Of a DNA stretch of 64,000 nt, positions 1-64,000 are shown in pieces. A program made the translations under genes and the position numbers. Source of the stretch: Muribaculaceae bacterium. GTDB taxonomy: Bacteria > Bacteroidota > Bacteroidia > Bacteroidales > Muribaculaceae. How positions within the stretch are numbered: the first letter of the stretch is position 1; each line of letters starts with the position of its first letter. The stretch covers positions 62,001 through 126,000 of the forward strand of contig JAFZKD010000111.1 in NCBI GenBank assembly GCA_017553785.1. Direction: 5' to 3'. Under the pieces are notes generated by a model. The model saw nothing but the letters and a program-made list of their open reading frames with translations, had not been told where the DNA came from and made no database searches.

Positions 1-574
1 TACCCAGGAACTGTGGCAAGCTGTAATGGGCGTCAATCCAAGCCGTTTCTCGAGTGCTAATGGCTATAGTGAGAATCTCAAGCGTCCAGTTGAACAGGTT
101 TCCTGGAACGACTGCCAAGAGTTCGTGGCAAAATTGAACGAAATGACGGGCAAATCGTTCCGTCTGCCCACTGAGGCAGAATGGGAGTATGCTGCACGAG
201 GTGGCAATAAGAGCATGAGTAACAAATATGCCGGCAGCAATACGGTTGATGATGTAGCGTGGTATATGTCCAACGCTGGTAGTGGCGTGGGAACTAATAA
301 CCCGAACTATGGTACTCACGAAGTGAATTCCAAGGACGCTAACGAGTTGGGTCTGTATGGCATGAGCGGAAACGTGTCAGAGTGGTGCCAGGATTGGATG
401 GCGCAATACAGAAGCACAGCGCAAACTGATCCCACTGGACCGGTAAACGGCTCGATCCGTGTTCATCGTGGTGGCGGTTGGAATTCTAATGCGATTAATT
501 GCCGCGTGTCGGCCCGTAATGGCAGCGCCATGGCATTCAAGGCTAACACGATTGGATTGCGTTTAGCGCTTTAA
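1..574 (+). CDS. FGE-sulfatase (SUMF1-fold) domain protein, 5' end outside window
   Basis: The reading frame is open from base 2 to the stop at 572-574; the gene begins before the window and only about 190 C-terminal residues are seen. They form the second half of an FGE-sulfatase/SUMF1 fold, with the motifs TQELWQAVMG, FRLPTEAEWEYAARGG, NELGLYGMSGNVSEWCQDW and the ending IGLRLAL. The RGGGW segment is followed by only one cysteine (NCRVSAR); the first of the two catalytic cysteines of true formylglycine-generating enzymes is replaced. The domain is therefore probably a non-catalytic, C-type-lectin-like ligand or structural module. It resembles the domains at 18.6, 32.3 and 33.4 kb. What precedes it (signal peptide, PEGA, dockerin) cannot be seen. 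A strong hairpin terminator follows. Confidence 0.85.
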   Translation, partial: TQELWQAVMGVNPSRFSSANGYSENLKRPVEQVSWNDCQEFVAKLNEMTGKSFRLPTEAEWEYAARGGNKSMSNKYAGSNTVDDVAWYMSNAGSGVGTNNPNYGTHEVNSKDANELGLYGMSGNVSEWCQDWMAQYRSTAQTDPTGPVNGSIRVHRGGGWNSNAINCRVSARNGSAMAFKANTIGLRLAL

Positions 575-595
575 TCGTTGTGTGAATCAGAAACA

Positions 596-642
596 CAGGC
601 AACCTGACTGCTCGGATGCAGGAATGGTTGCCTGTTTTTTTT
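596..642 (+). terminator. Rho-independent terminator of the FGE gene
   Basis: Perfect 9-bp stem (CAGGCAACC at 596-604 with GGTTGCCTG at 626-634) followed at once by eight T. It lies 22 nt after the stop codon of the FGE-domain gene. Confidence 0.85.
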
Positions 643-717
643 ATATTCTAGTATTGTGGCTAGCAAATGATTGTGAGGGATTTTTATGGTCTGTGAGAAG
701 AAAAAAGGCCTGAATGG

Positions 718-748
718 TTGCTGTTGGGCGTGATTTGTTCTATATTTG
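718..748 (+). promoter_or_regulatory. Bacteroidetes-type promoter of the acetyltransferase gene
   Basis: TTG at 718-720, 20-nt spacer, TATATTTG at 741-748. This matches TTG-N19/20-TAnnTTTG. The ATG at 753 lies only four bases after the -7 box, so the message would be leaderless or nearly so. The box also excludes the upstream in-frame start at 714. Confidence 0.65.
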
Positions 749-752
749 TGGC

Positions 753-1253
753 ATGAAGAGGAAGATTAGAAGGGCAAGGCTAGATGATGTGCCGGCAATC
801 ATGCGGCTCATTGACGAGGCGCGGGGCATCATGCGCTCATGCGGGAACATGAACCAGTGGATTGATGGCTATCCCGATGAGGAGACCATCGAGAATGACA
901 TCAATAACTGCCATTGTTACGTGTGTGAGGAGCAGGGTGGGGTGATTGTCGCTTCATTTGCCTTTATTCCGGGTCCAGAGCCGACATACAAAGATATCTA
1001 TGAGGGTGAGTGGCTGGACGACCATCCTTATCATGTCGTTCATCGTTTGGCGAGCACGGCGTCAAGTCACGGTATCTTTAATGATGTGATGGACTACTGC
1101 TTGGCTGTGGCGAGAAACTTGCGCATCGACACGCACCGTGATAACGTCATTATGCGTCATGTGATTAAGAACTACGGCTTCACCTATTGCGGCATCATCT
1201 ATCTGGCTAACGGTGACGAGCGGTTGGCTTATCAGTTGAATAGGGCGGAATAG
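753..1253 (+). CDS. GNAT-family N-acetyltransferase
   Basis: 166 residues. The N-terminus (IRRARLDDVPAIMRLIDEAR) is the usual beta1-alpha1 start of GNAT acetyltransferases, and the C-terminal part (HRDNVIMRHVIKNYGFTYCG) is the conserved strand-helix end in which a Tyr or Asn aids acetyl-CoA use. The family moves an acetyl group from acetyl-CoA to an amine; the substrate here cannot be told. I chose ATG 753 rather than the in-frame start at 714 because a TAnnTTTG promoter box lies between them. It is a single-gene unit between a terminator and a convergent lipoprotein gene. Confidence 0.8.
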   Translation: MKRKIRRARLDDVPAIMRLIDEARGIMRSCGNMNQWIDGYPDEETIENDINNCHCYVCEEQGGVIVASFAFIPGPEPTYKDIYEGEWLDDHPYHVVHRLASTASSHGIFNDVMDYCLAVARNLRIDTHRDNVIMRHVIKNYGFTYCGIIYLANGDERLAYQLNRAE

Positions 1254-1280
1254 CCGTCGTTTTAGTATAGACATTAATCA

Positions 1281-1316
1281 ATTAGGGCCGACTCGGTTGG
1301 GAGTCAGCCCTAATTT
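1281..1316. terminator. Shared terminator hairpin between convergent genes
   Basis: Near-perfect 13-bp stem, 1281-1293 with 1302-1314 (one mismatch), 8-nt loop. It lies 27 nt after the acetyltransferase stop and 30 nt after the stop of the opposing lipoprotein gene. T-runs on either side are weak, so the call rests on stem and position. Confidence 0.6.
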
Positions 1317-1346
1317 GATATTAAGGATTAATCTTTTTCTTCCAGA

Positions 1347-1901
1347 TTATTTCTTCAGCTCGTCGGCAACCTTCTGAGCAGCCTCAGCGCCTTTCTCCTT
1401 AGCCGCGTCAACGGCGTCGCCAGCGGCGTCCTTAACGGCCTCGGTAGCAGCCTCAACCTTCTCACCAGCAGCGTCAACGGCAGCGTCAACAGCCTCACCA
1501 ACCTTCTCGGCGGCAGCCTTAGCTACGAAATCAGCGAAACCAGCTTTCAGGTTCTCGGGAACATCGATGTAGTTAGTCATCTTGTCAGCGAGGGTCGGGA
1601 TCTTAGCGAGGAGGGCTTCCTTGTTGTTTTCCCAAACGGTCTTCAGGATGTTGATGATGTTGAAGTAACCAGCCTCGTCACCACCATCCAGAAGTTCCTG
1701 AGCCTTAGCCTTGATGCCATCGAGCAGAGAAAGAGCAGAAGCCTCATCGGCGCAAGCCAGCAGGTCGTTAGCAACACCGTCAACAGTGTACTCAGCTACG
1801 GGAGCCTCTTCAGTAACTTCCTCAGCGGGCTTGGTCTCAGTCTTGCAACCAACAAAAGCGATAGCAGCAACAGCTGCAAACATCAATAAAAATTTCTTCA
1901 T
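1347..1901 (-). CDS. Small lipoprotein with Ala/Lys/Glu-rich amphipathic repeats
   Basis: 184 residues. A signal peptide ends in a lipobox (AAIAFVGC, Cys19), so the mature protein should be lipid-anchored. The middle is a short helical region. The last 60 residues are near-repeats rich in Ala, Lys, Glu and Asp (VDAAVDAAGEKVEAATEAVK and similar) with a rough 11-residue beat, as in LEA-like or apolipoprotein-like amphipathic helices. No enzymatic motif is seen. Codon use is strongly biased to GCC/AAG, which suggests high expression. Function unknown; an envelope stress or structural role is only a guess. Confidence 0.8.
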   Translation of the reverse strand: MKKFLLMFAAVAAIAFVGCKTETKPAEEVTEEAPVAEYTVDGVANDLLACADEASALSLLDGIKAKAQELLDGGDEAGYFNIINILKTVWENNKEALLAKIPTLADKMTNYIDVPENLKAGFADFVAKAAAEKVGEAVDAAVDAAGEKVEAATEAVKDAAGDAVDAAKEKGAEAAQKVADELKK

Positions 1902-1952
1902 AATAAAACAACTTTTAAAATAAATGATTAATAATAAAACGATTCAACGCCG

Positions 1953-1982
1953 CAAAAGTAACGGCTATTTTTGAATTACCAA
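1953..1982 (-). promoter_or_regulatory. Promoter of the Ala-rich lipoprotein gene
   Basis: Read on the minus strand: TTG (complement of 1980-1982), 19-nt spacer, TACTTTTG (complement of 1953-1960). This leaves a leader of about 45 nt before the ATG at 1901. Confidence 0.7.
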
Positions 1983-2055
1983 ATTTTTTTGCTCCTAATT
2001 TTCATTTTTTAATACTTTTATTTGCCATTTAGGCGGTTTTGCGGTCAAAATACTA

Positions 2056-2063
2056 TAACTTTG
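2056..2063 (+). promoter_or_regulatory. Probable -7 box (TAACTTTG) for the YugP-hisS run
   Basis: TAACTTTG followed by CAG, the usual Bacteroidetes context. No well-placed TTG was found. Leader of about 85 nt to the ATG at 2153. Confidence 0.55.
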
Positions 2064-2152
2064 CAGTGCAGAATTTTGTCCAGCGCCTCGAGCTACAAAT
2101 TTCGTGCCAAACTCAAAAAGTGACGAGAATTATTAACTAAAAAGAGAATATT

Positions 2153-2830
2153 ATGCTTTACATTTTATTTGGAGCTATTTTTCTTCTGAGCTTTATTGTT
2201 CAGACCTCCCTCAAGTCGAAGTTTACCAAGTACAGTAAAGTGCCCTTGGGTGTTCCAATGGCCGGACGAGACATCGCTGCCGCCATGTTGCAGCAGAACA
2301 GATGTGGTGACGTGAAGGTGACCAGTGTCAGCGGTCAACTGACCGATCACTTTAATCCTGCTAACAGAACGGTGAACTTGAGTGAACCGGTTTATGGAAC
2401 CAATAGTATTGCTGCGGCTGCGGTTGCCGCCCACGAGAGCGGTCATGCGATTCAGCACCAGGAAGGCTACAGTATGCTTCAATTGCGAACCAAGATGGTG
2501 CCTATCGTGTCGTTTGCCTCCAAGACCATGAGTTGGTTGTTGCTGGCTGGTATCATGATTGTCGAGGTCACGCCTATTCCCCTCTATATCGCCTTGGCCA
2601 TGTTTGGCATGACTGTGCTGTTCAGTTTTATCACGCTTCCTGTCGAGGTAGATGCCAGCCGTCGTGCCGTCAAGTGGCTCGAGGGGTCGGGTATTGCCAG
2701 CGGACAACAGCTGGATATGGCTAAGGACGCATTGCATGCAGCGGCTTATACCTATGTGGTATCTGCTCTTGGTTCTTTAGCAACATTAGTATATTATGCG
2801 CTGATGTTTTTGGGCGGTCGTCGTCGTTAA
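2153..2830 (+). CDS. YugP-type membrane zinc metallopeptidase
   Basis: 225 residues. It matches the neutral zinc metallopeptidase YugP family: N-terminal membrane segment ([16 protein letters not shown]), the family segment [19 protein letters not shown], then HESGHAIQH (HExxH variant HESGH), followed by two or more further membrane helices and a late Glu/Asp region ([11 protein letters not shown]). The peptidase should sit in the inner membrane; its substrate is unknown. It opens a co-directional run of short-spaced genes that continues into hisS 26 nt downstream. Confidence 0.85.
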
Positions 2831-2856
2831 CAAAATTTCTATTCCAATTCAATATA

Positions 2857-4221
2857 ATGGCACAAAAACCATCGATTCCAAAAGGGACGCGCGATTTCTC
2901 GCCCATAGAGATGGCGCGCCGCAACTATATCTTCAACACGATAAAAGACGTATTCATGCTTTACGGCTTCCAGCAGATTGAGACGCCTGCTGTCGAAAAC
3001 CTGTCCACACTGATGGGCAAGTATGGCGAGGAGGGCGACAAACTGCTGTTCAAGATCCTGAATAGTGGAGACTATCTCAAGGATGCCCCCGATGACCTGC
3101 TGGCAGCACATGATTCATTACACTTGACCACAAAAATCAGTGAGAAAGGGCTTCGATATGATTTGACCGTTCCCTTTGCCCGATATGTGGTTCAGCACCG
3201 CAACGAGTTGCAGATGCCTTTCAGGCGTTATCAGGTTCAACCCGTGTGGCGCGCCGATCGTCCTCAAAAGGGCCGTTATCGTGAGTTCTACCAGTGTGAT
3301 GCCGATATCGTGGGTAGTGATTCGCTGTTGAACGAGGTTGAGCTTGTGATGATGATTGATGAGGTGTTCAACCGCTTCAACATCAATGTCGCCATCAAAC
3401 TGAACAACCGTAAAATCCTGAGTGGTATCGCCGAGGTCATTGGCGCCGCCGACAAGATTGTCGATATCACTGTCGCCATTGACAAACTTGATAAAATCGG
3501 TATAGATAATGTCAATTCCGAGTTGAGAGAGAAAGGGTTGAGTGATCAGGCTATCGCGACCTTGCAGCCCCTGCTGTCGCTCGACGGCACGAATGAGAGC
3601 CGCTTGTCAAGCCTTGCCGAAATGTTGTCCGGCAGTGAGACCGGCATGAAAGGCATTGAAGAGATGCGCTATGTGTTAGACCACGTGACCGCATTGGGCA
3701 CACGTGCCCGTGTTGAGTTTGACGCTTCGTTGGCCCGTGGTTTGAACTACTACACAGGCACGATCTTCGAGACCAAGGCGCTGGATGTCACCATCGGCAG
3801 CATCTTGGGAGGAGGCCGGTACGACAACCTCACGGGCATCTTTGGCATGCCCGGATTGTCGGGTGTGGGAATCAGTTTTGGCGCCGACCGCATCTATGAC
3901 GTGCTGAACGCGTTGGATCTCTATCCTGCAGATACGATAGCGACAGCTCAGGTGATGTTCACCAACTTTGGTGAGCAGGAGTCCGCTGCTTCGTTGAAAT
4001 ACATCATGGCATTGCGCAAGTCAGGCATCAGCGCAGAATTGTATCCTGACAGTGCCAAGATGAAGAAGCAGATGGGCTATGCGAATGACCGTCATATTCC
4101 GTTTGTCGCTATTGTTGGGGCTGATGAGGTTCAGAATGGAACGATAGCTCTTAAAGACATGAATTCCGGCGAGCAGAAGACGTTGACGTTGGAACAGATG
4201 ATCGAGCAGTTCAGCAAGTGA
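2857..4221 (+). CDS. hisS: Histidyl-tRNA synthetase
   Basis: 454 residues, the usual length for bacterial HisRS. It charges tRNA-His with histidine using ATP. Class II motifs are clear: PKGTRDFSP at the start, motif 2 around [27 protein letters not shown], the histidine-binding ARGLNYYTG, and motif 3 GGGRYDNL...[11 protein letters not shown]. The C-terminal anticodon-binding domain follows ([19 protein letters not shown]). Start ATG 2857 agrees with the family. Confidence 0.97.
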
Positions 4222-4255
4222 CAAAAGTGCTGTCGGTTGGAGAAAAACTGGTATT

Positions 4256-4933
4256 ATGAACAGTATGTATCAACAGTTGATGCAGTTGCCTCTTTTTCAG
4301 GGCGTCAGTTCTGAAAAGATCACTGCGCTTGTCGAAAAACTGCCATTCCATTTTCTGAAGTTCCGGAATGGCGAACAAGTGCTTGCGGCCGGTGACACCT
4401 GTACGCATATCAAGTTTATTGTATCTGGAAAAGTCAGGCTTGAGATGCCGTACGCTTCCTTGCGTGTGAGTATGCTTCAGACGCTGGCCACGCCTCATGT
4501 GTTGGCTGCCGAGTATCTGTTCGGACGTGAAACGGTTTATCCGTTCACTGCTGTTGCCGATGACACATGCGGTATTCTCCAACTGCGCAAGAGTGACTAC
4601 ATCAAGATGATCAACAGCGACAAGGTATTCCTGTTCAACATTCTCAACTACCTGTCAACATGCAGTCAACGCAGCACTTTATCGGCTTTGGCAGTGAGAG
4701 ATGGCTCAGTCTCGGAGCGGTTGGCACTGATTGTTGACCAGCTCATGGTGCCAGGGGCAACCGACGTTGTCCTGAGGTATAGGCAAAAGGACCTGTGCGC
4801 CCTGTTGGGAACCCAGCGGACAACACTCATCAGCACGCTTGACAAACTTAGTGCCCAGGATATCATCGAATATGAAAGCAATGAGCTTCGTATTATTGAT
4901 ATCCCAAGGTTGAGTGAAATGTTATCGGATTAG
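4256..4933 (+). CDS. Crp/Fnr-family transcription regulator
   Basis: 225 residues. An N-terminal cyclic-nucleotide-binding-like beta-roll (LPLFQGVSSEKITALVEKLP, then FRNGEQVLAAGDTCTHIKFIVSG) is followed by a long dimer helix and a C-terminal winged helix (YRQKDLCALLGTQRTTLISTLDKL). The cAMP-contacting Arg-Thr/Ser motif of true CRP is not evident, so the effector is unknown. The gene lies 34 nt after hisS and 17 nt before the TSCPD gene, so it is probably co-transcribed. Target genes cannot be inferred. Confidence 0.85.
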   Translation: MNSMYQQLMQLPLFQGVSSEKITALVEKLPFHFLKFRNGEQVLAAGDTCTHIKFIVSGKVRLEMPYASLRVSMLQTLATPHVLAAEYLFGRETVYPFTAVADDTCGILQLRKSDYIKMINSDKVFLFNILNYLSTCSQRSTLSALAVRDGSVSERLALIVDQLMVPGATDVVLRYRQKDLCALLGTQRTTLISTLDKLSAQDIIEYESNELRIIDIPRLSEMLSD

Positions 4934-4950
4934 ACTCTAATTAGTTTTTT

Positions 4951-5205
4951 ATGCTCTACACATATCAAACCCGAGGCACCTGCTCGACTCAGATTGACTT
5001 TGAGATTGACGATCAAGGCATTATCCAGAGGGTGCAGTTTTATGGCGGTTGTCATGGCAACCTGCAGGGCATTTCTATTCTGTTGCGAGGGATGCCCGCT
5101 CAAGAGGCGATAACCAAGTTGCAGGGTATCCGTTGCGGTTACAAGAACACGTCATGCCCCGATCAGCTGGCGACGGCCTTGCGTCAGGCCTTGGAAAACA
5201 AATAA
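4951..5205 (+). CDS. TSCPD-domain protein (TIGR03905 type)
   Basis: 84 residues. The whole protein matches the short TSCPD family: GTCSTQIDFEID at the start, YGGCHGNLQGI in the middle and NTSCPDQLA near the end. The four conserved cysteines suggest metal or nucleotide binding; similar domains occur at the C-terminus of B12-dependent ribonucleotide reductases. The stand-alone protein has no established function. It is closely spaced with the Crp-type gene upstream and a lipoprotein gene downstream. Confidence 0.85.
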   Translation: MLYTYQTRGTCSTQIDFEIDDQGIIQRVQFYGGCHGNLQGISILLRGMPAQEAITKLQGIRCGYKNTSCPDQLATALRQALENK

Positions 5206-5226
5206 GATTATTTATTAACACATCAA

Positions 5227-5649
5227 ATGATATACATGAATATGAAAAAGATTTTATTTCTTATGACTGCTGTTGTGGCAGTATTATTAATCAGTTGCAA
5301 TCACACAAACGAATACCAGGCCAAGGGTGAGGCATTGGCCCGTCAGTTGGATGAGGCATGCCAGGCACAGGATATGGAAAAAGCGATTTCCATCGACGAG
5401 CAAATCCGTGCCCAGGAAAAAGAGATTGCCGCTACCGGTGATTCGGTGGCTGTCGCATCCTATCGTGAGGCATTGAAAGAGACCCGTGAGCGCAACGCTC
5501 CGTTTGTTGCCTCGGCAAAGCTGGAGAAAGGCAAATCAAAAGATGATATCGTGAAGGAGGCCGTTGGCGACGTTATGGAAGGTGATGTGAACATCAATTC
5601 GCTGACCGAGTCGATAGACGCGATGTTGGAGAAAGAAAAAGATAAGTAA
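5227..5649 (+). CDS. Small lipoprotein, helical
   Basis: 140 residues if started at ATG 5227; ATG 5236 and 5242 are in frame, and 5242 (MKKILFLM) gives the most typical signal peptide. The lipobox is LLISC, followed by NHTNEYQAKGEAL. The mature part is charged and helix-rich (ARQLDEACQAQDMEKAISID, MLEKEKDK at the end), a likely coiled coil. No known domain is recognised. Confidence 0.7.
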   Translation: MIYMNMKKILFLMTAVVAVLLISCNHTNEYQAKGEALARQLDEACQAQDMEKAISIDEQIRAQEKEIAATGDSVAVASYREALKETRERNAPFVASAKLEKGKSKDDIVKEAVGDVMEGDVNINSLTESIDAMLEKEKDK

Positions 5650-5672
5650 GTATTGAGTGTTAAGGCTTGGTT

Positions 5673-6635
5673 ATGTGCTGTTTGAGGATTTGTAAAGGAC
5701 ACCTCACGTGTCGCGTTGTGATGAGTCTCGCCTGTTGCGTGATCATGGCATCGTGCGGCACAGGAATTGAGGTGACTGAGCATGTCTCGGACAAGGATGT
5801 CCAAAAAGTCATTAACCAAGATAATAATCACCAAAAATTGGTGACACTCGACCCTTATGTTGACTCTGTCCCCTCGTGGAGGACAGGCAAGCGTTTTTGG
5901 GTCGCTGATGATCAGGTGAAACTGCTTTTTGTCCATTCCCAGGACTATAACTTGGACACCGTGCGTTTGGCAGGTCGAATAATAGAGTATGCCGGCTATG
6001 ATATCGGTGATATCTATGACAACCGCAACACGTTGAATCTGAAGTTTTCAGATTCCCAAACAGGGCTGACCTACAGATACCGCTCGGGCAAGACCCTGTC
6101 GGAGTTCAACCCGTTGTTCTCCATTCCCATGTTGATTGACATGGATCTGGTTCATCATGTCGCCCGTCAAATCGAGGGAAAAGACTACTACATCCGCACT
6201 CCCATCTGGTTTAACAGCCAAACCGAGAAGATGATGGACGGTCGCCACTTTATCCAGGTGCATATCGATAGCATATTGCCGGGCAACGCCGTCATGCCGC
6301 TGAGGGTTCTGTTCACTACTGCCGATACCCATGAACACGCTATGGTGTGGATGAGTGACAACGCCTCGACCATGCACGGCAGGGATTTTGATGCGATGTT
6401 TGTCGCTAATGATCCTCGTCAGTCATACCCTGACATTTCGGACGCTAATTGGGACCGCATCACCCGTCAACAGATTATTGAGGGCATGACCAAGACAGAA
6501 TGTCGGCTTGCGTTGGGAAACCCTAAACGCATCAATGAGAACCCAAACCAGTCGGGAATGAAAGAATACTGGTATTATGAAGGCGGTTCATATCTTTATT
6601 TTGCAGATGGCATCTTGCAACAATTCAGGCGATAG
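5673..6635 (+). CDS. Secreted lipoprotein with C-terminal BamE/SmpA-like segment
   Basis: 320 residues from ATG 5673 (a TTG at 5667 is also in frame). I prefer 5673 over the later ATG at 5721 because it supplies the basic n-region (RICKGHLTCR) before the hydrophobic core and the lipobox IMASC. The C-terminus (ITRQQIIEGMTKTECRLALG, then NPKRINENPN and EYWYYEGG) has the helix-turn pattern of BamE/SmpA-type domains. The larger N-terminal part is not recognised. It ends 2 nt before the MBL hydrolase gene. Confidence 0.7.
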   Translation: MCCLRICKGHLTCRVVMSLACCVIMASCGTGIEVTEHVSDKDVQKVINQDNNHQKLVTLDPYVDSVPSWRTGKRFWVADDQVKLLFVHSQDYNLDTVRLAGRIIEYAGYDIGDIYDNRNTLNLKFSDSQTGLTYRYRSGKTLSEFNPLFSIPMLIDMDLVHHVARQIEGKDYYIRTPIWFNSQTEKMMDGRHFIQVHIDSILPGNAVMPLRVLFTTADTHEHAMVWMSDNASTMHGRDFDAMFVANDPRQSYPDISDANWDRITRQQIIEGMTKTECRLALGNPKRINENPNQSGMKEYWYYEGGSYLYFADGILQQFRR

Positions 6636-6637
6636 AG

Positions 6638-7405
6638 ATGTTAACGACATTGGAGATAGAATTTCTTGGTACTGGCACATCGACTGGTGTTCCCCAGCTT
6701 CGATGCAATTGCCCTGTATGCTTGAGCCCTGATCCCCGCGACAAACGGTTGCGCACCTCGGCTATCGTGCGATATCAAGGGGTTCGCCTGCTGATTGATT
6801 GCGGTCCTGATTTCCGCACTCAAATGTTGCGGGCCAGTGATGACAATCTTGACGCGGTGTTGTTGACACACATCCATTATGACCATGTCGCGGGCCTTGA
6901 TGACCTGCGCACCTATTGTTTTGAGAAGCCATTCCCATTATACGCACGCCCCGATGTGCTGGACAACCTGCACAAGAGAATACCTTATTGTTTCTCGGAT
7001 AACCCTTATCCTGGGGTCGCTAAGTTCGAGGAACATGTTATTGGCGAAGAACCGTTTTTGGTCGATGGCGTTCGCGTCGAGCCAATTTCGGTGATGCACT
7101 ATAAATTAGCCATATGTGGTTTCCGTATCGGCCCGTTGGCCTATATCACCGATGCCAAGACCATTTCGCCAGAAGTGCTGGAAGGTCTCAAGGGTGTTCC
7201 ACTATTGGTGATTAATTCGCTGCGTGTAGGTCAACATTTGTCGCATATGTGTCTTGACGAGACACTGGAAGCGGTCAGCCGTGTGAAACCAGGCCATGCT
7301 TATCTCATCCACATGAGTGACCGCATGGGCCTGCATGCGGAGTCTCCCAAGTTGTTGCCTGAAGGTGTTGAACTGGCCTATGACGGTCTTATTGTAAGAG
7401 TATAA
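6638..7405 (+). CDS. MBL-fold metallohydrolase (PhnP-like)
   Basis: 255 residues. The metallo-beta-lactamase motif is HIHYDH near residue 87, with supporting ligands further on (MHYKLAI, ITDAKTIS, HMSDRMGLHA). The start (FLGTGTSTGVPQLRCNCPVC) carries the paired cysteines typical of the PhnP/RNase Z-like branch, which hydrolyses cyclic or phosphodiester substrates. No phn genes are nearby, so the substrate is open. It lies between a lipoprotein gene (2 nt) and the umuD-like gene (4 nt). Confidence 0.88.
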   Translation: MLTTLEIEFLGTGTSTGVPQLRCNCPVCLSPDPRDKRLRTSAIVRYQGVRLLIDCGPDFRTQMLRASDDNLDAVLLTHIHYDHVAGLDDLRTYCFEKPFPLYARPDVLDNLHKRIPYCFSDNPYPGVAKFEEHVIGEEPFLVDGVRVEPISVMHYKLAICGFRIGPLAYITDAKTISPEVLEGLKGVPLLVINSLRVGQHLSHMCLDETLEAVSRVKPGHAYLIHMSDRMGLHAESPKLLPEGVELAYDGLIVRV

Positions 7406-7409
7406 CACA

Positions 7410-7838
7410 ATGGACGAAGTAAAAATCTCACAGATTGAGCAGAATGAGACCATGTCGGGCCTTCAGTTCTTTGAAGGACGGGTTCAGGCTGGATTTCCCA
7501 GTCCGGCCCAAGGCGAGTATGCCGACAGTATTGATTTGAACCGTGCCCTGATCACTAATCCGGCGGCGACATTCTGTGCCCGCGTGATTGGCAATTCCAT
7601 GACAGATGCCGGCATCAACGAGGGCGATTTGCTGATTATCGACCGTTCCCTCACGCCACATGACGGCTGTATCGCCGTTTGCTTCCTTGACGGGGATTTT
7701 ACTGTCAAGCGGTTGAGTGTGAAGGAAGACGGCATTTATTTGACTCCGGCGAACGCTGAGTTTCCCGAGATACAAGTTAAGGAAGAGAGCACTTTCCAGA
7801 TTTGGGGCGTGGTGTCCCATATCATCAAACGGGTGTAG
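7410..7838 (+). CDS. umuD: UmuD-like S24 self-cleaving protease, orphan
   Basis: 142 residues, the size of UmuD. The self-cleavage site is Ala27-Gly28 (VQAGFPSP), and the Ser/Lys dyad is Ser63 (GNSMTDAG) and Lys100 (FTVKRL). The Ser-Lys spacing of 37 equals that of E. coli UmuD (60/97). In the SOS response, RecA-DNA filaments trigger cleavage and UmuD' joins the UmuC polymerase. No umuC or other Y-family polymerase gene is seen in this window, and no DNA-binding domain is present, so it is not LexA. Confidence 0.9.
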   Translation: MDEVKISQIEQNETMSGLQFFEGRVQAGFPSPAQGEYADSIDLNRALITNPAATFCARVIGNSMTDAGINEGDLLIIDRSLTPHDGCIAVCFLDGDFTVKRLSVKEDGIYLTPANAEFPEIQVKEESTFQIWGVVSHIIKRV

Positions 7839-7848
7839 AACTTGAGGC

Positions 7849-9726
7849 GTGGCAGTTGATAAGACATATAAGGGCAGGCGTTATGGCACAATGTTTTTTG
7901 TGCTGTGCGTTCTCTTGATGGCCTGGCAAAGTCTGGCGCTCGTGGCCGATTTGCGTGTGATGGGACGAGGGGTCCAGGAGTGGCTCATGCTGCCTTTATC
8001 GCTAGGTAATGTGATGGTATTGCTGACTCCGCTCAACAGCCTGTTCATCTTGCTGAGTGACAGGCTGGGCGCTTTCAGCCTCTCTAGTGTTATCGTCATA
8101 TCAGTGGCCAATGCCTTGTTGGTCCTGTCGCCTTATTGGCTGCTTAAACAACGTTGGCGTTGGCTGGTGTGGATCCCGCTTACCTTGTTCACCCTGTGGT
8201 GCCTGATGCAGCTGTGCTATTGCCGCGCCTATGACGATTTGATGCCGTGGCAGAGCCTGACATTGACCGACAATGTCAACTCCACATTGATGAACAGTAC
8301 ACTATCATTGTTGAGGTGGCATGACCTGTTCGTCTTTTTGCCTTTCCTGTTGCTGGTGCTGTACGATCTGTTCAGTCGAGGAGAAAAACGGGGTACTAAC
8401 CAGCGTCGGCGTCCGTTTGTGAAAACCATCTTGGCTTGTTTGGTCCTGTCGCTGCTGGGCTATGTTGGCGGACACCAGAACTATGAAAACAGGTATTTGC
8501 ACAATTTCAGCAATCGGGGGTACTTTGGCCAAAACGGTTTCATTCCGTATTGCGTTTTCACCCTGTATCAGATTGTTTTCAACAGCAATTCGGTGAGCGA
8601 TGAGGAACGTGCGATGGTAGAGCGGTTTCTTGATGAGGATTGTCCTCATTACACCGACAATCGGTTTGCTGCCGGTGACAACCCTAATCTGGTGCTTATC
8701 ATCGTTGAATCGCTGCACTCTTGGCCTATTGGCATGCAAGTTGATGGGCGTGCGGTGACCCCCGCGCTTGATAGTCTGCTTGCCGGCGAAGGTGTGATTT
8801 ACGCGCCTCATGTCCTGTTCCAGACCAGTCATGGCCATTCAAGTGATGCCCATTTTATCTACAACACGGGATTGCTGCCGCTCCGGGACGCCGCAGTGGC
8901 AGTGAGTTGGGGAAACGGACCATACCCGACATTGGCCGAAGCGCTTGAGGGCTATGACTGTCGCGAAGTCATCTGTACGCCAGGCATGAATTGGAACCAG
9001 TCGGTTACCGCAAGGACTTACGGTTTTGATACGCTTTATACACGTGACCACATGAATGAGGCGGGTGTGCTCCATCGTCATCACAACGTCGATGATGCGG
9101 CGCTTACCGATTTCGCCTCGGGGTTGTTGCCGCAACTTCATCAGCCGTTCTTCCTAGAGATGGTCACCATGACCATGCATGCCCCATATCCCGCCGACAA
9201 GGTGCGCCACACGTGGATCCTTGACAGTGACACGTTGAACGCCGAAGCCCGCGGCTATCTGAATTGTGTGAATCTGACCGACAGTTGTATTGGAGCATTC
9301 ATCCATGATTTGCACAAACAAGGGCTGGACGAAAATACCGTTGTCGCCATAGTCTCGGACCATACTCAGATTTATTTGAGCCGGGTCATGGGCAAGCCCG
9401 ATAGTGAATTCGCCCCCAATGATTGGGGTATTCCGCTGATCATTGCCGGGGCCGACACCACATTGCGTTATGAGCCTGTGATCGGTCAGGTGGATGTGTT
9501 CCCGACGCTGCTTGACGTGATGGGCGCCAATGAGTATTATTGGAAAGGACTGGGACACAGTATTCTGCGTTTTCCTGTCACCAGTGCGATCCAGCACCGC
9601 AACATGTCGGTTATCGGTGACAGCACCGCACTCACTCCTCATCAACTGAAAGCATGGGAAATCAGCCGATTACTCATTTTTGATAAAGATAATAGTAAAA
9701 GCAAATTGAAACATGAAAGATTATAA
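7849..9726 (+). CDS. LtaS-like membrane sulfatase-superfamily protein
   Basis: 625 residues with a GTG start at 7849. Five or so hydrophobic segments fill residues 15-220, followed by a periplasmic alkaline-phosphatase/sulfatase-superfamily domain. Visible motifs are NLVLIIVESLHSWPIG (metal-binding Glu), SHGHSSDAHF (the segment that holds the nucleophile in LtaS), THTQIYLS-like SDHTQIY and the late metal site. LtaS-type enzymes transfer glycerol-phosphate; in Gram-negatives relatives transfer phosphoethanolamine or phosphoglycerol to glycans or lipids. Which group this one moves cannot be told. It overlaps the hemerythrin gene by 14 nt. Confidence 0.85.
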   Translation: MAVDKTYKGRRYGTMFFVLCVLLMAWQSLALVADLRVMGRGVQEWLMLPLSLGNVMVLLTPLNSLFILLSDRLGAFSLSSVIVISVANALLVLSPYWLLKQRWRWLVWIPLTLFTLWCLMQLCYCRAYDDLMPWQSLTLTDNVNSTLMNSTLSLLRWHDLFVFLPFLLLVLYDLFSRGEKRGTNQRRRPFVKTILACLVLSLLGYVGGHQNYENRYLHNFSNRGYFGQNGFIPYCVFTLYQIVFNSNSVSDEERAMVERFLDEDCPHYTDNRFAAGDNPNLVLIIVESLHSWPIGMQVDGRAVTPALDSLLAGEGVIYAPHVLFQTSHGHSSDAHFIYNTGLLPLRDAAVAVSWGNGPYPTLAEALEGYDCREVICTPGMNWNQSVTARTYGFDTLYTRDHMNEAGVLHRHHNVDDAALTDFASGLLPQLHQPFFLEMVTMTMHAPYPADKVRHTWILDSDTLNAEARGYLNCVNLTDSCIGAFIHDLHKQGLDENTVVAIVSDHTQIYLSRVMGKPDSEFAPNDWGIPLIIAGADTTLRYEPVIGQVDVFPTLLDVMGANEYYWKGLGHSILRFPVTSAIQHRNMSVIGDSTALTPHQLKAWEISRLLIFDKDNSKSKLKHERL

Positions 9727-10420
9727 ATCGCGTTTGTTCTCCAGTGATGGCCGCTTGAGCGACTTGATTACCGCTCATCCGGCATTGCTGTCGTTGTTGA
9801 CCCGTTTGGGCATATCTCTGGGATTCGGTGACCGCTCGATAGCCGACGTGTGTGAGAGCAGCGGGGTTGATACCGATTTTTTCCTGCTGATCTGCAACGT
9901 TTATACATTCAACAACTATGTGCCTTCGACAGCCGCCATTCTAGGGACCGACATGGCCGGTCTGGTGCCTTATCTGGAGAAATCACACAACTATTATGTG
10001 GACAAGCGCTTGCCTCACATCGAGCGTCATCTTGACGCCATCGCCCAAAAGCTTGACGGGCGCATCGGTAAGGTGTTCATCAGTTTCTTCAAGGAGTACA
10101 AGAAGGAGGTAGAGGCGCATTTCGCCCATGAGGAGTGTGAGGTGTTCCCCCACATCCGCGCTTTGATGGCGGGCGAGAGCGACCAGACATACAGCATCGG
10201 CGATTTTCTTCACAGCCATAGCGACATCGAAGGAAAACTGGGAGACTTGCTGAACATCGTGTTCAAGTACCTGCCCCCTCAGGTCGACGACGACAACGTG
10301 CTCGACGTGGTCTATGACATCCTGCGTTTGAGCGAGGACCTCAAGAAGCACACATTCATAGAGGAAAGAATTATGGTGCCGCTGGTTAAACATCTCGAAA
10401 ATGCCATTCTGAAGAAATGA
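9713..10420 (+). CDS. Hemerythrin-domain protein with ScdA/RIC-like N-terminus
   Basis: 235 residues. Residues 15-60 (LITAHPALLSLLTRLGIS, then FGDRSIADVCESSGVD) resemble the DUF542 domain of ScdA/RIC iron-sulfur repair proteins, but the usual cysteines are absent. The rest is a hemerythrin four-helix bundle with ligand motifs HIERHLD, HFAHEECEVFPH, HSHSDIEGK and KKHTFIEERIMVPL, which would bind a di-iron centre. Known relatives sense O2 or NO or repair Fe-S clusters. It overlaps the LuxR-type gene by the ATGA tetranucleotide, so the two are translationally coupled and probably act together. Confidence 0.85.
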   Translation: MKDYKSRLFSSDGRLSDLITAHPALLSLLTRLGISLGFGDRSIADVCESSGVDTDFFLLICNVYTFNNYVPSTAAILGTDMAGLVPYLEKSHNYYVDKRLPHIERHLDAIAQKLDGRIGKVFISFFKEYKKEVEAHFAHEECEVFPHIRALMAGESDQTYSIGDFLHSHSDIEGKLGDLLNIVFKYLPPQVDDDNVLDVVYDILRLSEDLKKHTFIEERIMVPLVKHLENAILKK

Positions 10421-10986
10421 AAAAGCGACTGTTAATCGTTGAGCCATCGGAGGTCATTGTGGAGGGCTTGAAGGCTGTCCTTGAGGGGCAGATACGCTTC
10501 AAGGTGTTGGAACCAGAGATGAATGCCGACCGCCTGGAAGAGCGTATCGTCGCTAATCATCCTGATATCGTGCTCATCAATCCAACGCTGTTGGGGGATT
10601 TTGTGCGTTTCAAGAGCGATTATCCGATTGCGATGGTGGCATTGGTCTATCAGTATGTGGAGCGTGAGGCGCTGAAGAACTATGACGGCATTGTGGACAT
10701 CCGAGACAGCCGAGCCGTGATTATTGAGACCTTGGCCCAAGCGCTGCCTGGAGAACCCGAGTCAGGCAAGAACAACTACGAACTCACCAAGCGTGAGACT
10801 GCAGTTCTCGTCCAACTCGCCCAAGGTAAAACCAACAAGGAGATTGCCGAAGCGCTCAGCGTCAGCGTCCACACAGTGATCAGCCACCGCAAGAACATCA
10901 CCCACAAGACAGGGATCAAGAGTGTGGCGGGCCTCACCGTCTATGCCATGCTCAATAACCTCATCGATGAGTCCACCCTGCTGTAA
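10417..10986 (+). CDS. LuxR/NarL-type regulator with degenerate receiver domain
   Basis: 189 residues. A receiver-like N-terminal domain (KKRLLIVEPSEVIVEGLKAV) precedes a LuxR helix-turn-helix (LTKRETAVLVQLAQGKTNKE, then IAEALSVSVHTVISHRKNI). The position of the phospho-accepting Asp is Asn55 (IVLINPTLLG), so phosphorylation in the normal way is unlikely. The gene is coupled by ATGA to the hemerythrin gene, suggesting that the partner rather than a histidine kinase supplies the input, perhaps an O2/NO signal. Targets are unknown. Confidence 0.88.
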   Translation: MKKRLLIVEPSEVIVEGLKAVLEGQIRFKVLEPEMNADRLEERIVANHPDIVLINPTLLGDFVRFKSDYPIAMVALVYQYVEREALKNYDGIVDIRDSRAVIIETLAQALPGEPESGKNNYELTKRETAVLVQLAQGKTNKEIAEALSVSVHTVISHRKNITHKTGIKSVAGLTVYAMLNNLIDESTLL

Positions 10987-11026
10987 TCTGTTGACACTAT
11001 CCCGATGTCTATAAAGTAAATATTAT

Positions 11027-11034
11027 TATCTTTG
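11027..11034 (+). promoter_or_regulatory. -7 box (TATCTTTG) of the mlaE-mlaF unit
   Basis: TATCTTTG followed by CAGG; leader of about 20 nt to ATG 11058. No clear TTG at the usual distance. Confidence 0.6.
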
Positions 11035-11057
11035 CAGGTTGAAATAAAACGAAAGAT

Positions 11058-11804
11058 ATGTTGTTGCTAAAAATGCTGGATAAGTTTGGGGACTACTGCA
11101 TGTTCATGTGGCGGGTTATCGCTATACCCGACAAATGGAAGGTGTTCTTCAAACGCTATCTTGATGAGATCGGTAAGTTGGGCATTGACTCAATTCCGCT
11201 GATTATTATCGTGTCGCTGTTCATAGGTTCGTTGTGTACAATCCTGATTAAGCTCAATATCTCCAATCCGCTGTTGCCGAGGTACACTGTGGGATTGACC
11301 ACGCGTGAGATCATTCTGCTGGAGTTCTCATCGACCATCCTGTGCCTGATTCTGTCGGGCAAGATCGGGTCTAACATCGCTAGTGAGATTGGCACGATGC
11401 GCGCCACCGAGCAGATTGATGCCCTGGACATTATGGGTATCAACAGCGCCAACTTCCTGGCCGCGCCCAAGATTTTGGCGCTCATTACCATCCTTCCGTT
11501 CCTGGTTGTGATCTGTATGGCGACCAGCCTGTTTGGCGGCTGGCTCATCTGCATCATCACGGGCATTGTCGAGCCCGATACTTACATCTTCGGTATTCAG
11601 TCGCTGTTTATCGAATGGTATGTGTGGTTCGCATTAATCAAGTCGCTGGTTTTTGCCTTCTTGATGTCCACCATTGCGTGCTATTATGGCTATACGGTCA
11701 AGGGTGGCTCGGTTGAGGTGGGCAAGGCAAGTACCGACACCGTGGTGATCAGCAACATCATGATTCTTGTGGCCGACGTCATATTAACCCTGTTATTACT
11801 GTAA
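11058..11804 (+). CDS. mlaE: MlaE-type ABC transporter permease
   Basis: 248 residues with five to six membrane helices. It matches the MlaE/DUF140 permease family: IPLIIIVSLFIGSL, the conserved EFSSTILCLILSGKIGSNIA region, the family segment EIGTMRATEQIDALDIMGIN, and GGSVEVGKASTDTVVISN near the end. With the ATPase 4 nt downstream it forms a transporter core for phospholipid traffic between the inner and outer membrane. The usual third partner, an MCE protein (MlaD), is not next to it, so it must lie elsewhere. Confidence 0.92.
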   Translation: MLLLKMLDKFGDYCMFMWRVIAIPDKWKVFFKRYLDEIGKLGIDSIPLIIIVSLFIGSLCTILIKLNISNPLLPRYTVGLTTREIILLEFSSTILCLILSGKIGSNIASEIGTMRATEQIDALDIMGINSANFLAAPKILALITILPFLVVICMATSLFGGWLICIITGIVEPDTYIFGIQSLFIEWYVWFALIKSLVFAFLMSTIACYYGYTVKGGSVEVGKASTDTVVISNIMILVADVILTLLLL

Positions 11805-11808
11805 AACA

Positions 11809-12603
11809 ATGATAGAAGTTAAGCACGTATCCAAGTCCTTCAAGGAAGAAGGCGGTGACCGTCAGGTGCTGTATGACGTGAGCTGTAATCTGTATGATGG
11901 CAAAACCAACCTCATCATTGGCCAGTCAGGCTCGGGAAAGACGGTGCTGATCAAGAATATCGTGGGCCTGTTTGATCCTGATGCGGGCGAAATCCTGTAT
12001 GACGGACGCGACATCACCAAGATGGACCGCAAACAGCGTAAGGATTTGCGCAAGGAAATCGGTATGCTCTTTCAGGGGTCTGCGTTGTTCGACAGCGAGA
12101 CCGTATTGGGCAATGTGATTTTCCCGTTGGTGATGTTCAGCGGCATGACCCCTGGCGAGATGCGTGATCGTGCCCAGTTTTGTATTGACCGCGTAAACCT
12201 CACGGGTAGCGAGAACAAATATCCCAGCGAGTTGTCTGGCGGTATGCAGAAACGTTGTGCCATTGCCCGCGCCATCGCGTTGAATCCCAAGTACCTGTTC
12301 TGTGATGAGCCCAACTCGGGCCTGGACCCCAAGACATCAATCGTGATTGACGAGTTGCTGAGTGACATCACCCACGAGTTCGGCATCACCACGATCATCA
12401 ACACCCATGACATGAACTCAGTGATGGGCATCGGCGAGAATATCGTGTTCATCAACAAGGGTCATGTGGGTTGGATTGGCAACAAGGACCAGATCTATAA
12501 CGTTGACAATGACGACCTGAACAATTTCGTCTATGCCACCGACCTGTTCCGTGACGTGCGCAAGTACCGCCGCGAGCACGGGTATAAGCCGTCGGGGAGT
12601 TAA
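11809..12603 (+). CDS. mlaF: MlaF-type ABC transporter ATPase
   Basis: 264 residues. Walker A is GQSGSGKT, the signature is ELSGGMQKR, Walker B is YLFCDEPNSGLDP, and the switch His is in NTHDMNSV. It powers the MlaE permease 4 nt upstream. The C-terminal extension after residue 235 (FRDVRKYRREHGYK) is short. Downstream is a tandem heptamer tract rather than another mla gene. Confidence 0.93.
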   Translation: MIEVKHVSKSFKEEGGDRQVLYDVSCNLYDGKTNLIIGQSGSGKTVLIKNIVGLFDPDAGEILYDGRDITKMDRKQRKDLRKEIGMLFQGSALFDSETVLGNVIFPLVMFSGMTPGEMRDRAQFCIDRVNLTGSENKYPSELSGGMQKRCAIARAIALNPKYLFCDEPNSGLDPKTSIVIDELLSDITHEFGITTIINTHDMNSVMGIGENIVFINKGHVGWIGNKDQIYNVDNDDLNNFVYATDLFRDVRKYRREHGYKPSGS

Positions 12604-12605
12604 CG

Positions 12606-12661
12606 AGTTAATAGTTAATAGATAACAGTTAACAGATAATAGATATTAGATAATAGATTAG
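12606..12661 (+). repeat. Degenerate 7-bp tandem repeat (AGWTAAY), 8 units
   Basis: Consecutive 7-mers AGTTAAT, AGTTAAT, AGATAAC, AGTTAAC, AGATAAT, AGATATT, AGATAAT, AGATTAG fill the gap between mlaF and the HD gene. The register is unbroken for 56 bases. Similar 7-bp arrays stand at 17.5, 18.5, 21.5 and 38.7 kb. Confidence 0.85.
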
Positions 12662-12687
12662 AGTTGGGTGGAAACTAAGAAACAATT

Positions 12688-13317
12688 ATGAAAACCAGTG
12701 ATAATTGTAAAGACGAGATCCTTGAAATGTTGCGGTCAACAGGGCGTGACGGCATCGAGGACGTGATTGGCGATTTGGAGGCATGGGGCTTTTTCACCGC
12801 TCCTGCGTCGGCAGGCCATCACCTGAATACCGAGGGCGGTTTGGCCCTTCATTCCCTCAACACCTGCAAGGCGGCGCTCGCCGTTTGGGAAGCGATGAAG
12901 ACCGTTGAGCCGGGTCTTGAGCATGAAGTGAAGCGTGACAGCATTATTCTTGCCAGCCTGTTGCATGACGTGTGCAAATGCGACATCTACAAGCGTTCGG
13001 TCAAGAAACGCAAGAATGCATTGGGCATTTGGGAAGATGCCGAGGGCTATAAAATCACCTACAAGGGTTTCCCGATGGGCCATGGCGAGAAATCGCTGAC
13101 GTTGCTGTTGTGCAGCGGTCTGGCGCTGAATGACGACGAGATGCTCGCCATCCGTTGGCATATGGGCGCATGGGGCGTGAACCAGAACAGCTATGAAGAC
13201 GTGCGCAACTATGACGCGGCCCGCAAACTCTATCCCCTTGTGACCATTATCCAGACGGCTGACGGCTTGGCTGCCAGCATCATGGAACGCACGGGCGAGG
13301 AGATTGACGAGCTATGA
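12688..13317 (+). CDS. HD-domain phosphohydrolase
   Basis: 209 residues. Metal ligands of an HD domain are visible: HLNTEGGLALHSLNT (first His), ILASLLHDVCKCD (the HD pair), FPMGHGEKS (His) and AIRWHMGAWG (His), with a final Asp in IIQTADGLAASIME. HD enzymes hydrolyse phosphate esters, often of nucleotides; the substrate cannot be inferred. Its stop overlaps the next start (ATGA at 13314), coupling it to the amidotransferase gene. Confidence 0.82.
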   Translation: MKTSDNCKDEILEMLRSTGRDGIEDVIGDLEAWGFFTAPASAGHHLNTEGGLALHSLNTCKAALAVWEAMKTVEPGLEHEVKRDSIILASLLHDVCKCDIYKRSVKKRKNALGIWEDAEGYKITYKGFPMGHGEKSLTLLLCSGLALNDDEMLAIRWHMGAWGVNQNSYEDVRNYDAARKLYPLVTIIQTADGLAASIMERTGEEIDEL

Positions 13318-14033
13318 CACATGTCAATATCCTGCTGTGCGACACGTTCCCAGGGCGGTTGCCGGTGTTTATTCCCAACTACGAGTCATTGTTCTTTGAC
13401 TTGTTCGCCGCCATTGGTGAACGGCCGTCATATACCATTTATCAGACGTGGCAAGGGGAGTTGCCTTCTGTCATCAATCCAGATGAACTGTATCTGGTTC
13501 CAGGCAGCTTAGATTCGGCATTTGACGACAAACCATGGATTGTCGCTTTGCTCAAATGGATAGAAACAGCCTATTGCCGTGGGGCAAAGTTGATGGGCGT
13601 GTGTTTCGGGCATCAGGCGATAGCTCGGGCCCTGGGTGGCGAGGTAATGCGATATGAAGGCGGATTTGGTGCCGGAGTGAGGGCTTCTCATGTGATAGAT
13701 GAGCGCATGAAGCATTATTTCGCCGATGGAGTTATGCGTTTGCTTTATAGCCACCACGACCAAGTGATTGCTTTGCCGCAGGATGCCGTGTTGTGTGCCA
13801 CCAGTGTCTTTTGCGAGAACGAATCCTACAGAATTGGCACCCAGGTCATCACTTTCCAGGGCCATCCCGAGTTCACGGTCGCCTATAGCCGGCATCTGCT
13901 TACCAATTGCTGTGACGATGAGGATTTTTCTGTCCGAATCTCTGCTCTGAAAAGCCTAGAAAAGATGAAACCGCAAGGCCCTGCCGCAGCCCGTTACGCT
14001 TTGGATATCCTCTTTCATACTGATACCCTGTAA
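13314..14033 (+). CDS. Class I glutamine amidotransferase-like protein
   Basis: 239 residues. The catalytic Cys is in LMGVCFGHQAIARALGG, and the His-Glu pair is in TFQGHPEFT. This is the stand-alone GATase1 group (GMP-synthase-like amidotransferase or gamma-glutamyl hydrolase type). It starts by a 4-nt overlap with the HD gene. The acceptor domain or partner is not seen, so whether it releases ammonia for a partner or cleaves a gamma-glutamyl compound is open. Confidence 0.85.
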   Translation: MTHVNILLCDTFPGRLPVFIPNYESLFFDLFAAIGERPSYTIYQTWQGELPSVINPDELYLVPGSLDSAFDDKPWIVALLKWIETAYCRGAKLMGVCFGHQAIARALGGEVMRYEGGFGAGVRASHVIDERMKHYFADGVMRLLYSHHDQVIALPQDAVLCATSVFCENESYRIGTQVITFQGHPEFTVAYSRHLLTNCCDDEDFSVRISALKSLEKMKPQGPAAARYALDILFHTDTL

Positions 14034-14047
14034 ATTCTTATCAATTG

Positions 14048-14078
14048 TTGTTTATTCCCAAAAACTGTTGTAAATTTG
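14048..14078 (+). promoter_or_regulatory. Promoter of the dockerin/FSU-paralogous protein gene
   Basis: TTG at 14048-14050, 20-nt spacer, TAAATTTG at 14071-14078. Leader of about 40 nt to ATG 14123; the in-frame start at 14045 lies within the promoter and is excluded. Confidence 0.65.
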
Positions 14079-14122
14079 CTGTTCTTAAAAAGCATTTATC
14101 CGTCTTAAAAAATCCAGAGAAA

Positions 14123-15028
14123 ATGAAGAGAACAAGTTACATGTTAATGGTATTGTTGTTCATGATGACATCGTTCACAGCCAGCGCAGCTACTCTGCGC
14201 GGTGACGTGAACAGTGACGACAAGGTGAACATCGATGATGTGACCGAACTGATCGACTATCTGCTTATGGGTGATCCTGCTGCCCTTAGCCTTGCCAATG
14301 CTGATTGTGACCTTGATGGCAAAGTTAACATCAGCGACATTACAGAGTTGATTGACTATCTGCTCACGGATCAGTGGCCCGAAGAACCTGTCACACCACC
14401 AGATGGCCACGAGTGGGTTGACCTGGGTCTGCCTAGCGGCACGCTGTGGGCGACGCGCAACGTGGGCGCCAGCTCCCCCGAGGACTACGGCGACTACTTC
14501 GCCTGGGGCGAGACGGCACCAAAAAGTTACTACGATCGGAATACCTACAAGTGGTATCAAGAGTATTATGATGCGAACGGCAATCTTCATAGCGGTTACA
14601 CGAAGTACTGCACAGATAGTTCTTATGGCATTGACGGCTTTGTCGATAACAAGACGGAGCTGGATCCGTCGGACGATGCGGCGTGTGCCCACTATCCCGA
14701 TGGCCGAATGCCGTCGCTGGAGCAGATACAAGAGCTTTGTAACTCTTGCTCTTGGCAATGGACTCAACGAAATGGCGTGAATGGCCAGTTGGTCACGGGT
14801 CCCAACGGTAACACCATGTTCTTGCCCGCTGCGGGCGCCCGCTGGGACGATTCCCTCACCAACGCTGGCTCGCTCGGCTACTATTGGTCGCGCACGCTCT
14901 TCTACTCCGGCCGCCCGTACTACGCCTGCAGCCTCGGCTTCAACACGGGCCATTGGAGCGGCTGGCACGGCTGTAGCAGCTACGACCGCAGGGACGGGTT
15001 TACAGTGCGTGCTGTGCGTGTATCGTAG
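14123..15028 (+). CDS. Secreted protein: two N-terminal dockerin-like repeats plus Fibrobacter-paralogous domain
   Basis: 301 residues. A signal peptide (MLMVLLFMMTSFTASA) is followed directly by two dockerin-like EF-hand repeats (GDVNSDDKVNIDDVTELIDY and DCDLDGKVNISDITELIDY), then a domain typical of Bacteroidales and Fibrobacter secreted paralogues (TIGR02145-like): EWVDLGLPSGTLWATRNVG, YGDYFAWGET, GRMPSLEQIQEL, LPAAGARW, YWSRTL, AVRVS. The start is ATG 14123, supported by the promoter. Having the dockerins at the N-terminus is the reverse of the order in several other proteins of this window. Probably exported and possibly surface-exposed; function unknown. Confidence 0.82.
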   Translation: MKRTSYMLMVLLFMMTSFTASAATLRGDVNSDDKVNIDDVTELIDYLLMGDPAALSLANADCDLDGKVNISDITELIDYLLTDQWPEEPVTPPDGHEWVDLGLPSGTLWATRNVGASSPEDYGDYFAWGETAPKSYYDRNTYKWYQEYYDANGNLHSGYTKYCTDSSYGIDGFVDNKTELDPSDDAACAHYPDGRMPSLEQIQELCNSCSWQWTQRNGVNGQLVTGPNGNTMFLPAAGARWDDSLTNAGSLGYYWSRTLFYSGRPYYACSLGFNTGHWSGWHGCSSYDRRDGFTVRAVRVS

Positions 15029-15223
15029 AATTTAGCACCCTTGCCCCGACTCGAAGAAACACACAATCCCTGCCATCGGGTCGCCCGTCTAGGGGGCGAG
15101 AACAGGCGGCTCACCAAGCCGCCGCCCCCATGACGGACGACCTGATGGTTCGCACCTTACGAGATATACCCAGTGTTTTTTCGGCTCATCAGCGAAACCA
15201 TGTGTTTGTTGTTTCCTCATGCT

Positions 15224-15257
15224 GGACTCGCAGAGTCCTAGCGGGTCGAAAGACCCG
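15224..15257 (+). repeat. REP-like hairpins 1 and 2, left cluster
   Basis: GGACTC-GCA-GAGTCC at 15224-15238 and CGGGTC-GAAA-GACCCG at 15242-15257, three bases apart. Both have perfect 6-bp stems, with TC closing against GA around the loop. Confidence 0.75.
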
Positions 15258-15266
15258 ATTTCAATG

Positions 15267-15309
15267 GAAAACACCATGCAAGTGGGTCGAAGGCCCACGC
15301 AGCTTGGTG
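15267..15309 (+). repeat. 43-nt RAYT flank block, left copy
   Basis: Outer sequence GAAAACACCATGCAAG, central hairpin GTGGGTC-GAA-GGCCCAC (15282-15298, one G-T pair), then GCAGCTTGGTG. The partner is the inverted copy at 15922-15964. Confidence 0.85.
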
Positions 15310-15325
15310 TGAAAGCAATAGTTGT

Positions 15326-15349
15326 GAAGTGCGTCGAAGACGAACTTCA
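15326..15349 (+). repeat. REP-like hairpin with exact inverted copy, left
   Basis: GAAGTGCGTC-GAA-GACGAACTTC folds into a 10-bp stem with one mismatch and a GAA loop. Bases 15329-15349 are the perfect reverse complement of 15881-15901. Confidence 0.85.
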
Positions 15350-15363
15350 TTCGTGGCTGGAAT

Positions 15364-15807
15364 TCATGTCAGCCTGAATTCATTCCACTCAAGTCCATAT
15401 TCCTCAATGATGCCCCTGTACTCATCTTCAAATGTCCTTGATTTGTGGTGTTCCCGTTGATTGATGATATAGTTGACGATGGATGCCTTGTCGCGCTGGC
15501 TGCATGAGAAAGCCCCATATTCCTTACCCCAACCGCTGAATTGCGGGAAGTAGCTCTGCTGCTTGGCCCATTTGCTGCTGCCCTGCTTGATGTCACGCAC
15601 CAGGTCGCTCAGGGCCAGAGTTGGAGGCAACTCAATAAGCATGTGGATATGGTTGCCGGTCCCATTGATGCGATATAGCCAGCTATTACGGCTCTTGATA
15701 ATAGACCGGATGTATCGATACAGATGCTCACTGGTCTCGTCTGGGATGGTCATCTGGCGTCGGTAAGTATTGATGACAACGTGAAACATTGAACTTACTG
15801 CACTCAT
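15364..15807 (-). CDS. REP-associated tyrosine transposase (RAYT, IS200-like Y1)
   Basis: 147 residues from ATG 15807. The HUH motif is His53-Ile-His55 (GTGNHIHMLIELPP) and the nucleophilic Tyr is Tyr113 (SIVNYIINQREHH), the two marks of Y1 single-strand transposases. The longer in-frame TTG start at 15849 is excluded because a TAnnTTTG promoter overlaps it. RAYTs are single-copy, domesticated relatives of IS200/IS605 TnpA that nick and move REP hairpins; the hairpin arrays on both sides fit that role. All key residues are intact, so it may be active. Confidence 0.9.
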   Translation of the reverse strand: MSAVSSMFHVVINTYRRQMTIPDETSEHLYRYIRSIIKSRNSWLYRINGTGNHIHMLIELPPTLALSDLVRDIKQGSSKWAKQQSYFPQFSGWGKEYGAFSCSQRDKASIVNYIINQREHHKSRTFEDEYRGIIEEYGLEWNEFRLT

Positions 15808-15837
15808 AGTATCATAGCGTTTGTTTGGATTATCATG

Positions 15838-15868
15838 CAAAGGTATCAATTATGACAATCTTGTGCAA
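15838..15868 (-). promoter_or_regulatory. Promoter of the RAYT gene
   Basis: Minus strand: TTG (complement of 15866-15868), 20-nt spacer, TACCTTTG (complement of 15838-15845). Leader of about 25 nt to ATG 15807. Confidence 0.7.
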
Positions 15869-15880
15869 ATGCTGGCGGAT

Positions 15881-15901
15881 TGAAGTTCGTCTTCGACGCA
15901 C
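15881..15901 (-). repeat. REP-like hairpin, right inverted copy
   Basis: Exact reverse complement of 15329-15349. On this strand the loop reads TTC, i.e. GAA on the minus strand. Confidence 0.85.
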
Positions 15902-15921
15902 TGTCTCGACATTCCACTGTT

Positions 15922-15964
15922 CACCAAGCTGCGACCCTCTGCGAGGGTCTTGCATGGTGTTTTC
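15922..15964 (-). repeat. 43-nt RAYT flank block, right inverted copy
   Basis: Same outer sequences as 15267-15309 in inverse orientation (CACCAAGCTGC ... CTTGCATGGTGTTTTC), but the central hairpin is GACCCTC-TGC-GAGGGTC (15933-15949). The stem has changed on both arms, which keeps the pairing. Confidence 0.85.
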
Positions 15965-15973
15965 CTACAAAGT

Positions 15974-16004
15974 CGGCTCTTCGAGCCGCCTGCTTCTTCG
16001 AAGC
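15974..16004 (-). repeat. REP-like hairpins, right cluster, pair
   Basis: CGGCTC-TTC-GAGCCG at 15974-15988 and GCTTC-TTC-GAAGC at 15992-16004. Read on the minus strand both carry the GAA loop and TCGAAGA core found on the left. Confidence 0.75.
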
Positions 16005-16060
16005 TCTTTGTCGCTGAATATGACTAGGGCAACCGCATCAAAATAGATGTAACCCATGAC

Positions 16061-16110
16061 GTCGCCGCAGGCGACCCCTATGGCGCAAAAAAGGGGTCGC
16101 TTTCAGCGAC
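16061..16110. repeat. REP-like hairpins with GTCGCC/GTCGCT stems
   Basis: GTCGCC-GCA-GGCGAC at 16061-16075 and GTCGCT-TTC-AGCGAC at 16096-16110. The sixth base pair has changed on both arms (C-G to T-A), and the loop differs. Confidence 0.7.
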
Positions 16111-16130
16111 AGTACATAGTATCGTCTTCC

Positions 16131-16210
16131 CCTGGGTGATGCAAACCACCTCGCTATCGCTCAGCGGTTTACATTACCAGGGTTACTTAGAGGATCGCCC
16201 GTTGGGCGAT
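16131..16210. repeat. Long imperfect palindrome and outermost hairpin of the RAYT locus
   Basis: Bases 16131-16182 form an imperfect stem (GGGTGATGCAAACC against GGTTTACATTACC) with an inner CGCT/AGCG hairpin. ATCGCCC-GTT-GGGCGAT at 16194-16210 is a perfect 7-bp hairpin. Confidence 0.65.
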
Positions 16211-16302
16211 AAATGTTGGTTAAATTATCGGCAAAATGTTAATTTTGGTGCGGTTGAACTAGTACTTATAACTAACTACTTACAACTAATTACTTTTTTT
16301 AC

Positions 16303-16310
16303 TACCTTTG
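16303..16310 (+). promoter_or_regulatory. -7 box (TACCTTTG) of queF-queC
   Basis: TACCTTTG followed by CAG; leader of about 25 nt to ATG 16342. No preQ1 riboswitch-like fold was recognised in the short leader. Confidence 0.6.
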
Positions 16311-16341
16311 CAGTCCATAACAGAATAATATAATTAGTTAT

Positions 16342-16812
16342 ATGTCTAGAACTGATCAAGAGTTGGAGGGGGTGACGTTGCTGGGTAATCAGGGCACGCA
16401 GTATGAGTTTGATTACCGGCCTGATGTGCTGGAGACCTTCGAGAACAAGCATCCCGAGAATGAATATGTGGTGACGCTTGACTGCCCCGAGTTCACCTCG
16501 TTGTGTCCCAAGACGGGCCAGCCTGACTTTGGCCGCATCATCATCAACTATATCCCGCGCGAGCGCATGGTCGAGAGCAAGTCGTTGAAGTTGTACCTGT
16601 TCAGCTTCCGCAACCACGGTGACTTCCACGAGGACTGCGTGAACATCATCATGAAGGACCTCGTCAAGCTGATGGATCCCAAATATATCGAGGTCATCGG
16701 CCTGTTCAATCCTCGTGGCGGCATCAGCATCAAGCCCTTTGCCAACCATGGTGACAGTGAGCACCAGGACATGGTTAAGGCTAGATTGATTGCTAACTTA
16801 CATAACGATTGA
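16342..16812 (+). CDS. queF: NADPH-dependent preQ0 reductase
   Basis: 156 residues, the length of the short (YkvM-type) QueF. It reduces the nitrile of preQ0 to the aminomethyl group of preQ1 with NADPH, in queuosine synthesis. The nucleophilic Cys is in [14 protein letters not shown], and the NADPH motif [20 protein letters not shown] is intact. It lies 1 nt before queC. Confidence 0.96.
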
Positions 16813-16813
16813 C

Positions 16814-17467
16814 ATGAAAGACGCGGTGATCATTACATCGGGTGGCATGGACTCGACGACCATGCTCTATGAGTATAAGGACGAAATAGCGTTGGCGATC
16901 ACGTTCGACTACGGTAGTACCCAGAACGGCCGTGAGCGCCGTTGTGCCGTCATGCACTGCAAGCGCTTGGGCATCAAGCACCTGATTATCCCATTGGACT
17001 TCATGCACAAGTATTTCAAGAGTGCCCTGCTCGAGAGTGCCGATGCCATCCCTGACGGGAACTACAACGACGAGAACATGAAGGCGACGGTGGTGCCTTT
17101 CCGCAACGGCATCATGCTCGCCATCGCCTGTGGCATCGCCGAGAGCAACGGCCTCAAGCGCGTGATGATTGCCAACCATGCCGGTGACCACAGCATATAC
17201 CCCGACTGCCGCTCGCCCTTCATTGAGGCGATGAGCACCGCCATGATGACTGGCACCTATGAGGGCATCAAGGTCTTTGCTCCCTATACCGACCTGAGTA
17301 AGGCCGACATTGCTCGCCATGGTGCGGCATTGGGTTTGGACTACAGTGAGACCTATTCCTGCTACAAGGGCGGCGAGAAGCACTGCGGCACCTGTGGCAC
17401 CTGTACCGAGCGCCGTCAAGCCCTGCGCGAGGCCGGCATCGACGACCCCACCGAATACCTTAAATAA
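16814..17467 (+). CDS. queC: 7-cyano-7-deazaguanine (preQ0) synthase
   Basis: 217 residues from ATG 16814, right after the queF stop; a TTG start at 16790 inside queF is less likely. QueC converts 7-carboxy-7-deazaguanine to preQ0 using ATP and ammonia. The PP-loop is SGGMDSTT, and the zinc site is CYKGGEKHCGTCGTC. With queF it covers the later steps; queD and queE are on the other strand at 20.5-21.5 kb. Confidence 0.95.
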   Translation: MKDAVIITSGGMDSTTMLYEYKDEIALAITFDYGSTQNGRERRCAVMHCKRLGIKHLIIPLDFMHKYFKSALLESADAIPDGNYNDENMKATVVPFRNGIMLAIACGIAESNGLKRVMIANHAGDHSIYPDCRSPFIEAMSTAMMTGTYEGIKVFAPYTDLSKADIARHGAALGLDYSETYSCYKGGEKHCGTCGTCTERRQALREAGIDDPTEYLK

Positions 17468-17471
17468 TATA

Positions 17472-17506
17472 AGATAAGAATTAAGAGATAAAAGATAATA
17501 GATAAT
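17472..17506 (+). repeat. 7-bp tandem repeat (AGATAAN), 5 units
   Basis: AGATAAG, AATTAAG, AGATAAA, AGATAAT, AGATAAT, directly after queC. It is complementary to the ATCTTTT array at 17550-17570, so the pair could fold as a long AT-rich hairpin. Confidence 0.75.
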
Positions 17507-17549
17507 TGATTGTCAGTATGTTTGATGGCCATTTTTCGTGAGGCGTGAA

Positions 17550-17573
17550 ATCTTTTATCTTTTATCTTTTATT
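17550..17573 (+). repeat. 7-bp tandem repeat (ATCTTTT), 3 units plus partial
   Basis: ATCTTTT three times and ATTT, just before the fabD promoter. It is the inverse partner of the 17472-17506 array, with 43 nt between them. The two may act as the queC terminator. Confidence 0.7.
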
Positions 17574-17584
17574 TAAAAAAGCAC

Positions 17585-17592
17585 TATCTTTG
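17585..17592 (+). promoter_or_regulatory. -7 box (TATCTTTG) of fabD
   Basis: TATCTTTG followed by CGG; leader of about 45 nt to ATG 17644. The longer open frame from 17545 runs through this box and is not used. Confidence 0.6.
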
Positions 17593-17643
17593 CGGCCGTT
17601 TTTAGTAGATATCAACATTAACTATAAAAGAGAAAACAATAAA

Positions 17644-18522
17644 ATGAAGGCATTTGTATTCCCTGGCCAGGGTGCACAGTTTGTGGGTATGGGTAAGGAC
17701 CTGTATGACAGCAATCCCCAGGCCAAAGAATTGTTTGAGAAAGCCAACGAAGTGTTAGGTTTCCGTATCACTGACCTCATGTTTGAGGGCACCGAAGATG
17801 ACCTGAAGCAGACCAAGGTTACACAGCCCGCTGTGTTCCTGCATTCGGTAATTCTCGCGCTCACGATGGGCGACGAGTTCAAGCCCGACATGGTGGCCGG
17901 CCACTCCCTGGGCGAGTTCTCGGCACTGGTTGCCGCTGGCGCACTGCCTTTTGAGCAGGGTCTGAAGCTGGTCGAGGCACGTGCCCTGGCTATGCAGAAG
18001 GCTTGTGAGGCTGCCCCCTCAACGATGGCTGCCATCATCGGTATGGAAGACGAGAAGGTGGAGGAAATCTGCGCTACCATCGATGGCGTATGCGTTCCCG
18101 CCAACTATAATTGCCCCGGTCAGGTGGTCATTTCGGGTGAGATTGCCTCTATCGAGGCCGCATGTGAGAAGCTGAAAGAGGCTGGTGCCCGCCGTGCATT
18201 GCCCCTCAAGGTGGGTGGCGCTTTCCACTCGCCCCTGATGGAGCCGGCCCGCGTCGAGTTGGCCGAGGCTATTGAGGCTGCCGACTTCTCGGAGCCCGTT
18301 TGCCCCATCTATCAGGATGTGGATGCCAAGCCGCATACCGACCCTGAGGAAATCAAGGCCAACCTGCTGCAACAGCTCACCGCCCCCGTGCGCTGGAGCC
18401 ACATCGTTGCCAACATGGTGGCCGATGGCATGACCGAGGCCGAGGAACTGGGTCCCGGCAAGGTGCTGCAAGGCCTGATCGGCAAGACCAGCCGCGACGT
18501 CGTCCTCAGCGGTCGCCAGTAA
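17644..18522 (+). CDS. fabD: Malonyl-CoA:ACP transacylase
   Basis: 292 residues. FabD moves malonyl from CoA to acyl carrier protein to start fatty acid elongation. Motifs: VFPGQGAQFVGMGKDLYD at the start, the nucleophile in GHSLGEFSALVAAGAL, the catalytic His in KVGGAFHSPLM, and the end LGPGKVLQGLIGK. Start ATG 17644 fits family length and promoter. It is a single-gene unit, unusually placed away from other fab genes. Confidence 0.96.
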   Translation: MKAFVFPGQGAQFVGMGKDLYDSNPQAKELFEKANEVLGFRITDLMFEGTEDDLKQTKVTQPAVFLHSVILALTMGDEFKPDMVAGHSLGEFSALVAAGALPFEQGLKLVEARALAMQKACEAAPSTMAAIIGMEDEKVEEICATIDGVCVPANYNCPGQVVISGEIASIEAACEKLKEAGARRALPLKVGGAFHSPLMEPARVELAEAIEAADFSEPVCPIYQDVDAKPHTDPEEIKANLLQQLTAPVRWSHIVANMVADGMTEAEELGPGKVLQGLIGKTSRDVVLSGRQ

Positions 18523-18525
18523 TCT

Positions 18526-18567
18526 AGAGTAAAGATATTAGATTAAAGAGAATAGTTAACAGTTGAG
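18526..18567 (+). repeat. 7-bp tandem repeat, 6 units, merging into terminator
   Basis: AGAGTAA, AGATATT, AGATTAA, AGAGAAT, AGTTAAC, AGTTGAG. The last three units supply the left arm of the fabD terminator hairpin. Confidence 0.75.
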
Positions 18568-18607
18568 GGAATTTAAGCCCGACAACTGTTAACTATTCTC
18601 TATTTTT
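18547..18607. terminator. Long terminator hairpin between convergent fabD and Ig-like/FGE genes
   Basis: Perfect 19-bp stem, 18547-18565 with 18583-18601, 17-nt loop, followed by TTTTTCTT on the plus strand. It serves fabD and, being symmetric, possibly the opposing gene that ends at 18630. Confidence 0.85.
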
Positions 18608-18629
18608 CTTATATCAATAATCGGCGGCG

Positions 18630-20360
18630 TTATAATGCGAGGCGCAAGCCACCCATCATCATACCCATCGTCGGGGTATTGCGAATGCGTGCTGATACAC
18701 GGCAAGCCTTGGCCATTTGATCTGCCGACCCACCACGGGCAATTCGATAGATGCCAGTTTCAGGACCAGTGGGATCTGTTTGGCTCTCACTGCTGTAATC
18801 ACCATAGTAATCCTGGCACCACTCATAAGCATTGCCACTCATGTCATAAAGGCCCAATTCGTTGGGCTGCTTTTGGCCGACATTATGAGGATTGCCGTTT
18901 TGGGAATTATCATGGTACCAGGCCACATCGTCGATGTTGTCACTTCCGGCATACATGTACCCGTGGCTCAAATTTCCTCCTCGGGCGGCAAACTCCCACT
19001 CTGCCTCAGTCGGAAGACGGAAACGTTGGCCTGTAAGCTGGTTCAGTTTAGTGATGAACTGTTGACAAGCATCCCATGACACATTGAGGACAGGATATAA
19101 TGGGGAAGTGAACCAGTAGCTGGGATTTGAGCCCATTACCGTTGTCCATAACTCTTGGGTGACAGGAATTTCACACATGTAATAATTCCTTGTGATGGTC
19201 ACTTCATGGGCTGGTAATTCAAATGAAGTCGCATTATCTAGCAGGCTCCCGTAAGCGCCCATAGTGAATGTGCCACCCTCAACCAGGACCATCGTGAATG
19301 AGATGTCATTGACCTCAAAAGTCAGCGTGGGGCTGTCGCCATGTGGGGTGGGCCATTCTCCCGACAACAAGTAGTCAATGAGATGTGTTACATCACTGAT
19401 AGAAACATTTCCATCGCTATTGGTGTCGGCAGCTGACATGCTGATAGAGACAGATTCAGGATTAAGTAGATAGTCGATTAGACGTGTCACATCACTGATG
19501 CTCACATTGCCATCGGCATTCACGTCGCCAGCCAAGGTATAGACCCTTACAACGCACGTGTCGGGTGTGGCAAGGCCGTCAACCGAGGATACAGTGACAA
19601 TAGCAGTCCCTTCACCGATGGCATCAACCTTAACAATTCCGTCAACATAAGTCGCACGGGCTACGGCAGGGTCACTTGACGATGCTGTCAGTGCGGTAGT
19701 AACTGGCTCACAGTATGCTGTCAGATAAATGGTCTCATTAGGCTTGATGCTAACCTCATGTTGGATAAAATGGATAACGATGTGAGCGGGGACGGTTACG
19801 TGGCAGACAGCAGTCTTATCAAAGCAAGAGGCAGTAATATCACATTCGCCGTATCCCACTGCTTTGACTTTGCCGTTTTCGACCGTGGCTACCGAGGTGT
19901 TGGAAGATGACCAGGTCACATAATTTGGCGTGGCATCGGCAGGTGTAACCGTCGCCGTCAATGTGACTTGGTTATTTCTCTCCAACGTGACCGATTCCTG
20001 GCTTATCGATACGGACTCAGGTTCAACGGCATCGGTGCTGTAGTTGGTAAAATTGTTCCAATATAAGGCTGAGAAATAAGCAACCATTGATGAACGAGGC
20101 ACATGCAAAGTACCGTCATATCCACTAAACGTATTCTGAGTGCACGCAGGCGGAGTGATGGCATAGCAATAGATGTCTGTGGGATTCAGCTGCAAGTCTG
20201 GAAGACTTGTCACATTTCTACTGATGTAAAGAGTTGTTCCATCTAAATAAACCCCATCAGCAATAAGGGTAGGAACACCTAATACTGTCAGTGGCGCAAT
20301 CATCACAAAGAAAGATGAAATGATTCGTTTGCCGATGTTAATCAATTGTCTCATTATCAT
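18630..20360 (-). CDS. Secreted Ig-like (BIG2)/dockerin/FGE-domain protein
   Basis: 576 residues. A signal peptide (ISSFFVMIAPLTVLG) is followed by a 90-residue N-domain (LYISRNVTSLPDLQLNPTDI, YCYAITPPACTQNTF), a BIG2-type bacterial Ig domain (VTLERNNQVTLTATVTPADA, ATPNYVTWSSSNTSVATV), a second Ig-like segment, two dockerin-like repeats (GDVNADGNVSISDVTRLIDY and a repeat), and an FGE-sulfatase domain (FRLPTEAEWEFAARGG, NELGLYDMSGNAYEWCQDY). The FGE domain has only the second catalytic cysteine (KACRVSAR). The first 300 residues or so match the protein at 61.3-63.2 kb, whose C-terminus is unrelated. Probably exported; role unknown. Confidence 0.85.
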   Translation of the reverse strand: MIMRQLINIGKRIISSFFVMIAPLTVLGVPTLIADGVYLDGTTLYISRNVTSLPDLQLNPTDIYCYAITPPACTQNTFSGYDGTLHVPRSSMVAYFSALYWNNFTNYSTDAVEPESVSISQESVTLERNNQVTLTATVTPADATPNYVTWSSSNTSVATVENGKVKAVGYGECDITASCFDKTAVCHVTVPAHIVIHFIQHEVSIKPNETIYLTAYCEPVTTALTASSSDPAVARATYVDGIVKVDAIGEGTAIVTVSSVDGLATPDTCVVRVYTLAGDVNADGNVSISDVTRLIDYLLNPESVSISMSAADTNSDGNVSISDVTHLIDYLLSGEWPTPHGDSPTLTFEVNDISFTMVLVEGGTFTMGAYGSLLDNATSFELPAHEVTITRNYYMCEIPVTQELWTTVMGSNPSYWFTSPLYPVLNVSWDACQQFITKLNQLTGQRFRLPTEAEWEFAARGGNLSHGYMYAGSDNIDDVAWYHDNSQNGNPHNVGQKQPNELGLYDMSGNAYEWCQDYYGDYSSESQTDPTGPETGIYRIARGGSADQMAKACRVSARIRNTPTMGMMMGGLRLAL

Positions 20361-20460
20361 TCAATTATTTAAGTAGGAATAAAAATTCATATTTCTTGTT
20401 AGTGAGGGCAGAATTCAACTTTCCCACCACCCATTAGTCACTGAAATACTCATATAGTTG

Positions 20461-20490
20461 CAAATATACATAAATTAGTACTTCCTGCAA
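20461..20490 (-). promoter_or_regulatory. Promoter of the Ig-like/dockerin/FGE gene
   Basis: Minus strand: TTG (complement of 20488-20490), 19-nt spacer, TATATTTG (complement of 20461-20468). Leader of about 95 nt to the start at 20360. Confidence 0.7.
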
Positions 20491-20530
20491 TTACCTCCCC
20501 CGTATTTAACATTAATTAACTAATTTAGAG

Positions 20531-21121
20531 CTATTTGATGCCCAGGATGCGATGGGTTTGAAGGGAAAGGCGCCATTGCGGATGCTCCATGACGGCTTGA
20601 ACGGTCACTTGGAGATTGTGTTTGCGTTTTTCAGGGTCTTCGGTCCAGCAGGGCTGCAGGTAACGGTGGGTGGCAGTGATGTTGTCGTATTGGGCCAGAT
20701 CCTGGCCTAAATATACCACTTTAAGCTCATCGCAGCTGGTGAGGACTACCGGGGTGTCACCGCTATTGCCGATGTCTGTTTTGGGCGACAAGGTCACCCA
20801 GTCAATGCCCTGGGGCAGGGGACAGGTGCCGTTGGTCTCGATGGCGATGCGCTTACCCGTCATAGCCTTGAGACCAGCAACGAAATCTTCGTCTATCCAC
20901 AGCGAAGGTTCGCCGCCCGTGAGCACGATGAGGGGCGCTTTGGGGTAGTGCATCACCTGCTCGACAATCTCGGGCAGCGACATCATCGTGCCCTCATCGT
21001 GGCGGGTGTCGCAGAAGTCACAACGCAGGTTGCAACCGCTCAGCCTGATGAACACGCTGGCGGTACCTGTGTTGTAACCCTCGCCCTGCAACGAGTGGAA
21101 GATTTCGTTAACTTTCCACAT
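20531..21121 (-). CDS. queE: 7-carboxy-7-deazaguanine synthase (radical SAM)
   Basis: 196 residues, a short QueE. It converts 6-carboxytetrahydropterin to 7-carboxy-7-deazaguanine. The cluster motif is CNLRCDFCDT (CxxxCxxC), preceded by FHSLQGEGYNTGTASVFIRL, and the SAM-binding GGEPSL segment follows. It lies 38 nt after queD, forming a two-gene unit for the early steps of preQ0 synthesis. Confidence 0.94.
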   Translation of the reverse strand: MWKVNEIFHSLQGEGYNTGTASVFIRLSGCNLRCDFCDTRHDEGTMMSLPEIVEQVMHYPKAPLIVLTGGEPSLWIDEDFVAGLKAMTGKRIAIETNGTCPLPQGIDWVTLSPKTDIGNSGDTPVVLTSCDELKVVYLGQDLAQYDNITATHRYLQPCWTEDPEKRKHNLQVTVQAVMEHPQWRLSLQTHRILGIK

Positions 21122-21159
21122 CAGTCCCTAGTTAATCTAGAACATCTAGATAAACTTTT

Positions 21160-21510
21160 TTACTCGAGATCGTTGTCCTCGTCCTTGACGTAGATGGCCA
21201 GGTTGTTGGCACTCTCACGCACGTCGGCGCGGTAGCAGTTGGGCACGGTCTCGACAATCCAGCGTGCAATGTTCTCGGCGGTGGGGTTGAAGTCCAGCAC
21301 CTCGTTGAGGTTGCGGTGGTCAAGTTTGCCGTGCACCATCTCCTTAATGATGGTGAAATCGGTCACCATGCCGTTGTCGTCCAGTTCCTTGGCCTTGCAA
21401 TAAACGTTTACAATCCAGTTGTGGCCATGCAGGTTCTCGCACTTGCTGTTGTGATCAAGGAACAGCATGTGGGCTGATGAAATCTCGAGTGTCTTTTGTA
21501 CGTAATACAT
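21160..21510 (-). CDS. queD: 6-carboxy-5,6,7,8-tetrahydropterin synthase
   Basis: 116 residues, normal for QueD. Zinc ligands are in EISSAHML and NLHGHNW; the catalytic Cys is in NSKCENLHGHN. It makes 6-carboxytetrahydropterin from dihydroneopterin triphosphate. It is followed by queE. The 105-bp gap upstream, up to the WG-repeat lipoprotein gene, is largely an 11-unit heptamer array, and no promoter box is evident there, so queDE may be read through from the lipoprotein gene. Confidence 0.94.
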   Translation of the reverse strand: MYYVQKTLEISSAHMLFLDHNSKCENLHGHNWIVNVYCKAKELDDNGMVTDFTIIKEMVHGKLDHRNLNEVLDFNPTAENIARWIVETVPNCYRADVRESANNLAIYVKDEDNDLE

Positions 21511-21512
21511 AT

Positions 21513-21589
21513 TTTAGTTGTTAGTTGTTAGACTTTAGACATTAGACATTAGACGTTAGACGTTAGACGTTAGACTTTAGACGTTAGAT
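21513..21589 (+). repeat. 7-bp tandem repeat (NTTAGAC), 11 units, upstream of queD
   Basis: Eleven consecutive heptads: TTTAGTT, GTTAGTT, GTTAGAC, TTTAGAC, ATTAGAC (2), GTTAGAC (3), TTTAGAC, GTTAGAT. It begins 3 bases from the queD start codon (on the opposite strand) and occupies most of the gap to the upstream lipoprotein gene. Confidence 0.9.
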
Positions 21590-21615
21590 CTGTGTTGCGG
21601 GTGGGCTTTGATTTG

Positions 21616-23136
21616 TTAGCCCCTCTTGTTCTTGACGGGTGGAACGGATTCGTTGAAGTGCATGTAGTAGATGGCACTAACGATGCCCTTGTCATAGCCC
21701 AGCGTCATTGCCGTCAGGTAGTCGCTGCAGAAGATGCCGTCCCTAGCGAACACGAAGCCCTTGGTGCCCAAGCGGCTTTCCACCTTGTTCACGATCATGG
21801 GCTCGGTGTTTGCGGGGCAGTGGTTCACATTGAGTGACATGATGACACATTTCACGCGAGCATCGTAGTTGAATTCAGCACTGGTGCTGTCGGCATTGGC
21901 TGTCGCGAGTTCACGGTCAAACACATATTGCAGGATGTACGGTCCTTGAGGCAAAATGAGCGTGTTGCTGCCTGCGTAAGGACGCGGGTCGGTACCCACC
22001 ATGCTGTTCATGTCCATGAGTGTCGTCGAGGCGTTAGCTCCGCAGCAAGATGTCTCATCAAACATCATCATCATCGATGCGGCGGCCAGGTCGGTGTCGA
22101 TAAACCCTCGGGTCGCGTAGGGGTTGTCCTCGCTGGTGTGTGCGTTAGCGAACTTGACGTTACCCACATCATTGCCGTTGCGGTCAACAATGCGGAAAGT
22201 GTCGCCGTCAACGGCTATCAGACGCTCTCCGTTGATGTCAATCAGGTTGTCATGTCCTATTTTGATGAGTTGTTTGCAATACTTGTCAACCATGCCGACT
22301 TTCTTGTCTTTGACAACGATGTAGTCGCCCGAGGGTGTGCGCGAGAAATCATCATATCCGGCTTTCTCGACCACGTCTTTGTCGTCGATGGGGTTGGCTA
22401 CTTCCTTGCCGTTGTGATCGAGGCACACGAGGGAATCTCCCTTGACAGCAGGCAGCACCCCGTTGATGTAGTAGGGTTGCACGGGTTGGTATTCGTTGCT
22501 GTTGGCCGAGAACATGACTTTGCCGCTCTTGTCGATGACCGAAAACATGATCACGCTGTCGTTGGGCTGGCTATTGGGGATGACCATGGCATAGTCATCA
22601 TACAGGAACATGTTCACACTGCTGAACGCTGCAGGCACGATGGTGTCTCCGCTGGTGTTGATGTAACCCCATGATCCGTTGTCATTCTGGAATGCCGCCA
22701 TGCCGTGCGCAAACATGGAGCACTGCGAAATTTCCTTAGGCAACTGTTTCACTACATTTCCTTTGCGGTCGATGAGGCAAATGGGGCCTCCCACCTTGCT
22801 GCACACGGCGATACCGTCGTCACTGAACGCCGTCACGCTGCCGAAGTGGCCGGCTACAGGTGTCGTGGGAGCCGACACGTCATAGTAGTCGAAGCTTCCC
22901 TCGCTATTCATCACATAGAACATCCCTGCCACAACGGGGGAGGGAGCATTGACAAAAGCGTCTTTGGCCACTACCTCTCCGCTGTTCACATCAAGGATTG
23001 ACCACTTCTCGCTGCCCACAAGTTGCACGGGCAGATATTCGGTTTTGTACTGGTAGGTCGCGTTGTTGCCGCCACAAGCGTAGAGCATTACTGCCGCTAC
23101 TGTTGCAAGTGCTATTCTCAAAAAATACTTCATCAT
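21616..23136 (-). CDS. WG-repeat lipoprotein
   Basis: 506 residues (the start may be the second Met of MMKYFLRI). The signal peptide ends in a lipobox, AVMLYAC. The body holds repeated WG-type units (SEKWSILDVNSGEVVAKDAF, LIDRKGNVVKQLPK, GSWGYINTSGDTIVPAAF, FSVIDKSGKVMFSA), which usually form a beta-propeller-like or solenoid structure. The C-terminal 170 residues are not recognised and include two adjacent Cys (SCCGANAS). Probably an exported lipid-anchored protein that binds a partner; function unknown. Confidence 0.82.
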   Translation of the reverse strand: MMKYFLRIALATVAAVMLYACGGNNATYQYKTEYLPVQLVGSEKWSILDVNSGEVVAKDAFVNAPSPVVAGMFYVMNSEGSFDYYDVSAPTTPVAGHFGSVTAFSDDGIAVCSKVGGPICLIDRKGNVVKQLPKEISQCSMFAHGMAAFQNDNGSWGYINTSGDTIVPAAFSSVNMFLYDDYAMVIPNSQPNDSVIMFSVIDKSGKVMFSANSNEYQPVQPYYINGVLPAVKGDSLVCLDHNGKEVANPIDDKDVVEKAGYDDFSRTPSGDYIVVKDKKVGMVDKYCKQLIKIGHDNLIDINGERLIAVDGDTFRIVDRNGNDVGNVKFANAHTSEDNPYATRGFIDTDLAAASMMMMFDETSCCGANASTTLMDMNSMVGTDPRPYAGSNTLILPQGPYILQYVFDRELATANADSTSAEFNYDARVKCVIMSLNVNHCPANTEPMIVNKVESRLGTKGFVFARDGIFCSDYLTAMTLGYDKGIVSAIYYMHFNESVPPVKNKRG

Positions 23137-23442
23137 TGTTTATTTCTTGTCAAATTTGGGTACAAACTTACTCAAAAATACACCAACTAGGTTCAAAACG
23201 CGGAATAATAAACATTTTTTATCTTTTTACTTCGGCAAACCCTTGATTTTTCATCAATTTTTAGATTTTCATTCCATGCATGCCGATTAATGTCAAGCGA
23301 GAGAACCGGTGACGTTAGGTCGTGATAGCTAAAATGGCAGGGCGGGGGTGACAATTTGTCGGTTTTGGGTGGTTGGCACATTCGTTGCAGTCTTGCAGTT
23401 CGGAAAACAAGAAAAATAACTTTAAATTATCATTAAAAAATC
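23137..23442. other. Control region between the WG lipoprotein gene and groES
   Basis: 306 bases with no gene. Weak TAnnTTTG boxes for the minus-strand lipoprotein gene lie at 23163-23180 (TAAGTTTG and TATTTTTG read on the minus strand). The groES side has the sigma-54-type element at 23374-23389 and a short dyad GACAA-T-TTGTC at 23350-23360. Confidence 0.6.
23374..23389 (+). promoter_or_regulatory. Sigma-54-type (-24/-12) promoter upstream of groES
   Basis: TGGCAC-A-TTCG-TTGCA matches TGGCACRNNNNTTGCW at every fixed base, with GG (23375-23376) and GC (23387-23388) at the canonical 10-nt gap. Transcription would begin near 23400, leaving a leader of about 40 nt to ATG 23443. No TAnnTTTG box was found between here and groES. 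Sigma-54 promoters need an AAA+ activator; none is encoded in the window. Confidence 0.6.
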
Positions 23443-23715
23443 ATGACTATTAAACCATTAAATGACCGTGTTCTTATCGAACCGGCAAAAGCAGAAGAAG
23501 TCGTCGGCGGTATCATCATCCCCGACAGCGCAAAAGAAAAACCTCTCAAAGGTAAAGTGCGTGCCGCCGGAAATGGCACCAAAGACGAAGAAATGATTGT
23601 GAAGCCTGGTGACACCGTCCTGTACGGCAAGTATGCTGGCAACGAAATCGAAATCGACGGCGAGAAACTGCTCATGATGCGTCAAAACGACATTTTGGCC
23701 ATTGTAATGGAATAA
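23443..23715 (+). CDS. groES: Co-chaperonin GroES
   Basis: 90 residues. It forms the heptameric lid of GroEL. Motifs: [16 protein letters not shown] at the start, mobile-loop region [16 protein letters not shown], and the end [13 protein letters not shown]. It is 18 nt before groEL, in the usual operon. Confidence 0.97.
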
Positions 23716-25365
<1,650 letters not shown>

Positions 25366-25403
25366 TCCCTTGAATAACTTTTTTATAGCTATAAATACAG
25401 ATG

Positions 25404-25438
25404 ATTCCCTGACGGCATTTTCGCCGCCAGGGAATTTT
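25404..25438 (+). terminator. groESL terminator
   Basis: ATTCCCTG at 25404-25411 pairs with CAGGGAAT at 25428-25435; an inner CGGC/GCCG extends the stem. TTTT follows. Confidence 0.8.
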
Positions 25439-25579
25439 CATTTGGAACAGGCTACGTTACCTCATGGATAAGGTTGCCACAAATAAGCCCCAAAGCGTTA
25501 TTATCAGCCGTTTTAGTGATTGATTGTTGTCAAAAACGCCGACATGTTGAAATTTCTTTAAAATATCTGTTAAAATGTC

Positions 25580-25609
25580 TTGTCATTCACTAATATTATA
25601 GTATATTTG
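25580..25609 (+). promoter_or_regulatory. Promoter of the LytTR-FHA unit
   Basis: TTG at 25580-25582, 19-nt spacer, TATATTTG at 25602-25609, followed by CAG. Leader of about 50 nt to ATG 25666. Confidence 0.7.
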
Positions 25610-25665
25610 CAGTTGCTTTAGCATGAAACCAACAATTGTTAGTTTAACCAAAAATACTGTGCCAT

Positions 25666-26034
25666 ATGGATCAACAACAACGTTTGATATTTAATTCCCG
25701 CGACGAGCTGCTTCGTATAGATGTTCCTCGTATCGTCTATTTTGAGGCCGACGGAAATTATACCTATATCGTGACGTGTAACAAAATCAAGAGCGCCGTG
25801 TGCATGAACCTCGGCCAGATGGAAGACGTGCTTGCCCAGCGATTGAAAGAGAAGAAAAGCCTGTTTGCCCGCATTGGCAAGAGATACATTGTCAACTTGA
25901 GTTACATCTACAAGATTAATCCTCTCAAGAGACAGCTTGTATTGACGGATTTCAATAATTTCTCATACCCGCTGGATATTTCCAAGGAAGCCTTGAAAAA
26001 CCTCAAGGATATTATGGTTCATATTAAGATCTAA
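25666..26034 (+). CDS. Single-domain LytTR DNA-binding protein
   Basis: 122 residues that are almost all a LytTR DNA-binding domain: RIDVPRIVYFEADGNYTYIV, ALAQRL-like helix, LFARIGKRYIVNLSYIYKIN and a C-terminal helix (ISKEALKNLKDIMV). There is no receiver domain, so it is not a classical response regulator. It stands at the head of the kinase/caspase region and 6 nt before the FHA membrane protein, so it is the best candidate for controlling this locus. Its binding sites (direct repeats) were not identified. Confidence 0.88.
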   Translation: MDQQQRLIFNSRDELLRIDVPRIVYFEADGNYTYIVTCNKIKSAVCMNLGQMEDVLAQRLKEKKSLFARIGKRYIVNLSYIYKINPLKRQLVLTDFNNFSYPLDISKEALKNLKDIMVHIKI

Positions 26035-26040
26035 AGTCTG

Positions 26041-26721
26041 ATGGAACTGATTATCGGAAGAGACGGCGCGACCGCCAAACTGAAAGTGGTCGATGGCACG
26101 CAGGTGAAACTGTATGGTGAGGCGGCGAGTGTCCCTGGTGACGTTAGTCGTCAACATTGTCAACTGACGATTGTGGACGAGAACACGTTTGTGATCCGCA
26201 ACATCAAGGCCGCTAATGTGACATGGGTAAACGGTATTGAGGTTCAGTCCAAGAGAATCTCCAAGGAAGATAAAGTGCAGCTAGGTCAAAGCCGCTATCT
26301 GCTGCCTTTGGAAGAGATTCTTGAAGAGATCAAACCCAATATTGTTGATATCGCTCCATTGAAGGAGGTCTGGGAGGCCTATAACACGAGTACGCTGGCC
26401 ATCAGAAAACGTCAGCAAACCAATAACCTATTGTCAAGGATTCCGATTTTCTTGACTATGCTGGGAGGTGTGCTGATCGCGTTAAGCGAGAACATTCGTC
26501 CTTACTCTATCACCTTCACGGTGATCGCGTTGCTGATCATGGCTTACGGTTTCTATCGTCAAGCTACAGACCGGGCCATTGACAAGCAGGAACAGCTCAA
26601 AAAACAGTTCCAACGTGACTACGTTTGTCCCAAGTGCGGACGCTTCATGGGCTTCGTCGATTATGACCTATTACACCAAAATAGTCACTGTCCAGGCTGC
26701 AAGGCCAAATACAAAAAATAG
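26041..26721 (+). CDS. FHA-domain membrane protein with C-terminal zinc ribbon
   Basis: 226 residues. Residues 1-90 are an FHA-type phospho-threonine-binding domain (IIGRDG, DVSRQHCQLTI, TWVNGIEVQSKRI, LGQSRYLL). Two hydrophobic segments follow at about 133-151 and 156-173, and the C-terminus has a two-Cys-pair zinc ribbon (CPKCG at 196, CPGC at 217). With two helices both ends face the same side, presumably the cytoplasm. It probably docks a phosphorylated partner of the downstream kinase at the membrane. It is co-transcribed with the LytTR gene. Confidence 0.85.
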   Translation: MELIIGRDGATAKLKVVDGTQVKLYGEAASVPGDVSRQHCQLTIVDENTFVIRNIKAANVTWVNGIEVQSKRISKEDKVQLGQSRYLLPLEEILEEIKPNIVDIAPLKEVWEAYNTSTLAIRKRQQTNNLLSRIPIFLTMLGGVLIALSENIRPYSITFTVIALLIMAYGFYRQATDRAIDKQEQLKKQFQRDYVCPKCGRFMGFVDYDLLHQNSHCPGCKAKYKK

Positions 26722-26767
26722 TTTCATACATTAATCCCACCATTTCGTCCAATATGCTTTAAATTAT

Positions 26768-26799
26768 TTGGCTGTCGGGATTACCGTTTTTTAATTTTG
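26768..26799 (+). promoter_or_regulatory. Promoter of the caspase-kinase-FGE operon
   Basis: TTG at 26768-26770, 21-nt spacer, TAATTTTG at 26792-26799 followed by CA. Leader of about 35 nt to ATG 26838. The in-frame TTG at 26802 would lie at the start site and is rejected as the start. Confidence 0.65.
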
Positions 26800-26837
26800 C
26801 ATTGTCAAAATTATTAACCGCACAAAATTTTAAGATT

Positions 26838-28088
26838 ATGGTAAACGAAGAAACAATCTACATGGGCAATACCCAATATGGGAATAATAACGGAGACGTT
26901 ATTAAGAAAGTAGCATCGATGGCTTGGAAGCCCGTCGCCATTGGAGGATTCACTGGAATCCTGCTGGGCTCAGGCGCGCTGCTGACCCAACACGTATTTG
27001 TCTCACGGCAGCCTGCCGTCAGCAACGATGAGGTACAACCTAAACAGGCTCAAGAACCCGAGATGATTCAGGAACCGGTTGATGACAACACCTTGAAGGT
27101 TGTCACCATCACCGATGACATGTCGTTTGAACAGGCATTTGTCGAGGCTCGCTCCCAGGTGGGTCCTGGCGGCGTCTTTTACTGGCGTGGTGTCATCTTC
27201 AGCACCTATACTGCCGATGAGTGGGATTCCATGACCGACGAGCAGCATGAGCATTATGCCATGATGGTGCGCCCCGAGGTTGATGCCAACCAAGTTCAGC
27301 CCGAAGATCTCGCTTCGTCGACACAGCATCCTGTTGAACCCGCCGATGCCGTTCAGGAAGTGAGTCCTGCCGAAGATTTTGCCGTTGCTGAGGCAACTCA
27401 AGAAGAGGTTCAGGCCCAGGATAACGTGGATGCCGACGAAGTTCTCGCCGATGTCCCCGTTCATGAGATGAACGAGGATTTCATCCTGGCCGATATCCGT
27501 GAGGTTTCAGGTGATGATGTTGCTGTGGCCGAGTCTCCCGTGGCCGATGAAGATGTAGTCATTGCTGAGCAGGCCGACGTGATTGAGGATATCGCCATGA
27601 TTGATGATATCGAGGCCGCTGAAAGTGCCGCAGCTGCCGCCTCTGCCGCTGATGTCGCTATCGCCGAATCAGATGATAGCTACATGATTGACGAGGTGTT
27701 TGGTTTGGAACCGAATGAAGATGTCGCCATGGCTGCATCAAAGGGCGCTCCCGAAAAAGTCCAGAACGACAGTTTTGAGAAGTTCCTGTTCGAGGACAGT
27801 GAGGTGCGCATCGTAGGTTACGGCGAGTTTGACGGCCATGTGGTTCGAGGTCTCGATCTTGATGGTGATAACATGGTTGACATCGCTGTGATTGATGTAG
27901 ATGACTCGGGCGATCTTTCAAGAGATGACCTTGTTGTGGAGGAGGGTTCCGGAAACATGTCGACCTATGGTGACCTTCATGACTTTGCCATGGACTTGAA
28001 TCATGATGACATGAACGACAACACGCCGAATCCTGATGTTGCCGAGAACATGCCCGATTACATGGATGACGCGATAGCCCAATTGTAA
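26838..28088 (+). CDS. Acidic single-pass membrane protein with EF-hand-like loop
   Basis: 416 residues from ATG 26838. A single membrane segment lies at about residues 31-52 (PVAIGGFTGILLGSGALL). The rest is very acidic and Ala/Val-rich, with repeats such as DVAVAESPVADEDVVIAEQA. Two features stand out: a short motif GPGGVFYWRGVIFSTYTADE with EWDSMTDEQ, and, near residue 360, Ca-binding-like loops (DLDGDNMVDIAV and DVDDSGDLSRDD, the second a good EF-hand loop). No family is recognised. It begins the operon with the caspase 25 nt downstream. A calcium-responsive or scaffold role is a guess. Confidence 0.75.
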   Translation: MVNEETIYMGNTQYGNNNGDVIKKVASMAWKPVAIGGFTGILLGSGALLTQHVFVSRQPAVSNDEVQPKQAQEPEMIQEPVDDNTLKVVTITDDMSFEQAFVEARSQVGPGGVFYWRGVIFSTYTADEWDSMTDEQHEHYAMMVRPEVDANQVQPEDLASSTQHPVEPADAVQEVSPAEDFAVAEATQEEVQAQDNVDADEVLADVPVHEMNEDFILADIREVSGDDVAVAESPVADEDVVIAEQADVIEDIAMIDDIEAAESAAAAASAADVAIAESDDSYMIDEVFGLEPNEDVAMAASKGAPEKVQNDSFEKFLFEDSEVRIVGYGEFDGHVVRGLDLDGDNMVDIAVIDVDDSGDLSRDDLVVEEGSGNMSTYGDLHDFAMDLNHDDMNDNTPNPDVAENMPDYMDDAIAQL

Positions 28089-28113
28089 AATCCGGTTTTA
28101 ATCTATTGGAACC

Positions 28114-28902
28114 ATGCGGTCGATTATCTGCAGTCTGCTTTTATTCATGGTCCTCGCGGCAGTGCCTCAGGATGCGATCTCCCACAACTATGTGTTGTGT
28201 GTGGGGCTGGATACCTATCCCAAGAAGGTGGACCGTTATCTTGTCAAGCCATTGCGCGTTAGCGCCAATGATGCCAAGGTCATGAAGAAAGTGTTTGCCG
28301 CCAATGGTTTCAGAACATCGATTCTCACCGATAGCGCCGCTACACTTGACGCTGTGTTGAGGGCTATGAAGTACCGTTTCTTCACCGCCAAGAGCGATGA
28401 TATGGTGGTATTTTACTTCAGTGGCCATGGAACAGAGGACGGACTGCTCTGTTATGACCATGTATTGGAGAACGATGCGATTGTGAGTGTGTTGAAGCAG
28501 TGCAAGGCAAAGACCAAGATGATCATCGTCGATGCCTGCTATTCAGGTATCATGCGTTGTGACACTGTTTGGCAAAAAGCGTTTACCGATGAGGATGTGA
28601 TTTTCTTCCTCTCCTCGCGCAACGAGGAAACATCCCTAGAGACAGGATACAGCAACAGTTTGTTCACCATGTATCTAGAGAGAGGATTGAGGGGTGGCGC
28701 CGACGCTAACAAGGATAGCGACATCACGCCTAAGGAACTGTTTGATTTCGTTCATGATGGCGTCATGAATGACCGCCTGTTCAAGGGTCATCAGCACCCT
28801 GTCATGTGGGGCCGGTTCAACGGCGATCGGCCAATCATCAACTGGCAAAAAAAGAATAACAAGACAAATAATAAGAATAATCATGATACCACAGACAATT
28901 AA
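28114..28902 (+). CDS. Secreted caspase-like protease (peptidase C14, metacaspase-type)
   Basis: 262 residues. A signal peptide (IICSLLLFMVLAAVPQDAIS) precedes a p20-like caspase domain: YVLCVGLDTYPK, ANDAKVMKKVFAANGF, the catalytic His105 in YFSGHGTEDG and Cys142 in IIVDACYSG. Both dyad residues are present, so it is likely active, cutting after Arg/Lys if metacaspase-like, or Asp. The signal peptide would put it in the periplasm, unlike most known bacterial caspases. The C-terminus is Asn/Lys-rich. The next gene starts inside its 3' end (20-nt overlap). Confidence 0.9.
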   Translation: MRSIICSLLLFMVLAAVPQDAISHNYVLCVGLDTYPKKVDRYLVKPLRVSANDAKVMKKVFAANGFRTSILTDSAATLDAVLRAMKYRFFTAKSDDMVVFYFSGHGTEDGLLCYDHVLENDAIVSVLKQCKAKTKMIIVDACYSGIMRCDTVWQKAFTDEDVIFFLSSRNEETSLETGYSNSLFTMYLERGLRGGADANKDSDITPKELFDFVHDGVMNDRLFKGHQHPVMWGRFNGDRPIINWQKKNNKTNNKNNHDTTDN

Positions 28903-29413
28903 CATCAAGTGTCCAAGTTGCGGCGTGATACTGAGCGTGACCAATTCCAAGAATGAGGATGAGAAGCGCTTCGCTTGCCCCAAGTGCGGCAAGCGTCTTG
29001 TCGTTCCATTCTATAGACTCAAACATGAAGATGGCGAGACCCAGTTAGATGGCAAAAGCGGAAGCCAGGCCACCCAAATGTGCGGTGATGAGATCCAACA
29101 GTCCTGCTATCTGGAGTGCAAGGGCCAGAAGTATGAGCTCTCGATTGGCGGCAACATTATTGGCCGCAAGGCAGACACCTCGGCCGCTGACGTTCAAATC
29201 GAGACAGTTGACATGTTCATGAGCCGTGAACACGCTGTGGTTAATGTCCGCCGCCTTCCCAATGGCGGACTCAAGGTTGATGTCACCAACCACAAGAACA
29301 AGAATTCGACCAAAATTAATGGAATATTGCTTCAAGATGGTGATGCTATCGTGCTGCATGATGGAGACACGGTAGAACTGGGTAAAACCAAACTAACTTT
29401 TCACACCAATTAA
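28883..29413 (+). CDS. Zinc-ribbon plus FHA-domain protein
   Basis: 176 residues from ATG 28883; the longer open frame that begins at 28769 lies within the caspase gene. An N-terminal MJ0042-like zinc ribbon (IKCPSCGVIL, ACPKCGKRLV) is followed by an FHA domain (IGGNIIGRKA, FMSREHAVVNV, NKNSTKINGILLQ, DTVELGKTKLTF). It is soluble and cytoplasmic. The domain order is the mirror of the membrane FHA protein at 26.0 kb (FHA first, ribbon last). It likely reads phospho-threonine marks set by the kinase. Confidence 0.88.
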   Translation: MIPQTINIKCPSCGVILSVTNSKNEDEKRFACPKCGKRLVVPFYRLKHEDGETQLDGKSGSQATQMCGDEIQQSCYLECKGQKYELSIGGNIIGRKADTSAADVQIETVDMFMSREHAVVNVRRLPNGGLKVDVTNHKNKNSTKINGILLQDGDAIVLHDGDTVELGKTKLTFHTN

Positions 29414-29425
29414 TTTCGCATCGTA

Positions 29426-30709
29426 ATGAGAATTAAGTTATATCCGCCGCTGGCCATCCATGAACAGGGTAACCGAGATAATCAGGAAGATTATATCTAT
29501 CCTGTATTAGGTGACGCCACATCCGATGACAAGTTGTTCATCGTTTGTGATGGCATGGGAGGTCATGAACATGGCGAGGTTGCCAGCCAGACGTTCGCGA
29601 AGTCTCTGGCAGAATATTTTAACACCCATGCTTCGAGTGATGTCGTCTTGCCTGACAAGTTAATTGCCGACGCGCTATCATACGCTTACCATAATCTGGA
29701 TGCCGCCGACAGTGGCAGTTACAAGAAGATGGGAACAACGCTCACCCTCCTGTATTTCCACCGTGGGGGTGTAACGGCAGCACACATCGGCGACAGCCGA
29801 ATTTATCATTTGAGGCCTGGCAAACGGCTGCTGTATGTGAGCCGTGACCACTCGTTGGTGTTTGACTTATATCAGAGTGGAGAGATCACCTACGGAGAAA
29901 TGAGGACTTCGCAGCAGAAGAATGTCATCACCCGCGCGGTACAGCCGGGCGAGGACAACCGCGTGAAACCCGATATCATCCACATCACTGACGTGAGACC
30001 TGGTGACTACTTCTACATGTGCAGTGACGGCATGCTCGAGCAAATGGATGACGATGATATCTTTGGGTTGCTCTCGGGCCGTGGCAGTGATGAGAAGAAA
30101 ATGAAAAAACTCATCGCCGCCACTGCAGGAAACCAAGACAACCACAGCGCATATATCATTCATGTCGAAGATGTCAAGACTGAAGAGTGCGACGCCGACA
30201 TCACCGGCAACGAGGAGACGACGGCCAAATTCAATGTGTTGAACATGAAGCCCCTTGGCGACGTTGCAGCCAACCGTCCTGACGAGGATGATGACTTGAC
30301 AGTTACCGCGGCATCAGCCCCCGCATCGGCAAAGCGGCATACCCGCAAGAAAAAAACGTTGACCCCGTTGTGGTGGGCACTCTTGATCGCTGCCATTGTG
30401 GCAGTTGCCGCCTGGTTGGCACTTTATGGTTGGGGAGGTCGTCATGATAAGGCCAATGACGAGCCCGCGTATGAGACCGTTTCGGTTCACAACGATGAGC
30501 CGATTAAACCGGTCATTCATCACTCGACAACGCCCCAACGCAATCGTGCCAGTTCAAAGGGTAAAGTGGCTGAGGAAGCCGCTGCGTCTCGTAATGCCCA
30601 GGATGGCGACGCAGCATCTACCGGCAAGGATTCCAAGTCTCGTCATGAAGTCACGTCGGGCGAATCCGACAATTCGCGTGATAATAACGCCAATGAGGGC
30701 GATAATTAA
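29426..30709 (+). CDS. PP2C-type Ser/Thr phosphatase with membrane segment
   Basis: 427 residues. Residues 1-245 are a PP2C/Stp1 domain with metal-binding residues in NRDNQEDYIY, FIVCDGMGGHEHGE, AAHIGDSRIYHL, SRDHSLVFDL and YFYMCSDGMLEQMDD. One membrane helix is at about 312-333 (LWWALLIAAIVAVAAWLALY), and a charged, low-complexity tail follows, which would face the periplasm. It should reverse the phosphorylation made by the kinase 29 nt downstream; the pair is as in PrpC/PrkC or Stp/PknB loci. Confidence 0.92.
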   Translation: MRIKLYPPLAIHEQGNRDNQEDYIYPVLGDATSDDKLFIVCDGMGGHEHGEVASQTFAKSLAEYFNTHASSDVVLPDKLIADALSYAYHNLDAADSGSYKKMGTTLTLLYFHRGGVTAAHIGDSRIYHLRPGKRLLYVSRDHSLVFDLYQSGEITYGEMRTSQQKNVITRAVQPGEDNRVKPDIIHITDVRPGDYFYMCSDGMLEQMDDDDIFGLLSGRGSDEKKMKKLIAATAGNQDNHSAYIIHVEDVKTEECDADITGNEETTAKFNVLNMKPLGDVAANRPDEDDDLTVTAASAPASAKRHTRKKKTLTPLWWALLIAAIVAVAAWLALYGWGGRHDKANDEPAYETVSVHNDEPIKPVIHHSTTPQRNRASSKGKVAEEAAASRNAQDGDAASTGKDSKSRHEVTSGESDNSRDNNANEGDN

Positions 30710-30738
30710 GGATTACCAAACACTAAATACGCTAGAAT

Positions 30739-32250
30739 ATGGCTAAACAAGATAATATCAACATGGAGTCAATGCTCAAAGTGGGCACTGTATTGCATGG
30801 TACTTATCGCATTGACAGCTATTTGTCAAGTGGTGGATTTGGTAACACCTATGTGGCGACTCATATCAACTTCAATGAAAAATATGCCATCAAGGAATTT
30901 TTCATGAAAGGCGTGAATGAGCGTGACGGTAATACTGCTGTGAGCGTTAGTAATAACGAGAAAGTCACTGAATTCACCGAGCAGTTAGAGAAGTTCAAGA
31001 AAGAGGCTCGCCGGTTGCGCAAACTCAATAATGACCACATCGTGCGAGTGTATGACCTGTTTGATGAGAACGGGACCGCATACTATGTCATGGATTACAT
31101 CAACGGCGAGAACCTGAAAGAAAGGCTCAAACGCACCGATAACCCGATTTCGGAGTTTGAGGCCACCGACATTCTGGAGCAGGTGCTCGACGCGTTGCAG
31201 GAAGTACATTCCCAAGGGATTTGGCACCTTGACTTGAAACCTGCAAACGTGATGGTTGACAAAAACGGCACCGTCAAGCTCATCGACTTTGGCGCCAGTA
31301 AGCAGTTCAACAGCAAGACCGGTGGTGCTTTGTCCACGTCGTCGGTGACATATACCAATGGCTTTGCGCCCATCGAGCAGATGGAGAAGAGCTATGAGAA
31401 ACTGGGTCCCTGGACTGATTTCTATGCGTTAGGCGCCACGATTTACAATGTGCTCGCCAATCAGCGTCCTCCCATGCCCAGCGACATCAACGATGACCAC
31501 ACTCCAGACAAACATTTGTCCCTGCCATTACCCTTTGGTGTGAGCGACAAAATGCGCGACCTCTTGTTGTGGATGATGAAAACCAACCGCAAGGAACGCC
31601 CCGAGTCGGTAAAAGATATCACCGATTACTTGAAGGCGTCTGGAATGGGAACCCATCGTGATACTGACACTACCGTGCTCACCCAGCCTGATGTTCAGGC
31701 TTTGCAAGACACCCAGAACACGTTTGACGCTGATGAGGAAGCAGATGACTCCGAGAACAGCGCCGAGAACGCCAAGAAAACCAAAAAGGCGATAATAATT
31801 GCCGCATGCGTCGGTCTGTTGCTCGCTGTGGGTTTCTATTATTTCTTTAACGGCGGTTTCAGTAGCAACGATGGTTCACAAGCAGCTGAGGATTCGCTGG
31901 TGGTGAAGAATGTGACCGATTCGCTGTTGACCATTCCTCTGGGAGAATGCCATTATACTGGACCTGTGAACGGCAAAGGCTTGCCCGCAGGCAAAGGTAC
32001 CGCAGTATTCACTGCCGATGGCCAGCGGCTTGAAGGAACATTCGATAACGGAAATGTCGATGGCGACAGCATCCAGATCATTTATCCTAACGGCAATATC
32101 TTTTTTGGCACATTCAAGGACAACAAATTGTACAAGGGACGTTTCACCTGGAAAGATGACGGCTCCTATTTTGAAGGCTTCTTTCTTGATGGCCAGCCTG
32201 ACATGAAGAAGGGCGCCATGTATGACAAGAAGGGAAAACTATTGGATTAA
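30739..32250 (+). CDS. Ser/Thr protein kinase with membrane segment and MORN repeats
   Basis: 503 residues. Kinase domain at 19-285: Gly loop SSGGFGNTYVA, Lys in YAIKEFF, catalytic loop HLDLKPANVMVD (about residue 163; Leu replaces the Arg of HRD, a non-RD kinase), Mg-binding IDFGAS, and TNGFAPIEQ in place of GTPxYMAPE. A membrane helix is at about 350-370 (IIIAACVGLLLAVGFYYFF). The periplasmic part (397-495) is made of MORN-type repeats (LEGTFDNGNVDGD, FFGTFKDNKLYKGRF, YFEGFFLDGQPD). The kinase domain is cytoplasmic and the MORN part could sense something in the envelope. Confidence 0.92.
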   Translation: MAKQDNINMESMLKVGTVLHGTYRIDSYLSSGGFGNTYVATHINFNEKYAIKEFFMKGVNERDGNTAVSVSNNEKVTEFTEQLEKFKKEARRLRKLNNDHIVRVYDLFDENGTAYYVMDYINGENLKERLKRTDNPISEFEATDILEQVLDALQEVHSQGIWHLDLKPANVMVDKNGTVKLIDFGASKQFNSKTGGALSTSSVTYTNGFAPIEQMEKSYEKLGPWTDFYALGATIYNVLANQRPPMPSDINDDHTPDKHLSLPLPFGVSDKMRDLLLWMMKTNRKERPESVKDITDYLKASGMGTHRDTDTTVLTQPDVQALQDTQNTFDADEEADDSENSAENAKKTKKAIIIAACVGLLLAVGFYYFFNGGFSSNDGSQAAEDSLVVKNVTDSLLTIPLGECHYTGPVNGKGLPAGKGTAVFTADGQRLEGTFDNGNVDGDSIQIIYPNGNIFFGTFKDNKLYKGRFTWKDDGSYFEGFFLDGQPDMKKGAMYDKKGKLLD

Positions 32251-32299
32251 CTTCCTGATTGAATACTGATTAAACCATTTTTCTTCAAGTGAAGATCAA

Positions 32300-33451
32300 A
32301 TGAAGAGTAAGAATTACATATTGGCTTTTGCGGTACTGGTGCTATTATCGGTACTGCCGGTATTTGGTCAGGTTGGTCAGGTCTATAGGCCACAGACGTC
32401 AAAGACCCAGAAGACGACTGTCAAGAAGACCAATAAAACGACGACCACGACCAAAAAGCGGACGCCAAACAGTAGTCATTCTTCTTCTTCTTCAAGCGGT
32501 AAACACAATTACAGCAGCGGCTCATCGGGTTCATCATCGGCGGTTTTAGAGGTGACGTTCAGCTGTAATGTTGAAGATGCCGATTTGTATGTTGATAATT
32601 CTTATTTTGGCTCGGCCTGTGATTCCTATAATCTCAAGACGGGTACTCATAATGTGCAATTAGTCGCTAGTGGCTATGAGGATTACAGTTCGAATATCAC
32701 GGTATCGAACGCTAACCGTTCATTCAATTTCAAGATGACGAAGATCTCTCCTCAGGCTATTGAGAACCTGTTGGAAGACATGGTGTTTGTCCATGGCGGT
32801 TCGTTCAAGATGGGGTCGCCTGACGCTGACGGTGAATTTGATGAGAAGCCGGCCCATGAGGTGGTGCTCTCTTCATATTATATTTCGAAATATGAGGTGA
32901 CTCAAGAACTGTGGCAGGAAGTGATGGGTAATAATCCGAGTATGAATACGGGTGAGAATCTGCCCGTCGAGTCCGTTTCGTGGGATGACTGCCAGTTATT
33001 CATCAGCAAACTGAATGAAATCACGGGTGTGAAATTCCGTTTGCCGACCGAGGCCGAGTGGGAGTATGCCGCTCGTGGCGGAGACGTGAGCAAAGGCTAT
33101 CGGTATGCTGGTAGCGACAGCATTGATGAGGTGGCTTGGTATTACAATTTTGATACTGCTTCGCATGAAGTTGGAGGAAAACAGCCCAACGAATTGGGAA
33201 TATATGATATGTCAGGAAATGTGTTGGAATGGTGCTCGGACTGGCATGGACCGTACAAAGCCGGATTGCAGAAGAATCCTACTGGTCCCAAATCGGGCGA
33301 CTATCGTGTGACCCGCGGCGGTTTTTGGGAAAGTGAATCCAATCACTGCTCGGTGACTTACCGGCACCCTGTATCACCTGATGACGTCAGTCAATCCATT
33401 GGGCTGCGACTTGTTGCAAAATCGCTGAAAGCTAAACAAAAAACGAGATGA
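32300..33451 (+). CDS. Secreted PEGA plus FGE-sulfatase-fold protein (first copy)
   Basis: 383 residues. Signal peptide (IAFAVLVLLSVLPVFG-like, cleaved before QVGQVYRP), a Lys/Thr/Ser-rich linker (30-75), a PEGA-type beta domain (80-145), then an FGE-sulfatase fold (155-375) with MVFVHGGSFKMGSPD, EVTQELWQEVMG, FRLPTEAEWEYAARGG, NELGIYDMSGNVLEWCSDW and IGLRLVAK. The active-site segment RGGFWESESNHC keeps only the second cysteine, so formylglycine formation is unlikely. It probably acts as a wall- or ligand-binding module. It lies 49 nt after the kinase and overlaps the next gene by 4 nt. Confidence 0.9.
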   Translation: MKSKNYILAFAVLVLLSVLPVFGQVGQVYRPQTSKTQKTTVKKTNKTTTTTKKRTPNSSHSSSSSSGKHNYSSGSSGSSSAVLEVTFSCNVEDADLYVDNSYFGSACDSYNLKTGTHNVQLVASGYEDYSSNITVSNANRSFNFKMTKISPQAIENLLEDMVFVHGGSFKMGSPDADGEFDEKPAHEVVLSSYYISKYEVTQELWQEVMGNNPSMNTGENLPVESVSWDDCQLFISKLNEITGVKFRLPTEAEWEYAARGGDVSKGYRYAGSDSIDEVAWYYNFDTASHEVGGKQPNELGIYDMSGNVLEWCSDWHGPYKAGLQKNPTGPKSGDYRVTRGGFWESESNHCSVTYRHPVSPDDVSQSIGLRLVAKSLKAKQKTR

Positions 33452-34728
33452 AAAGATATATCATAGCATTCATGGCAATGATCTTGCTATTGCCAGTCTC
33501 GCCTGTTTTTGGTCAGGTGGGTGCGGTGTTTAAACCCCGTACCAACAAAACTGAGAAACAGACGGCTAAGCCTGAGAAACAAACACCAAAAGCCACACCG
33601 TCCAGGACCGCCCGTCCGCGTCCTGCGCGTCGTAGCAACCAGCCTCCCAAAGTGCGGCGTTCCACCTCTCATGTCCCGAAGAACCATAATGAGTCTCCCG
33701 AGATTGCTGTGAGCTTTGGCTGCAATGTGAGTGATGCTGTTATCACGATTGATGATGACGAACCTGGAGATATCGATGATACCTATATGCTCAAGGAGGA
33801 CATCTACAAGGTGCTTGTCGAGGCCGAGGGATATGAGCCATTAGACACCACTATAGAAGTCACCGAGGAGGAGGATTATTTTTATTTTGAATTGTCGGAA
33901 TATACAGGCGAGGATGCTGTGGCGCCTTACTTGCCACCAGAGTCCACCCAACCCGAGGTTCCAGTCCTGATTGATGACCCCGCTAATGCCCAAAAGGCTT
34001 TGAATGATACGATTACCGTTAAGGGAGTCACCTTTATCATGGTGTATGTGCCTGGCGGTACCTATACCAGGTACAAGGTTCCCGATAACCTGGGCTCTAT
34101 CGTTGACGGCGACGTGAGCGGTGTGCCGCCTGCCCACCGGGTCACTGTCTCAAACTTTTATATCGGCATGCATGAGGTGACATGGGAACTGTGGTACGCA
34201 GTAATGGCCGATAGTGTTGTCGAGGATGGCGCCCGATATCCGATCGATGACGTGAATTGGGCCGACTGCCATGTGTTTATCGATAAGTTGAACAAGTTGA
34301 CAGGAAAGTCTTTCAGGCTTCCTACTGATGCTGAATGGGAGTTCGCTGCCCGTGGCGGTAACAAATCACAGGGCTATGTGTTTTCCGGCAGCAATAATAT
34401 TGACGATGTGGCATGGTATAGCGGAAACAGTGATGGCGAATACCACGAAGTGGGTACAAAGGCCCCCAACGAATTGGGAATATATGATATGTCAGGCAGT
34501 GTGAGTGAGTGGTGCGCCGACTGGTGGAACTGGCCCGACGCCGACGAGCAGACCCCGCCGCTGGTAAATCCTAAAGGACCTCAGGAGGAGCAGATGAGCC
34601 AGCGCGGCAGTGGCCAGGGACGCATTGTCAGGGACGGCGGTTATTTCCAGGATGCCATTGAGTGTTGCCTGTTCAGGTTGTATCGCAGTGACCCCAAGAA
34701 GGGATGGGGATTCCGTCTTGCGATGTAA
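33448..34728 (+). CDS. Secreted PEGA plus FGE-sulfatase-fold protein (second copy)
   Basis: 426 residues, started by ATGA overlap with the previous gene. It shares the same plan: signal peptide ending in SPVFGQVGAVF, a basic Pro/Arg/Lys linker (PSRTARPRPARRSNQPPK), PEGA-like domain (residues 87-150), an acidic spacer, then an FGE fold (VTFIMVYVPGGTYTRY, EVTWELWYAVM, FRLPTDAEWEFAARGG, NELGIYDMSGSVSEWCADW). The active-site segment RDGGYFQDAIECCLFRLYRS lacks the first catalytic Cys. The tandem copies diverge most in loops that would line the ligand face. Confidence 0.9.
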   Translation: MKRYIIAFMAMILLLPVSPVFGQVGAVFKPRTNKTEKQTAKPEKQTPKATPSRTARPRPARRSNQPPKVRRSTSHVPKNHNESPEIAVSFGCNVSDAVITIDDDEPGDIDDTYMLKEDIYKVLVEAEGYEPLDTTIEVTEEEDYFYFELSEYTGEDAVAPYLPPESTQPEVPVLIDDPANAQKALNDTITVKGVTFIMVYVPGGTYTRYKVPDNLGSIVDGDVSGVPPAHRVTVSNFYIGMHEVTWELWYAVMADSVVEDGARYPIDDVNWADCHVFIDKLNKLTGKSFRLPTDAEWEFAARGGNKSQGYVFSGSNNIDDVAWYSGNSDGEYHEVGTKAPNELGIYDMSGSVSEWCADWWNWPDADEQTPPLVNPKGPQEEQMSQRGSGQGRIVRDGGYFQDAIECCLFRLYRSDPKKGWGFRLAM

Positions 34729-34750
34729 TTGTAAAGAAACAGTGAACTAG

Positions 34751-34831
34751 AGCATTAGCTGTAAAGCTAACAGAGTGTCTGAGACTCTGGAAAGATAATA
34801 AGCATGTCCTAAAGTAATTAGGACGTGCTTA
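34751..34831. terminator. Hairpin group between convergent FGE operon and nhaC
   Basis: Three stem-loops: TTAGCT/AGCTAA (34755-34770), CAGAGT/ACTCTG (34771-34789), and a 14-bp stem 34799-34812 with 34818-34831 (one G-T pair). The last overlaps the nhaC stop codon and is followed on the minus strand by a T-rich stretch, so it is probably the nhaC terminator. Confidence 0.65.
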
Positions 34832-36275
34832 CTGTATCTGGACGTTGGCGTTTGATTTTCCAGCCGATGGCAGCAACGAGGATTGTCATTAACGGACTGA
34901 TGAGGTTAAAGAAACAATAGGGGAGATAGGTGAGGGTAGGGACCCCAAGCACCGTGGCCTGTGTCATTCCGCATGTGTTCCAGGGCACGAGTACCGATGT
35001 CACTGTAGCGGCGTCCTCGCAGGTGCGGCTTAACAACCTGGCCTCGTATCCTTCGGTCTTGAAGACGTTTCGGAATATATCGGCAGTGAGAACGATGCTG
35101 ATGAATTGGTCGCCTGTCGTGAGGTTCAAAAAAATGCCAGTACCCACTGTCGAAGAAACCAGACTCAACCTGGTGCGCACGAAACTGATGATGACGCGCG
35201 TAATGCTCTCAATCATGCCGCTAGCCACCATAGCCGCTCCATAACACATGGCGCAGATGATGAGCCAGATGGTGTTGAGCATGCCCGCCATGCCACCTGT
35301 TGAAACCAGGTCGTTCAAGGCATCGAAACCGGTCTGGACGGCTGTTGCACCGTAGAAGGTGATCGCCAGCCCCTTAGCCAGCGCAGCTGGGGTGCTTAAC
35401 GAGGCATCGGCTGCGATTTGGGTGAGGATGTGGGGCTGGAGAATGAGGGCTGTGATACCTGCCATAATTGATGAGGCAAACAACACTATCAGCGACGGTA
35501 CTTTCTTGGCGATCAGAATGCCAGTGATGATGGGTACCAGCAGCGTCCATGCCGATATGTTGAATGTCGCTGACAAGCCTTGAGTGTATTGCTCGACATG
35601 CAACGCACCATCATTGCCATGCCCAAAACCGGCAAGCAGAAAGATGATAAGCGTGATGAGAATCGAAGGCGTGGTGGTGATGACCATGTAACGGATATGC
35701 TCAAAGATGTCCACCCCAACAGATGATGAAGCCAGAATCGTCGTGTCGCTGAGCGGTGACATCTTGTCACCGAAATAGGCACCTGAGATAATGGCTCCCG
35801 CCGTCCACGCTTCGCTCACTCCCAGCGCATGACCGATGCCCAGGAGGGCTACACCGATGGTTGCCACTGTTGTCCATGAACTGCCTGACAAAAGAGAAAC
35901 CAAGGCGCAGATGACGCATGCGCTGACCAAGAAGAACTTGGGTGACAGGATTTGTACACCATAATAGATGAGCGTAGGCACAATGCCGCTAATCATCCAT
36001 GACCCTGATAGCATGCCCACCGTGAGCAGAATGAGCAGTGTCACCGACACATCTCCCAATGTCTTGCACATCTGCCGTTCGAAAGTCTTCCAGGGCACAT
36101 GATAAACCGTCATAGAAATAGTCACGCACACCGCCAAACCGATTAACAATGCGATTTGGCTGCCTCCGCTCAGGGAATCGCTGCCAAAAAGGGATATGAC
36201 AATAATCAGCAGGCCAATCAATACCACAATGGGGATCGCTGCAACAAGAGGATGAGGTGTTTTGTGTTCAGTCAT
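34818..36275 (-). CDS. nhaC: NhaC-family Na+/H+ antiporter
   Basis: 485 residues with about 11-12 membrane helices. Family segments: LLSGSSWTTVATIGVALLGI, ISGAYFGDKMSPLSDTTILA (the conserved acidic ion-binding region), and VLVPWNTCGMTQATVLGVPT near the end. It exchanges Na+ (or other substrates such as malate/lactate in relatives) for H+. Start ATG 36275 is preferred because the promoter box lies between it and the upstream TTG at 36314. Confidence 0.92.
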   Translation of the reverse strand: MTEHKTPHPLVAAIPIVVLIGLLIIVISLFGSDSLSGGSQIALLIGLAVCVTISMTVYHVPWKTFERQMCKTLGDVSVTLLILLTVGMLSGSWMISGIVPTLIYYGVQILSPKFFLVSACVICALVSLLSGSSWTTVATIGVALLGIGHALGVSEAWTAGAIISGAYFGDKMSPLSDTTILASSSVGVDIFEHIRYMVITTTPSILITLIIFLLAGFGHGNDGALHVEQYTQGLSATFNISAWTLLVPIITGILIAKKVPSLIVLFASSIMAGITALILQPHILTQIAADASLSTPAALAKGLAITFYGATAVQTGFDALNDLVSTGGMAGMLNTIWLIICAMCYGAAMVASGMIESITRVIISFVRTRLSLVSSTVGTGIFLNLTTGDQFISIVLTADIFRNVFKTEGYEARLLSRTCEDAATVTSVLVPWNTCGMTQATVLGVPTLTYLPYCFFNLISPLMTILVAAIGWKIKRQRPDTVSTS

Positions 36276-36301
36276 ATTAACGGCTTGTGGGATTTGAAGT
36301 G

Positions 36302-36309
36302 CAAACTTA
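36302..36309 (-). promoter_or_regulatory. -7 box (TAAGTTTG) of nhaC
   Basis: Complement of CAAACTTA at 36302-36309, followed by CAC. Leader of about 20-25 nt to ATG 36275. Confidence 0.55.
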
Positions 36310-36420
36310 GGCAAAAAAACTAGAAATCCGTTGTTTTTAAGTAAAAACTCTTGGCAAAATGGCCTTTTTCGCCGGTTTTTTCATTGGTTGGCGGTTTGTT
36401 TCAAAATATGGCGATTTTGT

Positions 36421-36450
36421 TTGTTCACACGCAAAATGTTTGTATATTTG
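36421..36450 (+). promoter_or_regulatory. Promoter of the secreted tail-bearing protein gene
   Basis: TTG at 36421-36423, 19-nt spacer, TATATTTG at 36443-36450 followed by CAA. Leader of about 80 nt to ATG 36536. Confidence 0.7.
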
Positions 36451-36535
36451 CAACACATATCAGTTTAGACTGTTGTTGGTGCAATAATATGCACATCAAT
36501 GAATATATGTTATTAACCACTAAAAAATTAACAAG

Positions 36536-37393
36536 ATGAAAAAATTTTACATGATTCTAGCAGCAATCGCTGCAATGTCGATGAGCGCACAGGCTCAGAG
36601 TATCAATTACGGAGCAATCGAGGTAGGTGATTTTGAAAACGCTTCCGAGATTTACAACGGTTCATATTTTGACATGGCTCCCACCACCTTTTATCTGGCT
36701 CATACAGGCGCCCAGATGATTTATACTGTTGATGAGTTGGCTGAGCTCCAGAATTTGAGTGATGTGATGATCAATAAGCTCACATTCAAGTTCAATAATG
36801 CCGGAACCTGGGAAGACATCTACCGCGACGTGAAATTGTATCTCCAAGAGATTGATGATGTGGCATTCGCAGTGAATGAAGACGGCGTTAAGCAATTCTT
36901 CACCTTTGGCGATCCGGTTCTTGAGACTTCGGTTCGTTATGAGTTCATGAACACTATGTATGAGGATGTGGAACTCGCGCTTGAACTGACCGAGCCCTTC
37001 GCACTCACCGCTGGCAAGAGTCTGCTCGTGACTGTGGTATTTGACGCTGAGGATGATGATAACTGCACATCGGGTAATGACTATGCTCCCTTCTACACCT
37101 CGGGCATCCGTGGCAAGGCCATGGTTTATACCGACAATTGGACTAGCTTTATTGATTATGCTCAGGGCGAGGACTTCCCCAATGCAACCGCTATGCTGGG
37201 ATGCGGCACCAACGTTGAGTTGCCTGTTACCCTGATCAACTACTCTTACTCTGAAGCTGTGGGTGTTGAGGAAATTGAGGCCGCACAGGTTAGCGACAAC
37301 ACTTATTACAACCTGATGGGCCAGAAGTTCAATGGCAACAACTTGCCTGCTGGCATCTATATCCACAATGGTAAGAAGGTAGTCATCAGATAA
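36536..37393 (+). CDS. Secreted protein with secretion-tail-like C-terminus
   Basis: 285 residues. A signal peptide (MILAAIAAMSMSAQAQ) is followed by a beta-rich domain of about 215 residues with no recognised family. The last 28 residues (YYNLMGQKFNGNNLPAGIYI, HNGKKVVIR) have the pattern of Bacteroidetes C-terminal sorting or T9SS-type tails (NLxGQ ... LPxGIYI ... GKKVxxR). It is therefore probably exported to the surface or secreted. It is expressed alone, with its own promoter and terminator. Confidence 0.78.
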   Translation: MKKFYMILAAIAAMSMSAQAQSINYGAIEVGDFENASEIYNGSYFDMAPTTFYLAHTGAQMIYTVDELAELQNLSDVMINKLTFKFNNAGTWEDIYRDVKLYLQEIDDVAFAVNEDGVKQFFTFGDPVLETSVRYEFMNTMYEDVELALELTEPFALTAGKSLLVTVVFDAEDDDNCTSGNDYAPFYTSGIRGKAMVYTDNWTSFIDYAQGEDFPNATAMLGCGTNVELPVTLINYSYSEAVGVEEIEAAQVSDNTYYNLMGQKFNGNNLPAGIYIHNGKKVVIR

Positions 37394-37428
37394 GATTTAC
37401 CATTCCTCCCATAAGTTAATGTGCCGTT

Positions 37429-37457
37429 TTCCATCTAGGATTGCGGCACATCTTTTC
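37429..37457 (+). terminator. Terminator of the 36.5-kb secreted protein gene
   Basis: ATGTGCCG at 37429-37436 pairs with CGGCACAT at 37444-37451; 7-nt spacing within the wider loop region, then CTTTTC. Confidence 0.7.
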
Positions 37458-37623
37458 ATCGATAGAATGTTAAACCTGATAGTGTGTATGTGATTTTCTG
37501 TAATGGCTGAAGAAGAGATCGGAAAGACGTTATTATTCCATTGTTGTTTTTGCTAATCATTGTTTGTTATTATGACAACAATATGACAATGATTTGACGA
37601 GTATGTCATTGATGAAAATTTTT

Positions 37624-37654
37624 GAAAACGCAACAAATCGTTGCGTTTTCTTTT
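37624..37654 (+). terminator. Orphan strong terminator-like hairpin
   Basis: GAAAACGCAAC (37624-37634) pairs perfectly with GTTGCGTTTTC (37640-37650), followed by TTTT. No gene ends just before it on either strand; the preceding gene already has a terminator 170 nt upstream. Confidence 0.65.
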
Positions 37655-37705
37655 GGAAATAGCCCAAAATGAGCCAAACAAAGATGAGAATAGGAAAAAG
37701 TTGAT

Positions 37706-37713
37706 TATCTTTG
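37706..37713 (+). promoter_or_regulatory. -7 box (TATCTTTG) of the BspA-like/dockerin gene
   Basis: TATCTTTG at 37706-37713; leader of about 65 nt to ATG 37783. No TTG at the normal distance. Confidence 0.55.
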
Positions 37714-37782
37714 TGAGTCAAACCTCGCAAGAAATACCAAACAGCAAACATAAATATTACTAACCAATAAATCCCGATAACT

Positions 37783-38697
37783 ATGAACAAGAAACTACTT
37801 TTTAGACTCGTCGCCCTCGTGACGGCCATGATGTGCGCCCTGGGCATGCAGGCTGCCGAGGCCTATGCCAATTACACGCCGTCGAACACGACGCTGACAT
37901 TCTATTACGACAACCTGCGCAGTTCCCGCACCGGTACGACCTATAACCTGAACACGGGCTCTAACTCTCCCGATTGGAAAACTGACGGCACCAATGCCAG
38001 CGTGACAAGGGTTGTCTTTAACCCGTCGTTTGCCGAAGCCCGCCCGACGACCACCTATAGTTGGTTTGCCAACATGGAGAATCTTACCGAAATCACGGGC
38101 ATCTCCTATTTAAATACCAGCGAGGTGACCCATATGGGTTTTATGTTCTATGGCTGTGATAAATTGACGAGCGTTGATGTATGCCACTTCAATACGGCCA
38201 AGGTGACCAGCATGTCCGCCATGTTCCGCGACTGCAGCAGCTTGACAAGCCTTGACTTGGGCGGTTTCAATCCGTCCCAAGTTACTCACATAAATTACAT
38301 GTTCTTTGGCTGCAGCAATCTGCATACTATCTATGCAGGCAATGATTGGAGCACGGCTGCCGTGACGAACTCTACAGATATGTTCAAATACTGCACCAGT
38401 CTGGTGGGCGGCTTGGGTACGACCTATGACGAGAACCATATTGATGCTGAATACGCCCACATCGACGGTGGCACGAGCAACCCCGGTTACTTCAGCAAGA
38501 AGCCCAGCTTCCTGCGTGGCGACGTGAACGGCGACAACAGCGTGAACATCGCTGACGTGACCGCGCTGATCAATTACCTGTTGACCGACGATCCCACGGG
38601 CATCAACCTCGATGCTGCCAACTGCAACCAGGACGGTGCCGTGAACATCGCCGATGTGACGACACTCATCAACTTCCTGCTCACGGACCAATGGTAG
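37783..38697 (+). CDS. Secreted BspA-type (DUF285) repeat protein with C-terminal dockerins
   Basis: 304 residues. Signal peptide (LVALVTAMMCALGMQAAEA), then about four BspA/DUF285-type repeats with the pattern FNTxxVTxMxxMFxxCxxLT (HFNTAKVTSMSAMFRDCSSL, GGFNPSQVTHINYMFFGCSN). The C-terminus has two dockerin-like EF-hands (GDVNGDNSVNIADVTALINY and CNQDGAVNIADVTTLINF) ending LTDQW. BspA-like proteins are surface proteins that bind host or microbial ligands. The stop codon is the first unit of a 7-bp tandem array. Confidence 0.85.
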   Translation: MNKKLLFRLVALVTAMMCALGMQAAEAYANYTPSNTTLTFYYDNLRSSRTGTTYNLNTGSNSPDWKTDGTNASVTRVVFNPSFAEARPTTTYSWFANMENLTEITGISYLNTSEVTHMGFMFYGCDKLTSVDVCHFNTAKVTSMSAMFRDCSSLTSLDLGGFNPSQVTHINYMFFGCSNLHTIYAGNDWSTAAVTNSTDMFKYCTSLVGGLGTTYDENHIDAEYAHIDGGTSNPGYFSKKPSFLRGDVNGDNSVNIADVTALINYLLTDDPTGINLDAANCNQDGAVNIADVTTLINFLLTDQW

Positions 38698-38736
38698 GCA
38701 TTAGGCATTAGGAGTGAGAAGTGAGGAGTTAGGAGT
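38695..38736 (+). repeat. 7-bp tandem repeat (TAGGAGT/TAGGCAT), 6 units
   Basis: TAGGCAT (2), TAGGAGT, GAGAAGT, GAGGAGT, TAGGAGT. The first unit contains the stop codon of the BspA-like gene. Confidence 0.8.
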
Positions 38737-38757
38737 TGGCATCCGCTTCCTGCTCTC

Positions 38758-38781
38758 ACGCTAAGACGCTAAGACACTAAG
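38758..38781 (+). repeat. 8-bp tandem repeat ACGCTAAG, 3 units
   Basis: ACGCTAAG, ACGCTAAG, ACACTAAG, followed by TATTTTTTT; with the T-run it may also help end transcription. Confidence 0.75.
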
Positions 38782-38923
38782 TATTTTTTTGGCTTCCGCA
38801 TTTGAATATTAACTACAAATTACGCGAATTCAACTAATTAGGCATTCGCACTCATATTGAATGTGGATGCCTTCTTAATCCTTAATGTTTGTAGTGCTTA
38901 TTGTTTTCCTTTCATTTGAAGAA

Positions 38924-40045
38924 TCAGTTGTGATGCTGATGATTGACAGATGCCGTTTCACAATAGCTGGTGGGGGACTGGCCGGTGGCGCGCTTGAAGA
39001 CGGTGTGGAAGTGGGAACGGCTGATGCCGCAGTGGTCGGCGATGGCTTCGATGGTGAAGTCGGGATGCTCTCGCAGCATCCGCTTGGCCTCGTTGATGCG
39101 CAGGGTGGTCAGCCACCGGGTAAAAGATTCGTAGCCCGATGACTTGACCCATGCCAGCAGGTGGGTGCGCGGGATGCCCAGTTCGCGGGCGACATCGGCA
39201 CTCTTCAGGTCGTGGCGCAGGTACTTGCCGTCGGCCACCCATTGCTCGATGGCCACGTTCACGTTGTCTTTCACTTCGGGTGTCTCTTCGGTAGCGGTTT
39301 TGACAGAGGGTTGCTCTTCGGCTTTGGCCCTCAGTTCTACCTGTTCTTTCTCCTCGGCCTCGCGCACACGGCGTGAGGCGTTACTGATGACGTAGCGCAC
39401 GAAGCAGAACCACATATAGAAGATGACGGCCAGGAAACACACGGCATAAATGGCCAAGGGCCAGCCTGCTGAGAAGATGGCGACAGGCAGCATGAGCGCC
39501 AACGCCAGCAGCGCCACGATGCTGACACTCATCCAGTTAACCAGGCCATCGGGCTCGCGATCATAGTAGTCAGCGAGCATGGCGCGCATGCGCTTGAGTT
39601 CGCGGCTGATGACGACGGCATAATAGGCCTGCAAGATGGCGAACAGGGAACTGGCCACCATGTCACAGTTCATTAGCCGGTCTGGCTTCAGCCAGCCTAC
39701 AGCGAGAATGAGAGCGTTCAGCAGACAAACGGTCCAGCCCAATATCCATTCACGGCGGCGGATGCGTCCCTGGCGCTGTAGGTTCAGGATACATGCTGCA
39801 AGCAGCACGGTGCAGGGAGTGAAAAACAACATGTTAAGCGACAGGGCGTGGGGCACACTGAACTCGCGCAGCCTGAGGACAAACTGCAAGAGGAACTGTA
39901 AGCCTGTCAGGATAAAGGCGGACGCCATCAGCCAGCGCGATCGGTTGGCCACGCGGTCATCAGCTACACGTCCTGGAAGCAGAAACACCAATACTCCAGT
40001 CATCAGTATGGTCAGCACGACGGCTGTAAACTGCATCTCTCTCAT
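38924..40045 (-). CDS. Membrane-embedded AraC-family regulator
   Basis: 373 residues from ATG 40045 (ATG 40036 is also possible). Six to seven hydrophobic segments fill residues 1-225, then a charged, coiled linker (AEEKEQVELRAKAEEQP), and a C-terminal AraC DNA-binding domain of two helix-turn-helix units (SADVARELGIPRTHLLAWVK and IEAIADHCGISRSHFHTVFK). It should sit in the inner membrane with the DNA-binding end in the cytoplasm, sensing a signal directly at the membrane. It is divergent from the 44-residue membrane peptide and the large glycine-rich protein. Confidence 0.88.
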   Translation of the reverse strand: MREMQFTAVVLTILMTGVLVFLLPGRVADDRVANRSRWLMASAFILTGLQFLLQFVLRLREFSVPHALSLNMLFFTPCTVLLAACILNLQRQGRIRRREWILGWTVCLLNALILAVGWLKPDRLMNCDMVASSLFAILQAYYAVVISRELKRMRAMLADYYDREPDGLVNWMSVSIVALLALALMLPVAIFSAGWPLAIYAVCFLAVIFYMWFCFVRYVISNASRRVREAEEKEQVELRAKAEEQPSVKTATEETPEVKDNVNVAIEQWVADGKYLRHDLKSADVARELGIPRTHLLAWVKSSGYESFTRWLTTLRINEAKRMLREHPDFTIEAIADHCGISRSHFHTVFKRATGQSPTSYCETASVNHQHHN

Positions 40046-40053
40046 CTTGACTG

Positions 40054-40084
40054 CAAAGGTAGTGTATTTCATGAACACTTGCAA
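40054..40084 (-). promoter_or_regulatory. Promoter of the membrane AraC-type regulator
   Basis: Minus strand: TTG (complement of 40082-40084), 20-nt spacer, TACCTTTG (complement of 40054-40061). The ATG at 40045 is only 8 bases after the box, so the transcript is almost leaderless. Confidence 0.7.
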
Positions 40085-40140
40085 GAAATCAAACAATATT
40101 TTAAAAATTTGTGCTTAACACTTAATGAATGTTAAAAAAT

Positions 40141-40206
40141 TGTCTTATTTTGCGAATTAAGACAGGTAAAATGGAGAATTAAGACACCAAATTGCAAATC
40201 AAGACA
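40141..40206. promoter_or_regulatory. Putative operator array of TAAGACA boxes
   Basis: An inverted pair TGTCTTA (40141-40147) and TAAGACA (40158-40164) with a 10-nt gap, and a direct series GAATTAAGACA at 40154 and 40176 plus AAATCAAGACA at 40196 (spacing 22 and 20, about two helical turns). The array ends 21 nt before the -7 box at 40228, where an AraC-type activator would bind. Divergent placement next to the AraC-type gene supports this. Confidence 0.55.
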
Positions 40207-40227
40207 GATTTCGGAGATAGCTCGATG

Positions 40228-40235
40228 TAACTTTG
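40228..40235 (+). promoter_or_regulatory. -7 box (TAACTTTG) of the membrane-peptide/glycine-rich protein unit
   Basis: TAACTTTG at 40228-40235; leader of about 25 nt to ATG 40263. No TTG at the usual distance, which fits an activator-dependent promoter. Confidence 0.6.
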
Positions 40236-40262
40236 TATTGAAAAAATCAAACCCGCGACGTT

Positions 40263-40397
40263 ATGGATTTCATCAATTACATCCTCGATTCGCCCTTGTG
40301 GCTCACCGTCCCGCTTGTCATCATCAACCTGGTGTTGTGGGGACTGCTCATCTATCTCATATGGAAGAACTGGTTCCGTCGCAAAGACGAGGATTGA
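40263..40397 (+). CDS. 44-residue single-pass membrane peptide
   Basis: ATG 40263 to TGA 40395-40397. Sequence plan: short N-terminus MDFINYILDSPLW, a membrane helix of about 20 residues (TVPLVIINLVLWGLLIYLIW), then a basic/acidic tail KNWFRRKDED, suggesting the C-terminus stays in the cytoplasm. It has a promoter box at the right distance upstream and codon use like its neighbours. It lies 55 nt before the 949-residue glycine-rich protein. Unknown function; it could be a small partner of the membrane regulator or a toxin-like peptide. Confidence 0.6.
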   Translation: MDFINYILDSPLWLTVPLVIINLVLWGLLIYLIWKNWFRRKDED

Positions 40398-40452
40398 CCA
40401 ACAGAAAATCATTCAATCATCAAAATATTCACATTATTAAATTACAAAGATT

Positions 40453-43302
40453 ATGAGACGATTTAAAACACAATCCACCTTGACAAGAGCGGCCCTGACG
40501 TTGCTCGTGATGCTGACCTGTGCCACGGCGTGGGCCGAAACTGAGCAACTGACAGATGACACGGAAGTCCTTTATAGTGGCAGGACATACGTCGTGTCAT
40601 CCAATGTCTCGACAAGAAGGCTGCACATTCAATATGGCGACAATACGGGTCCTGCGACCTTGCAGCTGAACGAAGGCTGTACATTAACAGTCCACTCCGA
40701 TGGAATAAGAGTGTTTAGTTATCAACTGACCATTCAAGGAACAGGCACTTTGGTCGTCACAGGTGGCATCGCTACTGATGATGGTGGTACCATCATCATC
40801 AATGGCGGTAACATCACGACCTACGGTAGCGGCGTTTTTCCAGGTATTGGTGGCACAAATGCCGTCATTAAGATTAACGGCGGCACGGTGAATGCTTTTG
40901 GTGGAACCCTTTCCGCGGGCATAGGCGGTGGAATGTACGGTGGGAGCAAGCATCATAACTTTTCTTCTATCACCATCACCGGTGGCACGGTAACGGCTAC
41001 TGGTGGCTATGATTCGTCTTTTGGCGGTAGCGCTGGCATTGGCAGTGCTGCAACAGCCGGAGGCGGAAACATTGTCATTAGCAGCGGCACGATTACAGCT
41101 AATGGCGGCGGTGGTTCTGGTTTGGGCGCTGGTGCAGGTATCGGAAGCGGCTGTAAAGGCACCATGGGCGACATCACCATCAATGGGGGCGACATCACAG
41201 CCACGGGTGGAATAGGTGGCTCCTCATCCCAATCCTGCGGCGCAGGAATCGGCAGTGGTGATAGAGCTTCTATTGGCAATATCACTATCACCGATGGCAC
41301 GGTGACCGTAAATAAGAGTGGTGAATGTGCCGCGGGCCTCGGTGACGGAAACCAGGCCAATTCAAGAGGCACAATCAAAATCAGCGGTGGTACGACTACA
41401 GCGACTGGTGGCAAATGGGGTGCAGGTATCGGCGGGGCGTACCTTACAAATGGCGGTGTCATTGAAATCACCGGCGGAACAGTGAACGCCACAGGCGACT
41501 ATCTGGGTGCCGGTATCGGTGGTGGATACCATGGCGCCGGTGGCACCATCACCATCAGCGGAGGCACAGTGAATGCCACTGGAAGCACCGGTCCTTGGAA
41601 TGGCGTCGCAGCAGCGATTGGTGGCAGCTACGAACGTTCTGGCGGTACTATCACCATCAGCGGAGGAACCATCACGACCAGCGGTCCCATCGGCATCGGC
41701 GACGGCAGCAAGGGAAACGGCGGCATAACCACCCTAACCTATGGCAACGATATCACTAAGCCAGTGATCACTGCCAGCTACAACGGCACTGTCACCATTG
41801 TAACAGGTAAGGCTTTCAAAGATCCCAGCGGCAATGTATATAAGGGCACACTCTCATCTGAACGCAAAGCGGCTATCGCCAATAAAGCCATTCGGCCCGC
41901 CACCCCAGCTGAGGAAGCGGCATATTTTTGGGGCGAAGGCGATGGTTCAGAGGGAAATCCTTACATCATCAGCAGTGCTGAGGGTTGGGAGTACTTCTGC
42001 GACTGCTTGCAGGACAACGACACATGGAACCGCTTTAGCGGCAAGACGGTGAAGCTGGGTGCTGACATCAGCGTGACGCGCATGGCAGGCGCTGACTACC
42101 ACGACTTCCTCGGCACGTTCGACGGCGGGGGCAACAAACTCACCTTCACCGCCGAGGCCTCGGACAGCTACTTAGCTCCCTTCAGCAATGTGCTTGGCAG
42201 CAGCGACACCGACCACGCTGTCATCCGAAACCTGAAGGTGGAGACCAACATCACCGCCAACGACTGCCGTCACATGGCCGGACTCATTGCCAAAGTATGG
42301 GGCTACGTCGATGTGATTAACTGCGACGTCACCGTCAATATTAATAGCACCAAGGGCGACAACAACACTGACCTCTATCCCGCTGGCATCGCCAGTCAAG
42401 TGGTCAGTAGCGCCCAGCTCGCCGTGAGCGGTTGCACCGTCGACGGCACCATCAGCACCAACGGCAAGTACGCCGGCGGCATCATCGGCATCGCGCAAGG
42501 CTCAGCAAGCATCACCAACAGCGTCAGCAGCGTCACCATCAACAGCAGCACAGAGGGCGATGGCACCCACGGCGGACTCGTAGCCGTGCAGGCCAACAAC
42601 AGCGGCATAACCCTTGACATCGAGGGCAGCGTCTTCAACGGCAAGCTGCTCGGCACATCGACCAACAGCTGCGGTGGCTTCGTGGGCTGGCGCAACAAGA
42701 CCGTCAACATCAGCAACAGCCTCTTTGCCCCAGCCGAGGTGACCATCGACGATAGCGACTGCTACACTTTTTCGCGCCGTGGCGGCGCCACCATCACCAA
42801 CTGCTATTATACCGAGGCGCTGGGTGAAGTGCAGGGCAAGCAGACTCGCAGCATCACGGCTGGCGAGGGTGTGACCGTGGAGTTCAGCGGCACAGCCGCT
42901 GAGTACGGGACAAGTGGCATCACGGCCTACGGTACGGGCATCATGTATGACGGTGTGCTGTATGCAGGTAATGAGGAGCAGGTGAGCCTCAATCTCGACG
43001 GCTCGACCACTGGCTACACTGCTAGCGCCGGTACCCTAACGGGTGAGGAGAACCCCTACACGCTCATCATGCCCGATGAGAATGTCATCATCACGGCAAA
43101 TGCGCCCTTGTTCCAGCGTGGCGACGTGAACGGTGACGGTAGCGTGAACATCAGCGACGTGACGGCCCTGATCGACTACCTGCTTAGCGGCAACGCATCG
43201 GGCATCAACCTGAGTGGTGCCGACTGCAACCAGGACAGCAGCGTGACTATCTCCGACGTGACCACGCTCATCGATTACCTGTTGAACGGCTCCTGGAATT
43301 AA
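40453..43302 (+). CDS. Large secreted glycine-rich repeat (beta-solenoid-like) protein with dockerins
   Basis: 949 residues. Signal peptide (LTLLVMLTCATAWA). Residues 90-430 are about a dozen repeats of 20-26 residues with the pattern GGTVNATGG.GAGIGGG..GGTITISGG, as in right-handed beta-solenoid surface proteins. Residues 490-780 contain GLUG-like units (DFLGTFDGGGNKLTF, YAGGIIGIAQGSASITNSVS, CGGFVGWRN). The C-terminus has two dockerin-like repeats (GDVNGDGSVNISDVTALIDY, CNQDSSVTISDVTTLIDY). It is probably a surface adhesin or carbohydrate-binding protein, controlled with the upstream membrane peptide. Confidence 0.85.
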   Translation: MRRFKTQSTLTRAALTLLVMLTCATAWAETEQLTDDTEVLYSGRTYVVSSNVSTRRLHIQYGDNTGPATLQLNEGCTLTVHSDGIRVFSYQLTIQGTGTLVVTGGIATDDGGTIIINGGNITTYGSGVFPGIGGTNAVIKINGGTVNAFGGTLSAGIGGGMYGGSKHHNFSSITITGGTVTATGGYDSSFGGSAGIGSAATAGGGNIVISSGTITANGGGGSGLGAGAGIGSGCKGTMGDITINGGDITATGGIGGSSSQSCGAGIGSGDRASIGNITITDGTVTVNKSGECAAGLGDGNQANSRGTIKISGGTTTATGGKWGAGIGGAYLTNGGVIEITGGTVNATGDYLGAGIGGGYHGAGGTITISGGTVNATGSTGPWNGVAAAIGGSYERSGGTITISGGTITTSGPIGIGDGSKGNGGITTLTYGNDITKPVITASYNGTVTIVTGKAFKDPSGNVYKGTLSSERKAAIANKAIRPATPAEEAAYFWGEGDGSEGNPYIISSAEGWEYFCDCLQDNDTWNRFSGKTVKLGADISVTRMAGADYHDFLGTFDGGGNKLTFTAEASDSYLAPFSNVLGSSDTDHAVIRNLKVETNITANDCRHMAGLIAKVWGYVDVINCDVTVNINSTKGDNNTDLYPAGIASQVVSSAQLAVSGCTVDGTISTNGKYAGGIIGIAQGSASITNSVSSVTINSSTEGDGTHGGLVAVQANNSGITLDIEGSVFNGKLLGTSTNSCGGFVGWRNKTVNISNSLFAPAEVTIDDSDCYTFSRRGGATITNCYYTEALGEVQGKQTRSITAGEGVTVEFSGTAAEYGTSGITAYGTGIMYDGVLYAGNEEQVSLNLDGSTTGYTASAGTLTGEENPYTLIMPDENVIITANAPLFQRGDVNGDGSVNISDVTALIDYLLSGNASGINLSGADCNQDSSVTISDVTTLIDYLLNGSWN

Positions 43303-43325
43303 AGCCTCAACAAAGTCAAGATATA

Positions 43326-43360
43326 TCCCTCATACTCTCGCGGGTGTGAGGGATTTTCTT
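43326..43360 (+). terminator. Terminator of the 949-residue protein gene
   Basis: TCCCTCATAC (43326-43335) pairs with GTGTGAGGGA (43344-43353, one G-T pair), then TTTTCTT. Confidence 0.85.
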
Positions 43361-43493
43361 GTTGCCGTGTGTTGGAGATCAGGTGTTACAACTTGAGCGA
43401 ATAATAGGCCAGCATCACAATGGGTTATGGGCGACGATGTGGTGAAATTGAACATGAACATTTGAACATCCTGAACACACGAACAAAACCATA

Positions 43494-43533
43494 ATCCGCA
43501 AAAAATGTGCGTTTTTCTCATTCTGCTATAATA
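43494..43533 (+). repeat. 40-bp direct repeat, copy 1
   Basis: Begins ATCCGCAAAAAATGTGCG and ends CATTCTGCTATAATA. Three differences from copy 2. Confidence 0.85.
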
Positions 43534-43559
43534 TATAGACCCCTGATAACCAGTCGAAA

Positions 43560-43599
43560 ATCCGCAAAAAGTGTGCATTTTTCTCATTCTGCTATAATA
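43560..43599 (+). repeat. 40-bp direct repeat, copy 2
   Basis: Starts 66 bp after copy 1. It ends 37 bp before the next gene, and the TATAATA at its end could influence that gene's promoter. Confidence 0.85.
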
Positions 43600-43635
43600 G
43601 TAGTAGTTATCTTCCATAACTACTCATGAGTTGAG

Positions 43636-44163
43636 ATGAAAAAAGAAACCGGACAGGACACCTTTATGAGTGTCCTGCCGGTATATAATAAACAAGAAAT
43701 CAACTTCTACAGGCTTCTCTCCACTTGGCCGACTGATTTGAGCATGGCTGCGCTGAAAGGCATTTATCAGTATCTAGTGAGCAAGAAGGACATTGAGCCT
43801 AACAAAGAAGCCGTATTTTTAGCAATCTTCAGCTCCTCTGTGATAGCGTTGTCACAGAAATTGAGGTGGATGCGTACGACTAAGAGTGGGCTTACAAATT
43901 ATTCTTGTTTGTTCATTCTAATGAGGACATTGGCTAGCAAGAATGTTGATGACAATGAAGTCAAATCCGTGATCACGAGTGTGTTCTGCGAAGGAGACGG
44001 AAAGACAATAGATGTGAGTAAATTGAAGAAACGTGCTAAGAGCGAAGACCAACAAGTATTCGATAGAGATATTCAAAAAATCATATCGAATTATGCGCCG
44101 AAAACAGGAAAGGGGGGTACATTGGGGGGAAGCACCCCATCGGATAAAAAAATAAGTGACTGA
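43636..44163 (+). CDS. Unrecognised 175-residue protein next to tRNA-Ala
   Basis: 175 residues; soluble, mixed helix, Lys/Ser-rich at the end (GKGGTLGGSTPSDKKISD). It has the segments VYNKQEINFYRLLSTWPTDL and IFSSSVIALSQKLRWMRTTK. I do not recognise a family. ATG 43636 is followed by a hairpin (43649-43681) whose loop holds a second in-frame ATG (43666), which may be the real or a regulated start. The position beside a tRNA, after direct repeats, suggests it could be carried by a mobile remnant, but no integrase is present. Confidence 0.6.
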   Translation: MKKETGQDTFMSVLPVYNKQEINFYRLLSTWPTDLSMAALKGIYQYLVSKKDIEPNKEAVFLAIFSSSVIALSQKLRWMRTTKSGLTNYSCLFILMRTLASKNVDDNEVKSVITSVFCEGDGKTIDVSKLKKRAKSEDQQVFDRDIQKIISNYAPKTGKGGTLGGSTPSDKKISD

Positions 44164-44189
44164 TTTTCAGTCACTTATAAAATCGATTG

Positions 44190-44262
44190 TGGAGCATAGC
44201 GGACTCGAACCGCTTACCTCAACACTGCCAGTGTTGCGCTCTACCAGATGAGCTAATGCCCC
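44190..44262 (-). tRNA. tRNA-Ala (anticodon GGC)
   Basis: 73 nt without encoded CCA. Acceptor GGGGCAT pairs with ATGCTCC, with the G3-U70 pair that identifies tRNA-Ala. Anticodon stem CAACA/TGTTG encloses loop CTGGCAG (anticodon GGC, reads GCC). T arm GGTTCGAGTCC is intact. It has its own promoter box. Confidence 0.95.
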
Positions 44263-44273
44263 GATTGCGGTTG

Positions 44274-44303
44274 CAAAAGTAATACCATTTTTTGAACTGG
44301 CAA
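44274..44303 (-). promoter_or_regulatory. Promoter of tRNA-Ala
   Basis: Minus strand: TTG (complement of 44301-44303), 19-nt spacer, TACTTTTG (complement of 44274-44281), 11 nt before the tRNA 5' end. Confidence 0.7.
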
Positions 44304-44448
44304 ATTTTTTAGAGTGATTTTTTGGGAATTGGTTTTGAAAAATCCGAATGAATGCAAGGGTTTGCCGATAATAGTCGCTTTGGGCCGCTATCCGGTGGGA
44401 AAAATGAAAAAATTGTCCCATTTATGGATAGAAAAAGAAAAATAATAG

Positions 44449-44456
44449 TAATTTTG
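44449..44456 (+). promoter_or_regulatory. -7 box (TAATTTTG) of the coiled-coil/zapA unit
   Basis: TAATTTTG followed by CA, 10 nt before ATG 44467 (and 19 before the in-frame ATG 44476). Confidence 0.55.
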
Positions 44457-44466
44457 CAAAATTAAA

Positions 44467-44772
44467 ATGACAACTATGCCTTCACAGGAGCTGAAAGACA
44501 GATTGCAGAACTTGACGCACAAGGTCGACACTTTGCGCAAGCGCTATCTCGCGCTCCAAAGCGAAAAGAAGGAGATGGCCAGGCAGATCAGCCGTCAGGA
44601 GTTGGAAATTGAGCGGTTGGAGAAGGAGTTGAAACAACTGCGAATTGATAACGAGTTCCTGAGAGTGGCCCATACCGTTCCTGCCAACCCTGAGGTTGTG
44701 GCTCGCTATAAGAAGCAGGTTGCCATGATGGTGCGGGACATTGACCGATGCATCAAACAATTGAACGCTTAA
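44467..44772 (+). CDS. Coiled-coil protein upstream of zapA (ZapB-like)
   Basis: 101 residues (or 98 from ATG 44476). Residues 8-65 are a continuous coiled coil (LKDRLQNLTHKVDTLRKRYL, LEIERLEKELKQLRIDNEFL). The tail is KKQVAMMVRDIDRCIKQLN. The place just upstream of zapA and the short coiled-coil build suggest a cell-division accessory like ZapB, but sequence alone does not prove it. Confidence 0.75.
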   Translation: MTTMPSQELKDRLQNLTHKVDTLRKRYLALQSEKKEMARQISRQELEIERLEKELKQLRIDNEFLRVAHTVPANPEVVARYKKQVAMMVRDIDRCIKQLNA

Positions 44773-44792
44773 CACGAGACTCTCCAAACGTT

Positions 44793-45083
44793 ATGGCCGA
44801 CAATAATAAAGTTAAAATATGGATACAACTTGCCGATGCTAACCAAATCGCCTTGAGCATCAACCCGGACGAGGAGGCTAACTATCGGAAAGCGGAAGAA
44901 CTTGTTAACGCCTTGTGGAACAAGTGGATGCGCCGCTTTAACGACACGTCAAGCGACGTGCTTGCGAGGGTTGCTTTCCAGTTTGCCCGCCTCTATTTGG
45001 AGGCATACGGTGAAAACCGGCAGGTCAATGATTTCCTGACTGATTTGGAAAAACAGCTCGACGTCCTCATCGGCGCTGAGTGA
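44793..45083 (+). CDS. zapA: Cell division protein ZapA
   Basis: 96 residues from ATG 44793; the longer frame overlaps the coiled-coil gene. It matches ZapA: KVKIWIQLADANQIALSINP (beta-hairpin globular head), YRKAEELVNALWNKW, and a C-terminal coiled coil (VNDFLTDLEKQLDVLI). ZapA bundles FtsZ filaments at the division site. The 6S-like RNA region follows directly. Confidence 0.88.
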   Translation: MADNNKVKIWIQLADANQIALSINPDEEANYRKAEELVNALWNKWMRRFNDTSSDVLARVAFQFARLYLEAYGENRQVNDFLTDLEKQLDVLIGAE

Positions 45084-45090
45084 TGATTGT

Positions 45091-45299
45091 GCCTCACACG
45101 AGTTGCCAGTCTTTTGTTTGCTTGCATTTTCCTGAAATGGAGATATGTTCGGGAAAAGCAGATTAAGACCAGGCTCGGCATGAGTGGCATGAGATAACAT
45201 TGTTGAAGAAATTAGGTTCCTGCACCACTCAAGGATTGATGTTATATTTCACTGATAACCAGCGAAATAAACAAGCATCTCGAGTGGGGCGTTTTGTTT
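45091..45299 (+). ncRNA. ssrS: Candidate 6S RNA (ssrS / Bacteroidales-1 type)
   Basis: The 200-nt gap between zapA and rny can fold with closed ends: CCTCACACGAG (45092-45102) pairs with CTCGAGTGGGG (45279-45289; one mismatch and one G-T), continued by GCTTG (45120-45124) with CAAGC (45272-45276). A T-rich run (45292-45299) follows. The size, the closing helix, the large internal part and the location after zapA fit 6S RNA, which binds RNA polymerase. I could not confirm the central promoter-like bubble or a promoter, so this is a candidate. Confidence 0.5.
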
Positions 45300-45317
45300 A
45301 ATATTTTATAAATAAAA

Positions 45318-46877
45318 ATGATTATAGTTACAGTTATTGCAGCCATTCTAGCGATGGTGATTGGTTTTGGATTGGCTTGGTTCTTATCCAACAAGAACGC
45401 AAAGTCACAGGCCAACGAAATCATTGAGAAAGCCCGTCTTGAAGCCGAGGTACTCAAGAATAATGAGGTGATGAAAGGCAAAGAAACGGGTATGCAGATC
45501 AAGAGTGAGGCCGAGAAAGAGGCGAATGCCCGTTTGACGAAAGTGCAGACCAGTGAGGCCAAACTCAAGCAGCGCGAAATGAGCATCAACCAGCAACAGG
45601 GCGAACTCAAGCGTCGCAGCAACGAGGTGGAAAACCTGAAGACCAGCGTCGAGAACCTCAAAATCAATGTTGATAACCAGATGGCTCTTCTTGAGGACCG
45701 TAAGAAAGAGGTCGACAGAATGGAGAAGAGCGTGCGCGACACCCTGGAGCACGTGAGCGGTCTGTCGGCCGAAGAGGCTAAGGAGAAGCTGATAGAGTCC
45801 CTGAAAGACGAAGCGAAAACCAGTGCGGCAAGCTATATCAATGACATCATGGATGATGCCAAGATGACGGCCAACAAAGAGGCCAAGCGAATCATTATTG
45901 AGACGATTCAGCGCGTCGCTACCGAGACTGCTGTCGAAAATGCGGTTACCGTGTTCCATATCGACAATGATGAGATCAAGGGTCGCATTATCGGTCGTGA
46001 GGGCCGCAACATCCGAGCACTTGAAGCCGCTACCGGTGTTGAGATCGTTGTTGATGACACACCCGAGGCCATTGTGCTTTCGGGCTTTGATCCCGTCCGC
46101 CGCGAGATTGCCCGTCTGGCATTGCATCAATTAGTGAGCGACGGCCGCATCCATCCCGCCCGCATCGAGGAAGTGGTAGCCAAGGTGCGCCGCCAGGTCG
46201 AGGAAGAGGTGATCGAGACAGGAAAACGCACTGCGATCGACATGGGTATCCACGGCCTTCATCCTGAGCTTATCCGCCTTATCGGTAAGATGAAATACCG
46301 TTCCAGCTATGGCCAGAACCTGTTGCAGCACTCGCGCGAGACCGCTAATTTGTGCGCTATCATGGCCAGTGAGTTGGGGTTGAATCCCAAGAAAGCCCGT
46401 CGTGCAGGTCTGTTGCATGACATCGGCAAGGTGCCCGATGATGAGCCTGAACTGCCGCATGCGCAATTGGGTATGAAGCTGGCTGAGAAATACAAGGAGA
46501 AACCTGACATCTGCAATGCCATCGGAGCCCATCATGATGAGGAGGAAGCCGCTAGCCTCTACGCACCCATTGTTCAGGTGTGTGATGCAATCAGTGGTGC
46601 CCGTCCAGGCGCCCGCCGTGAGATTGTCGAGGCCTATATCAAGCGTCTGAACGACCTTGAGCACTTGGCTCTGTCCTATCCCGGCGTGGTGAAGACTTAT
46701 GCGATCCAGGCAGGTCGTGAGCTGCGCGTTATTGTTGGCGCCGACAAGATCAGTGACGCCGAGACCGAGAAGCTGTCAAATGAAATCGCTCAGAAGATTC
46801 AGGACGAGATGACTTATCCTGGTCAGGTGCGCATTACCGTTATCCGCGAGACACGCGCTGTGAGCTACGCTAAATAA
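45318..46877 (+). CDS. rny: Ribonuclease Y
   Basis: 519 residues, the normal length. N-terminal membrane anchor ([20 protein letters not shown]), long coiled coil to about residue 200, KH domain ([20 protein letters not shown]), and HD catalytic domain ([22 protein letters not shown], [14 protein letters not shown]). It is a membrane endoribonuclease that starts mRNA decay. The next gene (ricT) overlaps its stop by one base. Confidence 0.97.
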
Positions 46878-48298
46878 TGCCGCGTACCACGATGGACGAG
46901 AAGAATATCATTCAAGTGAATGAGGGCAATGGTGCTGAGTCCTGCGTGAAATGCGATGCGGGTCCTTGCAGTGGGGGCTGCTGTGGTGAGGTGGGGCGTT
47001 GCAACCTTACGAGCACCAACTGGCTTGAGGATGTGCCCGGCAATGACTATGAGATTGTTGAGGTGCTTTTCAAGAATACCCGACGCGGCTTCTATCGTAA
47101 TAGCGCAAACTTGCATCTCAAACAGGGCGACTGGGTAGCCGTCGAGGCTAACCCGGGCCATGACGTCGGCCGTGTCGGGCTTACCGGTCGTCTGGTCCAG
47201 AACCAGATGAAACGTGTGAACCTGCGCAAGGATGCCGAGATATTGCGTGTTTTCCGTAAGGCAAAACCTGCCGACATGGAACGTTATGAGCAGGCTAAGG
47301 CCCGTGAGGAGGACACGATGATCCGTTCCCGCAAAATCGCTGTGGATCTGGGCCTGAAGATGAAAATTGGCGATGTCGAGTACCAAGGCGACGGAAACAA
47401 GGCGATCTTCTATTATATTGCCGATGAGCGCGTGGATTTCCGTCAGCTCATCAAGGTGCTGGCCGATGTGTTCAAGATCCGTGTCGAGATGAAGCAGATT
47501 GGAGCACGCCAAGAGGCGGGTCGCATTGGCGGCATCGGGCCTTGTGGCCGTCCGTTGTGTTGTGCCACATGGATGTCGGGGTTTGTATCGGTCGCTACCA
47601 GTGCGGCCCGATTCCAGGATATCTCGCTCAATCCTCAGAACTTGGCCGGTCAGTGCGCAAAGCTCAAGTGCTGTATCAATTTCGAGGTGAATACCTATGT
47701 CGAGGCTATCCGACAGCTCCCTGCCAAGGACATTCATCTAGAGACGAAGGATAATACATACTACTATTTCAAGGCCGATGCCTTGAAACGGGAGATTATC
47801 TATTCCACCGAACGCAACGCCCCTGTGAATACAGTGACGTTGACGGCCGCTCAGGCGTTTGAGGTCATTGCGTTGAACAAGAATGGCGTCAAGCCCGAGA
47901 GCCTTAAGCCCGATGATGGAAGCGCTGCTAAATCATCGCCCTTTGGTGACCTCTTGACCCAGGATAGCATCAGTCGTTTTGACAACAAAAAGAAGAAGAA
48001 AAAGAAGAAAAAATCCAATAGCGACAAGTCTTCGGGAGAAGCTTCCAATAAAACGAAGAAGTCTGTGGCCAAGGGAGAGAATGAGGCGGATTCATCCAAG
48101 GTTGACAACAATCCGCGTCAAGGCAAACCCAAGGGACAGCAGCAGGAAGGTGGCGCTCGCCAGCCACTTGGTGAGAAACCCAAGGATAAGCAGCCGCGCC
48201 CAGTCAAGACCTTCAGGCCACGACAGCCGTCTACCGAAGGCGCTCCTGTCTCGGACCAGAATGGACAAAACCAACAAAATAATGGAGCAGTTGAGTAA
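46877..48298 (+). CDS. ricT: RicT/YaaT-type PSP1-domain protein
   Basis: 473 residues. The PSP1 domain carries the diagnostic GPCGRPLCCATWM and CAKLKCCINFEVN. An N-terminal Cys-rich stretch (CVKCDAGPCSGGCCGEVGRC) and a long basic C-terminal tail (residues 355-473, with nine Lys in a row near 375) extend it. In Bacillus, RicT with RicA/RicF forms the Fe-S Y-complex that directs RNase Y. Here ricT starts inside the rny stop codon, so the two are translationally linked. RicA and RicF are not nearby. Confidence 0.93.
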   Translation: MPRTTMDEKNIIQVNEGNGAESCVKCDAGPCSGGCCGEVGRCNLTSTNWLEDVPGNDYEIVEVLFKNTRRGFYRNSANLHLKQGDWVAVEANPGHDVGRVGLTGRLVQNQMKRVNLRKDAEILRVFRKAKPADMERYEQAKAREEDTMIRSRKIAVDLGLKMKIGDVEYQGDGNKAIFYYIADERVDFRQLIKVLADVFKIRVEMKQIGARQEAGRIGGIGPCGRPLCCATWMSGFVSVATSAARFQDISLNPQNLAGQCAKLKCCINFEVNTYVEAIRQLPAKDIHLETKDNTYYYFKADALKREIIYSTERNAPVNTVTLTAAQAFEVIALNKNGVKPESLKPDDGSAAKSSPFGDLLTQDSISRFDNKKKKKKKKKSNSDKSSGEASNKTKKSVAKGENEADSSKVDNNPRQGKPKGQQQEGGARQPLGEKPKDKQPRPVKTFRPRQPSTEGAPVSDQNGQNQQNNGAVE

Positions 48299-48791
48299 CT
48301 GTTCTGTTAAGTTGATGACAGCTAAAGCGGTGGCAATGATACTGTTCATTGCTGCCGCAATACTCATCATGTCGGCCTGCCAACGCAAGCCGGTGATGGC
48401 CCATTCCAGTTTCACGCACCTGCCTAGTGAGGGTTGGCAGCGTTCGTTGCCCTTGACCTATATTCCGGTTTATGACGACTCGGCGGCAGTATATGATATC
48501 ACTCTCGTGGTGCGCCATGCCAACAGTTACCGTTACCGCAATCTATCACTTGTGGTGGACATTATTGACGCTGATTCGGCTGTTACACGCCGTGAGGTCA
48601 ATATGTTGCTGGCCGATGAGTACGGAAACTGGTCGGGTGGGGGATTCGGTGCCCTCTATCAAGACCAGACGGTGATAGCCCATGGTATTGCTCCTGATGA
48701 TGCCCATACCATTGTGGTGTGGCAGTCGATGCAGGGCTGCGACACGCTGCGTGGTTTGGATAACATGGGTGTCATTGTCAGGCCAAAATGA
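48282..48791 (+). CDS. gldH: GldH-family lipoprotein
   Basis: 169 residues from ATG 48282 (17-nt overlap with ricT); ATG 48315 is an alternative. A signal peptide ends in the lipobox IMSAC (CQRKPVM). The mature part has the GldH pattern: FTHLPSEGWQRSLPLTYIPV, YDITLVVRHANSYRYRNLSL, YGNWSGGGFGALYQDQTVIA. GldH is needed for gliding in Flavobacteria; in non-gliding Bacteroidales it is conserved beside ricT with no known role. Confidence 0.85.
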   Translation: MEQLSNCSVKLMTAKAVAMILFIAAAILIMSACQRKPVMAHSSFTHLPSEGWQRSLPLTYIPVYDDSAAVYDITLVVRHANSYRYRNLSLVVDIIDADSAVTRREVNMLLADEYGNWSGGGFGALYQDQTVIAHGIAPDDAHTIVVWQSMQGCDTLRGLDNMGVIVRPK

Positions 48792-48820
48792 TATTTTTTC
48801 ATGTGAAATTCTTCATTTTT

Positions 48821-48850
48821 TTGTAAATTCGTTAAAAATTTCTAATTTTG
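48821..48850 (+). promoter_or_regulatory. Promoter of the GtrA-like gene
   Basis: TTG at 48821-48823, 19-nt spacer, TAATTTTG at 48843-48850 followed by CAGG. ATG 48870 gives a leader of about 14 nt. Confidence 0.7.
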
Positions 48851-48869
48851 CAGGGATATAACTGTTATC

Positions 48870-49325
48870 ATGAAGATAGATAAAGCCGAAGCCCGCCAGA
48901 CGGGAATACAACTGCTCAAGTATGGAGTGATAGGTGTGCTGAACACACTCATCACGCTTGTGGTGTTCTATCTTCTCAATACCAAGATGGGGCTTTCTTA
49001 CGGTATCTCGAATGTCGTCGGCTACATCTTTGGTGTTATCAACAGTTTCTTGTGGAATCGCAACTGGGTCTTCAAAACCAAGAACAACTTCAAGCGGGAA
49101 TTGCTGCTGTTCGTGTGTGGTTTCCTCATTTGCCTCGCTCTGCAGCTCTGCGTCAGCTGGATTCTCCTTGAGGGACTTGGCTGGAAGAACCTTCCTGACG
49201 ATATCATCCCATTCTTCCCCATGCAGAAGGCAGGCCAGAATATCGTCATGGTGGTTGCCATGGTGGCCTATACACTGGCCAACTATATCTACAACCGCAC
49301 GGTTACCTTCCGTGTCAACAAATAG
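48870..49325 (+). CDS. GtrA-family membrane protein
   Basis: 151 residues with four membrane helices. The GtrA pattern is present: QLLKYGVIGVLNTLITLVVF, NVVGYIFGVINSFLWNRNWV, and the end YTLANYIYNRTVTFR. GtrA proteins flip or help transfer polyprenyl-linked sugars for surface glycans. No glycosyltransferase partner lies next to it. Single-gene unit with promoter and terminator. Confidence 0.9.
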   Translation: MKIDKAEARQTGIQLLKYGVIGVLNTLITLVVFYLLNTKMGLSYGISNVVGYIFGVINSFLWNRNWVFKTKNNFKRELLLFVCGFLICLALQLCVSWILLEGLGWKNLPDDIIPFFPMQKAGQNIVMVVAMVAYTLANYIYNRTVTFRVNK

Positions 49326-49364
49326 TCCCGCTGATCTCATCTGCCAACAAAAACTTTAAATAAC

Positions 49365-49396
49365 TGCGAGGATGCCTTTGTGAAGGTATCCTCGCA
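49365..49396. terminator. Bidirectional terminator between gtrA-like and cca genes
   Basis: 14-bp stem, 49365-49378 with 49383-49396 (one G-T pair), TGTG loop. T-rich sequence follows on the minus strand (after the cca-type gene), less so on the plus strand. Confidence 0.8.
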
Positions 49397-49420
49397 ATCA
49401 TTGATATAGTCGGGTGTTTG

Positions 49421-51346
49421 TTACTTCATGTGCCGGGCTTCCAACTCAAGGAGCTGACGTTTGATGTCAGGGCCTGAAGCATAGCCGCCCAGTGTCGCGT
49501 CGGAGTTGATAACGCGGTGGCAGGGAACGACGATGGCGACAGGGTTGTTGTGGTTGGCTTGTGCAACGGCGCGGAAACCTTTGGGAGAACCCAAGCGTGT
49601 GGCCTGCTCACCGTACGAGATTGTCCCGCCGTAAGGAATCTTCATCAACTCGGTCCATGCCTTCATCTGGAATTCTGTTCCCTTGAGATGAAGCGGCAGT
49701 GAGAACTCCTGGCGGGAGCCATTGAAGTATTCTCCAAACTGGGCAACGCAATGGTCGAGTAGGGGCGTGACTTCCTCGACAGGTTGCAGCTTCAATTTCT
49801 TGGATGTCTTGTCGATGTTGTCTTTGTCCCAGCCAACTGTGGCGATGCCCTCGTCGGTCGCACCGATATAGAGCATGCCCAAGGGAGTTTCCATCGAGGT
49901 GTGGCACAAGTGCCCTTTGTGGACTGGCTCGATGCCTAGTTCGGAGGCTTTGTTGAGCATGAGGCGGTACGCCGAGGCATAGTCGTTGCTGATTACACCG
50001 TCGAGAATGGCATCCTTGATGGCATCCTTGATATAGCCCACGGGACGTGACGGTGTAAGGTTGAAGGTGGTCATGATTTCCTCACCGTCAACAGGCGGCT
50101 GGAAGTTGCGTACGCGGTCTTTTTCCTCGATGTCCACCAGTTTGCGCTTCACCAAGTCAAAGTTCTCTCTGAACCGTTGTACCTTGTTCTGATTCTTGCT
50201 GGTGATGTCAGCCTTGCACAGTGTCATCAGGTCATCAATGTCGTCGCCCGCGTCAAACAGCAAACGGCGTACAGCACTGTCGGTCACCTCGTCCTCGACC
50301 AGCGCGATGGGGCGCATGTGCAGCCCGACGAGTTTCTTCACATACTTCATGTGGTCGTTGAGTGGCAGACGCATCTTGGCGAAAATCTTGGGCACCATCT
50401 TTTCGCCGATAAAATTGTGGTTGTGGAAAGTCCACCCCAACTGTGCGTCCCAGCGTTTGGTTCGAGCCTTACCCACGTCGTGCAGCAGGGCCGCCCATCG
50501 CAGCCACACCTTGTCGCTTGTGGCGGCTACGTTATCGAGCACCTGCATCGTGTGCATGAAATTATCCTTGTGGCCGCGCCCATTGACGGTTTCCACGCCT
50601 TTCAGCGCGGCTAACTCCGGGAATATGAGGGGCAACAGACCACTCTGGTCAAGAAGTATCCACCCGCGGGAAGGCTGGGCGCTGCGCATGATTTTCATCA
50701 ACTCATCGGCAATCCGTTCACGTGTGATGATGTTGATCCGTTTTGCGTTGCGTCGGATCGCCTCAAACGTATCAGGAAAGATGTCAAAGTTGAGCTGCGT
50801 GGCAAACCTCACGGCACGCATCATCCTGAGCGGGTCGTCACTGAAGGTGATGTCCGGGTCAAGAGGAGTGCGGATGATGCGGCGTTCCATGTCTCCAATG
50901 CCGTCAAACGGGTCCAGCAGTTCGCCGTAGTGCTCCTTGTTCAAGCAGATCGCCATCGCATTGATGGTGAAGTCGCGGCGTTTTTGGTCGTCATCAAGTG
51001 TGCCGTCTTCCACGATGGGGTTGCGGCTCTCGCGGTGATAGGACTCACGGCGGGCTCCAACAAACTCCAGTTCCCATTGCCGTGTTTTGACCTGTGCCGT
51101 TCCGTAGGTCTTGAAGACCGCTAGATGGGCACGTTTACCGATGCGTTTTGCCACGGCTTTAGCCACTTCAATACCACTGCCCACAGTAACAAAGTCCATG
51201 TCGTTACAAGGTCTCTCGAGAAAGATGTCCCTGACATATCCACCAACGACGTAACATTCGCGCTGGAGCTCGTCGGCGACTTCTCCCACCAGCCTCATGA
51301 CAGGGAGATTCACGTGCTCAGATATTTTTTGACGGTCAATTACCAT
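49421..51346 (-). CDS. CCA tRNA nucleotidyltransferase fused to O6-alkylguanine-DNA methyltransferase
   Basis: 641 residues. Residues 1-480 are a class II CCA-adding enzyme / poly(A) polymerase type: CYVVGGYVRDIFLERPCNDM (GGxxRD and DxD-type site), GTAQVKTRQWELEFVGARRE, RRDFTINAMAI, RMMRAVRFATQL, and an HD domain (WAALLHDVGKARTKRW). Residues 490-641 are an MGMT/Ogt domain: METPLGMLYIGATDEGIATV, YFNGSRQEFSLPL, FQMKAWTELMKIPYGGTISY and the acceptor Cys of VVPCHRVINS (about residue 609). Both active sites look intact. The single reading frame is unbroken. MGMT repairs alkylated guanine by self-alkylation; its fusion to a tRNA 3'-end enzyme is unusual. Confidence 0.93.
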   Translation of the reverse strand: MVIDRQKISEHVNLPVMRLVGEVADELQRECYVVGGYVRDIFLERPCNDMDFVTVGSGIEVAKAVAKRIGKRAHLAVFKTYGTAQVKTRQWELEFVGARRESYHRESRNPIVEDGTLDDDQKRRDFTINAMAICLNKEHYGELLDPFDGIGDMERRIIRTPLDPDITFSDDPLRMMRAVRFATQLNFDIFPDTFEAIRRNAKRINIITRERIADELMKIMRSAQPSRGWILLDQSGLLPLIFPELAALKGVETVNGRGHKDNFMHTMQVLDNVAATSDKVWLRWAALLHDVGKARTKRWDAQLGWTFHNHNFIGEKMVPKIFAKMRLPLNDHMKYVKKLVGLHMRPIALVEDEVTDSAVRRLLFDAGDDIDDLMTLCKADITSKNQNKVQRFRENFDLVKRKLVDIEEKDRVRNFQPPVDGEEIMTTFNLTPSRPVGYIKDAIKDAILDGVISNDYASAYRLMLNKASELGIEPVHKGHLCHTSMETPLGMLYIGATDEGIATVGWDKDNIDKTSKKLKLQPVEEVTPLLDHCVAQFGEYFNGSRQEFSLPLHLKGTEFQMKAWTELMKIPYGGTISYGEQATRLGSPKGFRAVAQANHNNPVAIVVPCHRVINSDATLGGYASGPDIKRQLLELEARHMK

Positions 51347-51365
51347 TATTTAAGTTCTTGGGACG

Positions 51366-51373
51366 CAAAATTA
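51366..51373 (-). promoter_or_regulatory. -7 box (TAATTTTG) of the CCA/MGMT fusion gene
   Basis: Complement of CAAAATTA at 51366-51373, 20 nt before ATG 51346. Confidence 0.6.
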
Positions 51374-51393
51374 CAGTTTTTTTCGGTCTTTTT

Positions 51394-51424
51394 TTGCTCA
51401 TATCGCCAAAAAACACTATCTTTG
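51394..51424 (+). promoter_or_regulatory. Promoter of rho
   Basis: TTG at 51394-51396, 20-nt spacer, TATCTTTG at 51417-51424 followed by CAT. Leader of about 260 nt to ATG 51694. Confidence 0.7.
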
Positions 51425-51693
51425 CATCGCAAAACAGTATCGATGAGATAGTTTTGTGGTCAAAAATAATCAATTCCATATTCCCGTCATTTCCTTTTTA
51501 CTTGATCAGTTATTGGCATGTTGTGTTTTGTCAAATTTATCAGGACAATAAGGACTGAGGAATGTAACGTACTTTTTTGAAAAGACATTAAAAACAGAAA
51601 TTGTGCGCGAGAGTGCACATGGAGATGAGATTTAAAATATGATGGTAAAGACCAAGCGCCATCTCATTATCTGAGCATTATTTTACTATAGTC

Positions 51694-53820
51694 ATGTATA
51701 ACATCAATCAATTGAATGAAATGAGCGACGCTCAACTGCGTGAATTGGCAAAGTCAATGGGTCTCAAACGAGTGGACCAGACTGAGCATGATGATCTTGT
51801 ATTTCAGGTGCTCGATATGCAGGCCGAGACCGATGCTGCGAATACGCCCGAACCTGTAAAGCGTCGCCGTGAAAGAATACGTCAACCCGCAGCGAAAGCT
51901 AACGGCACTGAAGTGACCAAGGACGACGCTGTAGCGACAAATAATAAGAAAAGTAAAAAAGAACAGAATAAGCAAGACGAAAAGCCTCAACCCGCTGTTG
52001 TGACTCCAGAGCAGCCTGCTCAGGAGGAACAGCCGGTGGTTGAAGCCCCCAAACGCAAACGCGGACGTCCGTCGGCTGCCGAGAAAGCCGCGCGTGAGCA
52101 AGTTGCCAAGCAGACCAATAATATGGTCGCAGATGAGTCTCAAGAAAACGCTGTACCCAATCAGCCTGACCTTGATGCAGTCATCGAAAAGGACGAAACT
52201 GGCGCAGCCGATGAAAAGTCGGCTAAAGAAAACCAGCCGTCAAAACGCCGAGGACGTAAACCAAAACGTGAGGTAAACGCCCCTGTATTGCCTTTTGACA
52301 ATATGGAAGAGCAACAGCCCGAGGCCAATTATCAGGAGCAACCGCAGCAGCCGGCCAATGATCCCACTGAGGCAGAGCCTGAAATCCAGCAGGAATTCGT
52401 TGAGGAACAGCAACCTGTAGAGCAGCCGGCTCAGGAGCGTCCAGGAATGTCGTTGAATTCATTCTTTAATACAGGCAGCAGTTTCACCTTCAAGCCGCGC
52501 ACACGTGAGGAGCGGGAAGAAGCAATGCGCCGTGCCGAGGAGGATCGTCGCCGTCAGGCTGAAGAGGCCGCCGTGGCACCCATTGTCATCCAGGAACCCA
52601 AGGTTGTCAAGGAGAGCAAGAAGAACAAGCGCAAGATGAAACAGCAGCAACAGCAGCAGAATGCTGAGATAAATCCTTATCTTGACCAACCCTATAATTT
52701 TGATGGGATTCTTGAAGCGCAAGGCGTGCTGGATATCGCCCCCGAGGGTTACGGCTTTTTGCGTTCCAGCGATTATAACTATCTCACGTCGCCCGATGAC
52801 ATATATGTGCAGCAGTCCCAAATCAAGGCATACGGTCTCAAGACCGGTGACGTGATTGAGGGTACTATCCGTCCCCCCATGGAAGGAGAGAAATATTTCC
52901 CAATGAGTGAGATTCGGCTCATCAACGGCCGCACGCCTGCCTATGTCCGTGACCGTGTTCCTTTCGAGCACTTGGTGCCCTTGTTCCCTGATGAGAAGTT
53001 TGACCTTGTGAGCAAGCGTCATCCCACTGTCTCGCAACGTGTTGTGGATATGTTCTCGCCCATCGGTAAAGGTCAACGAGGTCTGATTGTTGCCCAACCT
53101 AAGACTGGTAAGACCATGTTGTTGAAAGAGATTGCCAATGCCATCTCAGAGAATCACCCTGAGACCTACATGATCATTTTGCTGATCGACGAGCGTCCTG
53201 AAGAGGTGACAGATATGGCTCGGAGCGTGAATGCAGAGGTAATCGCTTCGACCTTTGATGAGCCAGCCGACCGCCATGTGAAAATCGCAGACCTGGTGCT
53301 CAGCAAGGCAAAGCGTCTGGTGGAATGCGGTCACGATGTAGTGATTCTGCTGGATTCAATCACCCGATTGGCACGTGCCTACAACACCATTGCTCCGGCA
53401 TCAGGCAAGATTCTGACGGGTGGCGTTGACGCCAATGCATTGCAGCGTCCCAAGCGCTTCTTTGGTGCCGCCCGCAATATCGAGGGTGGTGGCAGCCTCA
53501 CAATCATTGCGACAGCGTTGACCGAGACCGGTTCCAAGATGGATGAGGTGATCTTTGAGGAATTCAAGGGCACGGGTAACATGGAACTGCAGCTTGACCG
53601 CAAGTTGTCTAACAAGCGCATCTTCCCCGCTGTTGACGTGATGGCTTCAAGCACACGCCGCGATGACTTGTTGCTACCTCAAGACACCCTGAACAAGATG
53701 TGGATTATCCGCCGTTTCTTGAGTGACCGCACTTCGGTCGAGGCCATGGAGTTTGTCAAGGAGCGCATGGACCGTACTCGTGACAATGAGGAATTCCTGC
53801 TCACGATGCAGCAAGGTTAA
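51694..53820 (+). CDS. rho: Transcription termination factor Rho with long disordered N-terminal insert
   Basis: 708 residues, against about 420 in E. coli. N-terminal Rho_N helix ([20 protein letters not shown]), then about 270 residues of Gln/Glu/Pro/Lys-rich, low-complexity sequence, then the RNA-binding OB-fold ([20 protein letters not shown]) and the ATPase: Walker [13 protein letters not shown] (near residue 466), Walker [13 protein letters not shown], and the Q-/R-loop region ([20 protein letters not shown]). Rho ends transcription by 5'-3' RNA translocation. In Bacteroides thetaiotaomicron, the corresponding disordered region drives Rho condensation; by family knowledge the same may hold here. 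Confidence 0.97.
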
Positions 53821-53835
53821 AAATCATTGAGGATA

Positions 53836-54267
53836 ATGGGACGCATCATGGGCATCGATTATGGCCGCAAGCGTACTGGCGTTGCTGTCACCGACCCACT
53901 AAAAATTATTGCGGGCAATCTGGCGACAGTGCCGTCTCACACGCTCTTGCAGTTCATTAAAGACTATATCGCCCGTGAAGATGTGGAATGCATCGTGGTG
54001 GGTCAACCGACCCAACTGAATGGCGAACCCAGCGAGAGCATGCGTTATATCATGCCGTTTGTCAACCGGTTGCGCAAGGAATTGCCCGAAGTGCCCGTCG
54101 TGATGTATGACGAGCGGTTTACAAGTGCGATAGCCCATCAGGCGATGATAGATGGCGGCATGAAAAAAAGCGACCGTCGGGACAAGTCCAAAGTTGATGC
54201 CATCGCGGCGACCATTATCCTGAATGATTATCTACAAAGTAAATTAAATCAACCTGAAACAACCTGA
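53836..54267 (+). CDS. yqgF: YqgF/RuvX-family RNase H-fold protein
   Basis: 143 residues from ATG 53836 (a TTG at 53827 is also in frame). Motifs: GIDYGRKRTGVAVTDP (first catalytic Asp), IVVGQPTQLNGEPSESM, MYDERFTSAIAHQAM (Glu) and KSKVDAIAATIIL (Asp). It is a putative Holliday-junction-type or 16S rRNA-processing nuclease. It lies 15 nt after rho and 12 nt before def. Confidence 0.92.
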   Translation: MGRIMGIDYGRKRTGVAVTDPLKIIAGNLATVPSHTLLQFIKDYIAREDVECIVVGQPTQLNGEPSESMRYIMPFVNRLRKELPEVPVVMYDERFTSAIAHQAMIDGGMKKSDRRDKSKVDAIAATIILNDYLQSKLNQPETT

Positions 54268-54279
54268 AAATAAAGAATC

Positions 54280-54852
54280 ATGATTTTACCGATTTATATA
54301 TACGGTCATCCCGTATTGCGTACCGAGAATGCCGTGGTAACCCCCGAATATGAGGGCCTGCATGAGCTGATTGAGAACATGAAGGAAACCATGTACCACA
54401 CCCAGGGAATTGGCATAGCCGCTCCTCAGGTAGGTGTGAATGCCCGGATTGTCTACATCGATGTGGATGTCTTGGCCGAGGATTTCCCGGAACTGAAAGA
54501 CGTGCGCATGCTGCTCATTAATCCTGAGATTACAGTCGATGAGGATTCTCCGATGGTTAACCGCGAGGAGGGTTGCTTGAGTGTGCCTGGTATTCACGAG
54601 AATGTGCATCGCCACGAGAAGATCCATTTGCGCTGGCAGGATGAGCAGTTCCAGGAGCATGAGAAAGACATCGAGGGTTATCTGGCCCGTGTGGTTCAGC
54701 ATGAGTGCGACCATCTGGAGAAGACGCTCTTTATTGACCGAATCTCACCCATCCGCAAGTCGCTGATCCGTTCAAAACTGAATAATATGGTGAAAGGGAA
54801 TGTGTCTTGCAATTACCGATGCAAGTTTGCGCCTAATCACCGTAAAAGATAA
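54280..54852 (+). CDS. def: Peptide deformylase
   Basis: 190 residues. It removes the formyl group from N-terminal Met. The three motifs are GIGIAAPQVGV, EEGCLSVPGI and QHECDHLEKTLFIDRIS (HExxH with metal ligands). The C-terminus is basic (KGNVSCNYRCKFAPNHRKR). It is at the end of the rho-yqgF-def run. Confidence 0.96.
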   Translation: MILPIYIYGHPVLRTENAVVTPEYEGLHELIENMKETMYHTQGIGIAAPQVGVNARIVYIDVDVLAEDFPELKDVRMLLINPEITVDEDSPMVNREEGCLSVPGIHENVHRHEKIHLRWQDEQFQEHEKDIEGYLARVVQHECDHLEKTLFIDRISPIRKSLIRSKLNNMVKGNVSCNYRCKFAPNHRKR

Positions 54853-55009
54853 AAAGTGGAAGATGTCTCACGACAGCCTCCACAAACCTTAAATCTAATA
54901 CCATGAAAAACACACATGCAAATGTACAAATGTTTTTTTGATTTAAACAAACTTTTTAATAATATTTTATATTTTTAAATATAATTTCAATATTTTAAAG
55001 CCATATTAT

Positions 55010-55498
55010 ATGAAAGACTACTTAATCACTGATGAAGACCGCAAGTTCATGAAGATGGCATGTGATCTTGCTTGTGAGAGTATTGACCGAGGGGGAGGTC
55101 CCTTTGGTGCTGTTATTGTGAAGGATGGAGAAGTCATTGCCGCAGCCGGCAATTCGGTGACTCTTGACAATGACCCGACTGCCCATGCCGAGGTGAACGC
55201 CATCCGCAAGGCATGTAGCTTGACACGCAATTTCAAGCTCGACGGCTGTGTGGTCTATAGCAGTTGTGAGCCATGTCCCATGTGCCTGAGTGCATTGTAC
55301 TGGGCTGGGGTGAGTCGCATCTACTACGGCAATACCGCTGCCGATGCCGACAACATCAATTTCGGCGACGATTTCATCTACAAGGAGATTGAGAGACCTC
55401 ATCTAGAGCGTTCCATCCCATGTATCCACATGCAGGATACCGATGCCATTAACTCTTTCAACAAATGGGCAAGCAAAGAGGATAAGATAGAATATTAG
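55010..55498 (+). CDS. Nucleoside/purine deaminase (guanine deaminase-like)
   Basis: 162 residues. Cytidine-deaminase-fold zinc site: PTAHAEVNAIRKAC (His and Glu) and SSCEPCPMCLSALYW (two Cys). The C-terminal segment IHMQDTDAINSFNKWASKED resembles GuaD of Bacillus, so deamination of guanine to xanthine is the best guess. tRNA adenosine deaminase (TadA) is less likely from the C-terminal form. The AT-rich 157-bp gap upstream shows no clear promoter box. Confidence 0.85.
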   Translation: MKDYLITDEDRKFMKMACDLACESIDRGGGPFGAVIVKDGEVIAAAGNSVTLDNDPTAHAEVNAIRKACSLTRNFKLDGCVVYSSCEPCPMCLSALYWAGVSRIYYGNTAADADNINFGDDFIYKEIERPHLERSIPCIHMQDTDAINSFNKWASKEDKIEY

Positions 55499-55517
55499 TA
55501 ATACTAGAATAAAAAAA

Positions 55518-55552
55518 AGCGGCGACACCCTCACATGAGGAATGTCGCCGCT
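55518..55552 (-). terminator. Terminator of the first PorT-like barrel gene
   Basis: Stem AGCGGCGACA (55518-55527) with TGTCGCCGCT (55543-55552). On the minus strand eight T follow. It may also stop the convergent deaminase gene. Confidence 0.85.
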
Positions 55553-55574
55553 CCTGCTTATTGATTATTGGCTA

Positions 55575-56168
55575 TCAGAATTTCATACCGAAGGCAAGCT
55601 GGATGTTGCCGTTCTTCTCTTTGTTGTAATCGCCGTCAAAGACCTTGGTCATGCCCAAAGTGTAGCGAGCCTGAACAAAGGCATTCTCGGTGAGGTTGTA
55701 GGTGCCGCCCAGACCTAGGCCGAAATCTACACCCTTAGTGCTATCCTTGAGGTCCCAAGCCTTGTCCTCGTCCTCTACAGAAACTTTGCTATATACGTTG
55801 AAACCCACTTGAGGACCGAAATCAATGCTGAAATTGGGTGTAGCGTAGTACTTTAACATCACGGGTACGTTGATGTAGTTGGTGTTAAAGGTGACGGTCT
55901 TAGAAACGTCTAAACCGAACATGTTCATTTCGACAGCCTTGAACTTGCCACCCTGGGAAGCGAACACAACTTCAGGAGCGATAGCGAACTTGGGTGAGAA
56001 TTTGTATTCCATTAACAGACCGGCCTGATAGCTCGGCTTCATGCCATGCTCAGCATCTTCTCCCCAAAAGTTGGTCAAGTCAAAACCTACCTTTGCACCG
56101 AACTGAACTTGAGCGCTTGCGCTCATGCACACGATTGCAGCAGCAATCAAAACAAAAACTTTCTTCAT
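55575..56168 (-). CDS. PorT-family outer-membrane beta-barrel protein (copy 1)
   Basis: 197 residues. A signal peptide (FVLIAAAIVCMSASAQ) is followed by an eight-stranded outer-membrane barrel of the PorT/OMP_b-brl type: VQFGAKVGFDLTNFWG, PSYQAGLLMEYKFSPKFAI, YINVPVMLKYYATPNFSIDF, GPQVGFNVYS, FGLGLGGTYNL, and the C-terminal strand ending AFGMKF (terminal Phe). It is a close relative of the barrel at 56.5-57.1 kb, from a tandem duplication. Function in transport or structure is unknown. Confidence 0.9.
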   Translation of the reverse strand: MKKVFVLIAAAIVCMSASAQVQFGAKVGFDLTNFWGEDAEHGMKPSYQAGLLMEYKFSPKFAIAPEVVFASQGGKFKAVEMNMFGLDVSKTVTFNTNYINVPVMLKYYATPNFSIDFGPQVGFNVYSKVSVEDEDKAWDLKDSTKGVDFGLGLGGTYNLTENAFVQARYTLGMTKVFDGDYNKEKNGNIQLAFGMKF

Positions 56169-56492
56169 AAATAACTAAATGTTTAAAAACGTTTGTTCTC
56201 TAGTTAAAACTGTTCTTTTTGCAAAAAACGAACATTTGACGCAATACTAACGATAAGGTTTAATGCTTATTGCAGAAAATAATATCTATGATGACATTTA
56301 GGACACTTTCGGGTGATTATATACCACTTCGGTTAATGCATCTCTAAAGTCTGTCATCTCAATCAGGGAAAATCGGCACCACCACAACAAACTTGGTACT
56401 CACCTTATGTTAACAGTGGCTGCCCGACATCAAACCAGGCAGCCACCGTTGTTCAGAGTTGATTCTCTCTTGTTTTATCTCAGTTATAGCAA
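56169..56492. other. Gap between the two PorT-like genes
   Basis: 324 bases with no gene. A 13-bp hairpin (56412-56424 with 56438-56450; one G-T pair) lies after the second barrel gene and may be its terminator, although no T-run follows. No TAnnTTTG promoter for the first barrel gene was found. Confidence 0.55.
56412..56450 (-). terminator. Possible terminator of the second PorT-like gene
   Basis: Stem AACAGTGGCTGCC / GGCAGCCACCGTT, 13-nt loop. Lacks a T-run on the minus strand, so termination is not certain. Confidence 0.45.
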
Positions 56493-57113
56493 TCAGAATT
56501 TCCAACCAAAGGCAAGCTGGATGTTGCCGTTCTTGCAGTCATCGTCATCACCTTTGAACACGTTGGTCATGCCCATGGTGTAGCGCGCCTGGATGAAGGC
56601 ATTGTCGGTCAGGTTGTAGGTGCCGCCCAGACCGACGCCGAAGTCAACCTTCTTGGTAAATTCCTTGGTGTCATGGGAATCGCTGTCACCGTTCTTCCCC
56701 TTACTATATACATTGAAACCCACTTGAGGCCCAAGATCGATGCTGAAGGCGGGGGATAGATAATACTTCAACATCACTGGCACGTTGATGTAGTTTGTGG
56801 TGTACGTGAGCTCGCGTTGAGATAATGGCAATGCTGGATTTCCGGATGTGCGTTTGCCGCCCTGAGTTGCAAACACGACCTCTGGCGCGATAGCAAACTT
56901 GGGAGAGAACTTGTACTCCATTACCAGGCCGACCTGGTAGTTCAGATGCATCTCGTGGTTTACGAGCCAAGGGTAAGATGAAGTGGGAATGCCTTCAACT
57001 CCCTTGCCCCAAAAGTTGGTAGCGTCAACACCCACCTTGACACCGAATTGTACTTGAGCCAAAGCGCTCATGCTAACGATTGCCACAGCAATCAAAACAA
57101 ACACTTTCTTCAT
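56493..57113 (-). CDS. PorT-family outer-membrane beta-barrel protein (copy 2)
   Basis: 206 residues. It has the same build as copy 1 (VFVLIAVAIVSMSALAQ signal; FGVKVGVDATNFWGKG; YQVGLVMEYKFSPKFAI; YINVPVMLKYYLSPAFSIDL; end LAFGWKF). It differs mainly in two loops (TSSYPWLVNHEMHLN and KRTSGNPALPLSQREL), the parts that would face outside. It lies 41 nt after the BspA/dockerin gene and is probably co-transcribed with it. Confidence 0.9.
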   Translation of the reverse strand: MKKVFVLIAVAIVSMSALAQVQFGVKVGVDATNFWGKGVEGIPTSSYPWLVNHEMHLNYQVGLVMEYKFSPKFAIAPEVVFATQGGKRTSGNPALPLSQRELTYTTNYINVPVMLKYYLSPAFSIDLGPQVGFNVYSKGKNGDSDSHDTKEFTKKVDFGVGLGGTYNLTDNAFIQARYTMGMTNVFKGDDDDCKNGNIQLAFGWKF

Positions 57114-57154
57114 CAGGTTTCTTACTTTCTATCCAACATGCGAGGCACCCATCA

Positions 57155-59014
57155 TTAGGGCTTGTTGAAAATTCTCACTCGGTTAAAGCTATTGAACACC
57201 TGGGTCTCGTTGTTTCCGCCAGTGCCGAAGAAGAAATGCGACGAGTTGGCATCCCATCCAGCAAGATTTGCCTCACTGACGCTGAATGAAGTGTTGCCGA
57301 TAATGAGGTTGTCATATTCGGCATACAATGCTGAAGTCGCGGTCATCTGCAGGTCCAAGCCAATGAGTGGTGCATCATTTTTCTTGAGCGCGCCGTGGTT
57401 GTAATATTCTTCTGGGCTGGTCGAGGACAGGTGTGATCCATACTCTTGAGTGGAATAAATCTTCAGAAGGTATTTTTTATAGGGAAGTCCGTCGATCGTA
57501 TCATCTGGATTCTCATAGGGCTCAATTTCAACGATCGAAGAGTTGGGAATGCGGTCTCCCCGGTGATAGACAATTTTACCTTGGCCATCAACGGCGGGTT
57601 CAATACAGGCGGGCAAATACAAGTCCAGTTGCAAACCACTGTACGTGATCTCGTTATAGAGGGACCCCTCGCCGTCGCAGCCGATGGGGGTCAATGCTTG
57701 AATCGCCTGGTTGTGATATATCGCCTCGTCATCGAGCCATAGCCATACGGTTTGTTGTGCGCCACGGTTGAAGACGATATTATTCATGTTGCAGTCGCTG
57801 TTGCGCACGAAAACGTGGTCAGATGTGGCTGTGCCTTCCATATCGGGAGATGCATCTTCGGCCAGACCAAAGAGTCCATTGCTCAGATTTCCTTCGCCGG
57901 GGTTGGGTAAATCGTTGCCTAACAAAACATCGATGATCGCGACAACATCTGAGATATTCACCACACCGTCGCCATTCACATCGGCCACTACTTCTATATC
58001 TTTGCCTTCCAATAACTTATCAATTATCATCACCACATCGCCAAGATCAATGGCACCGTTATAGTTCACGTCTCCTGTTCCTACGGATATACCCTGCATG
58101 TGAATAAAGTCTTTCCAGTATTGATGGTTCTTGTAGAGTTCAAGCGAACTCTTAGGCACAAAGAGTGTGGTAATATTAAATCTAAAGTTGTAAAAGGTCA
58201 TGTTGGAAACCGAAGGAGGAGTCGGTGCATGGCAAGTGATACTCTTTAGCGTTTCATTTATAGCGAATATATTCTGATGCATGTAGGTCAAACCGGAACC
58301 AAATACTACAGTCTCGAGTGAATCGCATCCAGCGAATGATTGAGGTCCAAGATAGCTGACCGATTGTGGTAACAAAACCGAAACCAGAGATTCGTCATCT
58401 TGAAAGGTCCAGCCTTCAATTCTCTTCAAGCCTTCTGGGAAATCAACGTGCTTGAGATAAGGATTATTCATTCTGATGATTGAAGTAACACCATCGGGTA
58501 TAGTATATGCCGTGTCCTGTCTGCCCATGGGATAATTCACAAGTTTCTTCTTGTCCTTGCTGAACAGCACGCCATCCACATCGCAATAGGCGGTATTTGC
58601 TGTGTCAACACGATATTCCAGAATATTGCGCATGTAAGAAAACGCACCATCATTTATCGATGTCACTCCACTGGGAATGGTTAAACTAGTCAGACCGTTG
58701 CATTGGCTGAAGGAATAGAAACCAATGCTTTTCAAGGTGGGGGGCATTGTCACACTCGTCAGCCTGGTACAACGGTTAAAAGCCCAGTCTGCGACTTTGG
58801 TAACCGTATAGACAACATCTTCGTAAGTGACTGTTGATGGGATGACAAGGTCACCTTCATAACTATTATCGCCATTGCTGGTCACGCTTACATTTGTGCC
58901 ATTTATTTCATAGTAAATGTTATCTACAACAAAGTTGTAGGCGGCACTTGCATTCAATGCTCCAGCGACGCATAGCATCGCCAGGAGTAATCTCTTTTGT
59001 AATGAATGTTTCAT
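57155..59014 (-). CDS. Secreted BspA-type leucine-rich repeat protein with central dockerins
   Basis: 619 residues from ATG 59014 (the longer frame from 59065 lacks a good signal peptide). Signal peptide (LLLAMLCVAGALNASA). Residues 60-330 are BspA/LRR_5-type repeats (VADWAFNRCTRLTSVTMPPT, IGFYSFSQCNGLTSLTIPSG, LGPQSFAGCDSLETVVFGSG). Two dockerin-like repeats are in the middle (GDVNYNGAIDLGDVVMIIDK, DVNGDGVVNISDVVAIID). The C-terminal 230 residues form an unassigned beta-rich domain with no sorting tail. Dockerins in the middle of a protein are unusual. Confidence 0.85.
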   Translation of the reverse strand: MKHSLQKRLLLAMLCVAGALNASAAYNFVVDNIYYEINGTNVSVTSNGDNSYEGDLVIPSTVTYEDVVYTVTKVADWAFNRCTRLTSVTMPPTLKSIGFYSFSQCNGLTSLTIPSGVTSINDGAFSYMRNILEYRVDTANTAYCDVDGVLFSKDKKKLVNYPMGRQDTAYTIPDGVTSIIRMNNPYLKHVDFPEGLKRIEGWTFQDDESLVSVLLPQSVSYLGPQSFAGCDSLETVVFGSGLTYMHQNIFAINETLKSITCHAPTPPSVSNMTFYNFRFNITTLFVPKSSLELYKNHQYWKDFIHMQGISVGTGDVNYNGAIDLGDVVMIIDKLLEGKDIEVVADVNGDGVVNISDVVAIIDVLLGNDLPNPGEGNLSNGLFGLAEDASPDMEGTATSDHVFVRNSDCNMNNIVFNRGAQQTVWLWLDDEAIYHNQAIQALTPIGCDGEGSLYNEITYSGLQLDLYLPACIEPAVDGQGKIVYHRGDRIPNSSIVEIEPYENPDDTIDGLPYKKYLLKIYSTQEYGSHLSSTSPEEYYNHGALKKNDAPLIGLDLQMTATSALYAEYDNLIIGNTSFSVSEANLAGWDANSSHFFFGTGGNNETQVFNSFNRVRIFNKP

Positions 59015-59102
59015 TGTTGATTGAGGTTTTAATATAATACTATAGGGTTTGTTAGAAATATACATCCTCCTACTGATTATGTAGGATAAAAAAGTGACAC
59101 TG

Positions 59103-59133
59103 CAAATTTATGAATAGTTTTTAAATAAATCAA
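59103..59133 (-). promoter_or_regulatory. Promoter of the BspA/dockerin-PorT unit
   Basis: Minus strand: TTG (complement of 59131-59133), 20-nt spacer, TAAATTTG (complement of 59103-59110). Leader of about 85 nt containing a small hairpin (59068-59086). Confidence 0.7.
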
Positions 59134-59268
59134 GAAAAATGCTGGCAAAACGTTGTGCTATGGAAATGGCATGAAAATGATATTGGCGGTTGTCCTTATC
59201 TAAACCGACATCTTCATGTACTAACAACTCTTGTCAGCAAAAGTCAAGTCAGCGCTCATGGTTTAGTT

Positions 59269-59898
59269 CTATCTGCTGTACTGCTTGCAGTATTGCTGGA
59301 TGCCGCAGTTCAGGCAGTCGGGACGTTGGGCTTTGCAGATATATCGCCCATGCAGCAGGATCCAGTGATGCGCTTTGAACCGCAACTCGGCGTGGATGTG
59401 GCGCGTCAGGTCACGCTCCACATCGGCAGGCGTTTTCCCCTGAGAGAGACCCAGGCGGTGCGACACGCGATAAACGTGGGTGTCAACGGGAATCGTCGCC
59501 TGATTGAAAACTATACCTAAAATAACGTTAGCAGTCTTGCGGCCTACGCCGGGCAACGAGGTCAGATCTTTCATGTTGTCAGGCACTTGGCCGTCAAACT
59601 CATCGACCAGTTTCTGAGCCATCGCCTGCAGATGCGCCGCCTTGCTGTTGGGATAAGACACGCTTTTTACATACTCCAGAATGTCCTCCACACTGGCCGC
59701 TGCCATGGCCTGGGGAGTAGGGTATGCAGCAAATAGGGCGGGCGTCACCATATTCACACGCTTGTCGGTACACTGGGCACTCAACATCACAGCCACCAGC
59801 AACTGGAATGGGTCGCTGTGTTGTAACTCGGTCTCGGGATTGGGCTGTTCCTGCTGGAAATATTCCAGAATGCCCTCGTATCTCTCCTTGATTGTCAT
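59269..59898 (-). CDS. nth: Endonuclease III
   Basis: 209 residues. DNA glycosylase/AP lyase for oxidised pyrimidines. Helix-hairpin-helix SLPGVGRKTANVILG carries the catalytic Lys; the Asp is in PVDTHVYRVSHRLG; the [4Fe-4S] cluster motif is CKAQRPDCLNCGIQQYC (C-x6-C-x2-C-x5-C). It lies downstream of pheS on the same strand. Confidence 0.96.
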   Translation of the reverse strand: MTIKERYEGILEYFQQEQPNPETELQHSDPFQLLVAVMLSAQCTDKRVNMVTPALFAAYPTPQAMAAASVEDILEYVKSVSYPNSKAAHLQAMAQKLVDEFDGQVPDNMKDLTSLPGVGRKTANVILGIVFNQATIPVDTHVYRVSHRLGLSQGKTPADVERDLTRHIHAELRFKAHHWILLHGRYICKAQRPDCLNCGIQQYCKQYSR

Positions 59899-59914
59899 GA
59901 CTTAATTTATAATG

Positions 59915-59940
59915 TAGAGACGCAAAACCTTGCGTCTCTA
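59915..59940. repeat. Palindromic TAGAGACGCAA repeat between pheS and nth
   Basis: TAGAGACGCAA (59915-59925), loop AACC, TTGCGTCTCTA (59930-59940): a perfect 11-bp stem. Its form resembles dispersed palindromes seen in other bacteria, notably cyanobacteria. Confidence 0.85.
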
Positions 59941-59951
59941 TATATCTCTCT

Positions 59952-59976
59952 ACACTCTAAACACCACACTCTAAAC
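59952..59976 (+). repeat. Short direct repeat ACACTCTAAAC, two units 14 bp apart
   Basis: Copies at 59952-59962 and 59966-59976; the 14-bp period is twice the 7-bp period of other arrays in the window. Confidence 0.7.
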
Positions 59977-59978
59977 CA

Positions 59979-59997
59979 TTTGCCGTAGAGCGGCAAA
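59979..59997 (-). terminator. Hairpin just after pheS
   Basis: TTTGCCG (59979-59985) and CGGCAAA (59991-59997), loop TAGAG, immediately after the pheS stop on the minus strand. The T-run is weak, so a terminator role is tentative. Confidence 0.4.
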
Positions 59998-60000
59998 ATA

Positions 60001-61038
60001 TCAATGCGCGCTCTTGAACTCGTCAAGGAAGCGGACATCGTTCTCGCTGAACATGCGCAGGTCTTTCACCATGTATTTCAGGTTGGTGATGCGCTCCACG
60101 CCAAGGCCGAAGGCATAGCCGCTATAGACCTTGCTGTCGATACCGCTCGCCTCGAGCACGGCTGGATCCACCATGCCGCAACCCAGGATTTCAACCCAAC
60201 CCGTGTGCTTGCAGAAACCGCAGCCTTCACCGCCGCACAGCATACACGATACATCCATCTCGGCACTCGGCTCGGTGAACGGGAAATAGCTGGGGCGCAG
60301 TCGAATCTGGGTGTCGGTGCCGAACAATTCCTGGGCGAAGTGCAGCAACACTTGTTTCAGGTCGGCAAAGGAGACGTTCTTGTCGATGTAAAGACCTTCG
60401 ATCTGGTGGAAGAAACAGTGGGCGCGGGCTGTGATGGCCTCGTTGCGGTAAACGCGTCCCGGGCAGATGATGCGGATGGGCGGCTGCTGGCGCTCCATCG
60501 TGCGCACCTGTACCGAACTGGTATGGCTGCGCAGCACGATGTTGCGCGTCACGTCCTGCTCGTTTTTCTCAATGAAGAAGGTGTCCTGCATATCACGCGC
60601 GGGATGGTCGGCAGCGAAATTCAGCGCGCTGAACACGTGCCAGTCGTCCTCGACCTCGGGGCCGTCGGCAATCGTGAAGCCCAAGCGAGAGAAGATGTCG
60701 ATAATCTGCTTGCGCACCACCGAGATGGGATGCCTTGTACCCAGCTCGGCAGGAAATGCGGGACGGGTGATGTCGATCTTGTTCTGCTCCTTGGCCTGCT
60801 GTTTGGTCGCCTCGCGCAGGGCATTGATTTTCTCGGTAGCAAGATTCTTAAGCTCGTTGAGCTTCTGACCCAACTCACGCTTCTCCTCGGCGGGTACATC
60901 ACGGAACTCGTTGAACAATGCCGTCACTTCACCTTTCTTACTCAGATACTTGATGCGCAACGCCTCAAGGGCCTCTTCGTTTTCGGCCTTGAGCTCTGCG
61001 ATTTGCGCCTTGAGCGCTTCTATTTTGTCTTTTAGCAT
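60001..61038 (-). CDS. pheS: Phenylalanyl-tRNA synthetase alpha subunit
   Basis: 345 residues from ATG 61038; the TTG at 61065 lies in the promoter. N-terminal coiled coil (LKAQIAELKAENEEALEALR), then class II core: RPAFPAELGTRHPISVVRKQ, FHQIEGLYIDKNVSFADLKQ, YFPFTEPSAEMDVSC, GWVEILGCGMVDPAVL and GLGVERITNLKY. It charges tRNA-Phe together with PheT, which is not encoded nearby. Confidence 0.97.
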   Translation of the reverse strand: MLKDKIEALKAQIAELKAENEEALEALRIKYLSKKGEVTALFNEFRDVPAEEKRELGQKLNELKNLATEKINALREATKQQAKEQNKIDITRPAFPAELGTRHPISVVRKQIIDIFSRLGFTIADGPEVEDDWHVFSALNFAADHPARDMQDTFFIEKNEQDVTRNIVLRSHTSSVQVRTMERQQPPIRIICPGRVYRNEAITARAHCFFHQIEGLYIDKNVSFADLKQVLLHFAQELFGTDTQIRLRPSYFPFTEPSAEMDVSCMLCGGEGCGFCKHTGWVEILGCGMVDPAVLEASGIDSKVYSGYAFGLGVERITNLKYMVKDLRMFSENDVRFLDEFKSAH

Positions 61039-61062
61039 AGTCTTGTCTCTTAAAATATCATG

Positions 61063-61070
61063 CAAAGGTA
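61063..61070 (-). promoter_or_regulatory. -7 box (TACCTTTG) of pheS
   Basis: Complement of CAAAGGTA at 61063-61070, followed by CATG; leader of about 20 nt to ATG 61038. Confidence 0.6.
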
Positions 61071-61195
61071 CAAATTTGTTTTTAGTTAATACTCATTAGT
61101 GAATGGTTTTTTGCAATGGTCATTCTGCAACACATCATTATTTGTCTTATTACCTTGTGTATGGCGCATTTGCCCTGATTAATATAGCAGGAGGT

Positions 61196-61226
61196 TTGCA
61201 TGTTTCGATGATTTGTTATATTTTTG
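61196..61226 (+). promoter_or_regulatory. Promoter of the second Ig-like/dockerin protein gene
   Basis: TTG at 61196-61198, 20-nt spacer, TATTTTTG at 61219-61226. Leader of about 32 nt to ATG 61264; the longer frame from 61213 overlaps the box. Confidence 0.65.
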
Positions 61227-61263
61227 CCTTCGAAAAAGCAGAATTATCAAAATCATTAATCAA

Positions 61264-63177
61264 ATGAAAAAATTATTACAATCTCTAGTACTGTTGCTGG
61301 CGGTCTTGCTGCCAAATACAGCAAGTGCCGGCTATGTTCAAGTGGCTGATGGCGTGTATCAAGACGCGTCGAAACTCTTCATCAGTAGCGGTGTGACTTC
61401 ACTGGGCAGTTTACAACTCAGTCCTAGTGTCATTTACTGTTATGCGACAATTCCTCCCGCATGCGTATCCAACACGTTCATGAGTTATGGTGCGACCCTC
61501 CATGTTCCAACATCCTCGATGGTTAGCTATTTTAGTGCCCAATACTGGTACAACTTCACAAATGTGCTTGCCGATGCCGTGGAGCCGAAGTCTGTGTCAT
61601 TAAGCCAGGAATCCGTTGAGATAGAGATTGGGCAGCAATTAACCTTGAACGCCAGTGTCAACCCTCAGAATGCCACGCCCAACACAGTATATTGGTCCTC
61701 GACCAATACTGAAGTCGCTACAGTGAGTGGGGGAAAAGTGACTGCTGTGGGTATTGGCGAGTGTTACATCCGTGCTATTTGTGTCGATAAACAGGAGTTG
61801 TGTCATGTGGTGGTGACACCTGAACGAGTTACCATTTCTCTTGACAAGCAGGAAGTACGCCTATTACCTAACCACCTAGTAAAACTTACGGCCACCTGCT
61901 CTCCTGAGGTTACCAACCTTCTGGTGACCTCAAACAATACAGCTGTTGCTATTCCTCGTTACGTTAACGGCATGATTCAGGTCGTTGGCGTTGCTGAGGG
62001 CACGGCGACGATTACCGTCGAGACAGCTGACGGATGGTGTCATCCTGCAGAATGCGAGGTGACAGTCTATACCGAGTTGGGCGACGTAAATTGTGATGGC
62101 TTTGTGAATATCGGTGATGTGACTGACCTGATTGATCACCTCTTGGGTATTAATATGGCCACTTTCAATGCCAAGAACGCTGATGCCGACCGAGATGGTA
62201 CTGTTAATATTTCTGATGTGACTATGCTTATAGATTACTTATTGGGCATAAGCCACAATGGTTACAAATTTGAAAAGGTTTGGGAAATAGACGTTAACAC
62301 TCTTGGCTTTGTCGTCAATGATGTCCGTCAAGGCTTTGGCATGGATGGAAAGGTTTATATCAATGACAAGGCCAACCAAACCATCTATGTAATCAATGAA
62401 AATGGTTTCTTTGGCACCTTGCCAGGTGGCACTAACTGCGGTATTAGCTGCGATGAGGCTGGCAATATTCTGGTGAGCAATGCACCATTCCCTGGCCCAT
62501 GGGATGAAGATGCTACCATCAAGGTCATCAACCCGAATACTGGTGAGACAAAAGAGTATATGGTTCCATTGCAGTGCGGATTGCGTGGGCGTTGTGACTT
62601 TATCGGTTTCGCTAAAGGCAACTTCTTTGAAGAAGGAACGCTCTACCTCACTGGCGGTAACACCGGTACCGATCCCTACACCAATGGCGTCGCTGTATTC
62701 TCTGTTGCTGATGGTGAAGTTGACTTTGATAACTGCTACACCGCAAGCGTTGAGCCCGCAGTTACAGGTCAGACCTCTACCGTCATCAACTACTACAAGG
62801 ATCTGAATGGCGATGACGCTCTGCTGTATGCTTACCGCAGCGGTGCTCCCAGCAAACTGATGGTTGATGGAAACATCTTCACAAAGACTGATATTTCTCT
62901 GCCCAACAAGGGTGGTTGCAACGGTTGTTTCGCGTTCGTTTGGGACGGCATGGAACTGTACATTTATCCCACCCGGCCCAACTATTGGAATGGTTTTGCT
63001 ATTTCCGAGGCTGGTGCCGAGGCTCCCATGTTTGAAGTCGCTCCGACAGTCTCAGCCAACATGAACGGTTTCCAGAACAACTGGGTAAATGCCGAGGTTG
63101 ACGAGACAGGTGTGACCATTTATCAGTATGCTCCTGGTGCTAATATTTCTGTATACCGCCTTTCAAAAACTCTTTAA
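61264..63177 (+). CDS. Secreted Ig-like (BIG2)/dockerin protein with beta-propeller-like C-terminus
   Basis: 637 residues from ATG 61264. Signal peptide (LLLAVLLPNTASA). Residues 20-290 match the protein at 18.6-20.4 kb domain by domain (DGVYQDASKLFISSGVTSLG, YATIPPACVSNTF, ATPNTVYWSSTNTEVATV). Two dockerin-like repeats follow (GDVNCDGFVNIGDVTDLIDH, DADRDGTVNISDVTMLIDYL). The C-terminal 280 residues replace the FGE domain of the relative by a repeat-type domain (VNDVRQGFGMDGKVYINDKA, SCDEAGNILVSNAPFPGPWD) that looks propeller-like. Secreted; function unknown. Confidence 0.85.
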   Translation: MKKLLQSLVLLLAVLLPNTASAGYVQVADGVYQDASKLFISSGVTSLGSLQLSPSVIYCYATIPPACVSNTFMSYGATLHVPTSSMVSYFSAQYWYNFTNVLADAVEPKSVSLSQESVEIEIGQQLTLNASVNPQNATPNTVYWSSTNTEVATVSGGKVTAVGIGECYIRAICVDKQELCHVVVTPERVTISLDKQEVRLLPNHLVKLTATCSPEVTNLLVTSNNTAVAIPRYVNGMIQVVGVAEGTATITVETADGWCHPAECEVTVYTELGDVNCDGFVNIGDVTDLIDHLLGINMATFNAKNADADRDGTVNISDVTMLIDYLLGISHNGYKFEKVWEIDVNTLGFVVNDVRQGFGMDGKVYINDKANQTIYVINENGFFGTLPGGTNCGISCDEAGNILVSNAPFPGPWDEDATIKVINPNTGETKEYMVPLQCGLRGRCDFIGFAKGNFFEEGTLYLTGGNTGTDPYTNGVAVFSVADGEVDFDNCYTASVEPAVTGQTSTVINYYKDLNGDDALLYAYRSGAPSKLMVDGNIFTKTDISLPNKGGCNGCFAFVWDGMELYIYPTRPNYWNGFAISEAGAEAPMFEVAPTVSANMNGFQNNWVNAEVDETGVTIYQYAPGANISVYRLSKTL

Positions 63178-63402
63178 GTTTCTAATTAACAACTTATTAA
63201 CTGACAACAAATTAACCAGACAACTTCTTGAATCTGTGGATTCTTGGATTCAATGAAGATATGTTAGATATTTTAGGGAGATATTTTCTTATGAAGGCCT
63301 TTGATATGATGATGTGGCCTGTCATGAGGAAAGGTTTGTGTCACTGTGTTTATCATCCGGCCACCGAATCAGATGGTTACATCAATATGGTTATAGATTG
63401 AT

Positions 63403-64000
63403 TTATGGAAGGGTGAGGGTCATCTCGCAGTTGTGGCAGTCGAAATTGATGCGCAAAAGGGTTGTGCCGGTTTTCAGGTAGAGGTCGCGGGGGAGTTTGT
63501 CGGCGTTTTTCCCCTTGAGGCATGCGCCCAGTTGACGGCGCAGGCAATAGCGGGTGTGCATCAATGGTGTCGATGGGGTGGCATCAGTTCCGGCTTCCAG
63601 GGCTGGAATGATGCTCGTTACGCCGTGGTCGCGATAGACTTGCCCGGCAAGGCGGTTGGCGACGTTGTCGGCAGGTGTTAGGGCCGTGACGGGACTGGGC
63701 GCTGATTTGTCCTCAGGACGGCGTTTATCTACTGGGCGTGTTATGGCGTGGGTGCGGTCAAGCAGTTCAACGGTCTCGCGGCGCAGACGTGCTAGCAGCG
63801 AGGCGGGGATGAACACGTCACCAAGCACTAGCGCCTCATTCAGGCGATAGATGGTGCCACCCAGTTTAGTGAGTTCGGCCTTCTGACGGTCGTTCTGTGG
63901 TTTGGCAGCTGCTTGTAGATCGCAGTCGATGGCGTGGGTCACACGGTGGCCACGTTCGTCATTAAGCGTGAGCGTCAGCAAACCGTTGGTATAACGCAAT
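63403..64000 (-). CDS. U32-family peptidase, C-terminal part (5' end outside window)
   Basis: The frame is open to the right edge; about 199 C-terminal residues are seen. They match the end of collagenase-like U32 peptidases (YhbU/RlhA group): LTLTLNDERGHRVTHAID, LLGDVFIPASLLARLRRET-like segment, and the Cys-bearing end PLMHTRYCLRRQLGACLKGK, LLRINFDCHNCEMTLTL. The four Cys match the family's metal/Fe-S-type ending. In E. coli, RlhA hydroxylates 23S rRNA. The N-terminal catalytic core is not visible. Confidence 0.88.
   Translation of the reverse strand, partial: LRYTNGLLTLTLNDERGHRVTHAIDCDLQAAAKPQNDRQKAELTKLGGTIYRLNEALVLGDVFIPASLLARLRRETVELLDRTHAITRPVDKRRPEDKSAPSPVTALTPADNVANRLAGQVYRDHGVTSIIPALEAGTDATPSTPLMHTRYCLRRQLGACLKGKNADKLPRDLYLKTGTTLLRINFDCHNCEMTLTLP

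Follow-up and report, generated by a model that had tools for sequence, protein, structure and literature searches.

A recurring Bacteroidota gene module ties kinases, phospho-threonine readers and a phosphatase inside the cell to a predicted exported caspase, which points to a new outward route from a phosphate signal to a protease. The locus lies in a stretch of 64,000 nucleotides that was analysed as a whole (the window), and it is read here, with a confidence somewhat above even, as an envelope-sensing phospho-threonine switch governing the exported caspase and an envelope regulon. The reading draws on features visible in the DNA itself, namely, the gene content, its recurrence in other genomes, the enrichment of an acidic threonine tag, one protein fusion, and the architecture of a direct repeat and promoter.

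Gene content and setting of the locus

An operon of seven genes, with gaps of 12-49 nt and overlaps of 4 and 20 nt, had been described in the earlier note, and all seven were found in the order given (Table 1), spaced by 25, -20, 12, 29, 49, and -4 nt. Pfam matches were obtained for the caspase, FHA, PP2C, and kinase domains and for both PEGA-FGE proteins. The start at 26768 had to be corrected, as this position falls inside a Bacteroidetes-type promoter and the first gene opens at the ATG at 26838. The seven-gene extent was confirmed, but the two genes directly upstream, encoding a LytTR protein and a protein with an FHA domain, two helices, and a zinc ribbon (FHA-TM), are also part of the system. 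Neither this pair nor the threonine tag, the regulon, or the new domain figured in the earlier reading.

Five further loci (L002, L003, L004, L039, and L040) have the same genes flanked by groEL and NhaC, the last two with a single FGE gene where the window has two. In one congener the site is empty, with a groEL-NhaC distance of 75 nt. The grouping is therefore more than chance.

Table 1. Features of the locus, with positions in the window
Feature	Position	Strand	Basis
Stand-alone LytTR DNA-binding protein, 122 aa, candidate transcription arm	25666..26034	+	Pfam LytTR 3e-12
FHA domain, two-helix hairpin, and C-terminal zinc ribbon (FHA-TM)	26041..26721	+	Pfam FHA 2e-8
Direct repeat TTTCATACA-N12-TTTCGTCCA, candidate LytTR site	26722..26751	+	First half kept in 8/8 close loci
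Bacteroidetes-type promoter TTTG-N21-TAATTTTG, ahead of the seven-gene operon	26767..26799	+	Strict match in 8/8 close loci
Acidic single-pass membrane protein; new conserved domain and C-terminal Asp-rich EF-hand-like part	26838..28088	+	Alignment
Tag NEETIYMG, N-tail of acidic protein	26844..26867	+	17/22 N-tails with tag, 2.0 expected after shuffling
Caspase (C14), predicted exported; His105, Cys142, Asp53/Asp140	28114..28902	+	Pfam 6e-20
Cytoplasmic zinc ribbon-FHA adaptor	28883..29413	+	Pfam FHA 7e-10
Tag EDGETQLDG, between adaptor zinc ribbon and FHA	29027..29053	+	12/23 linkers with tag, 1.3 expected
PP2C phosphatase, one helix behind catalytic domain	29426..30709	+	Pfam PP2C_2 7e-13; helix 30368-30424
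Receptor-like Ser/Thr kinase with one helix between kinase domain and outer MORN-like repeats	30739..32250	+	Pfam Pkinase 3e-43; helix 31789-31848
Tag DTDTTVLTQ, kinase juxtamembrane segment	31660..31686	+	24/30 segments with tag, 3.65 expected
Secreted PEGA-FGE-fold protein 1	32300..33451	+	Pfam FGE 8e-45, PEGA 4e-9; best PDB match 2y3c, 1e-34
Secreted PEGA-FGE-fold protein 2	33448..34728	+	Pfam FGE 3e-29

Recurrence of the module across genomes

A conserved neighbourhood was found in related genomes. The module recurs sparsely and patchily: Bacteroidales and further orders of the same class have it, and Runella rosea HYN0085 has it on a plasmid, the one record inspected among 33 plasmid records with a caspase match. 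Gene content is largely constant across loci and gene order is shuffled; the Runella stretch has no kinase listed, and its FHA gene has a VWA gene as neighbour. A profile of the acidic membrane protein, built from loci found via the caspase, gave 16 loci (of which the window and L050 were already known), with the zinc ribbon-FHA gene within two genes in 15, the kinase in 14, FHA-TM in 12, PP2C in 11, and the caspase in 8. Because the caspase is absent from the fetched stretch in 8 of the 16, several of them on short contigs, it may be optional in the module.

Among 295 genomes of the order, at least seven caspase loci score 200 bits or more, a lower bound with at most about nine candidates scored per genome, and FHA genes lie near all seven. 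None of 20 lower-scoring caspase loci, hand-picked at one per genome with three loci of 194-198 bits left out, has an FHA or PP2C gene; a kinase, an FGE gene, and a weak LytTR match occur once each. No module gene was found by blastp in one locus with a caspase of intermediate score (L049). Domain annotation of related loci used profiles iterated on the same loci, L094-L103 being not blind and L111-L135 and L218 blind. A phage-borne origin was considered and rejected, no relatives of the acidic protein having been found in viral contigs.

An acidic threonine tag on the predicted cytoplasmic side

Four module proteins carry an acidic threonine tag, roughly DDEETIIEG, in tails predicted to lie in the cytoplasm. 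About 20% of the threonines in these tails fit the tag, against 2% in neighbouring ORFs and 4% past the membrane helix (66/310 on the cytoplasmic side vs 37/932 past the helix), for a motif that was set after the sequences had been seen, in proteins that are relatives of one another and under a Fisher test that treats them as unrelated. The enrichment is confined to threonine and to the cytoplasmic side; past the helix of the acidic protein, 22 of 366 threonines also fit. The tag is absent from 5/22 acidic-protein tails, 11/23 adaptor linkers, 6/30 kinase segments, and 6/17 PP2C tails, and no strict tag occurs in the PP2C tail of the window itself.

Going by its sequence, the tag is likely the ligand of the FHA domains. 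In the GarA/OdhI FHA switches, a tag threonine lies just N-terminal of the FHA domain, and the adaptor tag EDGETQLDG is positioned like this phospho-site. The FHA-TM protein also matches OdhI weakly (1e-5, far under cut-off). The module differs from these switches in that its tag is common to kinases, phosphatase, and transmembrane protein, and in the zinc ribbon ahead of the FHA domain. The working idea of the earlier note, a phospho-threonine switch over a periplasmic caspase, is partly supported: the finding of the tag strengthens the switch, and the module is conserved.

Protein features and predicted topology

The first protein of the operon is acidic and membrane-spanning, as had been claimed, with a glycine-rich hydrophobic segment at 26922-26984, but its EF-hand character was recognised by eye only and has no EF-hand match in Pfam. 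Nothing in Pfam reached the cut-off for this protein, and a known fold was rejected after its model (poor, pLDDT 48) gave no PDB match at E ≤ 0.001. A domain of about 40-50 aa (27114-27224) is conserved in the alignment and new, and the model places long low-confidence linkers, presumably disordered, between folded parts.

The caspase scores 72 bits in Pfam (cut-off 21), and its His105 and Cys142 are indeed intact, being invariant in 14/14 aligned sequences together with Asp53 and Asp140. Its AlphaFold model (pLDDT 86) is nearest in fold to 3bij, the metacaspase-type GSU0716 (E 1e-12), followed by legumain, caspases, and MALT1; 3bij is also the nearest solved structure in sequence. Asp53 and Asp140 align with two aspartates of a metacaspase, at S1 positions, and the specificity may be for Arg or Lys. 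The module caspase differs from GSU0716 in its signal-like sequence and recurring neighbourhood. A signal-like N-terminal segment was seen by hydropathy in the window and, judged by eye, in 25 related caspases, in keeping with the secretion claimed earlier.

Hydropathy agrees with one membrane helix each in the phosphatase and the kinase. The MORN repeats attributed to the kinase are recognisable in the sequence, but have no significant Pfam MORN match. Kinase outer domains vary, e.g., MORN-like in the window and OmpA, DUF3298/PdaC, FGE, or Fib_succ_major in single relatives; among eight relatives' kinases scanned, three have a recognisable domain past the helix (OmpA, DUF3298/PdaC, and Fib_succ_major). 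The placement of kinase, phosphatase, and FHA domains inside and of the caspase outside is supported by hydropathy, by the tag sitting on the predicted cytoplasmic side, and by one distant genome in which a hydrophobic segment joins PP2C to the caspase in a single fusion protein. The FGE modules, however, are not always outside, since 5/7 kinase-FGE fusions in related loci have no hydrophobic segment between the domains.

Both PEGA-FGE proteins match Pfam and have signal-like N-terminal segments by hydropathy, so the secretion claimed for the pair is also predicted here. A role as formylglycine-generating enzyme was rejected for the first: in comparison with 6s07, the first of two cysteines, presumably those of the active site, is replaced, and the Treponema variable protein 2y3c outranks true FGE enzymes as PDB match. 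The cysteines of the second were judged by eye only. The 2y3c protein is linked to a DGR, and diversification of the FGE genes by a DGR was considered; the two reverse transcriptase matches in the genome lie on contigs C5 and C49, and the window belongs to C119.

A candidate LytTR regulon

The LytTR protein has no receiver domain, and its gene lies 6 nt before that of the FHA-TM protein, whose hydrophobic segments span residues 133-148 and 156-172. The two genes adjoin in 14 annotated loci, window included, and FHA-TM occurs in 10 of 61 genomes, among them all 7 with a caspase that is more than 50% identical. FHA-TM is predicted to be the membrane partner of LytTR, with both termini in the cytoplasm.

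The direct repeat has a 9-12-9 geometry and lies 15 bp ahead of the operon promoter, the pattern of which has 11 matches (two overlapping) in the whole window vs 1.15 expected by shuffling. Repeat and promoter together are present in 22 copies across 8 congeneric genomes, preceding four gene families whose products appear exported or membrane-bound; the congener genes behind the repeat (beta-barrel, lipoprotein, and secreted-protein genes) are mostly from congeners with the module. One genome (G020, 74% complete) has three such sites and no module detected. Judged by this shared architecture, the gene set is probably a LytTR regulon. One of its lipoproteins (L184) retains a His (D[TS]HG) and a Cys (NGSC) in 4/4 orthologues; the idea that it may be a second caspase-fold protease gained 1.7% probability in profile comparison and no Pfam, NCBIfam, or PDB support.

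LytTR Regulatory Systems such as HdrRM and BrsRM also pair a LytTR protein with a membrane protein and have direct repeats with a 12-bp spacer just before the promoter (PMC6193735). Autoregulation from the pair's own promoter and inhibition of LytTR by the membrane protein also characterise these systems, and FHA-TM may act on LytTR in this way. The module shares the two-gene pair and the 12-bp-spaced repeats upstream of a promoter with these systems, but its membrane protein has an FHA domain and a zinc ribbon. Its repeat, moreover, precedes the neighbouring operon instead of the lytTR pair, as well as targets in trans, and no strict promoter match lies ahead of lytTR in the five loci examined.

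Alternative explanations

The T6SS threonine phosphorylation pathway comprises the membrane kinase PpkA with an outside sensor part, the PP2C eraser PppA, and the phospho-threonine reader Fha, and the module has the same set of membrane kinase, PP2C, and FHA. A regulator of a secretion machine, either T6SS-like or a T9SS controller, is nevertheless a very improbable identity for it. The three types of cytoplasmic part are shared with PpkA/PppA/Fha, and the FGE domains resemble GldK/GldJ weakly, far under cut-off. Against this, the T6SS sheath gene VipB was not found in the module's own genome, which is 80% complete, and on this basis T6SS control, one of the two kinds of known cluster named in the earlier note, was rejected. 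Neighbouring loci were annotated with module profiles only, with secretion genes outside their reach. Compared with the T6SS pathway, the module adds a predicted exported caspase, an acidic transmembrane protein, and tags on four protein types. The signal might also travel outside-in, with the exported caspase cutting the acidic protein or kinase ectodomains upon an envelope signal and the tag, FHA, and LytTR reporting the cut. Such shedding would suit the neighbouring acidic-protein and caspase genes in many loci, the presumably disordered linkers, and the PP2C-caspase fusion; it is considered rather unlikely, as some of the stretches encode acidic protein and kinase and lack a caspase, and the sequence names no cleavage site.

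Defence against phages or competitors, in which the kinase set would sense attack and the caspase kill the cell, is judged improbable. It is favoured by the patchy distribution with one empty site, by the plasmid copy in Runella, and by kinase-domain matches to PADLOC kinases incl. PD-T4-6 and mad6 (the strongest PADLOC match, 185 bits; NCBIfam MAD6 124 bits vs a cut-off of 460). Caspases are furthermore found in described conflict systems, e.g., the vWA-MoxR ternary systems and the membrane two-gene System 4, which are multigene, sometimes near the membrane, and include sporadic FHA and FGE-type domains (PMC7159879). However, export is predicted for the caspase, no acidic-protein relative was found in viral contigs, and other putative regulon members resemble surface proteins. 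As a set, the module proteins match no defined PADLOC 2023 anti-phage system: matches are to separate kinase, caspase, and PP2C models, and the 10 other window ORFs compared gave one weak viperin-like match of 24 bits. In contrast to the conflict systems of that source, the nine window proteins have no MoxR, vWA, or STAND domain by Pfam (Runella does have its VWA gene), the caspase is signal-like at its N-terminus, and kinase, PP2C, and FHA recur jointly.

Proposed mechanism and implications

In the preferred phospho-threonine switch, receptor-like kinases with variable outer domains would sense the envelope, assisted by the secreted PEGA-FGE proteins. Once active, the kinases would phosphorylate the tag both in their own juxtamembrane segments and in the tails of PP2C, the zinc ribbon-FHA adaptor, and the acidic protein; FHA proteins would bind it and assemble the parts at the inner membrane, and PP2C would reset it. 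The acidic protein would pass this state through the membrane to the caspase, which, if exported and active, would then cleave proteins of the envelope C-terminal to Arg or Lys. At the same time, the FHA-TM protein may hold or free LytTR, whose binding to the repeat would switch on the operon and the envelope regulon.

Most discussion of bacterial caspases casts them as effectors that act in the cytoplasm, in cell death or in defence. The caspase described here begins with a signal-like sequence, and both Bacteroidales and Cytophagales link it to a kinase-phosphatase-FHA switch across the membrane. A full-text literature search gave no counterpart of the module among the matches listed, and the chances are about even that this is an undescribed Bacteroidota system in which a shared phospho-threonine tag, an acidic relay, an outside caspase, and an FHA-gated LytTR envelope regulon provide inside-out control of a protease. 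One carrier, Runella rosea HYN0085, has a strain name and a complete record of its plasmid. If true, the proposal would establish inside-out protease control, a predictable phospho-tag code, and a role for secreted bacterial caspases; it would also define a novel domain family, and a regulon of LytTR, in a poorly understood group.

Anatomy of the locus

The assembly that contains the window (2.54 Mb, 80% complete) shares this locus with three named Prevotellaceae MAGs, RUG412, RUG362, and RUG330, which we take to be of rumen origin. Between groEL and NhaC, nine forward-strand genes form the module, namely, a LytTR gene, an FHA/two-helix/zinc-ribbon membrane protein (FHA-TM), an acidic membrane protein, a caspase, a zinc ribbon-FHA protein, a PP2C phosphatase, a kinase with MORN-like repeats, and two secreted PEGA-FGE proteins. 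The LytTR/FHA-TM pair ends 116 nt before the acidic-protein gene. An earlier note had described the last seven genes as an operon; its genes were recovered, but the start it assigned falls on the operon promoter. Across both strands of the window, the promoter pattern TTTG-N17-23-TAnnTTTG has eleven matches (two overlapping) vs 1.15 expected by shuffling.

Features with coordinates in the window and in related stretches
Feature	Stretch	Position	Strand	Remark
Weak viperin-like PADLOC match	window	20531-21121	-	24 bits; perhaps another radical-SAM protein
groEL	window	23734-25365		upstream border of the module
Direct repeat TTTCATACA-N12-TTTCGTCCA	window			ends 15 bp before the operon promoter
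Bacteroidetes promoter	window	26767-26799	+	precedes the seven-gene operon
NhaC-type transporter gene	window	34818-36314		convergent with the module; downstream border
Secreted protein	window	37783-38697		C-terminal dockerin-like Asp repeats (GDVNGDNSVNIADV); similar end in an L185 protein
Lipoprotein of the putative regulon	L184 (own contig C109)	5282-7606	reversed	772 aa; D[TS]HG and NGSC motifs conserved
VWA-domain gene (annotated)	L218 (Runella rosea plasmid)	1044-1457		immediately 5' of the module's FHA gene
Reverse transcriptase match	own contig C5	112918-113652		possibly group II intron, retron or DGR
Reverse transcriptase match	own contig C49	47344-47838		possibly group II intron, retron or DGR

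Conservation and distribution of the module

The conserved neighbourhood that the earlier note proposed to look for was found: five other loci (L002, L003, L004, L039, and L040) have these genes at the groEL-NhaC site in unchanged order, the last two with one FGE gene where the window has two. In a sample of 61 genomes of relatives, a caspase of >50% identity occurs in seven, including the own genome; FHA-TM occurs in those seven and in G004, G030, and G034, where caspase matches are weaker. In G007 and G017, which are among the seven, the module sits at another site with extra kinases and FGE genes (L042 and L041); several tandem kinases and FGE proteins are seen in these expanded loci and in L043 of congener G034. 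Eight NhaC regions came from congeners that lack a close caspase: one has a groEL-NhaC gap of 75 nt and no gene between (L174 of G002), two have one other gene there (L171, L173), and in five groEL is not beside NhaC within the stretch. These site states are consistent with gain or loss of the module as one piece.

The module is sparse: with the own genome included both times, a profile of the acidic protein matched 10 of 295 genomes from the order and 5 of the 395 sampled across the phylum. In the 16 resulting loci (two known beforehand, several on short contigs), a zinc ribbon-FHA gene lies at most two genes from the acidic-protein gene in 15, and kinase, FHA-TM, PP2C, and caspase genes are present in 14, 12, 11, and 8. 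Partner order varies, e.g., acidic, FHA, kinase, kinase, PP2C, caspase, FHA-TM (L095); caspase, PP2C, FHA-TM, acidic, FHA, kinase (L101); and FHA-TM, acidic, FHA, PP2C, caspase, kinase (L134, from a different order of Bacteroidia). On a plasmid of Runella rosea HYN0085 (Cytophagales), profiles confirmed consecutive FHA-TM, acidic-protein, FHA, PP2C, and caspase genes; no kinase is annotated in that stretch. A variant branch (L046, L047, L048, L103) retains the caspase and FHA genes with a different, very acidic membrane protein, and L045 has a caspase, an acidic protein, and a zinc ribbon only, with no FHA gene. The acidic-domain profile had no match in these five loci, only some of them have LytTR, FHA-TM, or PP2C, and their caspases have a signal-like N-terminus.

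Lower-scoring caspases served as a control of specificity. At E<=1e-5, caspases occur in at least 129 of the 295 genomes of the order; all seven loci scoring >=200 bits adjoin FHA genes, five of them PP2C as well, and 20 hand-picked lower-scoring loci include no FHA or PP2C gene, one kinase, one FGE, and one weak LytTR match. L049, examined out of three loci at 194-198 bits, lacks the module genes.

Caspase, acidic protein, and topology

The AlphaFold model of the caspase (pLDDT 86) is closest to the solved structure of GSU0716, followed by legumain, caspases, and MALT1. Asp53 and Asp140, invariant in 14 sequences, align with the metacaspase aspartates that confer Arg/Lys specificity; this alignment suggests such a specificity for the caspase. 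The acidic protein contains a new domain, DDMSFxEAFxxARxxVGPGGVFxWxGxxYxTYxxEEW, a segment with neither a Pfam match that passes its cut-off nor a fold match in PDB; PHROGs gave only weak matches to the protein (best 0.012), outside the segment. Its model shows two small folded parts, at about 87-142 and 323-385 of 415 aa, the remainder being of low confidence.

Judged by eye, 25 caspases have a basic, hydrophobic, signal-like N-terminus, for some after an internal start, in line with the secretion claimed earlier. In one genome only, a single open frame of 521 aa (L132) joins PP2C, a hydrophobic segment, and a caspase, a chain that would hold the phosphatase inside and the caspase outside. 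Beyond the helix, three of eight relatives' kinases have a recognisable Pfam domain (OmpA, DUF3298/PdaC, Fib_succ_major). The claim that FGE modules lie outside the inner membrane holds in part: a hydrophobic segment separates the domains in two of seven kinase-FGE fusions but is absent from five, which argues against uniform placement.

An acidic threonine tag in predicted cytoplasmic tails

The N-terminal tail of the acidic protein is unconserved apart from an acidic threonine motif (NEETIYMG in the window; DDEETRFEG, EEDKTLLEG, and DDSTRLVE elsewhere). The scoring rule, set once the motif had been noticed, requires two or more acidic residues among the four that precede the Thr, one of these at -2 or -1, together with a hydrophobic +2 position. 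The tag is present in 17 of 22 acidic-protein tails, where shuffling of each tail gives an expectation of 2.0. The corresponding counts are 12 of 23 for the linkers of zinc ribbon-FHA proteins (1.3 expected), 24 of 30 for the juxtamembrane segments of kinases (3.65), and 11 of 17 for PP2C tails (2.3; the window PP2C is not among the 11). Over 92 tail or linker regions, 78 of 384 Thr fit, vs 1.1-4.5% for 13 other residues in the same pattern; fitting Thr number 100 of 4650 in 236 neighbouring non-module ORFs and 19 of 936 in kinase and PP2C catalytic domains. For acidic protein, kinase, and PP2C together, 66 of 310 fit on the predicted cytoplasmic side and 37 of 932 beyond the helix. P values are given no weight, since the sequences are related. 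A TDVY/TDVF form was seen by eye in both kinases of L132 and L134 and in the L132 acidic tail. The tag would be the likely FHA ligand, with GarA/OdhI as a parallel.

A putative LytTR regulon

LytTR Regulatory Systems pair LytTR with a membrane inhibitor and have the same repeat spacing as the operon (PMC6193735). The likeness is close; autoregulation of the pair and inhibition of LytTR are putative here. All 8 of 8 close loci retain the promoter and the first half of the repeat. A search of the 61 genomes with two mismatches allowed found the repeat 26 times, in 12 of them, and a reversed control pattern once. The seven module genomes and G020 account for 22 of the 26, all with a promoter at equal distance (strict TTTG in 18, TTGG one base on in 4); the other four have two mismatches each and no promoter. 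Four gene families lie behind the 22 sites. Seven sites precede the module operon, eight precede genes for small outer-membrane beta-barrels (two confirmed by Pfam, the others assigned by similarity), four precede a lipoprotein gene (772-778 aa), and three the gene of a secreted protein of 340-346 aa. Outside the module, promoter-linked sites occur in 4/7 module genomes vs 1/30 other congeners (Fisher 0.0025, relatedness ignored), the exception being G020, a 74% complete genome in which the module was not detected. Two paralogous beta-barrel genes with an operon-like repeat-promoter lie on own contigs C48 and C122 (L185, L186). The L184 lipoprotein may be a second protease with a caspase fold, a reading for which the profile evidence is too weak to decide.

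Interpretation

Classing the module as a defence system is not supported, although its kinase domain scores against kinases of defence systems and the copy on the Runella plasmid would suit a mobile system. Belonging to a T6SS cluster, which the earlier note had set against its own proposal, is likewise unsupported, because no sheath gene was found in the 80% complete own genome; the T6SS pathway offers by likeness a possible way of working. The assembly of parts is rated as new relative to the open-access literature, among the matches listed, and all parts but the acidic domain come from known families. With anatomy and conservation observed and each biochemical step one that we infer, the best account of the module is an envelope-sensing phospho-threonine switch, in which the kinase set would sense the envelope and control the predicted exported caspase, while an FHA-linked LytTR arm would run beside it.
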